Below the pieces are notes generated by a model. It was not told the origin of the DNA, searched no databases, and saw only the letters and a program-made list of their open reading frames with translations. Positions 1 through 64,000 of a stretch of DNA of 64,000 nt are shown piece after piece. How positions within the stretch are numbered: position 1 is the stretch's first letter; the number at the start of each line of letters is the position of its first letter. Origin of the DNA: Chroogloeocystis siderophila 5.2 s.c.1 (lineage in GTDB: Bacteria > Cyanobacteriota > Cyanobacteriia > Cyanobacteriales > Chroococcidiopsidaceae); contig NZ_MRCC01000003.1 in assembly GCF_001904655.1 (NCBI RefSeq), forward strand, positions 124,001 through 188,000, written 5' to 3'. The position numbers and the translations under genes were made by a program.

Positions 1-441
1 ACGATCGCTGACTTGTCCGCGCTCATCGATACAACGATGAATTTCCTGCTCGATTTCGGGATAAGTGCGAATGTCTTCTACTAAAGCGCTGAGGACGGGT
101 ACATCAGGATGGTTGTCAATTGCGCGACGTAGCTGGCGAGTTCCTGCAAGCGTCGTTGCGATCGCTAAAAGTTCTTCCCCAGCTAAAACGCCTTGGTGTT
201 GTACGCGCGCTAACGCATCGCCAATATCTTGAATACCTTCAAACGACAAACCTCCCGTGAGGCTGTTTTCTAGCTGGTATGCTTCCTGCGTTTGGGCAAG
301 AAGTTCTTCACTGTGTTTTTGGGATTGCGGGATTTGCAAATTACGCGCTGCTGTTGCCCCTAATTTCGTTGCCGCAAAAGTGGACAAGTGTTGACACAGG
401 CGCGACCATTCGAGTAATTCTAGCGTCTCTGATTGAATCAA
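1..441 (-). CDS. mutS2: Endonuclease MutS2, N-terminal part (runs off the left edge)
   Basis: This is the first 147 codons of a MutS2-type ATPase; the rest lies beyond the left edge. MutS2 proteins (about 800 aa) combine a MutS-like core and ATPase with a C-terminal Smr nuclease domain. They act on branched DNA or collided ribosomes rather than in classical mismatch repair. The visible part reads SETLELLEWSRLCQHL, then an AATKLGA stretch, which is the typical start of cyanobacterial MutS2. The start must be TTG at 441, because an in-frame TAA lies only two codons upstream (445-447) and no ATG or GTG lies between. The gene is divergent from the guaB3 locus. The family call is firm from the N-terminus; ATPase and Smr motifs cannot be checked here. 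Confidence 0.85.
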   Translation of the reverse strand, partial: MIQSETLELLEWSRLCQHLSTFAATKLGATAARNLQIPQSQKHSEELLAQTQEAYQLENSLTGGLSFEGIQDIGDALARVQHQGVLAGEELLAIATTLAGTRQLRRAIDNHPDVPVLSALVEDIRTYPEIEQEIHRCIDERGQVSDR

Positions 442-583
442 AGCTTAACCGTTATGCAGGTGCGATAAGTGGGTGAATAGCTTGTTATGATTAAGCAAAC
501 TGCTATTTCTATTGTAGCGAATTCGCAACAATTCTTTTGCAGCAATGAGTACTTGGATATCTAGAAGTAAAATAAATTTCCCT

Positions 584-718
584 GCAATTTGGTACGCTAG
601 CAAAAACAGTATTGGAACTTAAGAAGTAAACAGGCGTGGATATTCAGATTGGGCCTGGGAAAATGGCTCGCCGAGCCTACGGAATTGATGAGATTGCGCT
701 CGTTCCTGGACAGCGCAC
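584..718 (+). repeat. 135 bp direct repeat, left copy
   Basis: Positions 584-718 match 2845-2979 at 133 of 135 bases; the differences are at 600/2861 and 655/2916. The repeat covers about 52 bases of guaB3 leader and the first 27 codons of guaB3. The two copies flank a 2.1 kb island. Identity ends abruptly on both sides. This is expected after recombinational integration or segmental duplication, and is far longer than a transposon target-site duplication. Confidence 0.95.
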
Positions 719-773
719 AATAGTGTTGCCTCAGTATTGTTACCTTCAGCTAGTTTTACAACTAGTAATGTAG
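636..773 (+). pseudogene. Truncated copy of guaB3 (5' fragment only)
   Basis: A GTG start at 636 opens the same reading as the intact guaB3 at 2897 for 27 codons (MDIQIG, then MARRAYGIDEIALVPGQR). It then leaves homology at about 719, continues for 18 unrelated codons and stops at TAG 771-773. One substitution (G to C at 655) changes Arg7 to Pro. It keeps the native left flank next to mutS2, so this end is probably the original guaB3 position that was disrupted. It has no catalytic loop and cannot be functional. A CTAGTT/AACTAG inverted repeat (750-765) lies just before the stop. Confidence 0.85.
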
Positions 774-930
774 CGAGGGAAGATTCAGATTCCAGCGTTG
801 CTCAGTAGAGATAAAGCTTAAGTTTGATTATTCTGATAAGCTACCTGCGTAAATCTTGCTTTTTATTACGAATTATTTTAGATAATTTCTGTAGTTTCTA
901 TAAATTGCCTGTACTCTCTTACCAAATTTC

Positions 931-1587
931 ATGTGTAGGTCTGAAGCTAAGTTAACTAGTTCACTGTTGTTTTTGATACTTCTTACTGGATTACCTGTAA
1001 CTGCACAAACAACCAATTTTAGTGGTAAAAAATTGCCGAGTCGAGCCAATGTGGAGTTCAATCAGCATTGGTCAGTTAAAGACGTAGTGGCTCTTGCCAA
1101 CAAACATAAAGTCAAAATTTCGCAGCTTGAGAGTAGCTATGTTATTGGCTCTACAGAAATTTACGATGGTTATGTCAATCCTGAAACTGGAACCACAGCA
1201 GATCTTGAGGCAAATTATGCAAAAAAACGCTTGGATTATTTCGCTGACATAGTAGCCTTAGAATCTAATATGGCTAACTATGAACGTATTGAACTCCAGC
1301 CAAGGCTCAATGCAATGAAAGCAATTCTCAACAAGCGACAAAATATTGCACCAGTACGTGTAGCTAAGGCATCTTTTTACGGAGAAACATCAAATCTTAT
1401 AGGAATTGCTCAATCTAATATATCGGCTAAAGTTAGCGTTATCGACCAACAGACCATACAAAAGCTAATACAAGAAAGGATTCAACGTGAAAGTCTTCCC
1501 AGGAGGTTCGGTCCAGAGTATGTTCCTAACCAAGTAAATGAACATTTGAATTTCCAACATCTATTTGCAGCATTAAACCCAAGCTGA
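931..1587 (+). CDS. Putative secreted protein, first half of an interrupted gene
   Basis: I do not recognise the family. The 218 aa product has a clear Sec signal peptide: basic start, hydrophobic core SSLLFLILLTG, then a likely signal peptidase I site near VTAQ-TTNF. The rest looks like a soluble, mostly helical exported domain, followed by an Arg- and Gln-rich stretch. The reading frame ends at TGA 1585-1587. The same frame resumes at once with 197 more open codons to 2181, so this is probably the N-terminal half of one 415-residue protein split by a nonsense codon. It lies in the island between the guaB3 repeats, which lacks HIP1 sites. Separate genes or stop-codon readthrough cannot be excluded. 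Confidence 0.6.
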   Translation: MCRSEAKLTSSLLFLILLTGLPVTAQTTNFSGKKLPSRANVEFNQHWSVKDVVALANKHKVKISQLESSYVIGSTEIYDGYVNPETGTTADLEANYAKKRLDYFADIVALESNMANYERIELQPRLNAMKAILNKRQNIAPVRVAKASFYGETSNLIGIAQSNISAKVSVIDQQTIQKLIQERIQRESLPRRFGPEYVPNQVNEHLNFQHLFAALNPS

Positions 1588-1590
1588 CTT

Positions 1591-2181
1591 TTGCCTGCAG
1601 CATTCAAAAACAACAAACTCATAGCACAAACATCGTCCGGAGGAAGAGCGCCTGATGTTGGGGCATCATATGTTTATCCCAGCGCAAACGGCGGACGCTA
1701 TACACGTCAAACAATGCGGTGGGGAAACTTCCCAGGCTTCCGTTATGAAGAAACTTATGAACATGACTTTTTTCTATACAACTATGACAGGGCAACGTAC
1801 TTAGATCCAAGAAATATAGGGTATCCCAATTGTTTGCCAGCAGCAACTTATTGGTCTACAACGTGGCCTGCGTCATCGCGACCATATTTAGATACAAGGT
1901 TTGGACAAAATAGCAAGTGTGAAGTTGATGAATTAGCGTACACTGTAGGAGCAGCCTTTGCTAATCAACTTTTCAACGGGATAACCTATGAAACATATAT
2001 CCGCACTGCTAATGGTAATGCAAATTCAGACAGGTTTAGACTAAGTGGACAAATTGGCTATCGTTCACCCGTAACTAACTGCCCTCGCGATTGGACATGG
2101 TGTAGTTTTGGAAAATATTCAGTAGTGTTGGTACCAGCGTGGAGCGTTAATGTTCCTAACACTAGATCTTGGGTAAAATAA
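1591..2181 (+). CDS. Continuation of the interrupted secreted protein (C-terminal half)
   Basis: This ORF is in the same frame as the preceding one, separated only by TGA and one codon. The nominal start is TTG 1591, with no convincing ribosome binding site. The 196 aa are rich in Tyr, Asn, Gly and aromatic residues (SYVYPSANGGRY, MRWGNFPGFRYEETYEHDFF). There are four cysteines (NCLPA, SKCEVD, TNCPRDWTWCS), consistent with a disulfide-bonded extracellular beta-rich domain. It has no signal peptide of its own, so it would be exported only as part of a fusion with the upstream half. I do not recognise the fold. The feature is either the distal part of a pseudogene or of a protein made by UGA readthrough. 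Confidence 0.5.
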   Translation: MPAAFKNNKLIAQTSSGGRAPDVGASYVYPSANGGRYTRQTMRWGNFPGFRYEETYEHDFFLYNYDRATYLDPRNIGYPNCLPAATYWSTTWPASSRPYLDTRFGQNSKCEVDELAYTVGAAFANQLFNGITYETYIRTANGNANSDRFRLSGQIGYRSPVTNCPRDWTWCSFGKYSVVLVPAWSVNVPNTRSWVK

Positions 2182-2292
2182 TAACTTAGTTGAAGTGTAA
2201 CTGTTATATATTTAGCTAGGAATAGAACAATTAAAGTAGACAAATAGCAGTAACTTCATAACGATTCATTCTGAGGTTACTGTTAATATTGG

Positions 2293-2312
2293 ATAATTAC
2301 TGGAGTAATTAT
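2293..2312. repeat. Inverted repeat upstream of the small membrane protein gene
   Basis: ATAATTAC (2293-2300) and GTAATTAT (2305-2312) form a perfect 8 bp stem with a TGGA loop, 36 bases before ATG 2348. There is no U-tract. It could be an operator or a hairpin in the leader. No regulator is implied by the sequence. Confidence 0.35.
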
Positions 2313-2347
2313 ATCCGTCAATAATCTAAGATTAAAAATCATTGTTT

Positions 2348-2656
2348 ATGAAGCGCTCTGCTACACTTGCAGTATTACTACTTAGTGTTGTTACTGTTCT
2401 TGCTTCTGCCTACCTTCCTGTGACGGTTTACAGTCAAGCTAATTTATCTGAAGTCAAGCTAGGCTTACCTCTGCCATTTATCATCCAAAATCAAAACTAT
2501 CATCCACAATTTCCTTGGCAAACTGGTCTTCGTTCTGTTTGGGAGAATCCAACGCAGATTCTTTGGCTAGTGTTTTTTCTTGACGTATTTATTGTCTTTG
2601 GAGCTTTCAGTTTGGTTTTAAAGGTTTTTCAAAATTTTTTTTACACAACACCGTAG
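2348..2656 (+). CDS. Small two-segment membrane protein of unknown function
   Basis: This 102 aa product starts at ATG 2348; a TTG two codons upstream is also possible. It has an N-terminal hydrophobic segment (about residues 6-27) that could be a signal anchor or cleaved signal. A polar stretch of about 45 residues with LGLPLPFI and HPQFPWQ follows. A second hydrophobic segment (about residues 72-95, WLVFFLDVFIVFGAFSLVL) ends near the C-terminus. I recognise no family. It is the last gene of the guaB3-flanked island. Its topology suggests a short periplasmic or extracellular loop between two membrane segments. The gene appears intact. Confidence 0.55.
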   Translation: MKRSATLAVLLLSVVTVLASAYLPVTVYSQANLSEVKLGLPLPFIIQNQNYHPQFPWQTGLRSVWENPTQILWLVFFLDVFIVFGAFSLVLKVFQNFFYTTP

Positions 2657-2844
2657 GCAATAGCTGCGATAAATACTTTAAGCTTTTAGCTATCTGACAG
2701 TTTTTTTCATTATAAACTAGCTATTTGCACCAAAATTGATCATAAGTAATCTCATGAACCATAATTTCATCTGACGAATGAGAACTCTTTAGATCATCAA
2801 AATACTAAGCGATGAGAATGCCTGAACTACACCCGATTAGCCTG

Positions 2845-2979
2845 GCAATTTGGTACGCTAACAAAAACAGTATTGGAACTTAAGAAGTAAACAGGCGTGG
2901 ATATTCAGATTGGGCGTGGGAAAATGGCTCGCCGAGCCTACGGAATTGATGAGATTGCGCTCGTTCCTGGACAGCGCAC
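2845..2979 (+). repeat. 135 bp direct repeat, right copy
   Basis: This is the partner of 584-718 (133/135 identical). It carries the short leader and start of the intact guaB3. Upstream of 2845 the sequence is island DNA, so the intact gene keeps only about 52 bases of its original leader. Confidence 0.95.
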
Positions 2980-4060
2980 GCTAGACCCAAGTTTAGCAGA
3001 TACACATTGGCAAATTGGCAGTATCCAGCGGGAAATTCCGATTATTGCCAGTGCTATGGATGGTGTTGTTGATGTCCGCATGGCAGTGCTTTTGTCGCAG
3101 TTGGGTGCGTTGGGTGTTTTGAATTTAGAAGGAATTCAAACGCGTTATGCTGACCCAAATCCTATTTTAGAAAGAATTGCCTCGGTAGGTCCGCAAGAAT
3201 TTGTACCGCTGATGCAAGAACTTTATGCTGAACCTGTCAAGCCCGAACTCATTACACAGCGTATCCAAGAAATCAAACAGCAAGGAGGCATTGCCGCAGT
3301 CAGTGCGACGCCGCTAGGCGCAAGTAAATATGGCTCAATTGTCGCGAGTGCAGGCGCTGATTTATTTTTTGTCCAAGCAACAGTAGTTTCTACAGCGCAT
3401 TTGTCACCTGAATCGATGGCAAACTTGGATTTAGCTGAATTCTGCCGCGAGATGCCCATGCCTGTCGTGTTGGGAAATTGCGTGACGTATGAAGTGACGC
3501 TAAACCTGATGAAGGCTGGTGCAGCGGCTGTGCTTGTGGGAATTGGTCCTGGCGCTGCGTGTACTTCGCGGGGTGTTCTGGGTGTGGGTATACCACAAGC
3601 AACCGCGATCGCTGACTGTGCGGCTGCGCGTGATGATTATCATCGGGAAACGGGTAATTATGTTCCAGTCATCGCTGATGGCGGTTTGATTACTGGTGGT
3701 GACATCTGTAAGTGTATCGCCTGCGGTGCTGATGGCGTGATGATTGGCTCCCCCTTTGCGCGTGCGGCTGAAGCCCCAGGACGCGGTTTTCACTGGGGTA
3801 TGGCAACACCTAGCCCTGTATTACCTCGTGGCACGCGTATTCGAGTTGGTACGACGGGTACGTTAGAACAAATTCTGCGTGGGCCTGCGCAACTTGATGA
3901 CGGAACACATAATTTTTTAGGCGCTTTAAAAACTAGCATGGGTACGTTGGGAGCTAAGGATATTAAAGAAATGCAGCAAGTCGAAGTTGTGATCGCGCCT
4001 TCGTTGCTAACCGAAGGTAAGGTTTATCAAAAAGCACAACAGTTGGGCATGGGCAAGTAA
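2897..4060 (+). CDS. guaB3: GuaB3-type IMP dehydrogenase family protein
   Basis: This 387 aa TIM-barrel enzyme of the IMPDH/GMP reductase family lacks the CBS pair seen in about 490 aa GuaB. Family members of this type in cyanobacteria are labelled GuaB3 and are thought to oxidise IMP to XMP with NAD, the committed step to GMP. Visible motifs are the N-terminal GIDEIALVPG, the ASAMDGVVD segment, and the nucleotide-binding loop GIGPGAACTSRG with catalytic Cys222. A GADGVMIGSPFARA phosphate-binding region follows. The start is GTG 2897, the usual family N-terminus. The gene is intact, but its first 27 codons and leader are duplicated at 584-718, so its promoter may have changed. Yfr1 and trxA follow downstream. 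Confidence 0.9.
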   Translation: MDIQIGRGKMARRAYGIDEIALVPGQRTLDPSLADTHWQIGSIQREIPIIASAMDGVVDVRMAVLLSQLGALGVLNLEGIQTRYADPNPILERIASVGPQEFVPLMQELYAEPVKPELITQRIQEIKQQGGIAAVSATPLGASKYGSIVASAGADLFFVQATVVSTAHLSPESMANLDLAEFCREMPMPVVLGNCVTYEVTLNLMKAGAAAVLVGIGPGAACTSRGVLGVGIPQATAIADCAAARDDYHRETGNYVPVIADGGLITGGDICKCIACGADGVMIGSPFARAAEAPGRGFHWGMATPSPVLPRGTRIRVGTTGTLEQILRGPAQLDDGTHNFLGALKTSMGTLGAKDIKEMQQVEVVIAPSLLTEGKVYQKAQQLGMGK

Positions 4061-4135
4061 ATCTACTTGGGTAAAACTCCCAATGAAGTTTGCAGGAATT
4101 GTTCAGTAAATTCTGAAAAAAGCTAACCTGTCGCC

Positions 4136-4141
4136 TACAAT
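4136..4141 (+). promoter_or_regulatory. Candidate -10 element of Yfr1
   Basis: TACAAT lies seven bases before the expected 5' end of Yfr1 (about 4148-4150), matching the bacterial -10 consensus TATAAT at five of six positions. No good -35 hexamer is visible at 17 bp spacing. Confidence 0.5.
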
Positions 4142-4148
4142 AGAAAAA

Positions 4149-4220
4149 GCGGAGACGCATGTTTCCGTTCACTCCTCACACCACACTCCGCTCGGACTTC
4201 TGTTCGAGCGGTTCCTTATT
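4149..4220 (+). ncRNA. yfr1: Yfr1 small regulatory RNA
   Basis: Two hairpins flank the conserved unpaired core ACTCCTCACACCAC (4171-4184), the hallmark of cyanobacterial Yfr1. The 5' hairpin is GGAGAC/GTTTCC (4151-4156 with 4161-4166, loop GCAT). The 3' hairpin is CCGCTCGGA/TTCGAGCGG (4188-4196 with 4203-4211, loop CTTCTG), followed by the U-rich TTCCTTATT that completes a Rho-independent terminator. The position between guaB-type and trxA genes is the known location in many cyanobacteria. Yfr1 is an abundant riboregulator that pairs through the CU-rich core with mRNAs, including outer-membrane protein mRNAs. The ends are inferred from structure and may be off by a few bases. Confidence 0.9.
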
Positions 4221-4345
4221 ATTAGGGGTGAGAGACCTTTATAGGTATTATCTCCTCTGCTCTAAAGTCTACTTCTGGGTATAAGAACCTAAGATCTATC
4301 TAAATATAGACAGTTGAGAAAGCAGAACGCGGCACGCGGCTATGG

Positions 4346-4351
4346 TAGAAT
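4346..4351 (+). promoter_or_regulatory. Candidate -10 element of trxA
   Basis: TAGAAT lies 39 bases before the trxA ATG in the spacer after Yfr1, matching the -10 consensus at five of six positions. It suggests trxA has its own promoter separate from guaB3 and Yfr1. Confidence 0.4.
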
Positions 4352-4390
4352 TTCAGCAAAGTAAGAGATATAGCTTAAGGATTTCTAGGC

Positions 4391-4714
4391 ATGTCAGTAG
4401 CCGCACAAGTTACAGACTCGACGTTTAAACAGGAAGTACTCGAAAGCGAAGTTCCAGTTCTAGTGGACTTTTGGGCACCTTGGTGTGGTCCGTGCCGGAT
4501 GGTAGCTCCTGTTGTGGATGAAATTGCACAGCAATACGACGGTCAGGTGAAAGTTGTAAAACTTAACACAGACGAAAACCCCAACGTTGCTAGTCAATAC
4601 GGTATTCGCAGTATCCCGACATTAATGATTTTTAAGGGTGGGCAACGAGTTGATATGGTCGTAGGTGCAGTTCCTAAGAGTACTTTGTCTAACACGTTAG
4701 AAAAGTATTTGTAA
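4391..4714 (+). CDS. trxA: Thioredoxin (m-type)
   Basis: This is a 107 aa single-domain thioredoxin. It reduces disulfides in target enzymes, in cyanobacteria mostly with electrons from ferredoxin-thioredoxin reductase. The redox motif WCGPC is at residues 31-35 (Cys32, Cys35). The preceding [10 protein letters not shown] and the cis-proline RSIPTLMIF segment are canonical. Length and sequence match the m-type thioredoxin of cyanobacteria. It starts at ATG 4391 and is transcribed in the same direction as guaB3 and Yfr1. A long inverted repeat that may terminate it lies at 4793-4842. Confidence 0.95.
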
Positions 4715-4791
4715 AATTGCTCTTAGGCGAATAACTTTATCGTTTAGCAGTGCGGCATCTTAGTTGGACTGTTAGAGTAAAGTTGATAATA

Positions 4792-4842
4792 TTTCGCTCA
4801 AATACCATGCTTAGAAGTATTATTGAGCTTTATTTGAGCGAA
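4792..4842 (+). terminator. Candidate terminator after trxA
   Basis: TTCGCTCAAAT (4793-4803) pairs perfectly with ATTTGAGCGAA (4832-4842), an 11 bp stem with a 28 base loop. The tail is AT-rich (TAAAATAATATG), not a clean U-run, so termination is likely but not certain. The rest of the 4715-4984 spacer shows one HIP1-like core and the LOG gene leader. Confidence 0.5.
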
Positions 4843-4984
4843 TAAAATAATATGAGTTTGTAGTTTAAGTTGGGCGATCGCAAAAAAGTACTAAAAAGCA
4901 ATATTAAAAAATTATTAATCTACGACTTGACAAATAACCCCCAAAATATCGATAAAATAGAGTGCCACTTGTGCGGAAGCACTC

Positions 4985-6052
4985 ATGACCTCATCTTCCC
5001 ATTTTCCATCATTAGAGTCTCTTGAATTAGACCTGACTGACTTAATCGAGAAGCTGCCGCATCACAAACACCGGCAACTGATTCAGTACGCGCTTGCCAC
5101 GATTGTCAAGTTAGCCAATAGCGATATCGAACGCCTTGACTGGAAAATATTGTCAGCGTCATTAGCTGATATGGAGCAAGGCTTTAACATTTTTTACCCG
5201 TATCGACACGTACGCAAGGTAACAATTTTTGGCTCAGCGCGGACATCACCAGAAGCACCAGAATATCGTATGGCGTTTGATTTTGCGCGATGTGTGACGC
5301 AGTTAGGCTTCATGGTGATGACGGGGGGTGGCGGTGGAATTATGCAAGCAGGAAATGAAGGCGCTGGGCGAGAAAACTCGTTTGGGTTAAACATTCAACT
5401 ACCGTTTGAACAAGAAGCAAACCCTGTTGTTGAAGGCGATGCTAAACTGATTCACTTTAAGTACTTTTTCACTCGCAAACTATTTCTACTGCGTGAAAGT
5501 GATGCGATCGCGCTATTCCCTGGCGGATTTGGCACGCAAGACGAAGCTTTTGAGTGCATGACGCTCAGTCAAACAGGTAAATTTGGTCCTGTACCTGTCG
5601 TTTTAATTGATCGCCCAGGAGGGGACTATTGGCGGGCTTGGAGTGAGTATATCGATAAGCACCTCCGCCAACAAGGATTAATTAGTCCTGAAGACGATAG
5701 CCTTTACACAATTACAGATAATCTGGAAGTGGCTTGCAATGCGATCACGCGGTTTTACCAGGTTTATCACTCTAGCCGCTACGTAGGTGACAAACTCGTC
5801 ATTCGGATGAAAACAGATATCTCGGATGCAGATGTCGAGACGTTAAATACTAACTTTAACGATATTCTCGTTAAGGGACGCATCGAAAAAAGCCAAGCTT
5901 TACCACAAGAAGCGCAAGACGAAACCTCTGAACTACCCCGTCTCGTGTTGTATTTTAATCAGCGCGATTTAGGGCGTCTCTATCAAATGATCGCCACTAT
6001 CAATGAAATGGGGACTCCTTCACCTGTAGAAGCGCATCCAGAACGAAAATGA
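4985..6052 (+). CDS. LOG-family (TIGR00730-type) Rossmann-fold protein
   Basis: This 355 aa protein has a LOG/lysine-decarboxylase-like Rossmann domain. Small members are cytokinin-activating phosphoribohydrolases; long cyanobacterial members like this have no assigned substrate. Seen are VTIFGSARTSPEAPEY at the domain start, a glycine-rich MTGGGGGIMQAGNEGA nucleotide-binding loop, and the signature PGGFGTQDE at about residues 178-186. Its Arg/Glu pattern typifies nucleotide 5'-monophosphate nucleosidases. Extensions of about 70 residues at the N-terminus and about 110 at the C-terminus go beyond the minimal family. The C-terminus contains LVLYFNQRDLGRLY. It starts at ATG 4985. Function beyond nucleotide hydrolysis is inference. 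Confidence 0.8.
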   Translation: MTSSSHFPSLESLELDLTDLIEKLPHHKHRQLIQYALATIVKLANSDIERLDWKILSASLADMEQGFNIFYPYRHVRKVTIFGSARTSPEAPEYRMAFDFARCVTQLGFMVMTGGGGGIMQAGNEGAGRENSFGLNIQLPFEQEANPVVEGDAKLIHFKYFFTRKLFLLRESDAIALFPGGFGTQDEAFECMTLSQTGKFGPVPVVLIDRPGGDYWRAWSEYIDKHLRQQGLISPEDDSLYTITDNLEVACNAITRFYQVYHSSRYVGDKLVIRMKTDISDADVETLNTNFNDILVKGRIEKSQALPQEAQDETSELPRLVLYFNQRDLGRLYQMIATINEMGTPSPVEAHPERK

Positions 6053-6301
6053 GCCGGCGTTTGATCGCGTCCTTTTAACGTGGTGATGTTTGTGCTAGGT
6101 AATGGGTAATGGAAGCAGATATGCTACTGATTACCAACTGTATGTAATTTCAGGGTATTTTTCAGGAAGTCTAACTCAATGCGATCGCGCATACCTCATC
6201 GTAAGTTGCCACAATAGATAGGGAGGGCGATCCATTGCAGCAGGCATTAATGATAGGCAATGATCCCTGATCTCTAACCTTTGATCTCTGAATTTGATTG
6301 C

Positions 6302-7084
6302 ATGGAATGGAAGGAAATTGCTGGTAACTGGGTTTTAGTTCCCCGACATCCTGTGGGGATTGTGCATTTTTTAGGAGGCGCTTTTGTTGCAACCGCACCT
6401 CAATTAACGTACCGTTGGTTGTTAGAACAATTGGGAAAAGAGTATGCTGTCGTTGCGACACCGTTTGTTAATACTTTAGACCATGCAGCGATCGCGCAAA
6501 CGGTTTTAAATAGTTTTGATCAGGCGATCGCCGAATTACATGATCGCGCGCTATTACGTCGGCGCTATCTACCGACCTACGGGTTAGGACACAGTATGGG
6601 CTGTAAACTACACTTACTTATTGGTAGTCTGTTTGACGTCGAACGTGCAGGAAATATTCTCATTTCTTATAACAACTACGCAGCACGCGACGCGATTCCT
6701 TTAGTACAACAATTCACGCCTACTTTTGCGGTCGAGTTTACACCTTCTCCAGTGGAAACAACAAACTTAGTCCGTGATCGCTATCGTGTTCGCCGCAATT
6801 TGCTGATTCGATTTACTAATGACACAATTGACCAATCCACGGCACTGCATCAACTGTTACAACAGCGTTTTCCGGAAATGGTTACGTTACAAACACTACC
6901 AGGAAGTCATACAACACCTTTAGGACAAGATGTTAGTTGGCAAACTGGAATGAATTTTACACCGTTTGATGCGATGGGACAGTGGTTTAAGCAAGAGATC
7001 TATCGGGATTTAAACCAACTCAAACGCACTATTGTTTTGTGGCTCAATCCTTTTTCTCATGTCTCTAATCTTAGTAATCGATGA
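6302..7084 (+). CDS. DUF1350 family protein, alpha/beta-hydrolase-like
   Basis: This 260 aa protein of the DUF1350 family is conserved in cyanobacteria and plastids, with no established reaction. It shows an alpha/beta-hydrolase pattern: HFLGGAFVATAPQLTYRW near the N-terminus and a nucleophile elbow GHSMG with Ser98. LPGSHTTPL near the C-terminus may hold the catalytic His. ATG 6302 gives the standard family start MEWKEIAGNW; a TTG seven codons upstream is less likely. Its 3' end overlaps the start of the receiver-PP2C gene by 26 bases, suggesting translational coupling. Confidence 0.8.
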   Translation: MEWKEIAGNWVLVPRHPVGIVHFLGGAFVATAPQLTYRWLLEQLGKEYAVVATPFVNTLDHAAIAQTVLNSFDQAIAELHDRALLRRRYLPTYGLGHSMGCKLHLLIGSLFDVERAGNILISYNNYAARDAIPLVQQFTPTFAVEFTPSPVETTNLVRDRYRVRRNLLIRFTNDTIDQSTALHQLLQQRFPEMVTLQTLPGSHTTPLGQDVSWQTGMNFTPFDAMGQWFKQEIYRDLNQLKRTIVLWLNPFSHVSNLSNR

Positions 7085-8192
7085 TGACCCTACAGTGCAA
7101 ACTCTGCTCTCTAGGGTACTAAAAAGCCAAGGTTATCAAGTTGTTGTAACTCATAACGGTGAAGAAGGAATTAGGCTGGCGCGCCAGTTGTATCCTGGGT
7201 TAGTGATTTGTGAGTGGACAATGCAATCGATGAGTGGGTTGGAAGTTTGTCGCCAAATCAAAGCTGATCCAAGATTATCGACAGTATTTTTCATTTTTCT
7301 TACAAGTTTAGGCTCGGTATCTGATTGCGTTCAAGCATTCGATGCAGGTGGAGACGATTTTATTACTAAGCCAATCGAACAAAATGAACTAACCGCGCGG
7401 GTGCGTGCTGGATTGCGCTTGCATCAAATGAGTCGGGATTTACAAAAACAAAAGCAATTACTCGAAGCAGAATTATCCGAAGCTGCTGACTATGTGCGAT
7501 CGCTACTTCCACCACAGCTAAAAGAACCGCTCGAAATTAATTCTCGGTTTATTCCTTCATTGCGGCTAGGTGGAGATTGTTTTGATTATTACTGGCTAGA
7601 TCCTGACTATTTGGCTATTTATTTACTTGATACGGCGGGACATGGGCTAGGGGCTACGCTTCCTTCAATTTCAGTCCTCAATATGTTACGTTCTCGTGCG
7701 CTTGATGGAATTAATTACTACCAACCAACCGAAGTACTCAGAGCTTTAAATAGTACGTTTCAAATGACTTCTCAAAACTCGAAGTACTTCACAATTTGGT
7801 ATGGAGTTTATAATCGAGTCAATCGTCAATTAATCTACTCTAATGCCGGACACCCACCTGCTGTTTTGTTATCAGAAAAACCAAGTGTACAGGCAACAAA
7901 ACTAGAAACTCCAAGCATACCAATTGGTATGTTTCCTGATACGAATTATACAGATAAGTTTTGTCATATTCCTGAATCGAGTACGCTTTATATTTTTAGC
8001 GATGGAGTTTACGAACTACACTTAGTAGATGGCTCAATTTGGGAACTTGATTCTTTTATTGATTTACTCAAAATGGATCATGTAGTAGGTAACTGCGATC
8101 TAGACACCATTTTAGCTCAGCTAAATCAAATCAATCATAAAGAGAGTTTTGATGATGACTTATCGATTCTTCAGATTAGGTTTGACAACTGA
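7059..8192 (+). CDS. Receiver domain fused to PP2C/RsbU-type phosphatase (phosphoacceptor Asp replaced by Glu)
   Basis: This 377 aa protein has an N-terminal CheY-like receiver (about residues 2-122), a short coiled-coil linker (SRDLQKQKQLLEAELSEAA) and a PP2C/SpoIIE serine phosphatase domain (about 160-375). Receiver landmarks are the acidic pocket IDDDPT, the switch Thr in FLTSLG and the Lys in ITKPIE. The expected phosphoacceptor position reads VICEWTM, Glu52 instead of Asp. Phosphatase metal motifs GGDCFD, DTAGHGLG, FSDGVYEL and DDDLSIL are present. Such proteins dephosphorylate anti-sigma antagonists in partner-switching cascades. Glu52 may mimic a constantly phosphorylated state. ATG 7059 overlaps the DUF1350 gene and gives the normal receiver start MSLILVIDDD. 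Confidence 0.85.
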   Translation: MSLILVIDDDPTVQTLLSRVLKSQGYQVVVTHNGEEGIRLARQLYPGLVICEWTMQSMSGLEVCRQIKADPRLSTVFFIFLTSLGSVSDCVQAFDAGGDDFITKPIEQNELTARVRAGLRLHQMSRDLQKQKQLLEAELSEAADYVRSLLPPQLKEPLEINSRFIPSLRLGGDCFDYYWLDPDYLAIYLLDTAGHGLGATLPSISVLNMLRSRALDGINYYQPTEVLRALNSTFQMTSQNSKYFTIWYGVYNRVNRQLIYSNAGHPPAVLLSEKPSVQATKLETPSIPIGMFPDTNYTDKFCHIPESSTLYIFSDGVYELHLVDGSIWELDSFIDLLKMDHVVGNCDLDTILAQLNQINHKESFDDDLSILQIRFDN

Positions 8193-8656
8193 AAAAATCT
8201 GCTAATTTATTATACTCCTGTACTAAAAGATTTAAGTTTTAAGAATTCTGTGGAATTTAGATTACTAGGTATTTAGTAACCTATCTGTTTTGGGCGATCG
8301 CGATTTTCGCTAACCCTGAACATCTCACTCATATATATTCCTGAACAGCAACTCTATCACTATAGGACTTACGTAGTTGATGTCATGCTGAACCCTTCGC
8401 TATTACTCAAGCGCAAGCTCCGTGAAGCATCTCTGGGATTCTTTCTTAGCCTACAGCAAAGCTACGAAGAAGGGAACGCTGCACTCAGAATAAAATAGCG
8501 TTCAAGTGCGCAACGCCTAAACTACATACAAATACAGTTAAATTGCTATTTTTATTAAGAAAAATTATTATTGGGTCTAACTTAAATTTAGGTGTCAGTA
8601 ACACCCAACCTTCTTGTAAATCAATCATGTAAGTAGCCCAACTGAGTAATGTGACC
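8193..8656. other. Gene-free spacer with a dispersed repeat-like element
   Basis: No gene is seen. About 8362-8475 holds a sequence typical of cyanobacterial dispersed intergenic repeats (GTCATGCTGAACCCTTCGC, then GAAGCATCTC). Its CCCTTCG and CGAAGAAGGG arms face each other. A HIP1-type core GCGATCGC lies near 8294. A second copy of the element was not found in the window. Confidence 0.35.
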
Positions 8657-9290
8657 ATGACAATTGCCTTCGAGGAGTTCATCGAGACAGCTGATTTAGT
8701 AAAAGAATATACAGATACAGACAACAATTACTCAGAAACGTTATCGGAATATCCTCAAGATTTAGGTAAAGGCAGTATCTTAAACGTTGAGCTACGCAAC
8801 GGATTTTACCTCACAATCGAAGATTACCAAGTACATAACGATGTGATCATCAGTTACCCAGAATCGCAGCATCCTTTGGGGTTTTATTTCCAACTCTCAG
8901 GCGGTATACATTGTCAACGCTATGGCTTGAATTACGCTGGTGACAGCATTTATCCGGTAGTGGTTTAATACCACAATTACTTCATCAGAGAAGCTGTTAA
9001 AGTGCATTATAGTGCCAGAAGTGTTCAATAGTTTCATGAGGATTGGGGATGATGCTATTCCATTGCAAATGAAGCACCTTTTTAGGAAACCGGATCAAGA
9101 GTACTACCTTCCTTCGTAATAGGACAGTTACAACACAAATGCAAGTCGCTGTACAGCAGATTTGGCAGTGTCCTTTTCAAGGTTTGGTTAAACGTATTTA
9201 CTTAGAAAGCAAAATTTTAGAGTTAATTGCTTTGTGGTTGCAACAAGACATTGAAGGAGAAGCAATAGTAAATCATTCTATTAAAAATGT
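8657..9290 (+). pseudogene. Decayed AraC/PchR-type regulator
   Basis: Three consecutive reading frames together spell the N-terminal ligand-binding half of a cyanobacterial AraC-family regulator of the siderophore-linked PchR type. Block 1 (8657-8968) ends HPLGFYFQLSGGIHCQRYGLNYAGDS then stops. Block 2 (from 9012, a different frame) reads VPEVFNSFM, then PLQMKHLFRKPDQEYYL, ending in TAA 9117. Block 3 (about 9115 on, third frame) reads NRTVTTQMQVAVQQIW, then GLVKRIYLESKILELIALWL. At least two frameshifts are required, and the C-terminal helix-turn-helix domain is missing. The gene cannot make a regulator. Such genes normally sit beside TonB-dependent siderophore receptors, and a remnant of one follows directly. 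Confidence 0.75.
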
Positions 9291-9443
9291 GGAATCATTG
9301 CGTCATTCTTGCTGCTTGCTTCTCCCGTGCAAGCTTCGGAGTTGGGACAAGTTGCAGATAAAGAAGATATTCTTCAACTTGATCAAATTGAGCATTCTCA
9401 GAGTGCAGAATTACCCGTACAATCTCCAGCACCCACATCAGAA
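9283..9443 (+). pseudogene. Remnant of a TonB-dependent siderophore receptor (signal peptide region)
   Basis: A short stretch reads KNVESLRHSCC in one frame, then LLASPVQASELGQVADKED in another, followed by an acidic and Gln-rich linker. This matches the signal peptide and N-terminal extension of cyanobacterial TonB-dependent receptors, which usually follow a PchR-type regulator. A frameshift lies near 9308. No plug or barrel follows: the homology ends at about 9443, where an oppositely oriented Rpn-type fragment begins. The family call rests on a short region and on context. Confidence 0.5.
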
Positions 9444-10062
9444 TTGGTAAATTACGGACTCGCGCATCATCCCCTCCCGAAATATTTGTTGTATCAACTC
9501 CTTGTTGTGTTTTAACCCCGCTAAGATTTGCGTATAAACTGAGATTTCTGAGCGTTTTTCAACTTCTTCAAGTTGATTGACTCGTTTCACAACTTGCTTT
9601 AATAAGGTTTGAGGTTGCGTCGTTGCAGTTAATGGTGCAAATGGTAACAACGCTGGATTAACTAGAAATTGTGCAGCATTTTCCTCCCATAGTCGAATCA
9701 CGCGATATTCATGGCGAGTTGTTTCCATGTTGAAGGAAGTTTCAATGATTGTGTCTGGTGCGGGTGGAACTAACAAAACGACGACTTGCGTGACGAAGAT
9801 AGGTAGGCGGGTAGTTGGGAACAATAGCAATTAAATCTCTCAATCTCTACAACTTTCCCACACTCCCACGCTCCAACTCTCCCACAATGTAAAATGCGTT
9901 CTTGTAGCTGCAAAAATGTGACGTAATCCGCGCGAATTGGTTCAATGCTTAATTCGGTTGTTAAAACTTAAATTCAGTTTGCGGTGTACCTAGCACCCAA
10001 CTAGCAAATGTTGTTGGATATTTTTTCGATAGCAGTTTGCAGAGATCATCAAGGGATATGAA
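9438..10062 (-). pseudogene. Broken Rpn-family recombination-promoting nuclease (PD-(D/E)XK type)
   Basis: Read on the minus strand, the N-terminal part (from about 10062) spells LDDLCKLLSKKYPTTFASWV, then LGTPQTEFKF and a stop. After a frameshift near 9967 it continues LTTELSIEPIRADYVTFLQL. After repeat-like DNA and another frameshift it continues TQVVVLLVPPAPDTIIETSF, METTRHEYRVIRLWEENA and ILAGLKHNKELIQQIFREG, ending MMRESVIYQF. This order is that of Rpn/DUF4351-type nucleases, common mobile-element-associated genes in cyanobacteria. The segment carrying the nuclease core is largely replaced by a GGGAG-type simple sequence (about 9845-9890). The fragment abuts the dead TonB receptor remnant. 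Confidence 0.7.
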
Positions 10063-10250
10063 AAACTGATAGCGATTAAATTAGGCATCGCTATTATCTT
10101 GATAAAGGTACACTACGATTATCAATAATGAATAAAATTCAACAAATTAGCTTGAGTGATACAATAGTTCAAGCGTTGATTGCGGAATTAAATAAGTTCC
10201 AAGAATGAGAGCGATCGCTCCCGGCAATGAAAGCGATCACCCCACAAAAA

Positions 10251-12218
10251 CTAAGTCCCCTCACGCAATTTATCGAGGACGCCGCGATCTTCTAATGTAG
10301 ACGTATCTCCAGAGACTTCTTGCCCAGCCGCAAGACTGCGTAACAACCGCCGCATAATTTTACCCGAACGAGTTTTTGGCAACGCATCGGTAAAACGAAT
10401 TTCACCAGGACGCGCGATCGCACCGATTTCTTTCACAACGTGCTGTTTCAGTTCTTTACTAAGTGCTTCACTTGGTTGGTACGTACTTTCTAAAGTTACA
10501 AAAGCAACGATATCTTCACCTTTAACCTCATCAGGTTTACTGACAATTGCTGCCTCGGCAACGGCGGGGTGCGACACCAATGCCGATTCAACTTCCATTG
10601 TTCCTAAACGGTGTCCTGAGACATTGATCACATCATCAACACGCCCCATTACCCAAAAGTAACCATCTTCATCGCGCCTTGCACCATCACCCGCAAAATA
10701 GACGTATTTACCATCTTGCGGCGGAATGTGTTCCCAGTAAGTACGCCGAAAGCGATCAGGATCGCCATAGACTGTACGCATCATCCCAGGCCAAGGATGA
10801 CGGACGACTAAATAACCACCTTCGTTGTTGCCTACAGGATTGCCCTCTAAATCAACGATATCGGCAAGAATTCCAGGGAAGGGACGTGTTGCAGAACCTG
10901 GCTTTGTAGGAATCGCACCAGGTAGCGGGGTAATCATAATTCCCCCAGTTTCCGTTTGCCACCAAGTATCGACAATCGGACAGCGATCGCCGCCGATGAC
11001 GCGGTAATACCACATCCAAGCTTCGGGGTTAATCGGTTCGCCGACGGTTCCGAGTAAGCGCAAAGAAGATAGATTGCGGGCTTTCGGCAAGTGTTCGCCC
11101 ATCTTAATAAACGCCCGAATCGCTGTCGGTGCGGTGTAGAAAAGCGTTACGCCATACTTTTCGATCACATCCCAGAAGCAACCAGGATTTGACGATCGCG
11201 GCGCACCTTCATACATTACCGTTGTCGCACCGTTGGAAAGCGGACCGTAAACAATATAGCTGTGTCCGGTAATCCAACCAATATCAGCCGTACACCAGTA
11301 AACATCGGTATCTTGCAAATCAAAAATCCATTTGGTAGTTATATGGGTGTATAAGTTGTAACCACCTGTAGTGTGTACTACTCCTTTAGGTTTACCTGTG
11401 CTACCCGAAGTGTAGAGGATAAACAGCATATCTTCACTGTCCATCGGTTCGGCGGGGCAATCGGCAAAGACACCCTGTTGCAGATCGTGCCACCAGTGAT
11501 CGCGCCCTGGTTCCATCTGTACTTCTTGCCCAGTACGCCGCACAACTAATACATTTTCGACGCTGGTAACATCCCCACTCGCTAAAGCTTTATCAACTTG
11601 TTCTTTGAGCGGAACCGCCACATCTTTCCGATAACCACCATCTGCTGTGACAACAACTTTAGCTTGTCCATCGATTAAGCGATCGCGCAACGCTTCGGCA
11701 CTAAAACCACCAAAAACGACTGTATGCGGCGCACCGATTCGCGCACAGGCTAACATCGCGATCGCCGCTTCGGGAATCATCGGCATATAAATTCCAACGC
11801 GATCGCCTTTTTGCACGCCCAACTGCTTTAAAACATTGGCAAATTGACACACTTCGCGATGCAACTGCGCGTAGGTAAGCGTGCGCGAGTCTCCTGGTTC
11901 ACCTTCCCAAATCAACGCCGCTTTATTTTTACGCCAGGTGGTGAGATGGCGATCGAGACAATTGTAAGAAATATTAATTTTACCATTGACAAACCACTTC
12001 GCAAACGGCGGTTGCCAATCGAGTACTTTGTCCCACTTTTGGAACCAGTGCAACTCTTGTTCGGCAAGTTCTGCCCAAAATTTTTCTGGGTCGGAAGACG
12101 CTTTATCGTACAGTTGCTGATAATCTTCTAGGCTTTTGATATGTGCATTTTGCGAAAATTCAGCTGGAGGATGAAATAAACGTTTTTCTTGCAGAATTGA
12201 TTCGATTGTGAGAGACAT
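10251..12218 (-). CDS. acsA: Acetyl-CoA synthetase
   Basis: This 655 aa AMP-forming acetate:CoA ligase converts acetate, ATP and CoA to acetyl-CoA. The N-terminal acetyl-CoA synthetase domain is followed by the ANL core with the P-loop-like motif [20 protein letters not shown] motif then contacts acetyl-AMP. The C-terminal lid contains [11 protein letters not shown], where Lys620 is the catalytic lysine and the usual site of regulatory acetylation. Length and ends match the family. It starts at ATG 12218. It stands alone, divergent from terC; the 354 bp between them must hold both promoters. No acetylase/deacetylase partner is nearby. Confidence 0.95.
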
Positions 12219-12572
12219 GACTGTTTCTAACTAATTGGCATTGCTACTCAAAACCATTTTGCGCGTAGATTTGCTCGAAAGTGTTTTGAATTTCTTTAAG
12301 CTTCAGAATTGTTTACTTGCACTATGCGATCGCAGTTTGATTTAGTCCGTTTATGCTTCAGTTATCAATACTTAACTCACCAATCGCAGCACACCCCCCA
12401 TAATGTATGGATAACGAAGCGTATGAGTCGTCTTCTTCATTTGCTGTGAATTGCCTCGCTGCGGATTTCCTGTCTAAAGGTTAATTCCTTAAAGTATGGC
12501 GATTTGTTAAGATTCTTAGATTGATGTATTCGTTGCTATTAGGTTTGCTAGTTCAGGTGCGAAAAATTATTA
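12219..12572. other. Divergent promoter region acsA/terC
   Basis: This 354 bp spacer has no gene. It holds one HIP1-like core (about 12327). It was checked for the yybP-ykoY manganese riboswitch that precedes some terC-like genes; no convincing match was seen. Confidence 0.4.
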
Positions 12573-13325
12573 ATGATAGACCAAGTTTTTAATTCTCCCT
12601 TCAACATCGGGATTGAAGCCACTTTAGTTTTAATTATCCTGATTTTTTTAGAATCAGTACTTTCCGCAGACAATGCCATTGCGCTTGCAGCGATCGCCCA
12701 AGGACTAGAAGATAAAAAGCTGGAACGCCAAGCGCTCAACTTTGGTTTAGTTGTCGCTTACGTCTTGCGGATTAGCTTAATTATGACAGCGACATGGGTA
12801 ACAAAGTTTTGGCAATTTGAACTTTTAGGCGCTGCTTATTTACTTTGGCTGGTATTTCAGTATTTCACAGCCAATGACAATCCGGAACACGAACATCATG
12901 GTCCGCGCTTCGCGAACTTATGGCAAGCGATTCCTGTGATTGCGTTTACCGATTTAGCCTTTTCGCTCGATAGCGTAACAACGGCGATCGCAGTTTCACA
13001 AGAAAAGTGGCTAGTCATTACAGGCGCCACAATTGGCATCATTACGCTGCGATTTATGGCAGGATTGTTTATTCGTTGGTTGGACGAATTTGTTCACCTA
13101 GAAGACGCAGGTTACATCACTGTAGCGCTAGTCGGCTTACGATTGCTATTGAGAGTCATCAACGCAGATTTAGTGCCACCCGAATGGTTGATGATTAGTG
13201 CGATCGCTGCGATCTTCGTGTGGGGTTTTTCCCAGCGAACCGAAACTAAGCTTGCTAAAGATGAACCAGCAGAAAGTCAGCGAGAAATTGTGCAAGTAGG
13301 AGAATCTGAAGGAAATCAACGGTGA
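12573..13325 (+). CDS. TerC family integral membrane protein
   Basis: This 250 aa polytopic protein of the TerC family (LysE superfamily) has about seven to eight hydrophobic segments. Family hallmarks are the two intramembrane acidic motifs: ESVLSADNAIALAAIAQGL near residues 27-45 and FTDLAFSLDSVTTAIAVS near residues 126-143. These Asp residues are thought to bind metal. TerC proteins are implicated in manganese export and metalation of exported proteins, or in tellurite resistance. The substrate here is not shown by the sequence. The C-terminal tail is hydrophilic. It starts at ATG 12573 and is convergent with ndk across a repeat-rich spacer. Confidence 0.85.
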   Translation: MIDQVFNSPFNIGIEATLVLIILIFLESVLSADNAIALAAIAQGLEDKKLERQALNFGLVVAYVLRISLIMTATWVTKFWQFELLGAAYLLWLVFQYFTANDNPEHEHHGPRFANLWQAIPVIAFTDLAFSLDSVTTAIAVSQEKWLVITGATIGIITLRFMAGLFIRWLDEFVHLEDAGYITVALVGLRLLLRVINADLVPPEWLMISAIAAIFVWGFSQRTETKLAKDEPAESQREIVQVGESEGNQR

Positions 13326-13344
13326 GGAAGTTTCCTTGAGTAGA

Positions 13345-13414
13345 GGAAGCAGAGGTGCAGAGGAGAAGTACATATGATGTTCTCTCACCCCTCACCCCTC
13401 ACCCCTCACCCCTA
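13345..13414. repeat. Dispersed intergenic repeat (ATATGATGTTCTCT type) with TCACCCC x4
   Basis: GCAGAGGAGAAGTACATATG, then ATGTTCTCT, is shared with 16208-16242 and, reversed, with 38930-38975. It runs into four tandem copies of TCACCCC (13385-13412). It lies between the convergent terC and ndk genes. Confidence 0.75.
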
Positions 13415-13422
13415 GTGACTAA

Positions 13423-13872
13423 TTACTCGCGAATCCAGGAACTTAGACTCGATTGCCAACTCACAAGTTCTTCGTCTTTAAACCATAGGCTGACTTCTTG
13501 AGTTGCGGTTTCTGGCGCATCCGAACCATGAATGATGTTGCGTCCAATATCAACGCCAAAATCACCGCGAATTGTTCCTGGTTCAGCATTTAAGGGATTC
13601 GTTGCGCCAATCATTTTGCGGGCGGCGGCGATTACACCATCACCTTCCCAAACCATTGCTACAACAGGACCAGAAGTAATAAATTCTACCAATCCTGCAA
13701 AAAAGGGCTTTTCCCGATGAACGCCGTAATGCTGTTCGGCGAGTTCGCGGCTAACTTGCATGAATTTTAAGCCGACGAGGGTAAACCCCTTTGCTTCAAA
13801 GCGGCTAATAATTTCGCCTACAAGTCCGCGTTGTACACCATCGGGCTTAATTGCTAAAAACGTGCGTTCCAA
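13423..13872 (-). CDS. ndk: Nucleoside diphosphate kinase
   Basis: This 149 aa enzyme transfers the gamma-phosphate of ATP to nucleoside diphosphates through a phosphohistidine. Seen are [19 protein letters not shown] at the N-terminus and the active site NIIHGSD with His115. The length is standard for the bacterial tetrameric or hexameric enzyme. The start is TTG at 13872, supported by AGGAGA about six bases upstream and by the exact family N-terminus; no ATG is available. It is convergent with terC. Confidence 0.95.
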
Positions 13873-14113
13873 GGTTATCTCCTGTAAAGATGAACAAAGC
13901 GATTAGCATATTAGCTTCTGAGATCAAAAGTATCCCAGAATCAACCTAAAGGTTAACTACAGGTTAAATTTGAATGCTAACAGCTGAATACTACCGCCAT
14001 ACAACAACAAAAAACAGATTATCTCAGAAAGTCTCTCTTAGTTCAGAATTCGTTTTGAAATAGATGAGTTAAACTGGCTATTCGTGGGTGAAACTATACG
14101 AGGTCAAGACATA

Positions 14114-16174
14114 ATGGGTGTTGAGTTAAGCACAAATTCAGCATTAGAGAGCCAGCCGCCTCTTGAACTCCAACCGCAGAAGCAAGAACAAGCTTCTGAA
14201 GCTAAAAAGGCAGCAGATAATGGATACAAAGCGGAGCAAAATAATAAGAAGTCATTATCAAATCCTAAAACCGATTTGCCACAGAGAAAATGGAAAATAG
14301 AGGACAGCGAAGCTCTATATCGAATTGACGGATGGGGCGAGCCTTACTTTTCCATTAATGCTGCTGGTCATGTGACAGTTTCCCCAAAAGGCGATCGCGG
14401 TGGCTCTTTAGATTTGTATGAGTTAGTCAACGCGCTCAAGCAGCGTAATTTATCATTACCATTGCTGATTCGTTTTTCAGATATTTTGGAAGATCGAATT
14501 CAGCGGTTAAATGCGTGTTTTGCCAAAGCGATCGCGCGCTATAACTACCCTGGTGTTTATCGTGGTGTTTATCCGGTCAAGTGCAATCAACAAAAGCACT
14601 TAATCGAGGATCTCGTGCGATTTGGTCAACCGCATCAGTTCGGCTTGGAAGCTGGCTCTAAGCCGGAATTAATGATTGCTTTGGCAATGCTTGATACCCC
14701 TGGTGCGCTGTTAGTCTGTAATGGCTACAAAGACCGCGAATACATCGAAATTGCGATGCTAGCGACACGCCTAGGGCAAACTCCGATTATTGTTTTAGAG
14801 CAGATTGAAGAAGTCGATCTTGTGATCAACGCCAGTCGCCAGTTAGGAATTCGACCGATTTTAGGCGTGCGGGCAAAGTTAAGTACCCAAGGAATGGGAC
14901 GTTGGGGAACGTCAAGCGGCGATCGCGCTAAATTTGGTTTAACAATTCCTGAAATTATTCAAGCAGTCGATAAGTTACGCGATGCAAATCTCCTCGATTC
15001 GCTGCAACTGCTTCACTTCCACATCGGCTCGCAAATTTCGGCAATTAACGTTATTAAAGATGCGATTCAAGAAGCTAGCCGCATTTATGTTGAGTTAGCT
15101 CAACTTGGCGCAGATATGAAGTATCTCGATGTTGGCGGTGGCTTAGGCGTAGACTACGACGGCTCGCAAACGAACTTCTACGCCTCGAAAAACTACAATA
15201 TGCAAAATTACGCTAATGACATCGTTGCCGAGCTGAAAGACGCGTGTGCAGAACGGAAAATGCCTGTACCGACACTCATTAGTGAAAGTGGGAGAGCGAT
15301 CGCATCGCATCAATCGATTCTCATTTTTGATGTGCTGAGTACCTGTGATGTTCCTTCTGGTTCACCCGAACCACCGCGCCCTGAAGAACCGCCGCTGATT
15401 CACAACCTGTGGGAAACGTATCAATCGATCAACGTTGAAAACTACCAAGAAGCCTATCACGACATTACTCAATTTAAAGAAGAATCGATCAGCCGCTTTA
15501 ATTTGGGGATTCTCAGCCTGACTGAACGAGCGCGCGTCGAGCGGATATACTGGGCTTGCTGCGAAAAGATTATGAGCATTACGCGCCAGCAAGAATACGT
15601 TCCAGATGACTTAGAAGAACTCGAAAAAATTATGGCTTCGATCTACTACGTCAATCTGTCGGTATTTCAATCTGCACCAGATTGCTGGGCGATCGACCAG
15701 TTATTCCCAATTATGCCGATTCATCGATTAGATGAAGAACCAACACGGCGCGGTATCTTAGCAGATTTAACGTGCGATAGTGACGGTAAGATTGATAAGT
15801 TTATTGACCTGCGGGATGTCAAATCAGTTTTAGAACTCCACCCGTTTAAACCTAACGAACCCTACTACTTAGGAATGTTCCTCAGCGGTGCTTACCAAGA
15901 AATTATGGGCAACCTCCACAATTTGTTTGGTGACACAAATGCGGTTCATATTCAGTTAACGCCCAAGGGATACCAAATTGAGCACGTCGTCAAAGGTGAC
16001 ACGATGACCGAGGTTGTTGGGTATGTACAGTACGACTCTGAAGATTTAGTAGAAAGTATCCGCCAGCGGACTGAACAAGCACTCGAAGAGAAGCGGATTA
16101 CGCTTGCTGAATCGCAACGACTGCTACAAACTTATGAGCAGAGCCTGAGTCGATATACTTACTTGTCTCCGTAA
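14114..16174 (+). CDS. speA: Biosynthetic arginine decarboxylase
   Basis: This 686 aa PLP-dependent fold III decarboxylase converts arginine to agmatine, the first step of polyamine synthesis. Motifs are PVKCNQQKHLIEDL (PLP lysine in the KCNQ motif), LHFHIGSQISAI, YLDVGGGLGVDYDGS (PLP phosphate binding) and LISESGRAIASHQS. A long C-terminal domain follows, as in SpeA. ATG 14114 gives the family-like start MGVELST, with GAGG 11 bases upstream; a GTG at 14084 would add ten residues. The first 70 residues are polar and low-complexity, as in other cyanobacterial SpeA proteins. It is convergent with the pyrophosphorylase gene. Confidence 0.9.
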   Translation: MGVELSTNSALESQPPLELQPQKQEQASEAKKAADNGYKAEQNNKKSLSNPKTDLPQRKWKIEDSEALYRIDGWGEPYFSINAAGHVTVSPKGDRGGSLDLYELVNALKQRNLSLPLLIRFSDILEDRIQRLNACFAKAIARYNYPGVYRGVYPVKCNQQKHLIEDLVRFGQPHQFGLEAGSKPELMIALAMLDTPGALLVCNGYKDREYIEIAMLATRLGQTPIIVLEQIEEVDLVINASRQLGIRPILGVRAKLSTQGMGRWGTSSGDRAKFGLTIPEIIQAVDKLRDANLLDSLQLLHFHIGSQISAINVIKDAIQEASRIYVELAQLGADMKYLDVGGGLGVDYDGSQTNFYASKNYNMQNYANDIVAELKDACAERKMPVPTLISESGRAIASHQSILIFDVLSTCDVPSGSPEPPRPEEPPLIHNLWETYQSINVENYQEAYHDITQFKEESISRFNLGILSLTERARVERIYWACCEKIMSITRQQEYVPDDLEELEKIMASIYYVNLSVFQSAPDCWAIDQLFPIMPIHRLDEEPTRRGILADLTCDSDGKIDKFIDLRDVKSVLELHPFKPNEPYYLGMFLSGAYQEIMGNLHNLFGDTNAVHIQLTPKGYQIEHVVKGDTMTEVVGYVQYDSEDLVESIRQRTEQALEEKRITLAESQRLLQTYEQSLSRYTYLSP

Positions 16175-16179
16175 TTACA

Positions 16180-16298
16180 GGGGTCAGAGGTCGGGGGTTT
16201 TGAAGCAGAGGGGGCAGAGGAGAAATATATATGATGTTCTCTATCCACTAGCTATTTGCCCTTAAAGACCCTGACCCCTCGCCTCTTACACCTCACCC
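16180..16298. repeat. Repeat-filled convergent spacer speA / sugar-nucleotide gene
   Basis: It contains a GGGGTCAGAGGTCGGGGG tract (16189-16206), then GAAGCAGAGGGGGCAGAGGA, then the ATATGATGTTCTCT core (16230-16243), and ends with CTGACCCCTCGCC and CACCTCACCCCTAG. The same modules occur at 13345-13414, 17694-17730 and 38877-38995. Confidence 0.65.
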
Positions 16299-17462
16299 CT
16301 AGTTGCCGTTTCCCAGCAATTCAACGATCGCGCGGTGTTCTAATGGCGGTTGTGAGGGTTGGGGATGGCGGGCGTCAGTAATTAGCCAATCGAGTGCAGC
16401 GGCTTGCACATCAATCGTCGCTCCGTTTTTATCGACGCAATAACGTCCAAACACTAACTTGTCAACCAAGCGGACTCCAGGTCCAAGACGCGAGTAATCA
16501 AAAATTACGCTGTTATCGACCGTAGCGCCGCTGCAAATCCAGCAATTTGGACCAATCATCGCTGGACCAATAATTTTTGCGCCATCTTCAATGCGCGTCA
16601 TTCCACCGATATAAACCGGACCTGTAATATCAACTTTATCCCAGTTCACCGCTACATTTAACCCAGTGTAAATTCCTGGCGCAACTTCATGACCTGGAAT
16701 TTCCACATTTTTGATTTCGCGCGAGAGAACACCGCGGATCGCGTGCCAATAGTCAGGGACTTTACCGATATCGACCCATTGAAAGTCCATCACTAATCCA
16801 TAAAATGGCGCGCCGATTTCTACAAGTTTCGGAAATAATTGACTACCAATGTCGTATTGCTGACCGGAAGGAATGTAGTCTAAAACTTCCGGTTCAAAAA
16901 TGTAGATCCCCGTACTGATATTGGTACTCAGCGCTGCTTCAACCGCAGGCTTTTCTTGGAAAGCTTTGACGCGCCCTGTGTCGTCGGTAACAACGATACC
17001 GTAACTGGAAACTTCCTCGCGAGGAACCGATCGCATAATCACCGTCGCGATCGCACCTTTGGCTTTATGCCATTTAACTGCGGCGGTAAGATCCAAGTCA
17101 ATCAATGCATCACCGCACAGCACGACAAACGTATCATCAAAAAATGGGGAAAAGTCTTGGATGCGCCGCATTCCTCCAGCAGATCCGATCGCTTCTCCCA
17201 CTAATTCACCGTCTTCAATGCGCCCTTCAAACGAATACGCAATCTGGACGCCAAAACGCTGTCCGTCACGAAAATAACTTTCAATTTCGCTGGCTAGATG
17301 GCTGACGTTGACCATGATTTGGTCAAATCCGTGCTGGCGTAGCAATTCCAAAAGAAACTCCATCACTGGTTTTTGCAGGATGGGAATCATTGGTTTAGGA
17401 ATTGTGTAAGTAATTGGACGTACGCGAGTTCCTTTACCAGCCGCCAAAATCATGGCTTTCAT
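16299..17462 (-). CDS. Sugar-nucleotide pyrophosphorylase (mannose-1-phosphate guanylyltransferase type)
   Basis: This 387 aa protein has an N-terminal nucleotidyltransferase Rossmann domain and a C-terminal left-handed beta-helix of hexapeptide repeats. The signature MILAAGKGTRVRPIT is at residues 4-18, with the metal Asp in CGDALIDLD and the sugar-phosphate loop FQEKP. The beta-helix (GPVYIGGMTRIEDGAKIIGP, then AMIGPNCWI) is followed by a short C-terminal tail. It makes an NDP-sugar, most likely GDP-mannose, for glycan or exopolysaccharide synthesis. Substrate choice between mannose-1-P and glucose-1-P cannot be settled from motifs alone. It starts at ATG 17462. Confidence 0.85.
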   Translation of the reverse strand: MKAMILAAGKGTRVRPITYTIPKPMIPILQKPVMEFLLELLRQHGFDQIMVNVSHLASEIESYFRDGQRFGVQIAYSFEGRIEDGELVGEAIGSAGGMRRIQDFSPFFDDTFVVLCGDALIDLDLTAAVKWHKAKGAIATVIMRSVPREEVSSYGIVVTDDTGRVKAFQEKPAVEAALSTNISTGIYIFEPEVLDYIPSGQQYDIGSQLFPKLVEIGAPFYGLVMDFQWVDIGKVPDYWHAIRGVLSREIKNVEIPGHEVAPGIYTGLNVAVNWDKVDITGPVYIGGMTRIEDGAKIIGPAMIGPNCWICSGATVDNSVIFDYSRLGPGVRLVDKLVFGRYCVDKNGATIDVQAAALDWLITDARHPQPSQPPLEHRAIVELLGNGN

Positions 17463-17690
17463 AAATAGTTGCTCCTCAACCTCATATTTTTATACCTAAG
17501 TTAACGGATTGATACCTAATAATCGCTTAAATTTGAATATTTAGTCATCATTGAAACCACTGACAGCTATAAGTAGAAACTAGGGGCGGGGGGAAGAGTG
17601 GTTAGTGAGTAGTGATGATTTTTGAATGCGTGAGTTTTGAGTTATTTAAAACACTATTCCTCCCCTGCTTCCTCTGCCTCCTCTGCTTCT

Positions 17691-18533
17691 TTAACTCCCT
17701 GACCTCCGACCCTTGACCTCTGACCCCTTACCACTAATTGTCCGAATTTTGATTTCTTGATAAAACTCATCTTGGGATAATTCTACTTTTGACTGCGCTG
17801 ATAGAAGTAATAACGCCCAGAAAACACTAACGCGTTCTTGGACGGGTGCATGACTTGAAGTTTCAAGTGTATGGGAACACTTCGTCTGAGTCCACAACTC
17901 TACCAATTGATCTAGATTTAGCCATCGCTGTTCCTGCAGTTGAGTATTGTACGTGCAAGAATTTAAAAATTGTTCGATTTCTCCTGCGACCTCAGTGAGA
18001 TTTTCCTGATGCGCTAACTCCAACGCCTGACGCAATTGTGTACGCGATGGCGGGGAGAACTTACGCGTGCGCGTGTTGTTATTGGATGATACTTGTTGCG
18101 AAAGTTGCAATTGATTTGCCATTAATTGCAGCTGAGCGATGAGTTCTTGCAAAGTCACTCGGCGCTTTGGTGGTGGTAAAGCTGCTGGACGGCGACGTAG
18201 TTGCTGTTCTAGGGGTAAACGTACTCGCGTGTAGGTATCGTTGGCATCTACAAGAAAATCATCGTCAACAGGCTGTAGTTCAGCTTGTTGAGATTCTAGC
18301 TCAACTAAGGTGTTAGCTTTGAATAACACAAGCATTGACGCAGATAAGAAGGCTTGCCCTGATTGTGATAAGTTTTTTTCAGAGGCGGTTTGTGTTGTTT
18401 CATCAATTGCAAAAACTACACTCAAGTAGCGATCAATGACGTCAATTACTTGAACATCCCAGGGATCAATTTCTCCTTTCTCAGCAAGCTCAATTAAGTA
18501 TGTAATTTTTGCTAGTAGTTGCGCAGCGTCCAT
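17691..18533 (-). CDS. scpA: Segregation and condensation protein A
   Basis: This 280 aa ScpA/kleisin links the SMC ATPase heads and ScpB in the chromosome condensation complex. Seen are the N-terminal kleisin helix (LIELAEKGEIDPWDVQVIDV), the FLSASMLVLFKA core with the following acidic linker, and a C-terminal winged-helix region (VSVFWALLLLSAQSKVELSQ). The last 13 residues (GKGSEVKGRRSGS) are encoded by a copy of the intergenic GGGGTCAGAGGTC repeat and are probably a recent tail. No scpB or smc is in the window. It starts at ATG 18533 and is divergent from pdxH. Confidence 0.85.
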   Translation of the reverse strand: MDAAQLLAKITYLIELAEKGEIDPWDVQVIDVIDRYLSVVFAIDETTQTASEKNLSQSGQAFLSASMLVLFKANTLVELESQQAELQPVDDDFLVDANDTYTRVRLPLEQQLRRRPAALPPPKRRVTLQELIAQLQLMANQLQLSQQVSSNNNTRTRKFSPPSRTQLRQALELAHQENLTEVAGEIEQFLNSCTYNTQLQEQRWLNLDQLVELWTQTKCSHTLETSSHAPVQERVSVFWALLLLSAQSKVELSQDEFYQEIKIRTISGKGSEVKGRRSGS

Positions 18534-18901
18534 AAGTTAGAGGTCGGGGATCAGGGATCGGAGATCAGAGGATAACAGCGATTCTCAAATTTCAGTGCCA
18601 TAGTACTTGCAACTTGCATGACGTTGTGACCTCAATACGTAGTTGAGGAAAATTGTAGGGAAGAGTAACGTTTTAGACAACGCATGAAAAATCTGAAAGT
18701 TCACTAAAAGTTCACTAAGGGTTAAGTACTCAAAAGTAACGAAATGCGATCGCCACACCATAGCATACAAAATGCCCGCGCGATCGCACTTAGTACTCGA
18801 AATTTACAGATAAATATATCAGGGTTCTCTAGTTGTGGCTCGGTAAATTATCTTAACCCGTTTTAAAATCCAAATGAGGGTATAAGTAACGATCGAGCAA
18901 T
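18534..18901. other. Divergent spacer scpA/pdxH with repeat copy
   Basis: No gene is seen in 368 bp. A GGGATCAGGGATCGGAGATC repeat lies at about 18546-18567, just upstream of scpA. HIP1-like cores lie near 18750 and 18780. The promoters of both genes must lie here. Confidence 0.4.
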
Positions 18902-19546
18902 ATGAATACCAGCGTAGCGGATCTTCGTAAAGACTATACTTTGCAAGGCTTTCAAGAAAAAGACGCCGATCCCAATCCGTTTAAACAGTTTCAAAGGTGG
19001 TTTGACCAAGCATTAGCCGCCGAGTTACCTGAACCCAACGCAATGACTTTAGCAACTGCTACCCCGGATGGGCGACCTTCGGCGCGGATGGTTCTGTTGA
19101 AAGATTTTGACGAACGCGGTTTTGTCTTTTTCACAAACTACCATAGTCACAAAGGACAAGAACTCGCAGCAAATCCACAAGCTGCTCTCGTCTTTTGGTG
19201 GGCGGAACTCGAACGTCAAGTACGCATCGAAGGGCGCGTAGAAAAAGTATCTGATGCAGAATCTGAAGCATATTTTCAAAGTCGCCCACTGAACAGTCGT
19301 TTGGGGGCTTGGGCATCAAATCAAAGTCAAGTTGTCGTTAATCGCGAAGCTTTAGAACAGCGCTTGCAGGAACTCAAAAGTAAGTATGAACATGAGGAAG
19401 TCCCGCGACCACCCCACTGGGGAGGATATCGTGTCATTCCCAGCGTGATTGAATTTTGGCAAGGACGCCCTAGCCGGCTCCACGATCGCCTCAACTATCG
19501 TCGTCTGGAAGACGGAAATTGGCAGATTGAACGCTTGTCACCGTAA
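18902..19546 (+). CDS. pdxH: Pyridoxamine 5'-phosphate oxidase
   Basis: This 214 aa FMN enzyme oxidises pyridoxine or pyridoxamine 5'-phosphate to pyridoxal 5'-phosphate, the last step of B6 salvage. Seen are the N-terminal [19 protein letters not shown], the FMN-binding [20 protein letters not shown] and the C-terminal signature [11 protein letters not shown] followed by the RLSP end. All are canonical for PdxH. It starts at ATG 18902. It stands alone; PLP is needed by the nearby SpeA, but no regulatory link is visible. Confidence 0.95.
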
Positions 19547-19627
19547 ATAGGGGTGAGGAAGCAGGAGAGAAATACTGTATACAAATTTCTCTGTTACTAA
19601 ACTATGTTGCTTTTCTTGCTCAGCTTT

Positions 19628-20461
19628 TTAGGTTGTTTTCGTTTCAGGAGTTAAATTTTGTGCTAATTGAATTGTAGGATCGGGCATGAAACGGTAGCGT
19701 AAGTAGATTCCACAAGCGACAAATAGGATAATGATGAAGCTGCCAATTCCTAATGGGTTGGGTAACCAGAAAATAGCTTCGAGGTGATTGAGTTCACCTG
19801 GAAGCAGTCGCCATACGAGTTGTTTTCCGATAATTTCAGGCTGCACGGCGTTTTCGTCAGTTTCAACGCTTTTTGCACCCCAAGGAGTATTTAAGCGAAA
19901 CTCTAAGTCGAGGATTTCGCTGGGGTTAACGAGAACGTTACCGTTTGTCGAGATTAAGGAAAGCGATCGCAAATCTAATTCATAAACTAAGCGATTGCGG
20001 AGTAAGAATATAAAGTTGTTTTGATTGAGGTTGAGTTGTGACTTAACGACAGGTAATTCGGACGGTTGGGAAACAGCAGTATTTGTTTTAACGGTGGGAT
20101 GAAAGAATTCGTTGAATTTAGATGCGAGTTCTGCACCGTTATTAAAAGGAATCGTGACGGCGAGTTCCTCACTCGAAATGCGCTTGACTTTACCATCGAG
20201 CTTGCGCGCGCGACGTTCGATGCTGTTTAACCATTCTGTCGCTGAATCGCCGCTAAAAGTCATGAGGCGATCGCTGAGCTTAATATGCTGGATAATTTCA
20301 CCATGGTTGGGGTTGTCAAAGTTTATACCAGCTTGATACTGCACGCACCCTGAAAGTAGCAGCGATGACAAGAGAATAATCCATACTAGCCGCCATCGCG
20401 CTAGAAATCGAAGTATAGTACGCAAAATGCGAGTTTTATGCATTGTCAAAATCGCAGACAT
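19628..20461 (-). CDS. DUF3153 family lipoprotein-like membrane protein
   Basis: This 277 aa cyanobacterial DUF3153 protein has a basic N-terminus, then a hydrophobic segment ending in the lipobox LLSGC (Cys at about 39), suggesting lipid attachment. A beta-rich extracytoplasmic domain follows, and a second hydrophobic segment near the C-terminus (GIGSFIIILFVACGIYL) anchors a short cytoplasmic tail. The function is not known. ATG 20461 has a perfect GGAGG six bases upstream. It follows the TPR gene after 16 bases, so the two are probably co-transcribed. DUF3153 members resemble the YdgA/LppM lipid-binding lipoproteins in layout; that is only a structural inference. Confidence 0.75.
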   Translation of the reverse strand: MSAILTMHKTRILRTILRFLARWRLVWIILLSSLLLSGCVQYQAGINFDNPNHGEIIQHIKLSDRLMTFSGDSATEWLNSIERRARKLDGKVKRISSEELAVTIPFNNGAELASKFNEFFHPTVKTNTAVSQPSELPVVKSQLNLNQNNFIFLLRNRLVYELDLRSLSLISTNGNVLVNPSEILDLEFRLNTPWGAKSVETDENAVQPEIIGKQLVWRLLPGELNHLEAIFWLPNPLGIGSFIIILFVACGIYLRYRFMPDPTIQLAQNLTPETKTT

Positions 20462-20477
20462 TCAACCTCCTATAAAT

Positions 20478-20999
20478 TCAAATCGACCAAATTAACCCAG
20501 CAAGGGTTAACGCGATCGCAATAAGTGCTACCCAAATAAACCGATTATCTTTTGTATTGACTTTACTCGGATCGATCGGTTCAGGAATCACAGATGTTGG
20601 CGATGGGCGTTTTTTCCTCACCGTACTACTACCTAATCGTGTTTGACTTTCATTATCGGGTAACGCGCCCAAGTCAGGAATTTGTGTTAACCATTCTTGA
20701 GGCCGTTTGAGTTGCGGTGCTTGTAATATATAAAGTAATCGGCGCGCTTGTTTACTTGTTTCGGGATGCGGATGGCGTTTAAGTTGTTCGCACAGTGTTA
20801 CGGCTTCTTGCTGCTGTCCTGCGGCTTGATAGGCTGTTACTAACCAAATTTGAATTTCGCCTCCTACGCGTGTATTGCGGGCGATCAGAGCGCTGGCTTT
20901 TTCGAGATGTTGCACTGCTTCGCGGTACTTTCCGCGTTCAAATGCGGCTTGTCCCGCTTGGTACTCGGTTTTTGCGATCGCTTGTGGTTCAGAAGTCAC
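20478..20999 (-). CDS. Tetratricopeptide-repeat membrane protein
   Basis: This 173 aa protein has about two TPR units at residues 8-85 (EYQAGQAAFERGKYREAVQH, then LVTAYQAAGQQQEAVTLCEQL). A proline- and serine-rich linker follows, and one C-terminal transmembrane helix (FIWVALIAIALTLAGLIW). It is therefore a tail-anchored protein with a cytoplasmic TPR domain for protein binding. The start is GTG 20999 with AGGAAAA upstream. Directly downstream is the DUF3153 lipoprotein, a likely partner. No specific function is assigned. Confidence 0.7.
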   Translation of the reverse strand: MTSEPQAIAKTEYQAGQAAFERGKYREAVQHLEKASALIARNTRVGGEIQIWLVTAYQAAGQQQEAVTLCEQLKRHPHPETSKQARRLLYILQAPQLKRPQEWLTQIPDLGALPDNESQTRLGSSTVRKKRPSPTSVIPEPIDPSKVNTKDNRFIWVALIAIALTLAGLIWSI

Positions 21000-21184
21000 T
21001 TTTCCTATTACAATACCTTCTTTCTTGATATTGCCACTTTCATCGGATTTTAGATTGAACCAGTTCTATGCTAATTGCCAAAGCACGGATGAAGCTTTCT
21101 TAGCCGTGTTCTAAGCTACGGTATCTTCTGAATTTAGTTGTTACCACTTAACTAATAAAAAGTGCTTTAAATCAAGAGGGCATC

Positions 21185-22183
21185 ATGAAACGAGTTGCAA
21201 TTAATGGATTTGGAAGAATTGGACGTGCGTTTTTACGGATTGCTTATGGCAAGCCAGATTTGGAAGTTGTCGCAATTAATGATATTGTCTTGAAACCCGA
21301 CTTAGCGGCGTATTTGCTGCAATACGACTCAGTATATCGGCAGTTTCCGGCGGAAGTGGGCTATGACGATACAGGGTTGATAATTGACGGTAAAAAAATT
21401 GAACTCGTTGCCGAAAAAGATCCGGCGGCGCTTCCGTGGAAACAGATGGATATCGATGTGGTTATCGAATCGACAGGAATTTTTCGCAGTGCAGATAAAG
21501 CTGGATTACATCTCGAAGCGGGATGTAAAAAAGTGATTATCAGCGCGCCAGCGAAGGGTTCGGCTGTACCCACGTTTGTGTATGGTGTGAATCATGAAAG
21601 TTACGATCGCGATCACGATTCTGTGATTTCTGCGGCTTCTTGTACGACTAACTGTCTTGCACCGATCGCCAAAATCCTCAATGATGAATTTGGTATTGAG
21701 AAAGCGTTGATGACGACGGTTCATGCTTATACTGCGGATCAGCGATTAGTCGATACCGGACATCCTGCGGAGTGGACGCGAGGGCGTGGTGCAGCGCAAA
21801 ATATTGTACCAACGACAACAGGTGCAGCAACCGCAGTCGCTTTAGTATTACCCGAACTCAAAGGAAAACTTGATGGCATGGCGTTGCGCATACCGACCCC
21901 TACAGGTTCAGTGACAGATCTAAATGCAGTTTTGCAAAAATCGGTATCTGTGGAAGAAGTGAATGATGCTTTACGCAAGTATGCAACTAACGGAATGCGC
22001 GAAATTCTCAAAGTCAGTGAAGTCCCTTTGGTTTCTTCCGATTGTGTTGGTGACCCGCATTCAGCAATTGTCAACCTCTCCTCTACAAGTGTTCTTAGTG
22101 ATAACTTTGTTAAGGTGCTTGCTTACTATGATAACGAGTGGGGATATGCAAATCGTTTAGTAGACTTAGCAAGTTACATTTAA
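21185..22183 (+). CDS. gap: Glyceraldehyde-3-phosphate dehydrogenase, type I
   Basis: This 332 aa GAPDH interconverts glyceraldehyde-3-phosphate and 1,3-bisphosphoglycerate. Seen are the NAD-binding INGFGRIGR motif, Asp33 in AINDIV (favours NAD), the catalytic Cys153 in SAASCTTNC, and the ending YDNEWGYANRLVDLA. It resembles the glycolytic Gap1/Gap3 group more than the photosynthetic NADP-preferring Gap2, because of its N-terminal AFLRIAYGK. It starts at ATG 21185, seven bases after AGAGGG. It is followed after 92 bases by ppsA, so the pair can serve lower glycolysis/gluconeogenesis. Confidence 0.9.
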   Translation: MKRVAINGFGRIGRAFLRIAYGKPDLEVVAINDIVLKPDLAAYLLQYDSVYRQFPAEVGYDDTGLIIDGKKIELVAEKDPAALPWKQMDIDVVIESTGIFRSADKAGLHLEAGCKKVIISAPAKGSAVPTFVYGVNHESYDRDHDSVISAASCTTNCLAPIAKILNDEFGIEKALMTTVHAYTADQRLVDTGHPAEWTRGRGAAQNIVPTTTGAATAVALVLPELKGKLDGMALRIPTPTGSVTDLNAVLQKSVSVEEVNDALRKYATNGMREILKVSEVPLVSSDCVGDPHSAIVNLSSTSVLSDNFVKVLAYYDNEWGYANRLVDLASYI

Positions 22184-22187
22184 GGCA

Positions 22188-22233
22188 GGTAATAGGTAAT
22201 GGGTAATGGGTGGAGAACAGCAATTACCTATTA
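22188..22233 (+). repeat. GGTAATGGG-type repeat with stem between gap and ppsA
   Basis: AGGTAATAGGTAATGGGTAA (22188-22207) is a member of a repeat family seen also near 6098, 25461, 40505 and 58632. TAATAGGTAAT (22190-22200) pairs perfectly with ATTACCTATTA (22223-22233). This 11 bp stem may attenuate or protect transcripts between the two genes. Confidence 0.55.
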
Positions 22234-22275
22234 CTAGTTACAAAATTATTGATTTTATTAGTAAAAAAAAGATTT

Positions 22276-24708
22276 ATGGTAAAAGTAGCTGAAGAACATT
22301 TCCCTTCTTCGCAAGCGCGATCGCTAATCCTTTGGTTCGATCAAGTTGGTATTGCGGATATCCCTTTGGTAGGTGGTAAAAATGCCTCGTTGGGAGAAAT
22401 GATTCAACGGCTAACATCACAAGGTGTCAATGTTCCTAATGGGTTTGCAACAACAGCGACAGCGTATCGCTACTTTATTCAAGCAGCAGAGTTAGAAGCT
22501 AAACTGCGATCGCTATTTTCTGGTCTTGATGTTGCTGATGTTAACCATTTACGCCACGTTGGTAAACAAGCGCGATCACTGATTTTAAATACGCCCTTTC
22601 CTGAAGATTTGCAACAAGCAATTACAGATGCTTATCAAACCCTGTGCGATCACTACGGCGCTGATACTGATGTTGCAGTACGTTCGAGTGCGACTGCTGA
22701 AGATTTACCTGATGCCAGTTTTGCGGGACAACAGGAAACTTATCTCAATATAAGCGGTATTTCTAGAGTTTTAGAAGCCTGCCATCGTTGCTTTGCTTCC
22801 CTATTTACTGATCGCGCAATTTCTTATCGACAAATTAAAGGATTCGATCACTTCGATGTCGCGCTTTCTGTCGGCGTCCAAAAGATGGTGCGTTCCGATT
22901 TAGCAACTTCGGGTGTGATGTTCTCAATTGAAACTGAAACTGGTTTCCCCGATGCTGCATTAATTACAGCCGCCTATGGATTAGGAGAAAACGTTGTTCA
23001 AGGCGCGGTAAATCCCGATGAGTACTATGTTTTTAAAACAACTTTAAAAGCCGGATTTCGCCCAATTTTAGAGAAAAGATTGGGAAGTAAAGAATTAAAG
23101 ATGGTGTATGACGATGGTTCTAAACTTACCAAAAATATCAAAGTATCTGCTGAAGAAAAAAATCAATTTGCGCTAAATGACGAAGAAATTTTACAACTTG
23201 CACGGTGGGCGTGTTTAATTGAAGACCATTATTCGCAAATTCACGGTAAACACACACCGATGGATATTGAATGGGCAAAAGATGGTGTTACGCAAGAATT
23301 GTTTATTGTTCAAGCACGTCCTGAAACAGTGCAGTCACAAAAAAGCACCAATATACTGCGTAACTATGAGTTTACCACCGAAGTAAAGGCACAACCATTA
23401 GTTATCGGGCGGGCGGTGGGAAGTGCGATCGCCCAAGGGAAAGCTCATGTCATCACTGATGCGAGTAAAATCGATCAATTCCTTCCAGGCGAAGTTTTAG
23501 TTACCGATCGCACCGATCCTGACTGGGAACCGATCATGAAAAAAGCCAGTGCGATGATTACTAATCAAGGTGGGCGGACGTGTCATGCAGCAATTATTGC
23601 ACGCGAGTTGGGAATTCCGGCGATCGTGGGTTGTGGTGATGCAACAACAGTATTGCAAACAAACCAAGATGTGACTATTTCTTGTGCAGAAGGCGAAGAA
23701 GGCAAAGTTTATGCCGGATTATTGCCGTTTGAAGTCAAAGAAATTACCTTAGAAAACCTACCGCGTACCCGCACGCAAATTTTAATGAATGTGGGTAATC
23801 CGCAAGAAGCATTTCGCTTAGCGGCAATACCGAATGATGGGGTAGGATTAGCGCGATTTGAGTTTATTATTGCTAACCATATCCAAGTTCACCCGCTAGC
23901 TTTATTAAACTACGGCAAGTTAGACCAATTTACTAAAGCAAAAATTGCCGAATTAACTGCACTTTACGACGATAAACCGCAATATTTTGTTGATAAATTA
24001 GCACAAGGTGTTGGCAGAATTGCTGCGGCTTTTTATCCAAAGCCTGTGATTGTGCGAATGTCAGATTTTAAAAGTAATGAATATGCAAATCTTTTAGGTG
24101 GAAAACAATTTGAACCTGATGAAGAAAACCCCATGTTAGGATGGCGAGGTGCAGCGCGTTACTATGATGAAGGATATAGTGACGGTTTTGCTTTGGAATG
24201 TCAAGCAATTCTGCGGGTACGCGAAGAGATGGGGTTAACAAATATTATTCCAATGATTCCTTTTTGTCGCACTCCCGATGAGGGACGAATGGTACTCGCA
24301 GAAATGGCAAAAAATGGTTTGAAGCAAGGTGAAAATGGCTTGCAAGTTTACGTGATGTGCGAGTTGCCTAATAATGTGATTATGGCAGAGGAATTTGCCG
24401 AAGTATTTGATGGATTCTCGATTGGTTCTAACGATTTAACGCAGTTGACTTTGGGAATTGATCGTGATTCTGCACTTGTCGCCAGGTTATTTGACGAACG
24501 CAGCGAAGGAGTTAAACGGATGGTAAAAATGGCGATCGCTGCTGCAAAAAAACACAATCGTAAAATTGGTATTTGCGGACAAGCACCTAGCGACTATCCT
24601 GAATTTGCTCAGTTTTTAGTTGAACAAGGTATTGATACAATTAGTCTTAATCCTGATTCGGTTTTGAAAACAATGTTAATGGTAGCAGAAGCAGAGGAGA
24701 ATGAATAA
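22276..24708 (+). CDS. ppsA: Phosphoenolpyruvate synthase
   Basis: This 810 aa enzyme makes phosphoenolpyruvate, AMP and phosphate from pyruvate, ATP and water. The N-terminal ATP-grasp domain begins VGGKNASLGEM and contains AVRSSATAEDLPDASFAGQQ. The central swivelling domain carries the phosphohistidine His437 in GGRTCHAAIIARELG. The C-terminal PEP/pyruvate barrel ends with GICGQAPSDYPEF. ATG 22276 is chosen; an in-frame GTG at 22210 would add 22 residues encoded by intergenic repeat. It lies downstream of gap and 23 bases upstream of the thioesterase, and is probably co-transcribed with the latter. Confidence 0.92.
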   Translation: MVKVAEEHFPSSQARSLILWFDQVGIADIPLVGGKNASLGEMIQRLTSQGVNVPNGFATTATAYRYFIQAAELEAKLRSLFSGLDVADVNHLRHVGKQARSLILNTPFPEDLQQAITDAYQTLCDHYGADTDVAVRSSATAEDLPDASFAGQQETYLNISGISRVLEACHRCFASLFTDRAISYRQIKGFDHFDVALSVGVQKMVRSDLATSGVMFSIETETGFPDAALITAAYGLGENVVQGAVNPDEYYVFKTTLKAGFRPILEKRLGSKELKMVYDDGSKLTKNIKVSAEEKNQFALNDEEILQLARWACLIEDHYSQIHGKHTPMDIEWAKDGVTQELFIVQARPETVQSQKSTNILRNYEFTTEVKAQPLVIGRAVGSAIAQGKAHVITDASKIDQFLPGEVLVTDRTDPDWEPIMKKASAMITNQGGRTCHAAIIARELGIPAIVGCGDATTVLQTNQDVTISCAEGEEGKVYAGLLPFEVKEITLENLPRTRTQILMNVGNPQEAFRLAAIPNDGVGLARFEFIIANHIQVHPLALLNYGKLDQFTKAKIAELTALYDDKPQYFVDKLAQGVGRIAAAFYPKPVIVRMSDFKSNEYANLLGGKQFEPDEENPMLGWRGAARYYDEGYSDGFALECQAILRVREEMGLTNIIPMIPFCRTPDEGRMVLAEMAKNGLKQGENGLQVYVMCELPNNVIMAEEFAEVFDGFSIGSNDLTQLTLGIDRDSALVARLFDERSEGVKRMVKMAIAAAKKHNRKIGICGQAPSDYPEFAQFLVEQGIDTISLNPDSVLKTMLMVAEAEENE

Positions 24709-24731
24709 TTACGAATCAATATTCTCTATAA

Positions 24732-25493
24732 ATGGCTAACTTCGTTACCTATCTCTCATCCAATCCCCTAGCTGATGTGCGGCTATTTTGCTTTCCTTAT
24801 GCTGGAGGAGGAACATTAAGCTTTCGTTCCTGGGGAAAAAACCTACCTGTTCTAGAAGTTTGTGCGATTGAACTTCCAGGGCGAGGAAGGCTAATGACAA
24901 TACCGCCGTTTACACAATTAGAACCACTAGTTGAAGCGATCGCGACCAACATTCTACCGCACTTAAATAAGCCTTTTGCGTTTTTTGGTCATAGTATGGG
25001 AGCGATCGTTAGCTTTGAACTAACGCGCATCCTACGCAAAAATTATGGAATAGAACCCTTACATCTATTTGTTTCTGGTCGTCGCGCCCCGCAAACTTCT
25101 TCTGAAGCATCATTTATTCATACTTTACCCGAACCAGAGTTTCTCATTAAACTTCGTCACCTCAATGGTACTCCTGAAGCAATACTAGCCAATGCTGAAT
25201 TAATGGAACTACTATCACCAATATTACGTGCAGACTTTGCAGCAGTTGAAACTTATGTCTATACAGAAGAATCGCCGCTAAATTGTTCAATTACGGCTTT
25301 TGGCGGATTACAAGATCCAGAAGTTAATTTTACTGAACTAGAAGCTTGGCAACAACAAACAATTGCAGCCTTTTCTGTGGAAATGTTTCCTGGCGATCAT
25401 TTCTTTTTGCACTCTGCTGAAGATCTACTGTTACATAGTATTGAAAAATCTTTGCAGATAGGTAATGGGGAACGCGGTAATGGCAAAGCATGA
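24732..25493 (+). CDS. Type II thioesterase (alpha/beta-hydrolase)
   Basis: This 253 aa thioesterase is of the GrsT/TEII kind that clears misprimed acyl groups from carrier proteins of non-ribosomal peptide or polyketide synthases. Seen are LFCFPYAGGGTLSFRSW at the N-terminus, ELPGRGRL, the nucleophile elbow GHSMG with Ser88 and the catalytic His in PGDHFFLH. The last 12 residues (QIGNGERGNGKA) are encoded by a copy of the GGTAATGGG intergenic repeat. Six bases later begins the phosphopantetheinyl transferase, a natural partner. No synthetase gene is in the window. Confidence 0.85.
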   Translation: MANFVTYLSSNPLADVRLFCFPYAGGGTLSFRSWGKNLPVLEVCAIELPGRGRLMTIPPFTQLEPLVEAIATNILPHLNKPFAFFGHSMGAIVSFELTRILRKNYGIEPLHLFVSGRRAPQTSSEASFIHTLPEPEFLIKLRHLNGTPEAILANAELMELLSPILRADFAAVETYVYTEESPLNCSITAFGGLQDPEVNFTELEAWQQQTIAAFSVEMFPGDHFFLHSAEDLLLHSIEKSLQIGNGERGNGKA

Positions 25494-25499
25494 TATTGA

Positions 25500-26243
25500 A
25501 TGAATACTGCTGAGTTGTGGGTGAATCCACCGTCAAATCTTACTTTATCCGGTAACGAAGTTCATGCATGGCGTGTGGCTTTAGATGTTGATGCAACGAT
25601 TGTTTGCAGTCTTTTTAGTACTTTGTGCGCTACAGAACAGCAGCGAGCCGAACGTTTTTATTTACAATTACACCGTGATCGCTTTATTGTTGGTCGTGGC
25701 GTACTCCGACAAATACTTGCTAGTTATCTTCAGATTCACCCTAGCGAAATTAACTTTAGCTACAACACCTACGGTAAACCGAGAGTGATTATCGCCAATG
25801 AAGAACCGTTACGTTTTAATTTATCGCATTCGCAGGAACTTGCTTTAATTGCAGTGACCCAGAATTGTGATGTTGGAGTTGACTTAGAATACATTCGCTA
25901 TGACTTTCCCTGTCAAGAAATTGCAGCAAGGTTCTTTTCTCCAACCGAAGTAGCCTTACTGCGATCGCTTCCACCACATCTGCAAACAGCCGCGTTTTTC
26001 ACTTGTTGGACACGCAAAGAAGCTTTTATCAAAGCAACAGGCAAAGGTTTATCATTGCCACTATACCAATTTGATGTTTCCTTCCTACCAGGAGAACCCG
26101 CAAAATTACTCTACACCGCTTGGGATGAATCTGAAGCCCAACGCTGGATACTGCAAGAAATTATTCCTGACGTTGGATATGTGGGGGCGATCGCCGTTGC
26201 TGGGAATAATTGGCAGTTGCGTCAGTATCAGTTTTCTTGGTAG
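25500..26243 (+). CDS. 4'-phosphopantetheinyl transferase (Sfp/HetI type)
   Basis: This 247 aa Sfp-superfamily enzyme attaches the phosphopantetheine arm of CoA to a serine of carrier proteins. Seen are the FNLSHSQELALIAV segment, the metal/CoA motif GVDLEYIR and the signature FFTCWTRKEAFIKATGKGLS. The length and two-subdomain layout fit the Sfp rather than the AcpS class. It lies directly after the type II thioesterase and probably shares its mRNA. Cyanobacteria often have a single Sfp-type enzyme serving fatty acid, polyketide and heterocyst glycolipid carriers. Which of these applies here is not shown. Confidence 0.88.
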   Translation: MNTAELWVNPPSNLTLSGNEVHAWRVALDVDATIVCSLFSTLCATEQQRAERFYLQLHRDRFIVGRGVLRQILASYLQIHPSEINFSYNTYGKPRVIIANEEPLRFNLSHSQELALIAVTQNCDVGVDLEYIRYDFPCQEIAARFFSPTEVALLRSLPPHLQTAAFFTCWTRKEAFIKATGKGLSLPLYQFDVSFLPGEPAKLLYTAWDESEAQRWILQEIIPDVGYVGAIAVAGNNWQLRQYQFSW

Positions 26244-26277
26244 AGTAGAACTCATCATAAACAGCAAAAGCTCTGAT

Positions 26278-27795
26278 TCACCAGTTTTTCCAACCCTTAA
26301 ATACTTGATGTTCCTCTAAATGGGCTTGAATTTCTTGACGCGATCGCCACACTGGACGTAATTGCATTTGTGCAAACAACGATAAGTTGATCGCCGTTAT
26401 GCTGCGAATTGGGTTGCGTTGAATTACCGTAGCTGTTGAGTGTCATTGCTCGAATGGGATTTGAGAATTCAATCGCCGCGACATACGAATCGCCACCGAT
26501 CGCTGTAAAAGATCCCGTCTGTTTGGAGTGCGAACCAAACCGCGCGGAACACGCCCAAATCATCAAACCCCCATTACCAGGTAACTTTTGATTTCCGTAC
26601 TCTAATTGAAAAACATCTCCCCAGTGGACATTTAATGCACCATACACCTGTTCTACCTTGCTAGCCGCCGTTTCTAAAGCTTTAACTGCACTTTGCGCGC
26701 GAGTCCATGAGGCGTAGTGAGAGGAGAATCAACTTGCCAAGGAGTTGCAAACACTTCAGGAAATTTAACTTCTTGTGTCCATGCTGCGAATAATACTACG
26801 CCGCTACTATCAACTTGCGTTTGACGAGCCCAAGCTTCGAGAACATCTGCCGCTTGACGTGCTAATTCATTGCCATACTGACGCGCTGCCAAAATCAAAT
26901 CAGCGATAAGGCGATCGCCCAACTCCATGCGTGTTGAGTGCTTGTATTGTACCATCTCCTCAAACGAAATTTGTGGATCTTCATCTAACATCCGTGCGGA
27001 TCGCTGCGCGCGAAAATGCATAAATTGCGGTGCCATATATGCGGGAAATTTTGCCGGATCTAACGCTTGCGGAAACGTTGTCGTCCACGGTGGATCGTTC
27101 GCGTTTTGTAACCAACTACTTGCAGGATCGACGACTCGTGGTAAATCTTGGTAGGCATGATACTTTGTCCATAGCGTCTTTGAAGTATCGCCAGGAATGA
27201 CACCTGACCAAAATTCGTAATCTCCTTCGCGCCGAATCGGAACTTGACCGTTAAATAGGTGCATAATGTGACCGTCACGATCAGCATACATCACCGTAAA
27301 CATTGGTAGCTGCAAACGTTGTAACGCCGCTTCAAACTGCGCGAGATTTTTAGCTCGCGCCATATCCCACCATTGTTCTAATACCCCTGGTTGGTCAAGT
27401 CCGACAACTCGTAACGCCAATGCCTTACCATCTTTTTATGATACCACAGGTCTATGAATTGAACGTCGTACTACGAGGGGTTGCGATCGCACGCTTCCAT
27501 CTTGCTGCTTTACCCGTAGCGTTAAATTTTCCGTTTCAAACGCTTGCACCTTGCCATCAAAAAGATACCCATCATTTTGAAGTTACAATTCATACGCATC
27601 TCAACCATCGTGCGTATTGACGGTATACGTTCACCCCAAACAATCGTTAAATGCGATCACTAGCCCAAGAAACCCGACAAGTGTCGCGCCGTAAATATTC
27701 ACACCACCAGCCTGCAACTGTGCTTCGTACCAAAAAAATCGATCCGACCACAACAAATGCGGATTTGCGAGTAACACTGCATGACTATTCGCGTT
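26278..27795 (-). pseudogene. Dead penicillin acylase family (Ntn-hydrolase) gene
   Basis: On the minus strand a penicillin-amidase beta-chain sequence can be followed from NSHAVLLANPHLLWSDRFFW through TYTVNTHDG, LALRVVGLDQPGVLEQWWD and PIRREGDYEFWSGVIPGD to RPVWRSRQEIQAHLEEHQVF. Four in-frame stops interrupt it (27631, 27601, 27583 and 27436, minus-strand codons ending there). Frameshifts lie between 26674 and 26647 and near 26390. The whole alpha chain and the N-terminal nucleophile are missing. Family members hydrolyse amides such as acyl-homoserine lactones or beta-lactams in the periplasm; this copy cannot. The intact ancestor would have been about 800 aa. Confidence 0.85.
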
Positions 27796-27878
27796 CCGCC
27801 TACGTCCTCTGCGCACGCTAGTTCGCTCAACAGAGGATACCTTCGCACCTCTTGCCTCCTGTGTGGTTCGTTTCTCTC

Positions 27879-28301
27879 TTAAGACAACCTACGTGCCAAA
27901 TAACTACCTAGTTCCAAGCATAATACTCCTAAAAGCGCACTACTGATCCCATACACCACGGTCATGTTCCAATGTCTATCTATCAAGAGTTTTTCCGTAT
28001 CTAGTTCATAAGTCGAAAACGTAGTGTACGATCCGAGAAAACCTACCGTAACGATGAGCCGTAAATCAGGTGAGATGAAAGTTTGGTTCACAGACAAAGT
28101 TGTGAAAAAGCCCATTACCAAAGCACCCAGTAAGTTAACAAAAAACGTACCAAAGGGAAAAGTTGTTCCCAACCATTGAGTTAAATTCAATGTCATGTAA
28201 TAACGGCTCAAAGAACCGGCGATTGCACCAAAGCTGATCGCTAAAGGTACTCGTACCATCGCGACGGAGAGAATTTTTCGTGCTTGTCGTCGGTCACTCA
28301 C
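27879..28301 (-). CDS. crcB: Fluoride ion channel CrcB/Fluc, second of a pair
   Basis: This 140 aa protein has four membrane segments and is a Fluc fluoride channel subunit that lets fluoride leave the cell. Motifs are GSLSRYY, NLLGALVMGFF (pore Asn) and GFLGSYTTFSTYELDTE (Phe-box and sodium site region). The start is GTG 28301; an internal ATG (MVRVPLAIS) is also possible. It lies six bases after the other crcB gene. Tandem crcB genes usually encode antiparallel partners of a heterodimer. Confidence 0.9.
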   Translation of the reverse strand: MSDRRQARKILSVAMVRVPLAISFGAIAGSLSRYYMTLNLTQWLGTTFPFGTFFVNLLGALVMGFFTTLSVNQTFISPDLRLIVTVGFLGSYTTFSTYELDTEKLLIDRHWNMTVVYGISSALLGVLCLELGSYLARRLS

Positions 28302-28307
28302 TTTCGG

Positions 28308-28733
28308 CTACCTCACCATGTGAGCTAAACTCATTCCCATTGCCAGACAAATTCCCCCAAGCACTACACTCCCTGCCCAGTAAAAAAATGCTTTGACGCG
28401 AGCGCCGCCGTGCCACAAAATTGAGGTATCAAGCGCATAGGTAGAAAATGTTGTATATGAGCCAAGAAACCCTGTGGTAATGAGCAGTTGTAGCTTTGAC
28501 GAAGTGATGACTTGCTCGATGAATAATGTTGTAAAAAAGCCCATCAGCAATGCACCAGACAAATTAATCACCAATGTGCCATAGGGGAAATGAGTTCCCC
28601 ACCGTTGCGCCAAGTAAAGCATCAGATAATATCGGCTTAAGGCACCAGGAATTGCTCCTAAACTGATAGCAATCGCTGTACTGAGCGAAGCGTAATTCTG
28701 AACATTACTCCTAAGAAATAGTAGAGTAAACAT
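28308..28733 (-). CDS. crcB: Fluoride ion channel CrcB/Fluc, first of a pair
   Basis: This 141 aa protein has four membrane segments with GALSRYYLM, NLSGALLMGFF and GFLGSYTTFSTYALDTS, all Fluc hallmarks. It is the promoter-proximal gene of the crcB pair. The two proteins share the same motif order but differ in their loops, as expected for opposite-topology partners. It starts at ATG 28733. Upstream (28745-28790) is a strong hairpin whose 3' part resembles the end of a fluoride riboswitch, but the conserved 5' half is not seen. Confidence 0.9.
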   Translation of the reverse strand: MFTLLFLRSNVQNYASLSTAIAISLGAIPGALSRYYLMLYLAQRWGTHFPYGTLVINLSGALLMGFFTTLFIEQVITSSKLQLLITTGFLGSYTTFSTYALDTSILWHGGARVKAFFYWAGSVVLGGICLAMGMSLAHMVR

Positions 28734-28754
28734 TGCTCGCCATTATAGAAAGTA

Positions 28755-28795
28755 GGAGCCATCAGCCTTCGTTGGAAGCGAAGCATGGCAGTGAA
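28755..28795 (-). promoter_or_regulatory. Hairpin in the crcB leader
   Basis: On the minus strand GCCATGCTTCG and CGAAGGCTGATGGC form an imperfect stem around CTTCCAA, ending 20-25 bases before the crcB start. GCTGATGGCTCCTAC resembles the 3' end of fluoride riboswitches, but the paired 5' GATGG-type loop is absent. It could be a decayed riboswitch or only a repeat hairpin. Confidence 0.3.
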
Positions 28796-28827
28796 TTTTA
28801 GCTGGGACTAACTTTTCAGATTCTACA

Positions 28828-29649
28828 CTAAGCGATCGCCCCTCTGACTTTGCGACTTAACGGAATACACATCGGCGTTCCCGCAACCGGATCAACAATA
28901 ATCCGCGAATCTAATCCAAACACCTCACGTACAACTTCCTCCGTCATCACCTCTTTAGGAGTTCCATGCGCGTAAATTCCTCCCTCTTTCAGCGCCACTA
29001 AATAATCTGTATAGCGACAAGCTTGATTGAGATCGTGCAACACCATCACCAAAGTTCGACCTTGTGTATGATTTAACTCTTGTAACAAATCTAAGACCTC
29101 GATTTGGTGCGCCAAATCTAAAAAAGTCGTCGGTTCGTCTAACAGCAAAATTTCCGTATCCTGGGCTAGCGCCATCGCAATCCAGGCGCGTTGTCGTTGT
29201 CCACCCGACAACGTATCGAGTTCGCGTTCAGCAAATTGGGTCATTCCTGTTATATTTAGCGCCAACTCTACCATCCGCTCATCTTCTGGCGACCACTGCT
29301 GCAACCAACTTTGATAAGGATACCGCCCGCAAGCTACTAAATCTCTCACAGTTAAGCCTTCTGGCGCAATGGGCGATTGCGAAAGAATACCTAATTGCTT
29401 AGCAACCTCTTTGGTAGATAACTTAAACACATCCGCTGCATCGAGATATACAGCCCCTGATTTTGGTTTGAGTAATCTTGCTAAACCGCGTAAGAGTGTC
29501 GATTTACCACAACCATTCGCACCCACTAAAGCGGTCATTTTTCCCTTAGGGATTGCCAAATCTAAGTTTTTAATAATTGTTGCTCTGTCATAAGCAAGCG
29601 TGAGGCGGCGGGTTGCGAGTCGATTTGATGAGGAAGCTTTTGAAGTCAT
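28828..29649 (-). CDS. Siderophore ABC transporter ATP-binding protein (FecE/FepC type)
   Basis: This 273 aa ABC ATPase is of the iron-siderophore/cobalamin import group. Seen are Walker [10 protein letters not shown], the signature [18 protein letters not shown], Walker [14 protein letters not shown] and the H-loop [13 protein letters not shown]. It would energise a FecCD-type permease pair fed by a binding protein. None of these is adjacent, so it is an orphan here. Twenty kilobases away the siderophore regulator and receptor genes are broken. It starts at ATG 29649. It may serve a permease elsewhere. Confidence 0.88.
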
Positions 29650-29970
29650 TTTTTGCAGTTTTGCACCAACAAAGCGTTGTAGTAGTACAGATAACTAACT
29701 ACAAACAATTATCAAGTTCGTAAGTTAATCAATCACAATATTGGTCACTTCAACGATACAGACGCTAATGTTTTTTTGTACCATTGTCATGCAAGATAAC
29801 CACTAAGAATTACTTTATACTTATTGCTAGTTATTATCAAGTTTTCTGCAAGGCGATCACTCAACGGATAACATCTGCGATAGGCTCCACTAAATTTGCA
29901 AATTTTCAGTACCATAAGTAACGCATCCAGGCAAAATATTAAGATGCTGTGAGCTAAAGAGCGTGGTTTT

Positions 29971-31431
29971 ATGTCATTTGCAAAAAAATCTCTCCAGCAA
30001 TCGCCGTGGTTTTGGCTAGGAATGTTAGCAATATTTCTGGTTTCGCTTGGGCTACGGTTTTGGCAACTAAGTCGGTTTAACACCTTAGTCTTTGATGAAG
30101 TTTACTACGCTATTTTCGCCAACAACTATCTAACTCGCACTCCCTTTTTTGATGGACATCCACCTTTAAGCAAATACATTATTGCGATCGGAATGTGGAT
30201 TGGCAGTCATCTTCCCATTGGACAAGATACGGTGAATAGCTTCACAGGTTCGTTGCGGTCTACGTGGAGTTATCGCTGGTTAAACGCGCTTACAGGTTCT
30301 TTCATCCCTCTTGTCATTGCTGGGATCGCTTACCAATTAAGCTACAATCGCACCTATGCTTTAATTGCGGCTTTGTTCGCTGCTGCTGATGGCTTATTTT
30401 TAGTCGAGTCGCGCTATGCGTTGAACAACGTTTATTTAGTAATTTTTGGGCTATTAGGACAGTTGTGTTTCTTACTCGCCTTACAGCATAAAAGACAACG
30501 CGCGATTTGGCTCGCACTTGCTGGAATTGCTTTCGGCGCAACCATATCAGTCAAGTGGAATGGTTTATGGTTTTTACTAGGAGCTTATGCTATTTGGGCA
30601 GCAGCGTGGTTAAATCGGCTATTCCCGCAACATTATAGTCATCACAATGAGTTTATCCAAACAACGCCTTTAGTTAACCTCAGACAAGTCAATCTTTGGC
30701 AAGTTGTATTCTATCTAGGTATTATTCCCGTTGCTTTTTATAGCATTCAATGGGTTCCTCACTTGCAACTAAATCCATCTCCGAACTTTTGGGAAGTACA
30801 GCAAAAAATATTGACTTATCATCAAAACATTGGTAGCGGTGCGGATGTCCATCCTTATTGTTCTTCTTGGTTCAGTTGGCTGTTCATGATTAGACCCGTA
30901 GCCTACTTTTACTACATTGCACAGTCTACAACCGCACCCATATCAATTGTAGGACCACCGCTGCCTGTTAATTACGCTCGTGTAATTTATGACGTTCACG
31001 CGATCGGAAATCCCGTTTTATGGTGGCTGTCAACGGTGGGAATTGTCACTTTGTTTTGGAGACTATTAAGGCGTTTAATCACTTGGGTCACTAACACCAA
31101 AAAACGTTTATCTTATCGTGCATCAGTTACAGATACTTGGATTGCGCTGTACTTGGTACTAAACTGGTTAGCAAATCTATTACCTTGGGTAAGAGTCACC
31201 CGCTGTACATTTATTTATCACTACATGGGGGCTTCAGTCTTTGCGGGACTGGCGATCGCCTGGTTAGTGACTCGTTGGCTACAAAGTTACTCTTTGCTTT
31301 TGCGAGGAATCGCGGTGACAATCATTTTCTTGATTTTGGCAGCATTTATCTTTTGGATGCCAATTTATCTTGGTTTACCCTTAACCCCAGAAAGTTATCG
31401 ATTGCGAATGTGGCTACCTACATGGATCTAA
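29971..31431 (+). CDS. Dolichyl-phosphate-mannose-type glycosyltransferase (PMT family)
   Basis: This 486 aa GT39/PMT-family membrane enzyme has about 10-11 transmembrane helices. The N-terminal loop after the first helix carries the catalytic acidic motif VFDEVYYAIFANNYL (Asp-Glu), and HPPLSKYIIAIG follows, both typical of the family. It would transfer a sugar from a polyprenyl phosphate to protein or lipid on the outer face of the cytoplasmic membrane. The C-terminal part includes RCTFIYHYMGASVFAGLAIA, as in bacterial protein O-mannosyltransferases. It starts at ATG 29971. The acceptor is unknown. Confidence 0.82.
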   Translation: MSFAKKSLQQSPWFWLGMLAIFLVSLGLRFWQLSRFNTLVFDEVYYAIFANNYLTRTPFFDGHPPLSKYIIAIGMWIGSHLPIGQDTVNSFTGSLRSTWSYRWLNALTGSFIPLVIAGIAYQLSYNRTYALIAALFAAADGLFLVESRYALNNVYLVIFGLLGQLCFLLALQHKRQRAIWLALAGIAFGATISVKWNGLWFLLGAYAIWAAAWLNRLFPQHYSHHNEFIQTTPLVNLRQVNLWQVVFYLGIIPVAFYSIQWVPHLQLNPSPNFWEVQQKILTYHQNIGSGADVHPYCSSWFSWLFMIRPVAYFYYIAQSTTAPISIVGPPLPVNYARVIYDVHAIGNPVLWWLSTVGIVTLFWRLLRRLITWVTNTKKRLSYRASVTDTWIALYLVLNWLANLLPWVRVTRCTFIYHYMGASVFAGLAIAWLVTRWLQSYSLLLRGIAVTIIFLILAAFIFWMPIYLGLPLTPESYRLRMWLPTWI

Positions 31432-31536
31432 GTGTCAAGATCTATGATTTATACCATTTCACCAAATAAAAACAACAAATCTTTCTCCTCTGCTTTTGAA
31501 GCTGCCTATTTGTAGTAAATTCAAAGTGACATGGTG

Positions 31537-32172
31537 TTACTCACCCCTAATAAACACCGCCCGATACACAGGTTCTCCGCGTGACACGGTTGATTTTTCT
31601 CTTTCTGTTTGGATTGGTAAAGGATTTTCAGCCAACCATTGCCTTGTCTGGCGATGAAAAGCGGGATGTGCCGCAAAGCGATCGCACATTTCTTCAGCGA
31701 TTGATTTAATATCCGATTGCAGAAAGACAATACCACCCGCAACTAGGTGTTCTGCTAACTCTGCGACTAACTCTGGTTGCACGACGCGCCGTTTAGCATG
31801 ACGATTTTTAAACCAAGGATCAGGAAATTGAATTGTGACTCGTTGTAGTATGTTAGGAGCTAAATTACTCAAAAGCGGTGCTAGCGAATTATTGACATTA
31901 CAAAACAAGTAATGTAAGTTACATAGTCCTAATTCGTCGCGCAAATGATTTGCTTCGACAACAAGCGGTTCGCGAATTTCTAACCCTAAGAAATTCCAAT
32001 GTGGCTCACTTGTTGCCATTTCTAATAGAAATCGCCCCTTACCGCAACCAATATCTAGGTGCAACGGTTGAGTTGCATTTGCATATACTTTTTCCCAATT
32101 TAAAGGCTGAATGGGTGTTTGATACTTCTGCGATAATGGGTTGACGTGTTGACGTACGCGGACTGGTGCCAA
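31537..32172 (-). CDS. trmB: tRNA (guanine-N7-)-methyltransferase
   Basis: This 211 aa enzyme uses S-adenosylmethionine to make m7G46 in tRNA. Seen are LDIGCGKGRFLLEMA (SAM motif I), LGLEIREPLV, and the family signature QFPDPWFKNRHAKRRVVQP. The start is TTG 32172: an in-frame TAA lies two codons upstream and GGAGG lies seven bases before the TTG, so no other start is possible. The N-terminus VRVRQHVNPLS matches cyanobacterial TrmB. Confidence 0.95.
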   Translation of the reverse strand: MAPVRVRQHVNPLSQKYQTPIQPLNWEKVYANATQPLHLDIGCGKGRFLLEMATSEPHWNFLGLEIREPLVVEANHLRDELGLCNLHYLFCNVNNSLAPLLSNLAPNILQRVTIQFPDPWFKNRHAKRRVVQPELVAELAEHLVAGGIVFLQSDIKSIAEEMCDRFAAHPAFHRQTRQWLAENPLPIQTEREKSTVSRGEPVYRAVFIRGE

Positions 32173-32352
32173 TGTTTACCCTCCAGATAATTTGAGTTGT
32201 GAGTTGTAAGTTTTGTTAGCTACCGCAATGCGTTAGCACATTTTGAGTTAAAAGAATTTGGTCAACAACCTCGCTCTTTACCCCTACCCGATCTGGATGT
32301 GATGCATAATGAGGCTTATTTATATAATTAACAGCGATAACAAACTTGCGTC

Positions 32353-33453
32353 ATGAGCTTAAATTTTCGCTTTGCCGTAGTTAGCGACTTACACATCGCC
32401 CTTCCTCACACTGTCTGGAGTCATCCTAGTCGATTTCATATGGTGGAAGTGAGCATTCCTGCATTAGAGCTTGTTTTTGCGCATTTAGAACAACAACAAC
32501 TCGATTTTATGTTACTACCTGGCGACTTAACCCAGGATGGTGAACCAGACAATCATGCGTGGTTGCAACAGCGTTTAGCACAGTTACCTTTTCCAGTTTA
32601 TGTTATTCCAGGCAATCACGATTTTGAAACAGCGATTCCAGGCAAAGAAGCGATCGCTGCTAGCGATTTTCCCCAGTATTATCGCAAGTTTGGCTATGAA
32701 AATTCGCAGCAACTTTACTACACTTGTCAAGTGTTACCTGGTTTAAGACTCATTAGTTTAAATTCCAACTATTTTAATGCACAAGGACAACTCATCGGGC
32801 GCGTCGATGATCAGCAAATGAATTGGTTACAGCAAGTTCTCGCGCAAACTACAGAAGACGTTGTGTTGGTCATGGTACATCATAATGTCATCGAACACAT
32901 ACCGCATCAATCACGCCATCAACTCGGTCGGCGGTATATGTTAGAAAATGCACCGGATTTGTTGCAGCTACTCCAAGAATTTAACGTACAGTTAATTTTT
33001 ACTGGACATTTGCACGTTCAGGATGTCGCGCAGTGGCAGAATATCTACGAAATTACCACAGGTTCGCTCGTCAGCTATCCTCATCCTTATCGGATTTTGC
33101 AGTTTCATCAAGACGATGGGGGTCAAAATTGGTTAAAAATCGAGTCGCATCGTGTCGAAGCTGTACCCGATGTTCCCGAATTGCAAGAAATGTCGCGTCA
33201 ATGGATTGGCGATCGCAGTTTTCCCTTTATGATCAAGCTATTGACTCAGCCGCCTTTGAACTTACCGCAAGTTGAAGCTGAAAAACTTGCGCCTCATCTC
33301 CGCTATTTTTGGGCAGACATTGCAGCAGGAGATGCGCTATTTGAATTTCCTAATTTTCCTATAACTGCACAACGCTACTTTGCAGAATTTGGCGCGATTT
33401 CTCCTGAAGGCAAACCACTATTAATTGATAACAATACAACACTAAAACTTTGA
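32353..33453 (+). CDS. Metallophosphoesterase (calcineurin-like)
   Basis: This 366 aa protein has a dinuclear metallophosphatase domain in its first 240 residues. Metal ligands are in VVSDLHIA, LPGDLTQDGEPDN, IPGNHDFE, VMVHHNV and FTGHLHVQD. This arrangement is that of the class III cyclic-nucleotide phosphodiesterase/CpdA group, although the substrate cannot be read from sequence. A C-terminal domain of about 120 residues (WADIAAGDALFEFPNFPI) is of the kind found in cyanobacterial homologues. It starts at ATG 32353, divergent from trmB. Confidence 0.8.
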   Translation: MSLNFRFAVVSDLHIALPHTVWSHPSRFHMVEVSIPALELVFAHLEQQQLDFMLLPGDLTQDGEPDNHAWLQQRLAQLPFPVYVIPGNHDFETAIPGKEAIAASDFPQYYRKFGYENSQQLYYTCQVLPGLRLISLNSNYFNAQGQLIGRVDDQQMNWLQQVLAQTTEDVVLVMVHHNVIEHIPHQSRHQLGRRYMLENAPDLLQLLQEFNVQLIFTGHLHVQDVAQWQNIYEITTGSLVSYPHPYRILQFHQDDGGQNWLKIESHRVEAVPDVPELQEMSRQWIGDRSFPFMIKLLTQPPLNLPQVEAEKLAPHLRYFWADIAAGDALFEFPNFPITAQRYFAEFGAISPEGKPLLIDNNTTLKL

Positions 33454-33886
33454 TGAGTAAACATATGTGGTGATACGCAGTGACATTAGGAGTAATTCTG
33501 TTTACTACTGACTTGTTTGAGCCGAGAATGTTATAAACCTAACTATCTGTAGCAGTCCTAAATCATTTGTGAAAACCTCTCGCTATCTCTTTCTTCTGCG
33601 CTCTCTGCGTCTGGAGTGGTTCGTTAAAATATATTGTTCACAAATCAAATAGAAGTGCTATCTTTATAACACGAGCTAAGTTAGGAGTGTGTTCCTAAGT
33701 AGTGTGCCGCTACAAATTTTCTGTTACATATGAGGTTCTAAGCAAGAACAAATCGGTGTCGCAGAAGCAGGAATAGATAATAGCACTAAATGTAATGAAC
33801 TTCCTGCATGAGTGCTTGACGAACAGATTCGCAGCTAAATAAAAGAAAATCTACCGCTGTGAACTTATTGATAAAAGTTATAACTT

Positions 33887-33906
33887 AAGTGTACGAAGGT
33901 ACACTT
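33887..33906 (+). repeat. Perfect hairpin AAGTGTAC/GTACACTT
   Basis: An 8 bp stem (33887-33894 with 33899-33906) has a GAAG loop. No U-run follows. It lies about 120 bases before msrA, so it is more likely an RNA or protein-binding element than a terminator. Confidence 0.5.
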
Positions 33907-33986
33907 TGCTTGAGTAGCTTCTGACTTCAAACAGAGAGCGTTTGTGATTTATGCAGAAAGTCTAGCGTAGAGATTATCCAATTGCG

Positions 33987-34004
33987 TTATATTAAGTAAT
34001 ATAA
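33987..34004. promoter_or_regulatory. Perfect 18 bp palindrome upstream of msrA
   Basis: TTATATTA-AG-TAATATAA, 20 bases before ATG 34025, overlaps the place expected for the leader or -10 of msrA. Its symmetry suggests an operator for a dimeric repressor. Confidence 0.4.
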
Positions 34005-34024
34005 AGATGTTTTCATAAATTACT

Positions 34025-34675
34025 ATGCTGTTTGGATTAGGCAAGAAATTAACCATACCCAAGCCCGAAGAAGCTTTACCAGGGCGCGCCGAAAAGATGC
34101 CCGTTCCCGAACGTCACTATGTTAATGGCAATCCTTTGCAGCCTCCCTATCCTGAGGGCATGGAAGTTGCAATGTTTGGTATGGGTTGCTTCTGGGGTGC
34201 AGAGCGCAAATTCTGGCAGCAACACGGAGTTTTTGTCACAGCAGTAGGTTATGCGGGTGGCATCACACCCAATCCTACTTATCAAGAAGTGTGTAGCGGC
34301 ATGACAGGACACAACGAAGTCGTGCGCGTTGTATTTGACCCTAAAGTGGTTGGTTACGAGCAACTATTGAAAATCTTTTGGGAAAACCACGATCCCACGC
34401 AAGGAATGCGTCAAGGAAATGATGTCGGTACGCAATACCGTTCTGGGATTTATGTCTACTCTGAAGTACAAAAAAAATTAGCCGAGGCGTCTAAAGCAGC
34501 TTATCAACAAGCATTGAGTGCTGCGGGCTATAAAGCAATTACGACAGAAATTCTGGAAGCTCCAGAGTTTTATTTTGCTGAAGGGTATCATCAACAGTAT
34601 TTAGCGAAGAACCCAAATGGCTATTGTGGCTTAGGTGGAACTAACGTCGCTTGCCCCGTCGGAGTCAACATCTAA
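34025..34675 (+). CDS. msrA: Peptide-methionine (S)-S-oxide reductase
   Basis: This 216 aa MsrA repairs oxidised methionine in proteins. The catalytic motif GMGCFWGAE has Cys55 as nucleophile; NGYCGLGG and ACPVGV at the C-terminus hold the recycling cysteines reduced by thioredoxin. The 45-residue leader before the catalytic domain ([19 protein letters not shown]) is common in cyanobacterial and plant-type MsrA. It starts at ATG 34025, with a palindromic candidate operator just upstream. Thioredoxin (trxA at 4391) could be its electron donor. Confidence 0.95.
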
Positions 34676-35035
34676 ATTTGTCTTTGAAAATATTGTTCAA
34701 AACCCAATAATACCGTTTCACTTTAAAGTTGCGACACTTGGGCAGCAGAAGGCGCAAACAAAGCGGAGCTATACAGAAGCAACTATTTGTATTTCTTATC
34801 TAAAGTGAAATGGCATAACTCTTTATTCCTCGTTAGCCTTAGTTGTCTAGCCAGGGCTTTTTAGGTTCAAAATCAGTCGTCAAGTGAGTAATATTAGCAG
34901 TGGCTAAAGAGCTTGAAAGCAAGTCAGATAGCATCTTTACGAACACAGTAGCAGTAAGTTAACATCAACAGAGTAATAAGATTAAGTGATCCAAAATTCC
35001 TAGTCTTTGGTAAGCAAGCTACTTGACAATTTGGT
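34676..35035. other. Spacer msrA/histidine kinase with an inverted-repeat element
   Basis: No gene is seen. TTTCACTTTA (34716-34725) and TAAAGTGAAA (34801-34810) are perfect inverted arms of a 105 bp unit (34711-34815). The rest of the spacer is unremarkable and AT-rich. Confidence 0.5.
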
Positions 35036-37744
35036 GTGTCTTCTGGAGGTATTTTGGCTGCTGTTCCTTTGCCGCATAATGAATCAGAGCGTCTAGAAGC
35101 ACTACGTCGCTACAACATCCTTGACACGCCTCCCGAAGAATCATTTGACCGTATTACAGCTTTGGCAGCACGCTTGTTTAATGTGCCTGTTGCGCTAGTT
35201 TCCTTCGTTGATGAATTTCGGGCTTGGTTCAAATCTGCGCATGGGTTTGATTCGCGGCAGATTCCTCGCCAAGACACTATCTGTAGTATTGCTATTTTGT
35301 CAGATGATGTTTTCGTCGTTTTAGATACTCGTGAAGATCCGCAATTTGCGTGTAAGGACTTTTCATTACGCGAACCAGGAATTCGTTTTTATGCGGGTGC
35401 GCCGCTGATCACGAGTGATGGCTTTAATTTAGGTACGATTTGCTTGGTAGATAGTCGACCGCATCAAGATTTTAGTTTACAACAGCGAGCAACACTTGCT
35501 GACCTAGCAGCGATCGTCGTTGATGAATTAGAGTTGCGGTTTGCTGCCTATAAAATCTCTCAGTTGGACGCTGCACTATTAAAAATTACTGAGGCAGTAT
35601 CAGCGGCAACAGGGGATGCATTTTTTACGTCGCTGGTTACACACCTCACCCAAGCACTCGGCGTAGAATATGCATTTATTGGCGAATTAGTCGAGCCAGA
35701 AAAAGAGAACATCAGAACGATCGCACTCTATGCTCAAGAACGAATTAGCGAAAATATCGAGCATTCTTTGCTCAACACGCCTTGTCAACACGTTATTCAG
35801 CAAAAAAAGCCCTGCTGTTATCCGCGTAATATTCAAGCAGAGTTTCCGGAAAATTATTTACTCGCACAGATGGGAGTAGACAGCTATCTAGCAACTCCAC
35901 TGTTAAATTCGACTGGTAAGGTGCTGGGATTGCTGGCGATTATGGCTTGCAAACCGCTAGAAAATATTTATCTCGCAGAACTGCTTTTAACAGTCTTTGC
36001 AACGCGTGCAACCGCAGAATTAGAGCGTAAACAAGCAGAAGAAGAACGCCTTAAGCTACTCAACCGCGAACGGCATTACACGCAACAGTTACATGGGTTA
36101 ACCGAGGCAGCACTTGCGATTAACTCTGCGCTTTCGGTAGAAGAAGTACTACAAGTGATCACCGAACAGGCGCGGGCGATTATTGGCGCGCACCAGTCGG
36201 TTACGAGTATGACAGTTAATCAAAACTGGGCGCAGGCGATTAACGCGGTCTCCCTTTCTGACAAGTATGCGCAGTGGCGAAGCTACAGTCAAAAACCCGA
36301 TGGTTCAGGAATTTATGCGTGTGTTTGTCATCTCAATCGCCCGATGCGAATGACGCAAGCTGAACTAGAAGCGCATCGGCGCTGGCGAGGATTTGGGATA
36401 CACGCGGCGGAACATCCACCAATGCGGGGTTGGCTAGCAGCACCAATGACAGGACGCGATGGACGTAATATTGGGTTAATTCAGTTATCTGATAAGTATG
36501 TTGGCGAGTTTACGCAAGAAGACGAAGCGATTATTGTGCAATTAGCACAGATGGCGTCGGTAGCTGTCGAAAATGCTAGATTGTACGCAGCCGAACAACA
36601 AGCACGTACGCAAGCAGAAACCGCGAATCGGCTCAAAGATGAATTTCTTGCCGTACTTTCTCACGAATTGCGATCGCCACTTAATCCGATTTTGGGTTGG
36701 TCAAAGCTACTTTTAACGCATAATTTTGATGCGACAAAAACTCAGTACGCGCTAGAAACAATTGAACGCAATGCCAAGTTACAGTCGCAACTGATCGAAG
36801 ACTTACTCGATGTCTCACGAATTCTACGCGCTAAGCTTAGTCTCAATGTAGCTCCCGTAGACCTGGCTACGGTGATTACCGCCGCGATGGAAACAGTGCG
36901 CCTAGCAGCGGAGGTCAAAGCAATCAAGCTCATCACCAATTTTGAACCAGTAGGGCAAGTCTTAGGAGATGCTAACCGCTTGCAGCAAGTTGTTTGGAAT
37001 CTACTCTCTAATGCGGTTAAGTTTACTGCGGCTGGCGGTCAAGTTGAGATTGCACTCAACAGTAGTGATCGCCAAGCACAAATTCGCGTCATTGATACAG
37101 GTAAAGGTATTGAGTCTGAATTCTTACCTTTTGTCTTTGACTATTTTCGGCAAGCTGATAGTACGACGACACGCTCTTTTGGCGGGTTAGGGCTGGGACT
37201 CGCAATTGTACGTCACTTGGTAGAATTACACGGTGGTAGTGTTCAAGCCAAAAGCCCTGGAATAGGGCAAGGCGCAACTTTTACGGTACTCCTGCCTTTA
37301 GTCACTGCAACACCACCAGCGAACCAAGAAAATTTGGTAGTTGACGATGTACCGACGCTGCAAGGAATTAAGGTACTTGTTGTAGATGACGAAGCAGATA
37401 CCCGCGATTTGATTGTGTTTATCCTCGAAGAGTATGGCGCTAGCGTACGCGCTGTTACGTCTGCAAAACAAGTGATTGAGGTGTTTACGCGCGGCGATCG
37501 CGCCGATATTCTTCTTAGTGATATCGGGATGCCCGAAATGGATGGTTATACATTAATGCGGACACTGCGATCGCTTCCTCAAAATCAAAGCGGCGATATT
37601 CCCGCGATCGCACTCACCGCCTACGCAGGCGAAACGAACCACCAACAAATCCTCGCGGCTGGCTTTCAAAAACACCTTGCTAAACCTGTCGACCCAGCCG
37701 AGTTAGTTAAAGCGATCGCCCAATTTGTGATGACTACTAATTAA
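35036..37744 (+). CDS. GAF-domain hybrid sensor histidine kinase
   Basis: This 902 aa signalling protein has three GAF-type sensor domains (about residues 15-170, 180-335 and 350-520), then HisKA with phospho-acceptor His543 in LSHELRSPLN. An HATPase with DANRLQQVVWNLLSNAVKF and GGLGLGLAIVRHL follows, and a C-terminal receiver (about 780-900) with VVDDEADTR and phosphoacceptor Asp829 in SDIGMPEMDG. The second GAF does not show an obvious bilin-binding Cys-His pair, so phytochrome-like photosensing is not supported. The cognate output is not in the window. The start is GTG 35036. The gene ends convergently, overlapping the aldo/keto reductase by 4 bases. Confidence 0.88.
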   Translation: MSSGGILAAVPLPHNESERLEALRRYNILDTPPEESFDRITALAARLFNVPVALVSFVDEFRAWFKSAHGFDSRQIPRQDTICSIAILSDDVFVVLDTREDPQFACKDFSLREPGIRFYAGAPLITSDGFNLGTICLVDSRPHQDFSLQQRATLADLAAIVVDELELRFAAYKISQLDAALLKITEAVSAATGDAFFTSLVTHLTQALGVEYAFIGELVEPEKENIRTIALYAQERISENIEHSLLNTPCQHVIQQKKPCCYPRNIQAEFPENYLLAQMGVDSYLATPLLNSTGKVLGLLAIMACKPLENIYLAELLLTVFATRATAELERKQAEEERLKLLNRERHYTQQLHGLTEAALAINSALSVEEVLQVITEQARAIIGAHQSVTSMTVNQNWAQAINAVSLSDKYAQWRSYSQKPDGSGIYACVCHLNRPMRMTQAELEAHRRWRGFGIHAAEHPPMRGWLAAPMTGRDGRNIGLIQLSDKYVGEFTQEDEAIIVQLAQMASVAVENARLYAAEQQARTQAETANRLKDEFLAVLSHELRSPLNPILGWSKLLLTHNFDATKTQYALETIERNAKLQSQLIEDLLDVSRILRAKLSLNVAPVDLATVITAAMETVRLAAEVKAIKLITNFEPVGQVLGDANRLQQVVWNLLSNAVKFTAAGGQVEIALNSSDRQAQIRVIDTGKGIESEFLPFVFDYFRQADSTTTRSFGGLGLGLAIVRHLVELHGGSVQAKSPGIGQGATFTVLLPLVTATPPANQENLVVDDVPTLQGIKVLVVDDEADTRDLIVFILEEYGASVRAVTSAKQVIEVFTRGDRADILLSDIGMPEMDGYTLMRTLRSLPQNQSGDIPAIALTAYAGETNHQQILAAGFQKHLAKPVDPAELVKAIAQFVMTTN

Positions 37745-38874
37745 CCCCACAATCGCCGTCTTTCGCGTCCGTTGAGTCTACTATGAGTATCTTGGAGTAA
37801 TGTCGGAATATCAAGCTGTTGTGGACAACGCGGCAGACAATCACCGCATTCGGTACAACGGTTTGCTTTCATTCCAGGAAACCAGTGTCCAGCATTTTCA
37901 AACATTCCATAACGATATTTGCCGTATTCAGTCATATCGTAAGCTACAGCAAGATTTCGCAATCGCAGAACTTCGGGAATATTAATCTTCTCAGGACAAG
38001 GTAAACACGCGTTGCATTGGCTACAGCGATCGCTTCCTAGCGTATTTTCTTGAGTTGTTTCTAAACACTGCATTACAGCAATTTCTTGCGGTGTTAAAGG
38101 TTCCGTGCGATCGCTTATACTGAGTGGTACTACAAGTTCTGTTGCGTTTGCGGCTCCAACACTCAGCGTTGTGATGCGCGGATCGCTGAGTAAAAACCGA
38201 TAGTTTAACTCTAGTGGGGAAAAAGGTTGACACAACGCTTGTAATTTTGGCGGTGGTGTGTAAAGAAGTCCACCTTTATCAGCGGGTGAGATAATGAAAA
38301 CTCCCATATCCTTTTGCGCTGCGAGTGCGATCGCTGCGACATTACGCTGAAAAAAATAGTAATAATGCAGATTGACAAATTCAAATAAATCTGTATTTAT
38401 CGCTGCTAAGATAATTTCCAGTGGCGCATGGGTAGAAAAACCCAGATGACGGACTCTGCCATCTGCAACAGCTTGTTGAACTGCTTGCATATAGCCAGGC
38501 TGCTGAATGAGGTCAAGATGCTCCCAAGTGTTGATACCATGAATGGCCAAACAATCTAAATAATCTAATCCCAAGCGCGTGAGCGATTCATCAATACATC
38601 GCTGCATATTATCCGCATCAAGTGTAGGGGCGATTTTAGTTGTAATGTGCAGTTGCGATCGCGTTTTTGGTAATCCGGCTTTGATTGCTGCCCCTAGATA
38701 CTGTTCGCTTTTGCCATAGCCTCTAGCAGTTTCTAGATGATTCACGCCTTGTAAGACAGCTTGGTACACTGTTTGCCGTGCATTTTCCTCCGAAGCCAGA
38801 TAGCGCATCGTTCCCAAGGAGAACACGGATAAAAGGAGATTAGTTTTCCCGAAGCGGCGGTAGCGCATTGTCAT
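37741..38874 (-). CDS. Aldo/keto reductase with two C-terminal Fe-S cluster motifs
   Basis: This 377 aa protein has a TIM-barrel aldo/keto reductase domain (RRFGKTNLLLSVFSLGTMRY, then LETARGYGKSEQYLG) in the first 270 residues. A ferredoxin-like tail with two cysteine clusters follows: CSQCNACLPCP near 285 and CTECGDCLPRCP near 340. The second has the CxxCxxCxxxC spacing of a 4Fe-4S site. Such fusions couple NAD(P)H-dependent aldehyde/ketone chemistry to iron-sulfur electron transfer. Substrates are unknown. It starts at ATG 38874, convergent and overlapping by 4 bases with the histidine kinase gene. Confidence 0.85.
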   Translation of the reverse strand: MTMRYRRFGKTNLLLSVFSLGTMRYLASEENARQTVYQAVLQGVNHLETARGYGKSEQYLGAAIKAGLPKTRSQLHITTKIAPTLDADNMQRCIDESLTRLGLDYLDCLAIHGINTWEHLDLIQQPGYMQAVQQAVADGRVRHLGFSTHAPLEIILAAINTDLFEFVNLHYYYFFQRNVAAIALAAQKDMGVFIISPADKGGLLYTPPPKLQALCQPFSPLELNYRFLLSDPRITTLSVGAANATELVVPLSISDRTEPLTPQEIAVMQCLETTQENTLGSDRCSQCNACLPCPEKINIPEVLRLRNLAVAYDMTEYGKYRYGMFENAGHWFPGMKANRCTECGDCLPRCPQQLDIPTLLQDTHSRLNGRERRRLWG

Positions 38875-38876
38875 AG

Positions 38877-38995
38877 GGGTGAGAGGTGAAGGGTGAGAGG
38901 TAAGGGGTGAGGAATGAGGGGTGAGGGGTGAGAGAACATCATATGTATTTTTCCTCTGCTTCCTCTGCTTCCTCTGCTTCCTCTGCTTCCTCTGC
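38877..38995. repeat. Repeat cluster with five tandem TTCCTCTGC units
   Basis: GGGGTGAG-type repeats (38878-38934) join AGAGAACATCATATGTATTT (38931-38950), the reverse complement of the core at 13355-13385. Five perfect tandem copies of the 9-mer TTCCTCTGC follow (38951-38995). It lies between the aldo/keto reductase and bifunctional nuclease genes. Confidence 0.8.
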
Positions 38996-39001
38996 TTTCT
39001 T

Positions 39002-39502
39002 CTAGCTTTCGCCCATAAAGCCTCCTCCCTTGATTAAATCCTCTGGGCGGAGATTGGCAAGAAATTCACGAAATGCTTGCTGTTCGGCTTCATCCGCGTC
39101 GCGATCGACCGGAATCGAGGCATCAGCTACAACTTCTTCCATCACCCAAATCGGGCTATTGGTACGCAGCGCGATCGCGATCGCATCACTTGGACGGGCG
39201 TCGATTTCTTTTTTGACTTCTCCTTGGCTAACGGTGAGTAGCGCATAAAAGGTACCGTCTTGGATCGCATTAATTACAATCCGCTCTAAAGTCATGCCCC
39301 ACGCTTCCAAGATATTGGCAATTAAATCGTGCGTTAGAGGACGCGGAGGCTTTTGATTTTCCAAAGCACCAATAATTGCCTTTGCCTGATCTTGGTTGAT
39401 ATAAATGGGTAAAGCGCGTCGCTCTTGACCATCTTTCAAAAGCACTATTGGGCTGCGGTTTACGGCATCTATTGCAATGCCAGCGACTCTCATTTCAATC
39501 AT
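39002..39502 (-). CDS. Bifunctional nuclease (BFN/DUF151) family protein
   Basis: This 166 aa protein has the BFN domain (DUF151) across residues 1-135: EMRVAGIAIDAVNRSPIVLL, GRxLPIYI-type strand RRALPIYINQDQA, and EIDARPSDAIAIALR, the family signature. Plant and bacterial members have been reported to act on both RNA and DNA, but catalytic residues are not well established. The acidic C-terminal tail (DRDADEAEQQAFREFLANLR) resembles a UVR-type helix. It starts at ATG 39502, upstream of and divergent from ribE. Confidence 0.85.
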   Translation of the reverse strand: MIEMRVAGIAIDAVNRSPIVLLKDGQERRALPIYINQDQAKAIIGALENQKPPRPLTHDLIANILEAWGMTLERIVINAIQDGTFYALLTVSQGEVKKEIDARPSDAIAIALRTNSPIWVMEEVVADASIPVDRDADEAEQQAFREFLANLRPEDLIKGGGFMGES

Positions 39503-39838
39503 TGGCGTAGCCTCTAGAATCCTTTGTCATAGCAGTCAGAAGGAAACACATAAATTTCTATATACTTCTATTTTTGGCTGTCACAGAACTAATTGCCCTA
39601 CTTACGCAAAAATTAGGTAGCAATACTCTGCTAAGTCATTCCAGCATAGACAAATTAAAATGTACTTATCCCAAGTATGCCCTGATCTTGATGTAGATAG
39701 ATTAAACTAGCTTTGACTACATATAAGTTAGATAAAAGTAAGAAAACACGCCTTCTCCGGTCAGGTCATTCCTCTACTTATCTCATAAGTTGTAAGCTTT
39801 TAGACTTAATTTATACTGATATTCACAACAGAAATGCG
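39503..39838. other. Divergent spacer bifunctional nuclease/ribE
   Basis: No gene is seen in 336 bp. An open frame extends 42 codons upstream of the ribE ATG (from TTG 39713) but has no family similarity, so it is taken as leader. No FMN riboswitch pattern was seen. Confidence 0.4.
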
Positions 39839-40504
39839 ATGTTTACAGGGTTAATTCAAGCATTGGGAACGATGCGATCACTAGGGGGCGATCGCTGGCA
39901 AATTAATTGTCATCACAGTAGTGACGCTATTCTACAGGATCTTGCCACGGGTGATAGCGTTGCGGTTGATGGTGTTTGTTTGACGGTTACAGAGGTATTA
40001 CCGCAAGGTTTTGTCGCCACCGCATCGCCAGAAACACTGCGACGCACAACTTTAGGACAACATCCTGATCGCGTTGTTAATCTCGAAGCCGCGCTAAGAG
40101 TTGGCAGCAAACTCGGCGGTCATTTTGTCATGGGTCACGTCGATGGTGTAGGCTATTTGCAAAGCGCTGAGCAAACGGCGACGTCGTGGGAAATGACCTT
40201 TAGTGCACCCGATGCGATCGCGCGTTATATTGTTCCGAAAGGGAGTATCGCCGTTAACGGTGTCAGCTTGACTATTGCCGATTGGCATCCAGCGATGAAT
40301 TCATTTAAAGTTGCGGTGATTCCACTATCTTATGCTGAAACAAACTTACAGTATCTCCGCCCTGGCGATGGAGTTAATTTGGAAGGAGATATTTTAGGCA
40401 AATACGTCGAGAAGCTAATTCAATCGGGTACTCATTATCAAGTTGCTGATTCGGTGGTTGATAGTGTCACCCCTGCGTTTTTAGTAGAAAATGGGTATCT
40501 GTAG
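39839..40504 (+). CDS. ribE: Riboflavin synthase, alpha chain
   Basis: This 221 aa enzyme has two lumazine-binding domains and dismutates two 6,7-dimethyl-8-ribityllumazine molecules to riboflavin. Duplicate motifs are GDSVAVDGVCLTVTEV (domain 1) and KGSIAVNGVSLTIADW (domain 2). ATG 39839 gives the universal start MFTGLIQ; the frame is open 42 codons further upstream, but that part is not family sequence. The substrate loops GHFVMGHVDG and NLEGDILGKYVEKL are intact. No other rib gene is nearby. Confidence 0.95.
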   Translation: MFTGLIQALGTMRSLGGDRWQINCHHSSDAILQDLATGDSVAVDGVCLTVTEVLPQGFVATASPETLRRTTLGQHPDRVVNLEAALRVGSKLGGHFVMGHVDGVGYLQSAEQTATSWEMTFSAPDAIARYIVPKGSIAVNGVSLTIADWHPAMNSFKVAVIPLSYAETNLQYLRPGDGVNLEGDILGKYVEKLIQSGTHYQVADSVVDSVTPAFLVENGYL

Positions 40505-40603
40505 GTTAGGTAACAGGTAATAAGTAATAGATTCTTTTTACCAATTGCCAACATAGTTTCTGTCTGCGGCACACTAGAGAAAATGAGCATCACCATCTAA
40601 CCT

Positions 40604-42127
40604 ATGCAGACGCTGGAAAAAACCCATCCCAAACTACAAGAACTAAAAACCCGTCTGAGTGAAATCAACGACATCGAGTCAGCCGCATCACTGCTTTACT
40701 GGGATCAAGCAACGTATATGCCCCCAGGCGGTGCAGCCGCGCGGGGACGCCAACTCGCAACGTTACGACACATCGCGCATACAAAATTTACCGATCCAGC
40801 CATTGGACAACTTTTAGAAGATTTAAGTTCGTACGAAACGAGTTTACCGCCTGATTCGGATGAAGCAAGCTTGATTCGCGTGACACGCCGCGATTACGAA
40901 CGCGCCGTCAAAATTCCTGCTGACTTTACTGCGAGATTTTCGCAACATTCAACTGAAACGTATGAAGTGTGGGCAAAAGCGCGGAGTGCGAATGATTTTG
41001 CTGCGGTTCAACCGTATCTCGAAAAAACACTCGAACTCAGTCGCGAACTTGCGAATTTCTTTCCTGGTTACGAGCATATAGCCGATCCATTGATTGCGGA
41101 AGCTGATTATGGTATGAAAGCCACCAGCGTTAGGGAACTATTTGCCGAATTACGCCAGCAACTTGTACCGATTGTGGAAGCGATTTCTGCACAGCCTGTC
41201 ATTGATGCTTCGTGTTTGCATCAGCATTTTCCTGAAGCCGAACAAATCGCGTTTAGCTTGAAGGTAATTGAAAAACTTGGTTACGACTTTCAGCGGGGAC
41301 GACAAGATAAAACGTTGCATCCGTTTATGACGAAGTTCTCGACGGGTGATGTGCGGATTACGACGCGGATTCGCGAAAATGATTTGAACGAAGGGCTATT
41401 TAGTACAATTCATGAAACAGGTCATGCTTTGTACGAGCAAGGTGTGAATCGTGATTTTGAAGCAACGCCGCTAGCGGGTGGAACTTCTTCAGGCGTTCAC
41501 GAAAGTCAATCGCGGTTGTGGGAAAACATGGTAGGGCGTAGTCGTCCTTTCTGGAAGTTTTTCTATCCACAATTACAAGCGCAGTTTCCGCAACAACTAG
41601 GTGATGTTGCTTTAGAGACATTTTATCGGGCGATTAATAAAGTTGAGCGATCGCTGATTCGCACCGATGCGGATGAAGTCACCTACAACCTGCACGTGAT
41701 GATTCGCTTTGACTTGGAATTGCAACTTCTTGAAGGAACTTTAGCTGTTCGCGATTTGCCGCAAGCTTGGAATGAACGCTATCGTAGTGATTTGGGTATC
41801 GTACCACCGAATGATGCTCATGGCGTTTTACAAGATGTCCATTGGTATGGTGGCATGATCGGGGGAATGTTCCAAGGTTATACGCTAGGGAACTTGATGA
41901 GTGCGCAGTTTTTCCAAGCCGCCTTACAAGCGCATCCACATATCTCTACGGAAATCGAGCAAGGTAATTTTGATACATTACATAATTGGTTGAAAACAAA
42001 TATTTATCAGCATGGACGTAAGTATACTGCTGCTGAAATTGTAGAACTGGCAACAGGAAAAGCTTTGAGTATTGAGCCATTCATTGCTTACATCCGCCGA
42101 AAATTCGGTGAATTGTACTCTTTGTAA
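40604..42127 (+). CDS. M32 family metallocarboxypeptidase
   Basis: This 507 aa M32 carboxypeptidase (Thermus Taq carboxypeptidase family) removes C-terminal residues. The zinc motif HETGHALYEQG (HExxH) is at about residue 270, with the downstream glutamate region GVHESQSRLWENMVG. The YWDQATYMPPGGAAARG segment near the N-terminus is typical. Length and ends match the family. It starts at ATG 40604. A strong Rho-independent terminator follows at 42163-42197. Confidence 0.92.
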   Translation: MQTLEKTHPKLQELKTRLSEINDIESAASLLYWDQATYMPPGGAAARGRQLATLRHIAHTKFTDPAIGQLLEDLSSYETSLPPDSDEASLIRVTRRDYERAVKIPADFTARFSQHSTETYEVWAKARSANDFAAVQPYLEKTLELSRELANFFPGYEHIADPLIAEADYGMKATSVRELFAELRQQLVPIVEAISAQPVIDASCLHQHFPEAEQIAFSLKVIEKLGYDFQRGRQDKTLHPFMTKFSTGDVRITTRIRENDLNEGLFSTIHETGHALYEQGVNRDFEATPLAGGTSSGVHESQSRLWENMVGRSRPFWKFFYPQLQAQFPQQLGDVALETFYRAINKVERSLIRTDADEVTYNLHVMIRFDLELQLLEGTLAVRDLPQAWNERYRSDLGIVPPNDAHGVLQDVHWYGGMIGGMFQGYTLGNLMSAQFFQAALQAHPHISTEIEQGNFDTLHNWLKTNIYQHGRKYTAAEIVELATGKALSIEPFIAYIRRKFGELYSL

Positions 42128-42162
42128 CAAGTGTTTCCGTACGAATTACACTACAGTGGAAC

Positions 42163-42197
42163 ATAGGCGAGATGATGCAAAGTTTCGCCTATTTTTT
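42163..42197 (+). terminator. Rho-independent terminator after the M32 peptidase
   Basis: TAGGCGA (42164-42170) pairs with TCGCCTA (42185-42191), followed by TTTTTT (42192-42197). This 7 bp stem and U-run end the M32 carboxypeptidase transcript. Confidence 0.85.
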
Positions 42198-42450
42198 AGT
42201 TGAGGTAATACTGAAAATAAAGGTAACTTATTTTACTGGATAACAGCAAGCGCCGTTAAACTATTTCCATCCAACGATGAGTTGCTGAAATCAAAGTTAG
42301 CGAAACATTTGTACTAATAAGAAGTCAATCTGATTGTGGTGTTGTAGACAGTAGGTGTCGCATTATTTTTTTTGATTTGAAATGAGTCATCGGCTGAAAA
42401 TTCTGCCGTTTAGTTGCTATAAAGGTAATGTTTCAATGTAGGGAGTGCTC

Positions 42451-44871
42451 ATGTCGGAGTTAATCCAGGCTGTCATTAATAGTGAAGAGAAAAGCGATCT
42501 ACGCTCGTTTGTTAGTGAAATTCGTCATCAAGAAAAGCGTTATTTATTGCGTAACGATATTTTGAGTGCTTATGCAGATTATTGTGATAAGCATCAAAAA
42601 TCAGAAGATTTTATTCAGTCCTCTAATTTAAGTAAGCTGATCTATTATACACAGGAAATTTTACAAGAAGATGGCAACCTGTGTTTAATTATTCGCCCAA
42701 AAATTGCCAGTCAAGAAGTTTATCGGTTAACTGAAGATCTCAATGCCGAAGAATTGAGCGTGCAAGAACTTTTAGATGTACGCGATCGCTTTGTCAACCG
42801 CTATCATCCTAACGAAGGTGATATTTTAGAACTAGATTTTCAACCATTTTACGATTACTCTCCTGCGATTCGCGATCCCAAAAATATTGGTAAAGGCGTA
42901 CAATATCTTAACCGCTACCTATCAAGTAAACTCTTCCAAGATCCACGGCAATGGTTAGAGAGTTTGTTTGATTTTCTGCGCTTGCATCAATACGAAGGTA
43001 GCCAACTGCTAATTAACGGACAAATTCAATCGCAGCAACGACTTTCAGACCAAATCAAAAAAGCGCTAACCTATGTCGGTAAATTAGATAGCGAAGAACC
43101 CTACGAAAAGTTTCGCTATGCACTACAATCGATGGGCTTTGAACCTGGTTGGGGAAATACTGCGGGTCGAGTCGCCGAAACGTTAGAAATTCTTGATGAA
43201 CTCATCGACTCACCAGATCACCAAACACTGGAAGCGTTTATTTCGCGGATTCCAATGGTGTTTAAAATTGTATTGGTGTCTGCCCACGGTTGGTTTGGTC
43301 AAGAAGGAGTTTTAGGAAGACCGGACACGGGTGGTCAAGTTGTGTACGTCCTTGACCAAGCAAAAAGTTTAGAAAAACAATTACAAGAAGATACAACACT
43401 TGCGGGATTGGATGTCCTCAATGTTCAACCCAAAGTCATTATCCTTACGCGGTTGATTCCTAATAGCGATGGAACGCTGTGTAACCAACGCCTTGAAAAA
43501 GTCCATGGTACAGAAAATGCTTGGATTTTGCGCGTACCGTTGCGGGAATTTAATCCAAAAATGACGCAAAACTGGATTTCGCGTTTTGAGTTTTGGCCTT
43601 ATCTAGAAACGTTTGCGATTGATTCGGAAAAAGAACTACGATCCGAGTTACGCGGTAATCCAGATTTGATTATTGGCAATTATACCGATGGCAATCTGGT
43701 GGCATTTTTACTCGCACGGCGGATGAAGGTAACGCAGTGCAATATTGCCCATGCGTTAGAAAAGTCGAAGTACTTGTTTAGTAACTTGTACTGGCAAGAC
43801 TTAGAAGATAAATACCATTTTTCCTTGCAATTCACTGCTGATTTGATTGCGATGAATGCGGCAAATTTTATCATCAGCAGCACGTATCAAGAAATTGTGG
43901 GGACACCCGATAGTGTGGGACAGTACGAATCGTACAAGTGTTTCACAATGCCAGAGTTGTATCACGTTGTCAGTGGTATTGAGTTATTTAGTCCCAAATT
44001 CAACGTCGTACCGCCTGGAGTTAACGAGACATACTATTTCCCGTATTCGCGGTGGGAAGATCGTGTCGAAAGCGATCGCGCCCGTATAGAAGAGTTGCTA
44101 TTTACCCAAGAAGACCCCAGCCAAATCTTTGGTAAACTCGACGATCCGACTAAGCGCCCAATTTTCTCAATGGCGCGTCTTGACCGTATTAAAAACTTGA
44201 CGGGTCTAGCCGAATGCTTTGGTAAAAGTCCGGAATTACAAGAACATTGTAATTTAATCTTAGTTGCAGGTAAGTTACGCGTTGAAGAGTCAGGCGACAA
44301 CGAAGAACGTGACGAAATAGAGAAGCTTTACCGCATCATTGATCAATACAATCTACATGGTAAGTTTCGCTGGTTAGGAGTGCGCCTGTCTAAAACTGAT
44401 TCTGGCGAAATTTATCGCGTCATAGCCGATCGTCAAGGTATTTTTGTGCAACCAGCGTTATTTGAGGCGTTTGGTTTAACGATTCTTGAAGCAATGATTT
44501 CCGGATTACCAACGTTTGCAACGCAGTTTGGCGGTCCACTCGAGATTATTAATGACAAGGTAAATGGCTTCTACATCAACCCAACACATCTAGAAGAAAC
44601 CGCCGAGAAAATTCTCGATTTTGTCACTAAATGCGAACAAAATCCTAACTATTGGTACGAGATTTCCACACGGGCGATGGATCGCGTTTACAGCACCTAC
44701 ACGTGGAAAATTCACACCACCAGGCTACTATCTTTAGCGCGAATCTATGGTTTTTGGAACTTTACTTCCAAGGAAAACCGCGAGGATTTGTTACGCTACC
44801 TTGAGGCACTATTCTACCTTATTTACAAGCCGAGAGCGCAACAGTTGCTAGAACAACATATGTATCGTTAA
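42451..44871 (+). CDS. susA: Sucrose synthase
   Basis: This 806 aa GT4 enzyme reversibly converts sucrose and UDP or ADP to fructose and a nucleotide sugar. In cyanobacteria it mainly cleaves sucrose. The length equals that of the filamentous cyanobacterial SusA. The N-terminal regulatory region (to about 270) is followed by VSAHGWFGQEGVLGRPDTGG (GT-B N-domain) and the C-domain with FSMARLDRIKNLTGL and PALFEAFGLTILEAMISGLP (EX7E nucleotide-sugar site). ATG 42451 is chosen over GTG 42445. The upstream 42198-42450 has no gene. Sucrose metabolism of this type is associated with osmotic stress and diazotrophy. Confidence 0.93.
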   Translation: MSELIQAVINSEEKSDLRSFVSEIRHQEKRYLLRNDILSAYADYCDKHQKSEDFIQSSNLSKLIYYTQEILQEDGNLCLIIRPKIASQEVYRLTEDLNAEELSVQELLDVRDRFVNRYHPNEGDILELDFQPFYDYSPAIRDPKNIGKGVQYLNRYLSSKLFQDPRQWLESLFDFLRLHQYEGSQLLINGQIQSQQRLSDQIKKALTYVGKLDSEEPYEKFRYALQSMGFEPGWGNTAGRVAETLEILDELIDSPDHQTLEAFISRIPMVFKIVLVSAHGWFGQEGVLGRPDTGGQVVYVLDQAKSLEKQLQEDTTLAGLDVLNVQPKVIILTRLIPNSDGTLCNQRLEKVHGTENAWILRVPLREFNPKMTQNWISRFEFWPYLETFAIDSEKELRSELRGNPDLIIGNYTDGNLVAFLLARRMKVTQCNIAHALEKSKYLFSNLYWQDLEDKYHFSLQFTADLIAMNAANFIISSTYQEIVGTPDSVGQYESYKCFTMPELYHVVSGIELFSPKFNVVPPGVNETYYFPYSRWEDRVESDRARIEELLFTQEDPSQIFGKLDDPTKRPIFSMARLDRIKNLTGLAECFGKSPELQEHCNLILVAGKLRVEESGDNEERDEIEKLYRIIDQYNLHGKFRWLGVRLSKTDSGEIYRVIADRQGIFVQPALFEAFGLTILEAMISGLPTFATQFGGPLEIINDKVNGFYINPTHLEETAEKILDFVTKCEQNPNYWYEISTRAMDRVYSTYTWKIHTTRLLSLARIYGFWNFTSKENREDLLRYLEALFYLIYKPRAQQLLEQHMYR

Positions 44872-44942
44872 AGAGGAGTTAGGGGAGAGGAGCGAGTTAT
44901 TGTTGAAATAGTCCTTCTTGCCCCCGCATTACTCTGTATTAT

Positions 44943-46031
44943 TTAACCAATTCTATCGATGACTGGGTGGAAGTAGAAAGCAAGTCCTAGCACTGTATAA
45001 GTAGCGAGAAGTAATGTACCTTCTAGCCAGTTGGAACGACCGTCTGAACTGATAGAATTGGCGATGAGTACCGATACCGCAACAGCGACAAGTTCAAAAG
45101 GATTGAAGTCTAAATCCATTGGTTGACCAAAGAACCAACCAACTAATACTAAAACTGGAGCGACAAATAGCGCGATTTGTAAGCTTGATCCAACAGCGAC
45201 AGACAGCGAAAGATCCATTTTGTTTTTCATCGCTACGGTAACAGCGGTAGCGTGTTCGGCGGCGTTACCGATGATCGGAACAAGAATGACTCCGGTAAAA
45301 AGTGCTGTCAATCCCAGTTGTGATGTGGCGACTTCGAGGGAATCAACTAAAAATTCTGACTCGACTGCAACTAATATGGTTGCGGCGAATAAAACACCAA
45401 CCCACAACAATAAATTAGGCTTTGTGGTGTGTGCTTCGGCTTCGGTTTCTGCAACACCTACATCGTAAAGATACGAATGAGTTTTCATCGAGAATAGCAG
45501 TGTGAGTGCGTAGACTAGCATCAATACCACAGCAACTGCGATCGAAAGGTTTTGGATCGTAGCTTCGGTAATTCCGCTTGAGGTAATGTCAACGGTAGTT
45601 GGTACTAAAATCGCAATCACTGCTAGATTCATTGAGGCTGCGTTAACTCGCGCTACAACCGGCTGAAATTCTTGTTCTTTGTGGCGCAAGCCTCCGAGTA
45701 GCATTGCAAGCCCCATAACTAAAAGTAAGTTACCGATGATCGAACCGGTAATACTCGCTTTGACAACATCAACAAGACCTGATTTCAGCGCAATTAACGC
45801 AATAATAAGTTCGGTTGCATTCCCAAATGTCGCGTTGAGTAACCCTCCGAGAATTGGTCCTACCACGACAGCAATTTCTTCGGTAGCAGTCCCCATCCAC
45901 GCAGCTAAAGGTAAAATCGCGAGTCCAGCTGTGATAAAAACTGCTAACTCACCCCACTCTAAAAAATGAGCAGCAAAGGAGATTGGGACAAATAGTAGCA
46001 GAACCGAAAATAGAATATTTTTAACTGACAT
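44943..46031 (-). CDS. cax: Calcium/proton exchanger (CaCA family)
   Basis: This 362 aa cation antiporter has about 11 membrane helices. It carries the duplicated alpha-repeats that bind calcium: NATFGNATELIIALIAL in the first half and PIIGNAAEHATAVTVAMKN in the second, each with the key Glu. An acidic segment (VGVAETEAEAHTTK) separates the halves. It uses the proton gradient to export Ca2+ or other divalent ions. It starts at ATG 46031. Its ORF is convergent with susA and divergent from GH57. Confidence 0.92.
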   Translation of the reverse strand: MSVKNILFSVLLLFVPISFAAHFLEWGELAVFITAGLAILPLAAWMGTATEEIAVVVGPILGGLLNATFGNATELIIALIALKSGLVDVVKASITGSIIGNLLLVMGLAMLLGGLRHKEQEFQPVVARVNAASMNLAVIAILVPTTVDITSSGITEATIQNLSIAVAVVLMLVYALTLLFSMKTHSYLYDVGVAETEAEAHTTKPNLLLWVGVLFAATILVAVESEFLVDSLEVATSQLGLTALFTGVILVPIIGNAAEHATAVTVAMKNKMDLSLSVAVGSSLQIALFVAPVLVLVGWFFGQPMDLDFNPFELVAVAVSVLIANSISSDGRSNWLEGTLLLATYTVLGLAFYFHPVIDRIG

Positions 46032-46244
46032 TTCTAACTTTGAGCAAGGGTAATCGTTACAATCAATGCTTAATTGCTGTAACTCGACTCTAGGATACTC
46101 GTTTTGAGAGATCAGAAATCAGAGATCCAAGGTTAGAGAATTATTGAGAATTTTAGATGAAGTTGCTTTGTTAAGTTTTAGCTAAGATTTTTGTAACCAA
46201 AAATGAAGCTTTGTTTAGCAAGTCAAAGTCTAATTAGCAAAACA

Positions 46245-46259
46245 TTAAGACAGTCTTAA
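46245..46259. promoter_or_regulatory. Palindrome TTAAGAC-A-GTCTTAA
   Basis: Perfect 7 bp arms around one base lie in the cax/GH57 divergent promoter region, about 210 bases before the cax start and 260 before GH57. It is a candidate operator site; the regulator is unknown. Confidence 0.4.
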
Positions 46260-46346
46260 ATTCAGGCGATTTTTAGAGTTTAATGGTGATTGTAGAAGTT
46301 TGTTGCGGATTTAGACCTCTAGGGTGAGGCAGTACTCTCGTCTGGG

Positions 46347-46493
46347 TTAATAAAATATAACGATTGCTAAGGACAAAGTGAAACACCGCAACAATTGCCC
46401 AGGCTCTAAATTTATCTTTTTACCATCAATGCGGACTTGAGTACCGAATTTTGCTGTTGCAACACCAAGTTTGGCATTAGGTTTATATCCCTT
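46347..46493 (-). CDS. Possible small protein (48 aa), unknown
   Basis: It starts at minus-strand ATG 46493 (an upstream start at 46535 would overlap GH57). The 48 aa include NAKLGVATAKFGTQVRIDGK and KINLEPGQLL, protein-like but unassigned. The last dozen residues are hydrophobic (CFTLSLAIVIFY) and may be out-of-frame sequence after a frameshift. It could be a small gene, a fragment of a larger lost gene, or chance. Confidence 0.3.
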   Translation of the reverse strand, partial: KGYKPNAKLGVATAKFGTQVRIDGKKINLEPGQLLRCFTLSLAIVIFY

Positions 46494-46517
46494 CATATTG
46501 AGTTTGGATAGTATTAT

Positions 46518-49205
46518 ATGATTGCTTCTTCTCAAAGCTTAGGGGATCAAAGCGTTAAAGTATCTACTACGCACAATCCTCTTCAGACAGCTACAGGCGT
46601 TTACGTCACCGTCCACGGTCATTTCTATCAACCGCCACGGGAAAATCCTTATCTCGACGCGATTGAACGTCAACCAAGTGCTTCCCCATTCCACGATTGG
46701 AACGAACGTATTCACTATGAATGCTATCGTCCCAACGCTTTCGCTAGGGTGCTGAACGAACGAGGCGAGATTGTGGGGATCGTTAATAATTACGAGTATA
46801 TGAGCTTTAACGTTGGACCAACGTTAATGTCTTGGTTGGAGCGTTATGATGTCGAGGTTTATCAACGAATTTTAGAAGCTGACCGTAAAAGTTGCGATCG
46901 CCTCAATGGTCACGGTAATGCGATCGCGCAAGTGTACAACCATATCATTATGCCGCTGGCGAATACGCGGGATAAATATACGCAAATTCGGTGGGGAAAA
47001 GAAGATTTTCGTTCGCGGTTTGGACGCGATCCCGAAGGAATGTGGTTAGCGGAAACGGCGGTAGACTACGCAACCTTAGAAGCATTAGTCGCAGAAGGCA
47101 TTAAGTTTATCATTCTTGCACCTTCGCAGGCACAACGTTGTCGCACGATCCCCACAGAGGATCAGCCGGTGACGCAATGGCACGAAGTCGGTGGAAGTCA
47201 AATTGATCCGACTCGTCCTTATCGTTGTTACTTGAAAGGGTTTGGGGATCAGGGGTCGGAGATCAGGGAAATTAAGCCGGATACTCCTTATATTGATATC
47301 TTTTTCTATGATGGTCCCATTTCGCGGGATATGGGATTTAGTGATGTGCTATTTAATTCACAGCATCTTGCTGGACGAATTGGTTCAGCAGTCCGCGGGG
47401 ATCATCGCCCAGCACAGTTAATTTCGGTGGCGACGGATGGAGAAACTTTTGGTCATCACAAAGGTGGAACGGAAAAAACGTTAGCGTATGCGTTCACAGA
47501 GGAGTTTCCCCGCCGCGAGTGGACGGTGACGAATTTTGCGCATTATCTGAGTCTCAATTCACCAACCTGGGAAGTTGAACTTAAACCTGTGACCGCGTGG
47601 AGTTGCGCGCATGGTGTTGATCGCTGGCAAGATGATTGTGGTTGCGGCGGTGAAGGTGGCGTTTGGCATCAAAAATGGCGGCGTCCTTTGCGTCAAGCCT
47701 TAGATTGGTTACGGGAGCAATTAATTAAGGTGTATGAGGAAGCTGGTAGACAGTTCTTCCGCGATCCCTGGGGTGCAAGAGACGAATATATTCAAGTGAT
47801 CCGTGATCGCTCTCCGGCAAATATCAATCGTTTTCTATGTCGCCATCAAACACGGAAACTGAGCGCAGCGGAACAAATCGACGCTTTACGCTTATTAGAA
47901 ATGCAGCGTCATACGTTGTTGATGTATACAAGTTGCGGTTGGTTTTTTGAAGAGATTTCGCGCCCAGAAGGAACGCAAATTTTGCGCTATGCGGCGCGAG
48001 CGTTGGAACTAGCTGGAGATGTCGCAGGCGTACAACTAGAAAAAGCGTTTATTAAGCGGCTGACGCAAGCACCGAGTAATGTTGACTTTTTTAAACACGG
48101 TGGTGAAGTTTATCGACACTTAGTCGTTTCTGCTCAAATTAGTTTTCAGCAAGTCGCCGCGCAGTACGCAATTACTTCGTTGTTCAATAATCATAAACTA
48201 GAACGCAGCCAAAATAATGGCTTCGTCCCTTCTTGCAATATTCGCTATTCTTCACAGCAGCACGTCTATTGCTACACCGCCCAACAACTAGATTATCAAC
48301 TGCAACGCATGGGGGCGTTGACACTCGCTGTAGGACAATTGCGGCTGACTTCAGAGATTACTTGGGAAAGCGAACATTTGGTGTTTGCGGTGTTGCATTT
48401 AGGAGGCTGGGATTTTCATTGTTGCATTCAGCCTTTTAATGGACGTCGTGCTTATAGCCAGATGAAAGATAAATTGTTTGAAGCGTTGCAACAAGCAAGT
48501 GCGGCGCAGACGATTTTAGCAATGACGCAGATGTTCGGGGATCAGTCGTTCACTCTACAACATCTGTTTGCAGAAGAACGTCACAGAATTATGCGATTGT
48601 TAAGTCAGGAAACGCTGACGCGATTGGATCAGTTGTATACGCAGGTTTACAGAGATAATTATGGAGTCTTGATGGCATTTCATCGCGACGAATTAGCAGT
48701 ACCGCAAGAATTGCAAGTCGCAGCAGAAATTGCGTTGGGAAATCGCTGTTTGAATACATTGCGATCGCTGTCTGATACCGTTGGAATACAAGATAGTAGT
48801 AATTACTTACTCGAACTGCAAGCTATTGCTACTGAAGCACAGCATTTGCGCTGTCGGTTGAATATTCCTGAAGGTAAGCAAATTTTAGAGCAACTGATTG
48901 TGCGATCGCTTTGGCAATTGTTGTACGATACGAATCCTGCAACAGTTGAAGTAGATGTCCAATACTTGGAACGCTTGATTGACACAGCCTATCAATTACA
49001 ACTGGGTTGGTCGTTAGAACGGGCGCAAGAATTGTACTTTAGTTGTTTACATAGTCAGATTGTGCCTTTGTGTATAGATGCGCTGCAAGCACAAGGAGAA
49101 GATGAAAACTGCAATCAAGTACAATTCGGTTACTTGCGTCCATTACTCCAGTTAGGACAAAAGTTAGGGGTAGATGTGAGTGCTTGGTTGCATCAACTTG
49201 CCTAG
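46518..49205 (+). CDS. Glycoside hydrolase family 57 protein with DUF3536
   Basis: This 895 aa protein has a GH57 catalytic barrel in the N-terminal half and a DUF3536 domain after it. Seen are VHGHFYQPPRENPYL, PEGMWLAETAVDYATLEAL (nucleophile Glu region) and ATDGETFGHHKGGTEK (acid/base Asp region). GH57 enzymes act on alpha-glucans (amylase, branching or amylopullulanase activities); the exact activity is not determined. A segment around residues 241-253 (GFGDQGSEIREI) is encoded by a copy of an intergenic repeat and looks inserted. It starts at ATG 46518. A bidirectional terminator follows. Confidence 0.85.
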   Translation: MIASSQSLGDQSVKVSTTHNPLQTATGVYVTVHGHFYQPPRENPYLDAIERQPSASPFHDWNERIHYECYRPNAFARVLNERGEIVGIVNNYEYMSFNVGPTLMSWLERYDVEVYQRILEADRKSCDRLNGHGNAIAQVYNHIIMPLANTRDKYTQIRWGKEDFRSRFGRDPEGMWLAETAVDYATLEALVAEGIKFIILAPSQAQRCRTIPTEDQPVTQWHEVGGSQIDPTRPYRCYLKGFGDQGSEIREIKPDTPYIDIFFYDGPISRDMGFSDVLFNSQHLAGRIGSAVRGDHRPAQLISVATDGETFGHHKGGTEKTLAYAFTEEFPRREWTVTNFAHYLSLNSPTWEVELKPVTAWSCAHGVDRWQDDCGCGGEGGVWHQKWRRPLRQALDWLREQLIKVYEEAGRQFFRDPWGARDEYIQVIRDRSPANINRFLCRHQTRKLSAAEQIDALRLLEMQRHTLLMYTSCGWFFEEISRPEGTQILRYAARALELAGDVAGVQLEKAFIKRLTQAPSNVDFFKHGGEVYRHLVVSAQISFQQVAAQYAITSLFNNHKLERSQNNGFVPSCNIRYSSQQHVYCYTAQQLDYQLQRMGALTLAVGQLRLTSEITWESEHLVFAVLHLGGWDFHCCIQPFNGRRAYSQMKDKLFEALQQASAAQTILAMTQMFGDQSFTLQHLFAEERHRIMRLLSQETLTRLDQLYTQVYRDNYGVLMAFHRDELAVPQELQVAAEIALGNRCLNTLRSLSDTVGIQDSSNYLLELQAIATEAQHLRCRLNIPEGKQILEQLIVRSLWQLLYDTNPATVEVDVQYLERLIDTAYQLQLGWSLERAQELYFSCLHSQIVPLCIDALQAQGEDENCNQVQFGYLRPLLQLGQKLGVDVSAWLHQLA

Positions 49206-49213
49206 GGTTGTCG

Positions 49214-49263
49214 TAAAAAGTAAGGGAGATAATGAGCTTGGATAAGTCTCCCTTTGCTTTTTT
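49214..49263 (+). terminator. Bidirectional Rho-independent terminator
   Basis: AAGGGAGA (49222-49229) pairs with TCTCCCTT (49247-49254). A U-run follows on the plus strand (TGCTTTTTT, 49255-49263) and on the minus strand (the complement of GTAAAAAG). It serves GH57 and the convergent small ORF at 49268. Confidence 0.85.
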
Positions 49264-49267
49264 ATGA

Positions 49268-49528
49268 TTAGACATTTTTGGCGCGATCGCTGTGACAATA
49301 ATAAGGGTAAAGCCACTCACATTTAACGATGCCTTTGCTGTATTTCTCTATCACAGTTCCAAAGTGAACTTGGGGAATAATATCAATACCAGCTTTTGAT
49401 TTCATCTCATATAACTGTGGAAAGGCTGCAACGAGTAGCACAATGATAATTGCAATGCGTAAGAGCATTTGCAGGTGATTTTTCATGAGTGGTTGAGTTT
49501 TAATTTGGTTACTGAGGGCGACATCCAT
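49268..49528 (-). CDS. Small membrane-anchored protein, unknown
   Basis: Up to 86 aa; an internal ATG at 49486 gives 72 aa starting MKNHLQMLLRIAIIIVLLVA. One N-terminal membrane segment is followed by a polar domain with two cysteines (VKCEWLYPYYCHSDR). I recognise no family. A bidirectional terminator immediately downstream supports a real transcript. Inference: a membrane-anchored or exported peptide with a possible intramolecular disulfide. Confidence 0.5.
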   Translation of the reverse strand: MDVALSNQIKTQPLMKNHLQMLLRIAIIIVLLVAAFPQLYEMKSKAGIDIIPQVHFGTVIEKYSKGIVKCEWLYPYYCHSDRAKNV

Positions 49529-49754
49529 TATTCATAGAAAATAAAAAGCATTTCTTTGTATGCTTAACAAATAAGCCAGCGATCGCCTTGAAGATAATCA
49601 AGACTGAAGAAAATATTAAATCATATCTCTTCAAACTAGGGAAGTTTACTATATGCAACTTTCAGGAAAGGGAAGAAGCAATCCTGAAGTAATCATCAAA
49701 GGCTGAGAAGTAAACATATTGTAGTTAGTGATGCCTTAGGGTTAGGAGAAAACA

Positions 49755-50723
49755 GTGGCGTCAGGAATGATGATTGCAGGTAAATGGACAACTAACAGAA
49801 ATAAATCAGATTCCAGTGGCAAGTTTAGTGAAATACCAACAACGTTTCGCGATCGCGTGACTGCTGATGGAAAAAGTAGGTTTAAGGCAGAAGCAGGACG
49901 CTATCACCTCTATGTTGCCTTGGGGTGTCCGTGGGCGCATCGCACCTTAATTATGCGAGAACTCAAAGGCTTAAACGATGCCATCTCAGTGTCTATTGTC
50001 GATCCAATTATGAGCGATCAAGGATGGCTGTTTAGTGACGCACCAGGAACAATTCCTGACTCGGTAAATCACGCTCAATATTTGCAAGAGATTTATATCA
50101 AAGCCGATCCCAAGTATACAGGAAGAGTTACAGTTCCGGTGTTGTGGGACAAGCAATCTTCAACAATCGTGAATAACGAGTCTCGCGAAATCATGCGGAT
50201 TTTTGATGTAGAGTTCGCGCAATTCGCAACACAGAAAATAGACTTATACCCACGCAATCTACAGCAGCAAATTGATGAAATAATTGATGCAATTTATCTG
50301 CCAATTAATGCAGGAGTCTATCGGGCTGGTTTTGCAACTTCGCAAGCTGCTTATGAAGAGGCAGTCAGTGAACTTTTTGATAGTTTAAGTCTATGGGAAA
50401 ATACTCTGAGCAAGCAGCGTTATTTATGTGGAAATCAACTTACAGAAGCTGATATTTGTCTGTTTGTAACGCTGTATCGTTTTGACTCAGTGTATTACGG
50501 TCACTTTAAATGCAATTTATGGCGAATTATCGACTATTCCAACCTCTGGAATTATCTCAAGGATTTATATCAACGTCCCGAATTCAAAGCGACGTGTAAT
50601 CTAAACCATACCAAGCGCGGCTATTACGTGAGTATGACTGAGATTAATCCTAATCGAATTGTGCCCAAAGGACCCATTATAGATTTTGAAGCAGAGCACG
50701 ATCGCGATCGCTTCGGTACTTAA
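49755..50723 (+). CDS. Glutathionyl-hydroquinone reductase / omega-type glutathione transferase
   Basis: This 322 aa protein of the Xi/ECM4-YqjG class has an N-terminal thioredoxin-like domain with CPWAHR (catalytic Cys58) and a C-terminal helical GST domain. Class hallmarks are YVALGCPWAHRTLIMREL, VPVLWDKQSSTIVNNESREI and the C-terminal helix region FVTLYRFDSVYYGHFKCN. It probably reduces glutathionyl-hydroquinones or related adducts with glutathione. GTG 49755 is preceded by TAGGAG at a good distance; ATG 49767 would remove four residues. Confidence 0.88.
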   Translation: MASGMMIAGKWTTNRNKSDSSGKFSEIPTTFRDRVTADGKSRFKAEAGRYHLYVALGCPWAHRTLIMRELKGLNDAISVSIVDPIMSDQGWLFSDAPGTIPDSVNHAQYLQEIYIKADPKYTGRVTVPVLWDKQSSTIVNNESREIMRIFDVEFAQFATQKIDLYPRNLQQQIDEIIDAIYLPINAGVYRAGFATSQAAYEEAVSELFDSLSLWENTLSKQRYLCGNQLTEADICLFVTLYRFDSVYYGHFKCNLWRIIDYSNLWNYLKDLYQRPEFKATCNLNHTKRGYYVSMTEINPNRIVPKGPIIDFEAEHDRDRFGT

Positions 50724-50788
50724 TGGCGATCGCACACTCATTAATACACTCCTTGGTGCTTTTGCCGGAGGACTGATAATTTTTATTT

Positions 50789-51556
50789 TTAAGGAACTAT
50801 GGGAACATTAGTATTTGTAGCTTGAAAAAAGGCTTTCTTCTCAAACCCTAGAGTATTGGCAACTAAGACATTAGGAAAACTTTGAATTTGTTGATTATAA
50901 GCTTGTACTGCTTGGTTATACCGCATTCTTTCTACAGCTAGCCGATTTTCTGTACCTGTGAGTTCGTATTGCAGGTTAGTAAATAATTGACTTGATTGCA
51001 GTTGAGGATTGACAGTAGCATAATCGCGGAAACGGTCAATGGCTTGATTCACTTGTACTGTGGCTGCAACTTTTTCTTCAGGAGTCGTCGCTTGCAAATA
51101 TGTTTGACGCGATCGCACTAATAAATTAACTAGTTCTTGTTCCTGTTTAGCATAAGCTTGAGTGACATTGACAAGGTTAGGAATTAAATCAGCACGACGT
51201 TGGAGTTGATTTTCGACTTGTGCCCAAGCTGCTTCTACTCTAGAGTAACTGCTAGAAATAGAATTGTAAGTCCAGATACTCCAGACACTCAAAGCAGCTA
51301 CTACTCCAGTACCAGCAATGAGTAGTTTTTGACGCAGACGGGCTAAATGCTGTTGTTGCTGTTGTTGTTGTTTGTGTTTTGCTTGAACATCTAGAATAGC
51401 TTGTTGAATGAATTTGGCAGGAATATCAACTTCTTCGCCTGCGGCTACTAACTCTGAAGCTGAATAACTTTGAGTGTGATTAGCATAATTGCGTGCGGCT
51501 AACTCTAGCACTTCTGGAGCAATATTTTCAGGAATTCTTTTATCTGGATTATTCAT
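50789..51556 (-). CDS. LemA family protein with N-terminal extension
   Basis: This 255 aa protein has a LemA domain at about residues 75-250: a membrane helix (LLIAGTGVVAALSVWSIW), then YNSISSSYSRVEAAWAQVEN and AVERMRYNQAVQAYNQQIQS, the family signature. The function of LemA proteins is not settled. The extra 70 N-terminal residues include a helical region and a run of seven Gln. ATG 51556 is chosen, five bases after the TPM gene stop; the longer TTG start at 51568 would overlap it. LemA and TPM genes commonly pair. Confidence 0.82.
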   Translation of the reverse strand: MNNPDKRIPENIAPEVLELAARNYANHTQSYSASELVAAGEEVDIPAKFIQQAILDVQAKHKQQQQQQQHLARLRQKLLIAGTGVVAALSVWSIWTYNSISSSYSRVEAAWAQVENQLQRRADLIPNLVNVTQAYAKQEQELVNLLVRSRQTYLQATTPEEKVAATVQVNQAIDRFRDYATVNPQLQSSQLFTNLQYELTGTENRLAVERMRYNQAVQAYNQQIQSFPNVLVANTLGFEKKAFFQATNTNVPIVP

Positions 51557-51561
51557 AGATT

Positions 51562-52743
51562 TTACCAACTCCCACCAGCGCCACCACCACCACTACTACC
51601 ACCACCAAAGCTACCACCACTACCACCAGAATCACTCCAAGAACCACTAGGAGGAGGCGGAGGCGGTGGAGGCGGTAAAGGAGGAATAATTTCTTCTTGC
51701 TGGCGATAGTAAGAACAACTATGACACTCATCAGTAATGAGTCGCATTCCAGAACTGTATTGAGTTGGCGCTCTCACAGTCTTCTCGTTACGAGTAATAG
51801 TTAATTCTTGACAGTGAGGACATTGCCGAAATTTGGAGGAACGAGACTCTTGGGCGATTAGGTGGAATCCATCACCAGTTTGCTTCTGACTGCAACTAAG
51901 ACATTTCCACCCCTGAAACTTGACACTGCCGAGTTTTTGTGCTACCGATTCTGGTTTGCTTAAATAGGGTTGGATTGTGGAATGATCGACTTGTTGCATT
52001 GGTTGTTGGCAATCGGCGCAGAAAAAAGTGTAATTACCTTCACCTTTACGGGTACACCCTTCTGGTGTGATGAAGATTTTACGAGGACGACTGAAGTAAA
52101 CCGCACTTCCTGCTGCTAGGGTTAATATTCCACCTCCTGTTAAAACTCCCCATAATCTCCAGTTATTATTATTTGGGGTTGTTTGGGTATTTGGAGGTAT
52201 GACCTGATTTCCTGATGATGGTTCGGATTTGAGAACCACGATTAATGCTTGAGTTCCTGCTAGCGTACCGCCTGCAAAATCTCCTGATTTGAAGCGAGGG
52301 ATAATTTGAGTATCGATGATATTGCCTACTTTGGCATCGGGTAATATTGCTTCTACACCATAACCCGTCTCAATTTCTACACGGCGATCGCCTACGGAAA
52401 TCAAAAATAATACGCCATTATCTTGTCCTTGCTTACCAATTTCCCAATAATTGAATAATTCTGTAGCAAATGTTTTCGGTGATGTAGCAGGGCTTGTTTC
52501 TGGTACAGTCACTACTGCCATTTCCGTACCTTTTTCTGCTTCTAATTCAGAAATCATCTGGTTAATTTGGGCTTCAGTCTCGTCGCTAAGAATTCCTGCC
52601 ATATCAGTTACCCAACCACCATATTCTTTGCGGGGATTTGGCACTTCTTTTACAGTTACAGCCCAACCAGCAATAGGAAAGAGAATGACAGAGAAGATAC
52701 TCGCCCAAAAAATACGTTTCGGTTGAAGTAGATTAAACTTCAT
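51562..52743 (-). CDS. TPM domain protein (YgcG family) with Zn ribbon and Gly-rich tail
   Basis: This 393 aa protein has an N-terminal signal peptide (FWASIFSVILFPIAGWA). A TPM domain follows at about residues 40-180 (VTDMAGILSDETEAQINQMI, DNGVLFLISVGDRRVEIETG, GYGVEAILPDAKVG), then a membrane segment near 200. Cysteine pairs of zinc-ribbon type come next (FFCADCQQPM, GWKCLSCSQK, QCPHCQELT, CHSCSYYR). A proline run and a Gly/Ser-rich tail end the protein. TPM proteins are extracytoplasmic and linked to photosystem II repair or envelope functions. It lies five bases upstream of LemA. Confidence 0.85.
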   Translation of the reverse strand: MKFNLLQPKRIFWASIFSVILFPIAGWAVTVKEVPNPRKEYGGWVTDMAGILSDETEAQINQMISELEAEKGTEMAVVTVPETSPATSPKTFATELFNYWEIGKQGQDNGVLFLISVGDRRVEIETGYGVEAILPDAKVGNIIDTQIIPRFKSGDFAGGTLAGTQALIVVLKSEPSSGNQVIPPNTQTTPNNNNWRLWGVLTGGGILTLAAGSAVYFSRPRKIFITPEGCTRKGEGNYTFFCADCQQPMQQVDHSTIQPYLSKPESVAQKLGSVKFQGWKCLSCSQKQTGDGFHLIAQESRSSKFRQCPHCQELTITRNEKTVRAPTQYSSGMRLITDECHSCSYYRQQEEIIPPLPPPPPPPPPSGSWSDSGGSGGSFGGGSSGGGGAGGSW

Positions 52744-52798
52744 GGCTTTCGCCTCTAGTCAAAATGGTTTGGGGTTTACTTTAATGATAGTTGTGTTA

Positions 52799-53077
52799 CT
52801 AAAGTGCTTTTAAAGGCAGAGAACACAGGGGAAATTGGAGATTATAGTGGCGCTGATATCGGGGATCAATGTGATGAGTTTTGCGCTGGTTGCAGTAACG
52901 ACAGAGAGTTTGTAAGTTACTAATATCGTTTTTACCACCACGAGCAAGCGGAATGATGTGATCGATGGTGAGTGTCTCTATTGCAGTTTTACCACAACTT
53001 TGGCATTGCAGGCGATCGCGTTCAAACACATACTTCCTGACTGCTTGCGGAATGTGAATTCGTGGTGTTTTACTCAT
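52799..53077 (-). CDS. HNH endonuclease
   Basis: This 92 aa single-domain HNH nuclease has RKYVFERDRLQCQSCGK, the TIDHIIPLARGGKNDISNLQ core and CRYCNQRKTHH, with the four Cys that bind zinc and the HNH catalytic residues. Such small proteins are common in cyanobacteria and occur alone, with mobile elements or with defence loci. It lies five bases after the first KGK gene and 55 bases before TPM, in the same direction, and probably shares transcription with the KGK genes. Confidence 0.85.
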   Translation of the reverse strand: MSKTPRIHIPQAVRKYVFERDRLQCQSCGKTAIETLTIDHIIPLARGGKNDISNLQTLCRYCNQRKTHHIDPRYQRHYNLQFPLCSLPLKAL

Positions 53078-53082
53078 AAAAA

Positions 53083-53439
53083 CTACTGCCCATTTTTTGG
53101 CATCATTTGACGAATATCATCTAATGGAGAATTGTCACTGTTGAGTGGTGATTCATTATTATCTTTCACTTCAAGTTCTTCTGGACAAAATTCCAGAGTA
53201 ATTCTTACTTTTCCGCGCTGCCAACTTTTAGCACCTGGCTTTAGTAGTTTACAGTCTATTCCTTCCCCAAACCAATTAGCTTTTTCTTCTGTCCAAGTTG
53301 TTCCTGATTTGTCTTTTATCATCGGCATCATAGCTGAAATAAACTCATTAATTGTAAAAGTCCGGTTATTTACAAAAATTTGACTAGAGTATACAGATAC
53401 AACATCTTCACGTTCTAAGCGATTGAATCCAGAAATCAT
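53083..53439 (-). CDS. KGK domain protein 1
   Basis: This 118 aa KGK-domain protein belongs to a cyanobacterial family of unknown function. The domain core is KSWQRGKVRITLEFCPEE; the end carries SPLDDIRQMM. An N-terminal region (LEREDVVSVYSSQIFVNNRT) precedes the core. It is one of three tandem homologues, which share the domain and the C-terminal LDDIR motif but differ elsewhere. It sits five bases upstream of the HNH gene. Confidence 0.8.
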   Translation of the reverse strand: MISGFNRLEREDVVSVYSSQIFVNNRTFTINEFISAMMPMIKDKSGTTWTEEKANWFGEGIDCKLLKPGAKSWQRGKVRITLEFCPEELEVKDNNESPLNSDNSPLDDIRQMMPKNGQ

Positions 53440-53468
53440 TTTTATTTTCTCTATAATAACTATTTTTT

Positions 53469-53897
53469 TTAATTAGCTTGCTTTATCTTTTGCCGAATAT
53501 CATCAAGTGGTGATTCTGATTTAACATCTTGCAATTCATCTAATTCATTATTAATTTCTGGTAAATCTGGATAAAATTCTAAAGAAATTTGAAGATTAAT
53601 TTTTATTTTTCCTCTTTGCCAGCCCTCAGCACCAATTTTCAGGGTTTCACAAGCTATTCCGTTATCAAACCATTCTTCATAATGTTCAATAATACTTGAA
53701 CTTCTACTCATAGCTTCACGTCTAACTGGTATATTTAAATTGTTTGCATTACAAGAATCGCTGATTTGTTTACCCAGCTTATATTGATGGAAAAACTTTT
53801 CTAATTCTTCTAATAATTGACCTACTTTGAACATGGCAGAGCTAAATGATAAAACATCTTCCCGCCCACAGTTGTGTAAAATTATTTTGTTATTCAT
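53469..53897 (-). CDS. KGK domain protein 2
   Basis: This 142 aa KGK-domain homologue starts at ATG 53897; a TTG at 53915 is possible. The core reads EGWQRGKIKINLQISLEFYP, with an insertion relative to its neighbours, and the C-terminus reads SPLDDIRQKI. It is more divergent than the flanking copies, consistent with old duplication. The function is not known. Confidence 0.78.
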   Translation of the reverse strand: MNNKIILHNCGREDVLSFSSAMFKVGQLLEELEKFFHQYKLGKQISDSCNANNLNIPVRREAMSRSSSIIEHYEEWFDNGIACETLKIGAEGWQRGKIKINLQISLEFYPDLPEINNELDELQDVKSESPLDDIRQKIKQAN

Positions 53898-53926
53898 AAA
53901 CTTAATAGGTACCAAAAAATATCTTG

Positions 53927-54265
53927 TCAGCTTTTTTCATTAATCATCTTCCGAATGTCATCTAATGATGATTTTTGCTCATTACTCTCAAACGGGCTAC
54001 TTGTGGTTACATCTTCACCTTCAGATTTGTCAGGACAAAATTCTAGTGTGAATTTAATTCTTCCTTTTTTCCATCCTTTCGCATCTAAATGAAGCACTTC
54101 TACTTCTAATCCTTTATCTAGCAGTTTATTAATATTGTCATGATTAATGTATGATTTAATTGCCCGAAGCATTTCTCCTACTTTAAAGGTGATAGATAAA
54201 CTTGGTAAAGAAAAAGAGTTATATATGACCTCATATTTTTGCATCTGCTGACAGGCTTTATTCAT
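53927..54265 (-). CDS. KGK domain protein 3
   Basis: This 112 aa KGK-domain protein has the core KGWKKGRIKFTLEFCPDK and the C-terminus SSLDDIRKMI. The N-terminal half (VIYNSFSLPSLSITFKVGEM) differs from the other two. It lies 77 bases downstream of the dynamin-like gene end and begins the KGK row. Promoter sharing with the dynamin gene is plausible. Confidence 0.78.
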   Translation of the reverse strand: MNKACQQMQKYEVIYNSFSLPSLSITFKVGEMLRAIKSYINHDNINKLLDKGLEVEVLHLDAKGWKKGRIKFTLEFCPDKSEGEDVTTSSPFESNEQKSSLDDIRKMINEKS

Positions 54266-54342
54266 AGTATTTAGCTCTAATTAATTTAGTTTGTCTTTGA
54301 TTACAACTCAAGTAGATCGAAAATATTGTAAAATATTTTTTA

Positions 54343-56826
54343 CTAAACACTACTTTCTAATAAGTTCTGCGTGTTGTTTGAATAAGCCGTTTTAGTAAAA
54401 TCTGTATTAGTATTAAAAACATTTGCCTTCTCAGATGATGAGATAAAGCTTGATCTATCGACTACAGGTAGCAAACAATCAGATAGATGCATTGCTTGGA
54501 AACAACTATTTATTCCAGCAATGACTTGGTTGTAAGCTGCAATTTTATCTTGCAGTTCTCCTAGAAGTCGCTCATTTCTTCTAATTTTCTCTTCTACTTC
54601 TTGCTCTAGTGTTTGCTCTAAATAAGCACGGGCTTGAGTATATTGTTGTAGAATGTCATTAGCTTGTTGATTGGCTACTGGTAATAACAGCGTTTTTAGG
54701 GTTTGATTGATTGTTTGGCGGAAATTTCTCCGAATTGTGGCGGAAACTTTGGGTTCAAAATCTAACTTTAGTAATTGGCGAATTGCAGGTTCGGCTTCTA
54801 CCATGCTTTCGCAATCATAACCTTGAGACGTTTGCTGTAATGTTTGACGGAATTGATAAATTGAAAAAGTACCTTCATCATAAAATCTAGGGCTTTCGCG
54901 CACAAAGCGATCGCATTCAACTCTTGCAGCACTAATCAACGCTTGCTTAACATCTTTTTCTAATAGTTTTAATTGCTGTTCAATTCCGCTGTCGTTACCG
55001 AGAAGTCGATACAAATTACGATAATATTCTGACTTGCGAACTCGTTCAATTAAACGTTGAAATAAGCTACTGATAACTTCTTGACATGACTCAACTAAAA
55101 TATCTTCAAGTTGATTTGCTAAGTAATATAATGCCTCGACTAAAATAGCAATTAATGGTGCAGTTGCATTGCGAGGATGACTGAGTGTGGCGCGACTATA
55201 TGCATCACTTACCGAAAATGTATCGAGTAATTCATCTAAGCGGCGAATCATCCGCGCTTGGAGTTTGCGAAAATCGTCTTCAAAAGCTGTACAAACATTA
55301 GTCACTACTGCATTAACTTCTGCTTCGATATGCGTTGCGTACTCTTTACCAATTTGCTGCAACTGCTGGCTGAGAAGTTCGAGTTCCCGCGCTTTCATTG
55401 CATCAATTTCACGCGGTTGACTATCCAATTCGCGCTGTGCATCCATATAATGTTTCCGCAGACTGATGCACAATGGCTGTAAGTCGTTTGCTAAAGTTGC
55501 AAACAACTGCGGGCGTTTTTCTGCAGTTAAATACTTCGTAATTGCACTGCGAAATTCTTCAATTCCACTATCTGTAATTAACTGATCGATTAGGGGTGTA
55601 CCTTGTTCAGCTAAAATTCTGACATAGTTTTCATTGGGAGTTTCGTAGCTATTTACCGAAATACGAAACTTACTTGGCGAAAGCTTACCAGAATTAGCAC
55701 AGTAGCGATTAAATTCACTAACAAATTGCGGGTTGTCTTCTTTACCATCAATACCTTTAACACTTTCAGCAAAGACAGAATCTAACCCAAAGCGATCGCT
55801 TCCACTCGTGTGTTTAATCTGACTACCATAAAATCCTAGTAATCCACTCGTTTTGTAAACGCGGCTACTGTCTTGAAACTGCGAGAAAACTAAATCATCC
55901 AACCGTTGCCGTAGTTGTGTATTGTACCAAGTTTCATCAATGCGGTTGAAGACATAAAAAACGCGATCGCGGATTCCCGAATTACCCCGCATCGTTTCGA
56001 GTAACTCAGTTTCTTCCTTCGTCATATCCCCAGCAGCAGCAGGTTTAAGTACGCACACCACCGCTGAAGTATCGGGATGTTCAATCTTGCGGTAGGTAAG
56101 TTCCGCATCTTTTTGTACTGGCGCATCAATTCCTGGCGTATCAATTAAAATATTGCCATCTTGTAATAGCGGATGATGACAGTAATACTCAACGCGTTTC
56201 AAAACTGCACTATTACTACCCCGACGCGCATAACTTGCAGCTTCCTTTAAATTAGAAAAGTTAAACTGCTCCATCGAATACGTGGCATTATTAGTATTGT
56301 GGATGCGATCGCGATTTGCTTCAAAACCTTCTAATAGTAGAATCAACGCCTTTGCTTGCTTGGCGCGTTCTGATTTACTCTCGCCACCTTCTTGTTGAAT
56401 AATCAATTCACTTCCTTGACGTAGCAAGTGCATCACTTCCGGTTGATTTATTCTCACCTGTGTAGTTAAACCCAACCGCTGACTCAACACCTCAGCTTGT
56501 TCACAAATTTCCACTTCACTCAAGAAAGTGAGAATAACTTTTTCTGACTCAGGTTCAGCATAAGCTATATAACACTCAGTTCCCGTAGCATGACCTTCAG
56601 CACTATAAAGTAATTCACGTTCTAATAATGCATTAATCAACATTGATTTACCAGCGCTAAACGCCCCAGCAAACACAATCTCAAACGTCGGTGAAACAAC
56701 TTTTCGCAGTGAAGATTGAACTGAAGACGTATCTTGAGTACGTAACGCAGGTTCTTGATGCAACAATTGTAAGAGACTTTCAACCTGTTCTGATAAATTC
56801 TCACATTGCGGAAACTGAAAAATCAT
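54343..56826 (-). CDS. Dynamin-like GTPase
   Basis: This 827 aa dynamin-superfamily protein resembles bacterial dynamin-like proteins. G1 P-loop GAFSAGKS is at residues 54-61, the G2 Thr in HATGTEC, G3 DTPGIDAP near 229, and an N(K/R)xD-type G4 in VFNRIDETW. The large helical stalk region (about 440-790) includes long coiled-coil segments near the C-terminus (EQEVEEKIRRNERLLGELQD). It probably binds and remodels membranes using GTP. No classic hydrophobic paddle was identified. It starts at ATG 56826. It heads the KGK/HNH row. Confidence 0.85.
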   Translation of the reverse strand: MIFQFPQCENLSEQVESLLQLLHQEPALRTQDTSSVQSSLRKVVSPTFEIVFAGAFSAGKSMLINALLERELLYSAEGHATGTECYIAYAEPESEKVILTFLSEVEICEQAEVLSQRLGLTTQVRINQPEVMHLLRQGSELIIQQEGGESKSERAKQAKALILLLEGFEANRDRIHNTNNATYSMEQFNFSNLKEAASYARRGSNSAVLKRVEYYCHHPLLQDGNILIDTPGIDAPVQKDAELTYRKIEHPDTSAVVCVLKPAAAGDMTKEETELLETMRGNSGIRDRVFYVFNRIDETWYNTQLRQRLDDLVFSQFQDSSRVYKTSGLLGFYGSQIKHTSGSDRFGLDSVFAESVKGIDGKEDNPQFVSEFNRYCANSGKLSPSKFRISVNSYETPNENYVRILAEQGTPLIDQLITDSGIEEFRSAITKYLTAEKRPQLFATLANDLQPLCISLRKHYMDAQRELDSQPREIDAMKARELELLSQQLQQIGKEYATHIEAEVNAVVTNVCTAFEDDFRKLQARMIRRLDELLDTFSVSDAYSRATLSHPRNATAPLIAILVEALYYLANQLEDILVESCQEVISSLFQRLIERVRKSEYYRNLYRLLGNDSGIEQQLKLLEKDVKQALISAARVECDRFVRESPRFYDEGTFSIYQFRQTLQQTSQGYDCESMVEAEPAIRQLLKLDFEPKVSATIRRNFRQTINQTLKTLLLPVANQQANDILQQYTQARAYLEQTLEQEVEEKIRRNERLLGELQDKIAAYNQVIAGINSCFQAMHLSDCLLPVVDRSSFISSSEKANVFNTNTDFTKTAYSNNTQNLLESSV

Positions 56827-56957
56827 ATAAATAGTAGAATAAAATTTACTTTATTAAATTTATTGTATAAATTTCATTTCAATCTCACGTTAGTAAAATC
56901 ACTGAGACAGCTTTTATTCAAACTAATAAACTTAAGTAAAAATACCAATTAACATCA

Positions 56958-57356
56958 ATGGAAGTATTAGCATTAAGACTCAAACCCAATGCAGATTTAC
57001 GCCAAAGCTTAAAAACTTTTACTGTTCAAAGAAATATTGAAGCAGGCTTCATTTTAAGTGCAATTGGTAGCCTCAAACAAGCAACAATTCGCTTTGCTAA
57101 TCAAGACATAAGTGCTGTACTTGACAATAAATTTGAAATACTTTCCCTGAATGGAACATTAGCCACAAGCGGCGTCCATCTCCACATCTGTATAGCTGAC
57201 AAACACGGTAAAACCATCGGCGGACACTTAGACAATGGCTGCATCATCTACACAACCGCAGAAATCATTATCGGAGCCACCAAAGACTTCTCCTTCACAC
57301 GCACTCTCGATCCTCAAACAGGCTACAACGAACTAGAAATCATTCCCCATAAATAA
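56958..57356 (+). CDS. PPC/DUF296 domain protein
   Basis: This 132 aa protein is essentially one PPC (plants and prokaryotes conserved) domain. Plant relatives are AT-hook DNA-binding proteins; bacterial ones are trimeric and of unknown role. Motifs are ALRLKPNADLRQSL, GFILSAIGSLKQATIRFAN and the metal/His region GVHLHICIADKHGKTIGGHL. It starts at ATG 56958, divergent from the dynamin-like gene; its end overlaps rsmB by 24 bases. Confidence 0.85.
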   Translation: MEVLALRLKPNADLRQSLKTFTVQRNIEAGFILSAIGSLKQATIRFANQDISAVLDNKFEILSLNGTLATSGVHLHICIADKHGKTIGGHLDNGCIIYTTAEIIIGATKDFSFTRTLDPQTGYNELEIIPHK

Positions 57357-58355
57357 ACCCTCCTCGCCCTCTTTCTCTGCGTTCTCTGTGTCTCTGTGGT
57401 TTGTATCCTCCAACTTATACCTAATCCCCACCTGCAGCAACATCTCAAAATCTACGTGCTTTGTTTCCCCCACCTCAGTATTTTGAAATAACGCCGTAAA
57501 TGCCCCTGTCCCTAATTTACTTTGAGGAAACAATCGATAACAAGGAAGATTAGTAAGCTGAGATTGATATTCTACCAATTTAGAAACATTCACTGCTTGA
57601 AACTGCGGAAACTTTTCCAAAAGCCACTCACAAACTTGCTCATTTTCTTCAACAGAATATGTACAAGTCATATAAGCTAAATAGCCTTGTGGTGCTACTA
57701 ATTGTGCTGAATTAGCAATAATTCTCTTTTGCCGATTTGCATTTTTATTAATAGTATTGGGATGAAAACATCCTGGTACTTTACTACCTTTTGCTAACAA
57801 AGATTGACCACTGCAAGGAGCATCAACTATGACTAATTGGTGAGAAAAATTTATTTGACTTAAATCACCTGGATCTTTATTTAATACAATTGCTGGAGAA
57901 ATATGACAGCGTTTTAAATTAGAAATTAGCATTCCAATACGCTTGCTAATTGCTTCATTACAAACAAGTAGTTGAGGTTGTAAAGCCCGCCAAGCAAAAA
58001 TACTTTTACCTCCTGGTGCAGCACACATATCAAATATAGTGTTTATAGGCGATCGCACTGCATATAAACTCATTGCTGCAAACACTGAAGAAAAGTCTAA
58101 GCAGTAATAATAACCTTCATTATGTAAAGGATGCTGTCCTGGTTTTTCACCAAAAGATAAACGATCAACAAAACGTGGTTGCCAAGATATTGGTGGTTCT
58201 ATTTTAAATGGCGATCGCTTTTCGCGACACCAAGCAATACAAGGATGGAAAGGTTGAGGACGAATGAGTGCATCAATAAATTTTTCTTGTTCTGTTGCAT
58301 CATCAAACAAACGACGACTTAACTTTATCAATAAATTTGAAGGTTGATCCATCAT
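57333..58355 (-). CDS. NOL1/NOP2/Sun family rRNA cytosine-5 methyltransferase
   Basis: This 340 aa SAM-dependent methyltransferase has the RsmB/RsmF catalytic core. Seen are MCAAPGGKSIFAWR (SAM motif I), VDAPCSGQSLL (motif IV with the resolving Cys) and YMTCTYSVEENEQV (motif VI with the nucleophile Cys). It probably methylates a 16S rRNA cytosine. The last 24 residues (TNHRDTENAEKEGEEG and following) are encoded by a common intergenic repeat and overlap the PPC gene end. ATG 58355 is chosen from a TTG/ATG/ATG run. Confidence 0.82.
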   Translation of the reverse strand: MMDQPSNLLIKLSRRLFDDATEQEKFIDALIRPQPFHPCIAWCREKRSPFKIEPPISWQPRFVDRLSFGEKPGQHPLHNEGYYYCLDFSSVFAAMSLYAVRSPINTIFDMCAAPGGKSIFAWRALQPQLLVCNEAISKRIGMLISNLKRCHISPAIVLNKDPGDLSQINFSHQLVIVDAPCSGQSLLAKGSKVPGCFHPNTINKNANRQKRIIANSAQLVAPQGYLAYMTCTYSVEENEQVCEWLLEKFPQFQAVNVSKLVEYQSQLTNLPCYRLFPQSKLGTGAFTALFQNTEVGETKHVDFEMLLQVGIRYKLEDTNHRDTENAEKEGEEGLFMGNDF

Positions 58356-58768
58356 CAAAACTTACAATGAAGTATAGCATCTGTGGCACAGGCGTCTCGC
58401 CCGTACATATCCATAGATACCACAGACAAAACTGTCACACTGCAAGCAATCAGCCCACAATGCTCACTTCACAATAAATATATACTAAGAAATAGCTATA
58501 ACTATGACATTAACCTGCATCAATCTCATCACCCAATAGATGTCATCAAATATTACTTACGGAAAACTAGAAACTGAAGATTAAGTGAATAGTAATTAGA
58601 TAAGCATAATTGGCAATTATAATTTTTTGTTAGGTAATAGGTAGTAGGTAATGAGCGATAAATACAGAAACCAAGGCATTTACCAATGACCAATGACCCG
58701 TTACCATCTTTCTTTCTTTAATTTACGTTTATTTTCACTAACTTACAATCTAAATTTAGGAGGCTGAC
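58356..58768. other. Spacer rsmB-like/DUF2157 with repeat elements
   Basis: No gene is seen. CTGTGGCACAGGCGTCTCGC (about 58380-58399) is a cyanobacterial dispersed repeat motif; GGTAATAGGTAGTAGGTAAT lies at 58634-58653. Several AT-rich segments follow. The leader of the DUF2157 gene with TAGGAGG is at the end. Confidence 0.45.
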
Positions 58769-60199
58769 GTGACTTCAGATAAGTTTCGTCACCAGTTGCG
58801 CCATGAAGCCCAAATATGGCAAGCTGAGGGACTCATTGATGAATTGCAATACGAACAGCTATCACAACGCTATCAATTTAACACACTTGATAGCACAGCC
58901 CGTAATAGTTTTATCGCAATTTTAGTTGGTTTAGGTAGTATTCTTATCGGTTTAGGAATTATTACGTTTGTTGCTGCAAATTGGCAAGAATTACCGCGGC
59001 TTGGTAAAGTCACACTGCTATTAAGTTTGTTTATCAGCGTCAACATTGCGGGTTTTTGGTTATGGAAACATCCTAAAGAATCGCGACAACGCCTAGGACA
59101 CGGTTTACTGCTTTTGGGGGCGCTGGTTCTCGGTGCAAATATGGGCTTGATGGGGCAAATTTTTCATATTGATGCACCATTTTACGAACTATTGTTTGCT
59201 TGGGGGATTGGTGTATTAGCAATGGCGTACAGTCTGCGGTTAACTTCGTTGGGCGTATTGTCAATTATTTTGCTGTGGCTGGGTTATTGGGGATATTGGG
59301 GAAGCGCGATCGCCCAAAATTGGTCAACTGCAATGACAGAAGTAACATGGTCATCGCTCATGGGGCAGCATCTGCCACTACTATCTGTTGTATTATTTAT
59401 TCCATTGGCTTATTGGTGTCGTTCTGGCTGGATATTTGCGCTCGGTGCGATCGCCATCATCACATCTTTAGAAGCAAACATTCAACCCTTTATCTGGGGA
59501 ACATTTCAACGAGGTTGGGTAACAAGTATCGCATTTGCTTTACCAGCAGCTTTGTTGTGGAGTTACGATGACTCACCTCTAGTGCATGGTAATTTTCTGA
59601 GATTATATAGACACGATCGCCATTTCAGATTTGGTTCATTTCAAGCGATCGCGCGTAACTTAGCCTTATTTACCCTGGGAGTCTTATTCATTTTCGCAGC
59701 CACAACCGCTTTTTGGGACTCTTTGGCGCAATCTAGCGAGTATATTCCATCGCGACAAAACCAATTACTGCTCATTGATGCAGTCGTCTTAACTGGTATT
59801 GCAATTTGGCAATGGATCGGTTTAATCGCTTCGCACCGTCGCCGTCGTCAACAAAATGTTACTACCATTGTTGTCGGTGTGTTCATCTGCATTGTTGCTA
59901 TAGTTACTTTTTGGCATATTGAAGTAACGAATATCACATCATTCGCCACATTCATCTTTAATGTCATGTTGTTCCTCTTTGCAGCAGGGTTAATTCGTAC
60001 AGGATTAGCCAAAGGAGGAAGACGCGCCTTTTGGGGTGGAATGCTGCTCTTAAGCTTACGGATTTTCTACGTATTTTTATTATCTGCAACAGGATTACTC
60101 TTCAAATCCTTCATTTTCATTTTATGTGGCATTGGTGTCATGGCGGTAGGGCTATGGTTTGAACGCCACATCCGCATCAACTATCCAGCAAAATCATAG
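58769..60199 (+). CDS. DUF2157 membrane protein
   Basis: This 476 aa protein has about ten or more membrane helices. An N-terminal cytoplasmic region (HQLRHEAQIWQAEGLIDELQ) characteristic of DUF2157 is followed by the first helix pair (SFIAILVGLGSILIGLGIIT). The function is unknown. The start is GTG 58769 with GGAGG at a good distance. It is followed after 17 bases by the GDYXXLXY gene, its usual genetic partner, so they probably form one operon. Confidence 0.82.
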   Translation: MTSDKFRHQLRHEAQIWQAEGLIDELQYEQLSQRYQFNTLDSTARNSFIAILVGLGSILIGLGIITFVAANWQELPRLGKVTLLLSLFISVNIAGFWLWKHPKESRQRLGHGLLLLGALVLGANMGLMGQIFHIDAPFYELLFAWGIGVLAMAYSLRLTSLGVLSIILLWLGYWGYWGSAIAQNWSTAMTEVTWSSLMGQHLPLLSVVLFIPLAYWCRSGWIFALGAIAIITSLEANIQPFIWGTFQRGWVTSIAFALPAALLWSYDDSPLVHGNFLRLYRHDRHFRFGSFQAIARNLALFTLGVLFIFAATTAFWDSLAQSSEYIPSRQNQLLLIDAVVLTGIAIWQWIGLIASHRRRRQQNVTTIVVGVFICIVAIVTFWHIEVTNITSFATFIFNVMLFLFAAGLIRTGLAKGGRRAFWGGMLLLSLRIFYVFLLSATGLLFKSFIFILCGIGVMAVGLWFERHIRINYPAKS

Positions 60200-60216
60200 T
60201 TTTAAAAGGATTCAGT

Positions 60217-60861
60217 ATGACATCTAAAGTTAAGACAACGCCTGAAGTATTAAAGCCGCAAAAACTTCCGCAAATTCCATTTTGGCGACTATGGCTTCCG
60301 CTACTGTTTCAAACAGGCATTATTTTAGCTGCACCAGCGCAGCCATTTTATACACAACTTACCGGAAAAACCGTAATTCTTCAAACTGTCCCTGTCGATC
60401 CTTACGATCCATTGCGGGGTTACTCGCAAACACTGAGTTATGATATTTCCCAAATCAATAACTTACAGCAACTTCCAGGTTGGCAAGAGTTAACTCAACA
60501 GCATACTACCGCGCCTTTGGTTCATGATGTACCCATAGGAACAAACCTTTATGTCACCCTGGAAGCGCCTACATCAAGTTCAACACCACCACCAGCGTGG
60601 AAACCTGTGCGTGTCAGTCGCGATCGCCCGCAACTCGCTGCAAATCAAGTCGCGATCAAAGGTAAGTTTACTGGTAACTCAATTGCTTACGGCTTAGAAA
60701 CATACTATATGCCTGAAGCCCAGCGCGATGAAATTAATCAAAGCATTGCGCAAGCACAACGCGATCAACAACAGCAGCTTGTCGTTGAAGTTAAAGTAGA
60801 CAATCAAGGTCGTGCAGTACCAATTAGTTTTTGGGTAAATCAACGTAACTATCGATTTTAA
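60217..60861 (+). CDS. GDYXXLXY domain protein
   Basis: This 214 aa membrane-anchored protein has one N-terminal hydrophobic segment (FWRLWLPLLFQTGIILAAPA) and then the family motif region VPVDPYDPLRGYSQTLSYDI. The rest is beta-rich and probably periplasmic. It is adjacent to the DUF2157 gene, the common arrangement; function unknown. It starts at ATG 60217. Confidence 0.82.
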   Translation: MTSKVKTTPEVLKPQKLPQIPFWRLWLPLLFQTGIILAAPAQPFYTQLTGKTVILQTVPVDPYDPLRGYSQTLSYDISQINNLQQLPGWQELTQQHTTAPLVHDVPIGTNLYVTLEAPTSSSTPPPAWKPVRVSRDRPQLAANQVAIKGKFTGNSIAYGLETYYMPEAQRDEINQSIAQAQRDQQQQLVVEVKVDNQGRAVPISFWVNQRNYRF

Positions 60862-60898
60862 TGTCAATTTTTGGAAAAGAGCTAATTGCTATATATAA

Positions 60899-61783
60899 AT
60901 GGAGTTATCAGAATCAGAAAAGCAAATTATTTGCAATCATTGGTCATTTTTGACTGAGATAGTGCTAGAACCAATTCAGGGAGGAAGCAGTACAACATAC
61001 TTTGTTTACACCCCGACTGATCAGTTTGTTTTGAAGGTTTATTCTACTACAACAGCAGCTTCTCAAATTGAATACGAACACTTGTTACTCGTCTTTTTGC
61101 AACAGGCGAATTTATCATTTGCCATTCCAGCCCCAATTGCTACATCATCGGGTGAGACACTGATTCCTATAGAAACTGAACTGCGATCGCTAAAAGTCGT
61201 TTTATTACCGCGATTAGTTGGACAACCTGCTAATCGACGTAACCTTCAACAAGTTCAATCTATAGGCTGTACACTAGCAGAGTTACATTGCGTCCTTACT
61301 GAATTTGATCCACATAGACAACTAGCTAGATTGCCATACTGGGGTAATTTAGCGCAAATTCATCCATTGATTAGCAATCCGTTGGCGATCGCACAAATAC
61401 TTAATCTCAGTCTTGAAGAACAAACGCTTCTCAATCGGATATTAATTGAGGTAATAGAATCTGTACCTTATCTCTATAAAACATTACCACTTCAGACAAT
61501 TCATGCTGATTACATCACACCGAATATTCTCGTTGAAGCCAATCGAGTTGTTGGTGTTTTAGATTTTGAGTTTGCAACTTTTGACTTAAGATTACTCGAT
61601 TATTTAAGTAGCTTAGATCAACTTGCCTCGTTTCCTTGGAAAGAAGAACTTTTTGCTGATATTGTAAAAGCATTCAGCACAGGTTATCAAAAACGCAGTT
61701 CTTTGACATCACTAGAACAAGAAGCCCTACCTACAGTGTGGCGACTACAACGCGCAAGTTCACTAGTCTATTGGACAGGTTAG
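60899..61783 (+). CDS. Aminoglycoside phosphotransferase-like kinase, truncated at a TAG
   Basis: This 294 aa APH-fold protein has VLEPIQGGSSTTYFVYTP, FVLKVYS (catalytic Lys), the Brenner-type motif TIHADYITPNILVE (Asp, Asn) and VLDFEFATFDL (DFG-like Asp). The reading frame stops at TAG 61781-61783 but stays open in frame for 40 more codons (FIEGKANRQKVIDAVIETLK and on) to TAG 61906. That continuation is typical family C-terminus, so a premature stop is likely. Substrates may be homoserine, choline or aminoglycoside-like compounds. Confidence 0.75.
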   Translation: MELSESEKQIICNHWSFLTEIVLEPIQGGSSTTYFVYTPTDQFVLKVYSTTTAASQIEYEHLLLVFLQQANLSFAIPAPIATSSGETLIPIETELRSLKVVLLPRLVGQPANRRNLQQVQSIGCTLAELHCVLTEFDPHRQLARLPYWGNLAQIHPLISNPLAIAQILNLSLEEQTLLNRILIEVIESVPYLYKTLPLQTIHADYITPNILVEANRVVGVLDFEFATFDLRLLDYLSSLDQLASFPWKEELFADIVKAFSTGYQKRSSLTSLEQEALPTVWRLQRASSLVYWTG

Positions 61784-61906
61784 TTTATTGAAGGAAAAGC
61801 GAATCGTCAAAAAGTTATTGATGCAGTGATTGAGACATTAAAGTTTGAAACTTGGCTGGAAAATAATAGTAAATACTTTCTCGATCTTCTGATTGGTGTA
61901 TCTTAG
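61784..61906 (+). pseudogene. C-terminal continuation of the APH-like gene beyond TAG
   Basis: Forty in-frame codons after the TAG at 61781 spell a plausible family ending (FIEGKANRQKVIDAVIETLK, FETWLENNSKYFLDLL). They end at TAG 61904-61906. They would be translated only if the stop is read through or is a sequencing or real point mutation. Confidence 0.6.
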
Positions 61907-62001
61907 AACTTGCAGCAATTGAGTTTACTACTGTGTTTCGCCAGAAATTTCAATTTAGATCTTGTAGCGATCTAGCGATTATCAACTATTATAAATGTAT
62001 G

Positions 62002-62349
62002 CTAACTCAGTAATGTTTCTACTTTCGCTAAGACCTCCTCAACTAATTCAGCAGAAGCTTTCTCAACGAACCTTGCTTGACGCGCTTTCCAATCGAAGCT
62101 TTTGATCTGATCGCTCAAAATAACACCTGTAGTTTGCATTCCATCGGTAAGCTGCACTTCAAACCGCAGCCCTTTTGACTGATTGGTAATTGGACACATC
62201 AAAGCCAAGCTTGCCATGCGATTATACCGAATTGGAGACAGGATAATTGCAGGACGTTCATATCCTTGTTCGCGTCCCCGATGTGGGCTGAAATTTAAAT
62301 ATACAATATGACCTCGGTCTGGCACATAAATTGAATTACCAGACTTCAT
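62002..62349 (-). CDS. mazF: MazF-type endoribonuclease toxin
   Basis: This 115 aa PemK/MazF fold toxin has DRGHIVYLNFSPHRGREQGY and RPAIILSPIRYNR, then CPITNQSKGLRFEVQL and VILSDQIKSFDW. It cuts single-stranded mRNA when free of antitoxin. ATG 62349 overlaps the mazE stop region by 14 bases, the standard toxin-antitoxin coupling. Confidence 0.9.
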   Translation of the reverse strand: MKSGNSIYVPDRGHIVYLNFSPHRGREQGYERPAIILSPIRYNRMASLALMCPITNQSKGLRFEVQLTDGMQTTGVILSDQIKSFDWKARQARFVEKASAELVEEVLAKVETLLS

Positions 62350-62578
62350 TGCCTACGGGTGTTCCTGCGTCGGTTTCTGAATGAAAGTTATCTGGAGTCA
62401 TTCCCTCAAGCAATTCTTCTAGGGTGTATTTTTTTCTTTGCGGTTGAATCATGACCCCGCCATCGACAACAGTAAATGTTACTGTTGTGCCTTCTTCTAT
62501 ATGAATTTGCTTGGCAATTGCACTAGGGATGCGAATACCTAAACTGTTTCCCCACTTTGTAACAATTTGGTCAACCAT
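62336..62578 (-). CDS. mazE: MazE-type antitoxin (AbrB family)
   Basis: This 80 aa antitoxin has an AbrB-type DNA-binding N-terminus (VTKWGNSLGIRIPSAIAKQI) and an acidic, flexible C-terminus (LEELLEGMTPDNFHSETDAG) that would wrap the toxin. It precedes and overlaps mazF. It probably autoregulates the operon. It starts at ATG 62578. Confidence 0.9.
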   Translation of the reverse strand: MVDQIVTKWGNSLGIRIPSAIAKQIHIEEGTTVTFTVVDGGVMIQPQRKKYTLEELLEGMTPDNFHSETDAGTPVGNEVW

Positions 62579-62676
62579 AATATAACTTAATGTATATACA
62601 AAGATTATACATTATTTTTAACCTACGCAGGTGGTTTTTGTCTGTGTAGTAGTGACTTTTAACCCAATACTTCAAT

Positions 62677-63621
62677 TTATTCTTCCACGCGATAGCCTAA
62701 TTCAGATAATCGAAAACGCGATTGTCGCCATTTGGGTTGCACTTTTACAAATAACTCAAGGTAAACTTTACCTGCAATTAACTTTTGCATTTGTTCTCGC
62801 GCTGCAGAACCGATCGCTTTGAGCATCGTACCGCCTTTACCAATTAAAATACCTTTTTGTGAGTCACGTTCAACGTGAATCGTTGCTAAAACGCGTGTAA
62901 TTGTTGTATCTTCTTCAACGCGATCAATTGTCACAGCTACCGAGTGGGGGACTTCTTCGCGCGTCAACAGCAAAATTTGTTCGCGAATTAATTCACCCAT
63001 AATAAATCGTTCAGGTTGATCGGTAACTAAATCTGGCGGATAGTAGTATGGTCCTGGTTCTAAATGCGTAACGAGTAATTGTTGAAGTGTGTCTAACCCG
63101 TTGCCTGTTAGTGCAGAAAACTTGACAATTTGCCACTGATAGGGTGCAGCTAAATCTTCATAAGTACGATCAAGCTGTGAATCCGCTTGTTGATCGATTT
63201 TATTGATACCTAAAATGACAGGATTTTCTGTACGACTGAGAAGATCGATAATAAAGCGATCGCCGCCGCCTGCGGGTTGCGTTCCATCGACGACGAATAA
63301 TATAACATCAACAGCATCAATCGCAATTCGTGCGTTGCGGACTAAAACTTCGCCAAGTTGGTGGTGAGGTTTATGAATTCCTGGTGTATCTACAAAAATC
63401 AGTTGTGCTTCCGGTGTTGTTAAGATTCCCTGCAAGCGATTTCGCGTAGTTTGCGCCACAGGCGAAGTAATCGCAATTTTTTGTCCTACAAGTTGATTCA
63501 TCAATGTCGATTTACCAACATTCGGACGACCAATAATACCAATAAAACCTGATTTGTATCCAGTAGGCGCTTGCGGAATACTCCACGCTTCAGAAAAATT
63601 CAAATTATCAATATCACTCAC
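62677..63621 (-). CDS. era: GTPase Era
   Basis: This 314 aa GTPase is required for 16S rRNA 3' end maturation and 30S assembly. G1 is GRPNVGKST, G2 region QTTRNRLQG, G3 DTPGIH, G4 NKID, G5 SALTGNGLD. The C-terminal KH domain includes RDSQKGILIGKGGTMLKAIG. A roughly 20-residue N-terminal extension (SDIDNLNFSEAWSIPQ) precedes the G domain. The start is GTG 63621. It is divergent from pfkA. Confidence 0.95.
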   Translation of the reverse strand: MSDIDNLNFSEAWSIPQAPTGYKSGFIGIIGRPNVGKSTLMNQLVGQKIAITSPVAQTTRNRLQGILTTPEAQLIFVDTPGIHKPHHQLGEVLVRNARIAIDAVDVILFVVDGTQPAGGGDRFIIDLLSRTENPVILGINKIDQQADSQLDRTYEDLAAPYQWQIVKFSALTGNGLDTLQQLLVTHLEPGPYYYPPDLVTDQPERFIMGELIREQILLLTREEVPHSVAVTIDRVEEDTTITRVLATIHVERDSQKGILIGKGGTMLKAIGSAAREQMQKLIAGKVYLELFVKVQPKWRQSRFRLSELGYRVEE

Positions 63622-63819
63622 TTTTATTGTATTCCTTAAGAATTTTCAACTCAAAACTCGAATCTAACCACTCACTTCTTACTCTTTACCCGTTTGCAAT
63701 TTTTAATATAGTTTCTTTGCCAAAAATCACAAATAATAAAATCCTGTAGTCATTTGCACAAAGTGTCCACTTAATCTAGTTTAATCATCTTCTAAAGAGG
63801 ACTTTTAGCTTAAGTCAAC

Positions 63820-64000
63820 ATGGGAGAACACAAACGCATTGGTATTCTTACCAGTGGCGGTGATTGCGCTGGATTAAATGCTGTAATTCGGGCAGTGGTG
63901 AATCGCGCGGTAGGGACTTACAGTTGGGAAGTGTTGGGAATTCGTCAAGCTACGCTTGGATTAATGCAGCAACCACCGAAGTATATCGCTTTAGATGTTG
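63820..64000 (+). CDS. pfkA: 6-phosphofructokinase, N-terminal part (runs off the right edge)
   Basis: The visible 60 codons read [20 protein letters not shown], the phosphofructokinase P-loop-like substrate site. GGDCAGLN differs from the GGDxPGMN of ATP-PFK of enterobacteria and is the form found in many cyanobacterial PFKs. Phosphodonor (ATP or PPi) cannot be judged here. It starts at ATG 63820, 18 bases after the GAGG in AAAGAGG. It is divergent from era; the 198 bp between must hold both promoters. Confidence 0.88.

Follow-up and report, generated by a model that had tools for sequence, protein, structure and literature searches.

A genomic islet between two copies of the guaB3 start in Chroogloeocystis siderophila 5.2 s.c.1, apparently exchanged in part between cyanobacterial genera

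Small segments that vary between bacterial genomes are flanked by repeats in 10-18% of cases according to the available excerpt of PMC2884548, where homology-assisted illegitimate recombination is discussed. A second relevant system is provided by merodiploids produced by transformation in Streptococcus pneumoniae, in which donor DNA bridging two chromatids leaves a tandem duplication; the available excerpt of that report also describes one pneumococcal duplication, 3,276 bp long, that lacks flanking repeats and whose mechanism is given as unclear (PMC3784515). The islet described here, located between mutS2 and guaB3 of a cyanobacterium, resembles the small variable segments of the excerpted survey in being present or absent between conserved sequence of related genomes (PMC2884548).

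The window analyzed was the whole stretch of 64,000 nucleotides from Chroogloeocystis siderophila 5.2 s.c.1 (G000 in the comparisons below), and all coordinates refer to it. The features of the locus are as follows:

1-441, minus strand: start of mutS2, the left neighbor (NCBIfam TIGR01069, matching residues 4-147 of the protein piece that the window contains).
584-718, plus strand: left repeat copy, the truncated one, consisting of the guaB3 leader and codons 1-27, in its native position adjoining mutS2.
719-2844, no strand: the islet, 2,126 bp, GC 37.8%, no HIP1 octamer, absent from the congeneric genomes G001 and G002.
931-2181, plus strand: probable split gene of 416 codons with an in-frame TGA at 1585-1587, in two parts, i1 (931-1587) and i2 (1591-2181).
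2348-2656, plus strand: i3, a 102-residue protein of a rare family, with 91% amino acid identity to the copy in G004 and 60% to that in G005.
2657-2844, no strand: spacer from i3 to the guaB3 leader, common to G004 (aligned together with the leader as 2657-2896).
2845-2979, plus strand: right repeat copy, in which the guaB3 leader and codons 1-27 are retained (compared in a table of seven leaders).
2897-4060, plus strand: intact guaB3, 387 codons with a GTG start (NCBIfam TIGR01304, 561 bits).

The presence of the guaB3 start in two copies, as proposed in an earlier sequence-only reading of the same DNA, was borne out by direct alignment. Positions 584-718 and 2845-2979 form a direct repeat with 133 of 135 bases identical that encloses 2,126 bp, and the two mismatches (left/right) are located at 600/2861 (G/A) and 655/2916 (C/G). 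The repeat search returned this pair as family D1 (584-723 and 2845-2984, 97%) and, with an exact seed of 16 bases and repeats of 45 bp or longer considered, found no other direct repeat in the window. The left copy continues into an ORF of 45 amino acids (636-773). That this copy is the truncated one, beside mutS2, and that the right copy opens the intact gene also held, as indicated by the 387-codon ORF and its TIGR01304 match. The mutS2 piece scored 113.8 bits with TIGR01069; being partial, it does not reach the cut-off of 400 that applies to the whole protein. The mutS2-side spacer of C. siderophila is identical to that of G002 at 132 of 144 positions and to that of G001 at 134 of 145.

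The surroundings of guaB3 were compared at 30 loci, one from C. siderophila and 29 from relatives, each with 1.5 kb flanks. The interval is 2,455 bp long in C. siderophila and 197 and 194 bp, between the same neighbors, in G001 and G002, the two other genomes of the genus examined. The insertion is absent from both, and the duplication was not shared throughout the clade among the genomes compared. In a second genus (g3) the interval is 196 bp (G010), 199 bp (G014), or 713 bp (G004), and in a third (g4) it is 997 bp (G005). A mutS2 match within the flank was present in 17 relatives, with intervals of 139-1,396 bp, longer ones escaping this range. The longest, in G007 (L026) of the same family, has a GC content of 34%, and tblastn with i1, i2, and i3 gave no match there. 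The mutS2 ORF of G010 (L142) stops after 335 codons, compared to approximately 790-825 in relatives, which could reflect a broken gene or a sequencing error. A guaB3 scan of named genomes returned 80 loci with a best identity of 91%, whereas members of the genus reach 98-99%; these 80 loci were left out of the comparisons. Judged from these genomes, the mutS2-guaB3 interval is a variable place, and i3 lies beside guaB3 at three of the 30 loci (G000, G004, and G005), one in each of the three genera.

The low GC content of the islet and its lack of HIP1 octamers, both pointed out in the sequence-only reading, were confirmed, but their weight as evidence is weak: among 619 windows of the islet's length drawn from the 64 kb, 5% have an equal or lower GC content, and 5.9% of same-length windows also contain no HIP1 octamer (mean 2.9). 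The two ORFs i1 and i2 most likely constitute one gene broken by a nonsense codon, because they share a frame in which the TGA is the single stop, compared to 19-43 stops in each of the other five frames. The start of this gene resembles a signal peptide when judged by eye. Neither i1 nor i2 matched a Pfam or NCBIfam family at the cut-off (i2 had one sub-threshold Pfam match, E 0.18), and the read-through product matched no Pfam family. No solved structure matched at E values up to 1, a single-sequence fold prediction of the read-through protein was uninformative (mean pLDDT 31), and a PHROG search gave weak matches only (best E 0.052). Relatives of the split gene were found in three of 388 genomes of the order, C. 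siderophila included, and it is whole only in the latter; across the phylum, its own genome was the sole match among 386. The other two genomes contain short relatives of the C-terminal part, frameshifted in G018 (L128:1278-1668) and a fragment in G014 (L129:1501-1629). The G014 fragment adjoins a zinc-ribbon ORF that we take to resemble part of an IS1-type transposase.

The i3 family was found in eight of the 388 genomes of the order, own genome included. The products of i3 and of the split gene appear, by eye, to be membrane or secreted proteins. A promoter scan returned 10 sites, compared to 6.7 (sd 2.4) in shuffled sequence, and the same scan found no terminator. With one gene broken and i3 patchily kept, the islet is probably of little use to the cell.

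The divergence of i3 differs markedly from that of its surroundings. Between G000 and G004, dS is 0.17 for i3, 0.97 for guaB3, and 0.91 for mutS2, and fourfold sites differ at 5 of 47 in i3 (first 95 codons only, the ends differing by a frameshift) compared to 100 of 199 in guaB3 (Fisher p 4e-7). The region 2657-2896 is identical to G004 at 209 of 219 aligned bases with 26 gapped columns (88% in BLAST, where gaps are counted), and G004 alone among the 18 other genomes of the family gave matches extending beyond the leader. G010, a near sister of G004, has no i3. These comparisons mean that i3 and the spacer moved horizontally, because dS is far below that of both neighbors and the G010 interval is empty of i3; the same dS difference led us to reject plain vertical inheritance for the G000 and G004 copies.

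A comparison of G004 with G010 indicates that the interval is exchanged as a block, because the spacer has diverged while the flanking genes are nearly identical. The mutS2-side spacers of the two genomes agree at 117 of 148 positions, compared to 490 of 494 in the nearest parts of both genes (p 3e-17). The latter figure comprises three mutS2 windows (297/300) and two guaB3 windows (193/194) chosen beside the spacer; a fourth mutS2 window agreed at 87 of 100, and identity over the comparable ORFs is 91% for mutS2 (335 codons) and 98% for guaB3. G004 seems to have taken its interval (L138:9957-10670) from an unsampled lineage, because its spacer is unlike that of G010 and reaches at most 123 of 144 identical positions with any other genome (G002). 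To the left of i3, G004 carries a decayed leader with 3 mismatches in 16 positions.

In a tree of the eight i3-family sequences, the guaB3-linked copies of G000 and G004 group together (96/97), three copies from another locus group apart (100/100), and the guaB3-linked copy of G005 was placed without resolution. The second i3-family locus lies between two conserved genes, presumably larB and a thermonuclease gene from their resemblance, in G001, G002, and G014. At this locus, the G001 copy contains a TAG stop and C. siderophila retains a remnant with 48 amino acids matched (L130:5036-5179, contig C15).

The boundaries of the islet were located by following which sequence the right repeat copy resembles. 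To the left of 2845, the sequence is G004-like, except at 2831 and 2842-2844 in the alignment used. At 2861, the right copy has A, as do G004, G001, G010, and G014, and at 2873, 2879, and 2889 it agrees with the left copy of its own genome and not with G004. The right boundary therefore lies within 2845-2873, where G004-like sequence switches to own-like sequence, and the left boundary at 718/719. At 2953, both copies of C. siderophila have G while the five nearest genomes have A; G occurs at this position in 4 of the 30 loci (G000, G005, and two others). Formation or homogenization of the repeat probably took place in the G000 lineage after its split from G001 and G002, because the right copy is own-like from 2873 and both copies carry the G at 2953. 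The segment 719-2347 had no DNA match in the 18 other genomes of the family.

We favor, at slightly better than even chances, an origin of the islet from DNA of a relative that was joined to the chromosome by a crossover in the guaB3 leader on one side and by a presumably non-homologous join at 718/719 on the other. The ancestor, as suggested by G001 and G002, would have had a short interval of mutS2, leader, and guaB3. DNA of a relative bearing i3 and the spacer in front of guaB3 would have been taken into the cell and undergone recombination with the chromosome. The right-hand crossover would have fallen within the first approximately 28 bp of the conserved guaB3 leader, as shown by the point at which G004-like sequence gives way to own-like sequence (between 2845 and 2873). 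At the left end, the incoming DNA would have been attached past codon 27 of guaB3 on another copy of the chromosome, with no homology visible at the join. The outcome would be a leader with 27 codons on both sides, an intact right guaB3 with its conserved leader, and a left copy serving as a second leader that reads into the broken gene. The presence of dprA in C. siderophila gives weak support for the entry of foreign DNA, because dprA was also matched in 10 of 14 control genomes, including E. coli. Several observations count against the favored origin: none of the 18 family genomes offers a donor for 719-2347, so that i3 alone shows a horizontal origin; a single assembly provides the left join; the homology available for the right crossover is approximately 28 bp; and the donor could itself have had G at 2953, since 3 of the 29 other loci do. 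The leader on both sides may also be older than the event in C. siderophila, with gene conversion having equalized the two copies there, because G004 keeps a decayed leader to the left of i3.

The sequence-only reading had proposed Campbell-type integration of a circle or, alternatively, a segmental duplication. A circle carrying the islet and one 135 bp copy, for example one excised elsewhere and taken up again, would produce exactly the observed geometry with its long repeat, and the leader also lies on both sides of i3 in G004. However, the three ORFs contain no replication, integrase, or mobilization family, plasmid and phage collections held no match for the islet DNA, the broken gene, or i3, the broken gene has no relative among IMG/VR contigs, and 584-2979 has one DNA match in the assembly, with no free copy; the source of the guaB3 start on the circle is also left unexplained. 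Such a circle is considered an unlikely but live alternative: the geometry fits, whereas no replication or transfer genes and no plasmid or phage record were found. An origin from a plasmid, phage, or virus was rejected on the same collection searches. Segmental duplication was likewise rejected, since 584-2979 has a single match in its own genome, where only the diverged 48-residue i3 remnant occurs elsewhere, and since 719-2347 is unmatched in the other family genomes. An insertion sequence or transposon was also discarded: no transposase, integrase, or relaxase family was found in the islet ORFs, there are no long end repeats, and the three inverted pairs of at least 20 bp in 1-5000 (the search minimum) lie away from the islet ends.

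Ancestral presence of the islet in this interval, followed by numerous losses as the two repeats recombined with each other, accounts for i3 between mutS2 and guaB3 in three genera and for the decay of its paralogues elsewhere. This reading is given a low probability in view of the i3 dS of 0.17 against approximately 0.9 in both neighbors, and of G005, in which no left leader was found at up to 3 mismatches and the only other match has 5; it may nevertheless apply to the older history of the interval. A very small non-autonomous element that inserts at the guaB3 leader and, by bringing a leader copy of its own, leaves the gene restored would explain the two-sided leader with an intact gene on the right in G000 and G004 and the recurrence of i3 in the same place in three genera, but the ORFs hold no recombinase family, the ends are unlike (the break is in the leader in G004 but follows codon 27 in G000), and G005 has one clear leader only. 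We regard this element as highly improbable. A broader version, in which the leader is a preferred entry site for a small cassette of i3, alone or with additional cargo, that exits precisely by repeat recombination and so flickers on and off across genera, is an equally long shot. Finally, the left join could be a misassembly: the length of the repeat is close to that of a short read, and the left junction is present in one assembly only. Misassembly of short repeats, however, usually merges the copies and does not generate unique sequence; moreover, the two copies differ at two positions, the join lies inside a contig of 359,812 bp, and the right side is independently present in G004, which together make an error very unlikely.

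The sequence-only reading had further suggested that expression of guaB3 might now depend on islet DNA. This was not supported, because the right copy retains the motif ATTTG(A/G)TA, which precedes the start codon of guaB3 by 40-51 bp at 27 of the 30 loci (the exceptions being L022, L024, and L029). The right leader copy holds the block ATTTGGTACGCT. The excerpt available under PMC13273366 cites Rubin and others 2015 for the essentiality of guaB3 in Synechococcus elongatus, which would fit selection for an intact right copy.

Overall, the locus is an ordinary kind of genomic islet that is real, at least partly recent, and horizontally exchanged; it is missing between conserved neighbors in G001 and G002, and neither its ORF families nor the plasmid and phage searches gave a match to a known mobile element. 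Its appearance is that of a scar left when related species exchanged genes, not that of an active mobile element. The islet shows small DNA entering a cyanobacterial chromosome beside a purine-synthesis gene while leaving that gene unbroken, with a conserved leader as the recombination anchor, so that guaB3 survives as the neighboring DNA changes. The apparent replacement of the whole interval in G004 bears on the exchange of regulatory regions between genera.

Compared to the small variable segments, for which the excerpted survey describes repeats mostly shorter than 30 bp and variation within species (PMC2884548), the islet has a repeat of 135 bp and varies between species and genera. The pneumococcal duplications span approximately 100 to 900 kb and, in the excerpted report, have no foreign islet between the copies (PMC3784515), in contrast to the 135 bp repeat found here. 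The favored origin resembles homology-facilitated illegitimate recombination with a short target duplication; in the excerpted accounts, that process has one homologous and one non-homologous end and adds foreign DNA (PMC2884548, PMC3240628). In the islet, the homologous end corresponds to the switch in the guaB3 leader, and the left join would be the non-homologous end. Unlike that process as described in natural transformation, the islet is known from its sequence, and the route from a second chromosome copy to the 135 bp duplication is a proposed one. The locus also resembles horizontal regulatory transfer, in that G004 seems to have replaced its mutS2-guaB3 intergenic region, and differs from it in that the i3 gene came along.
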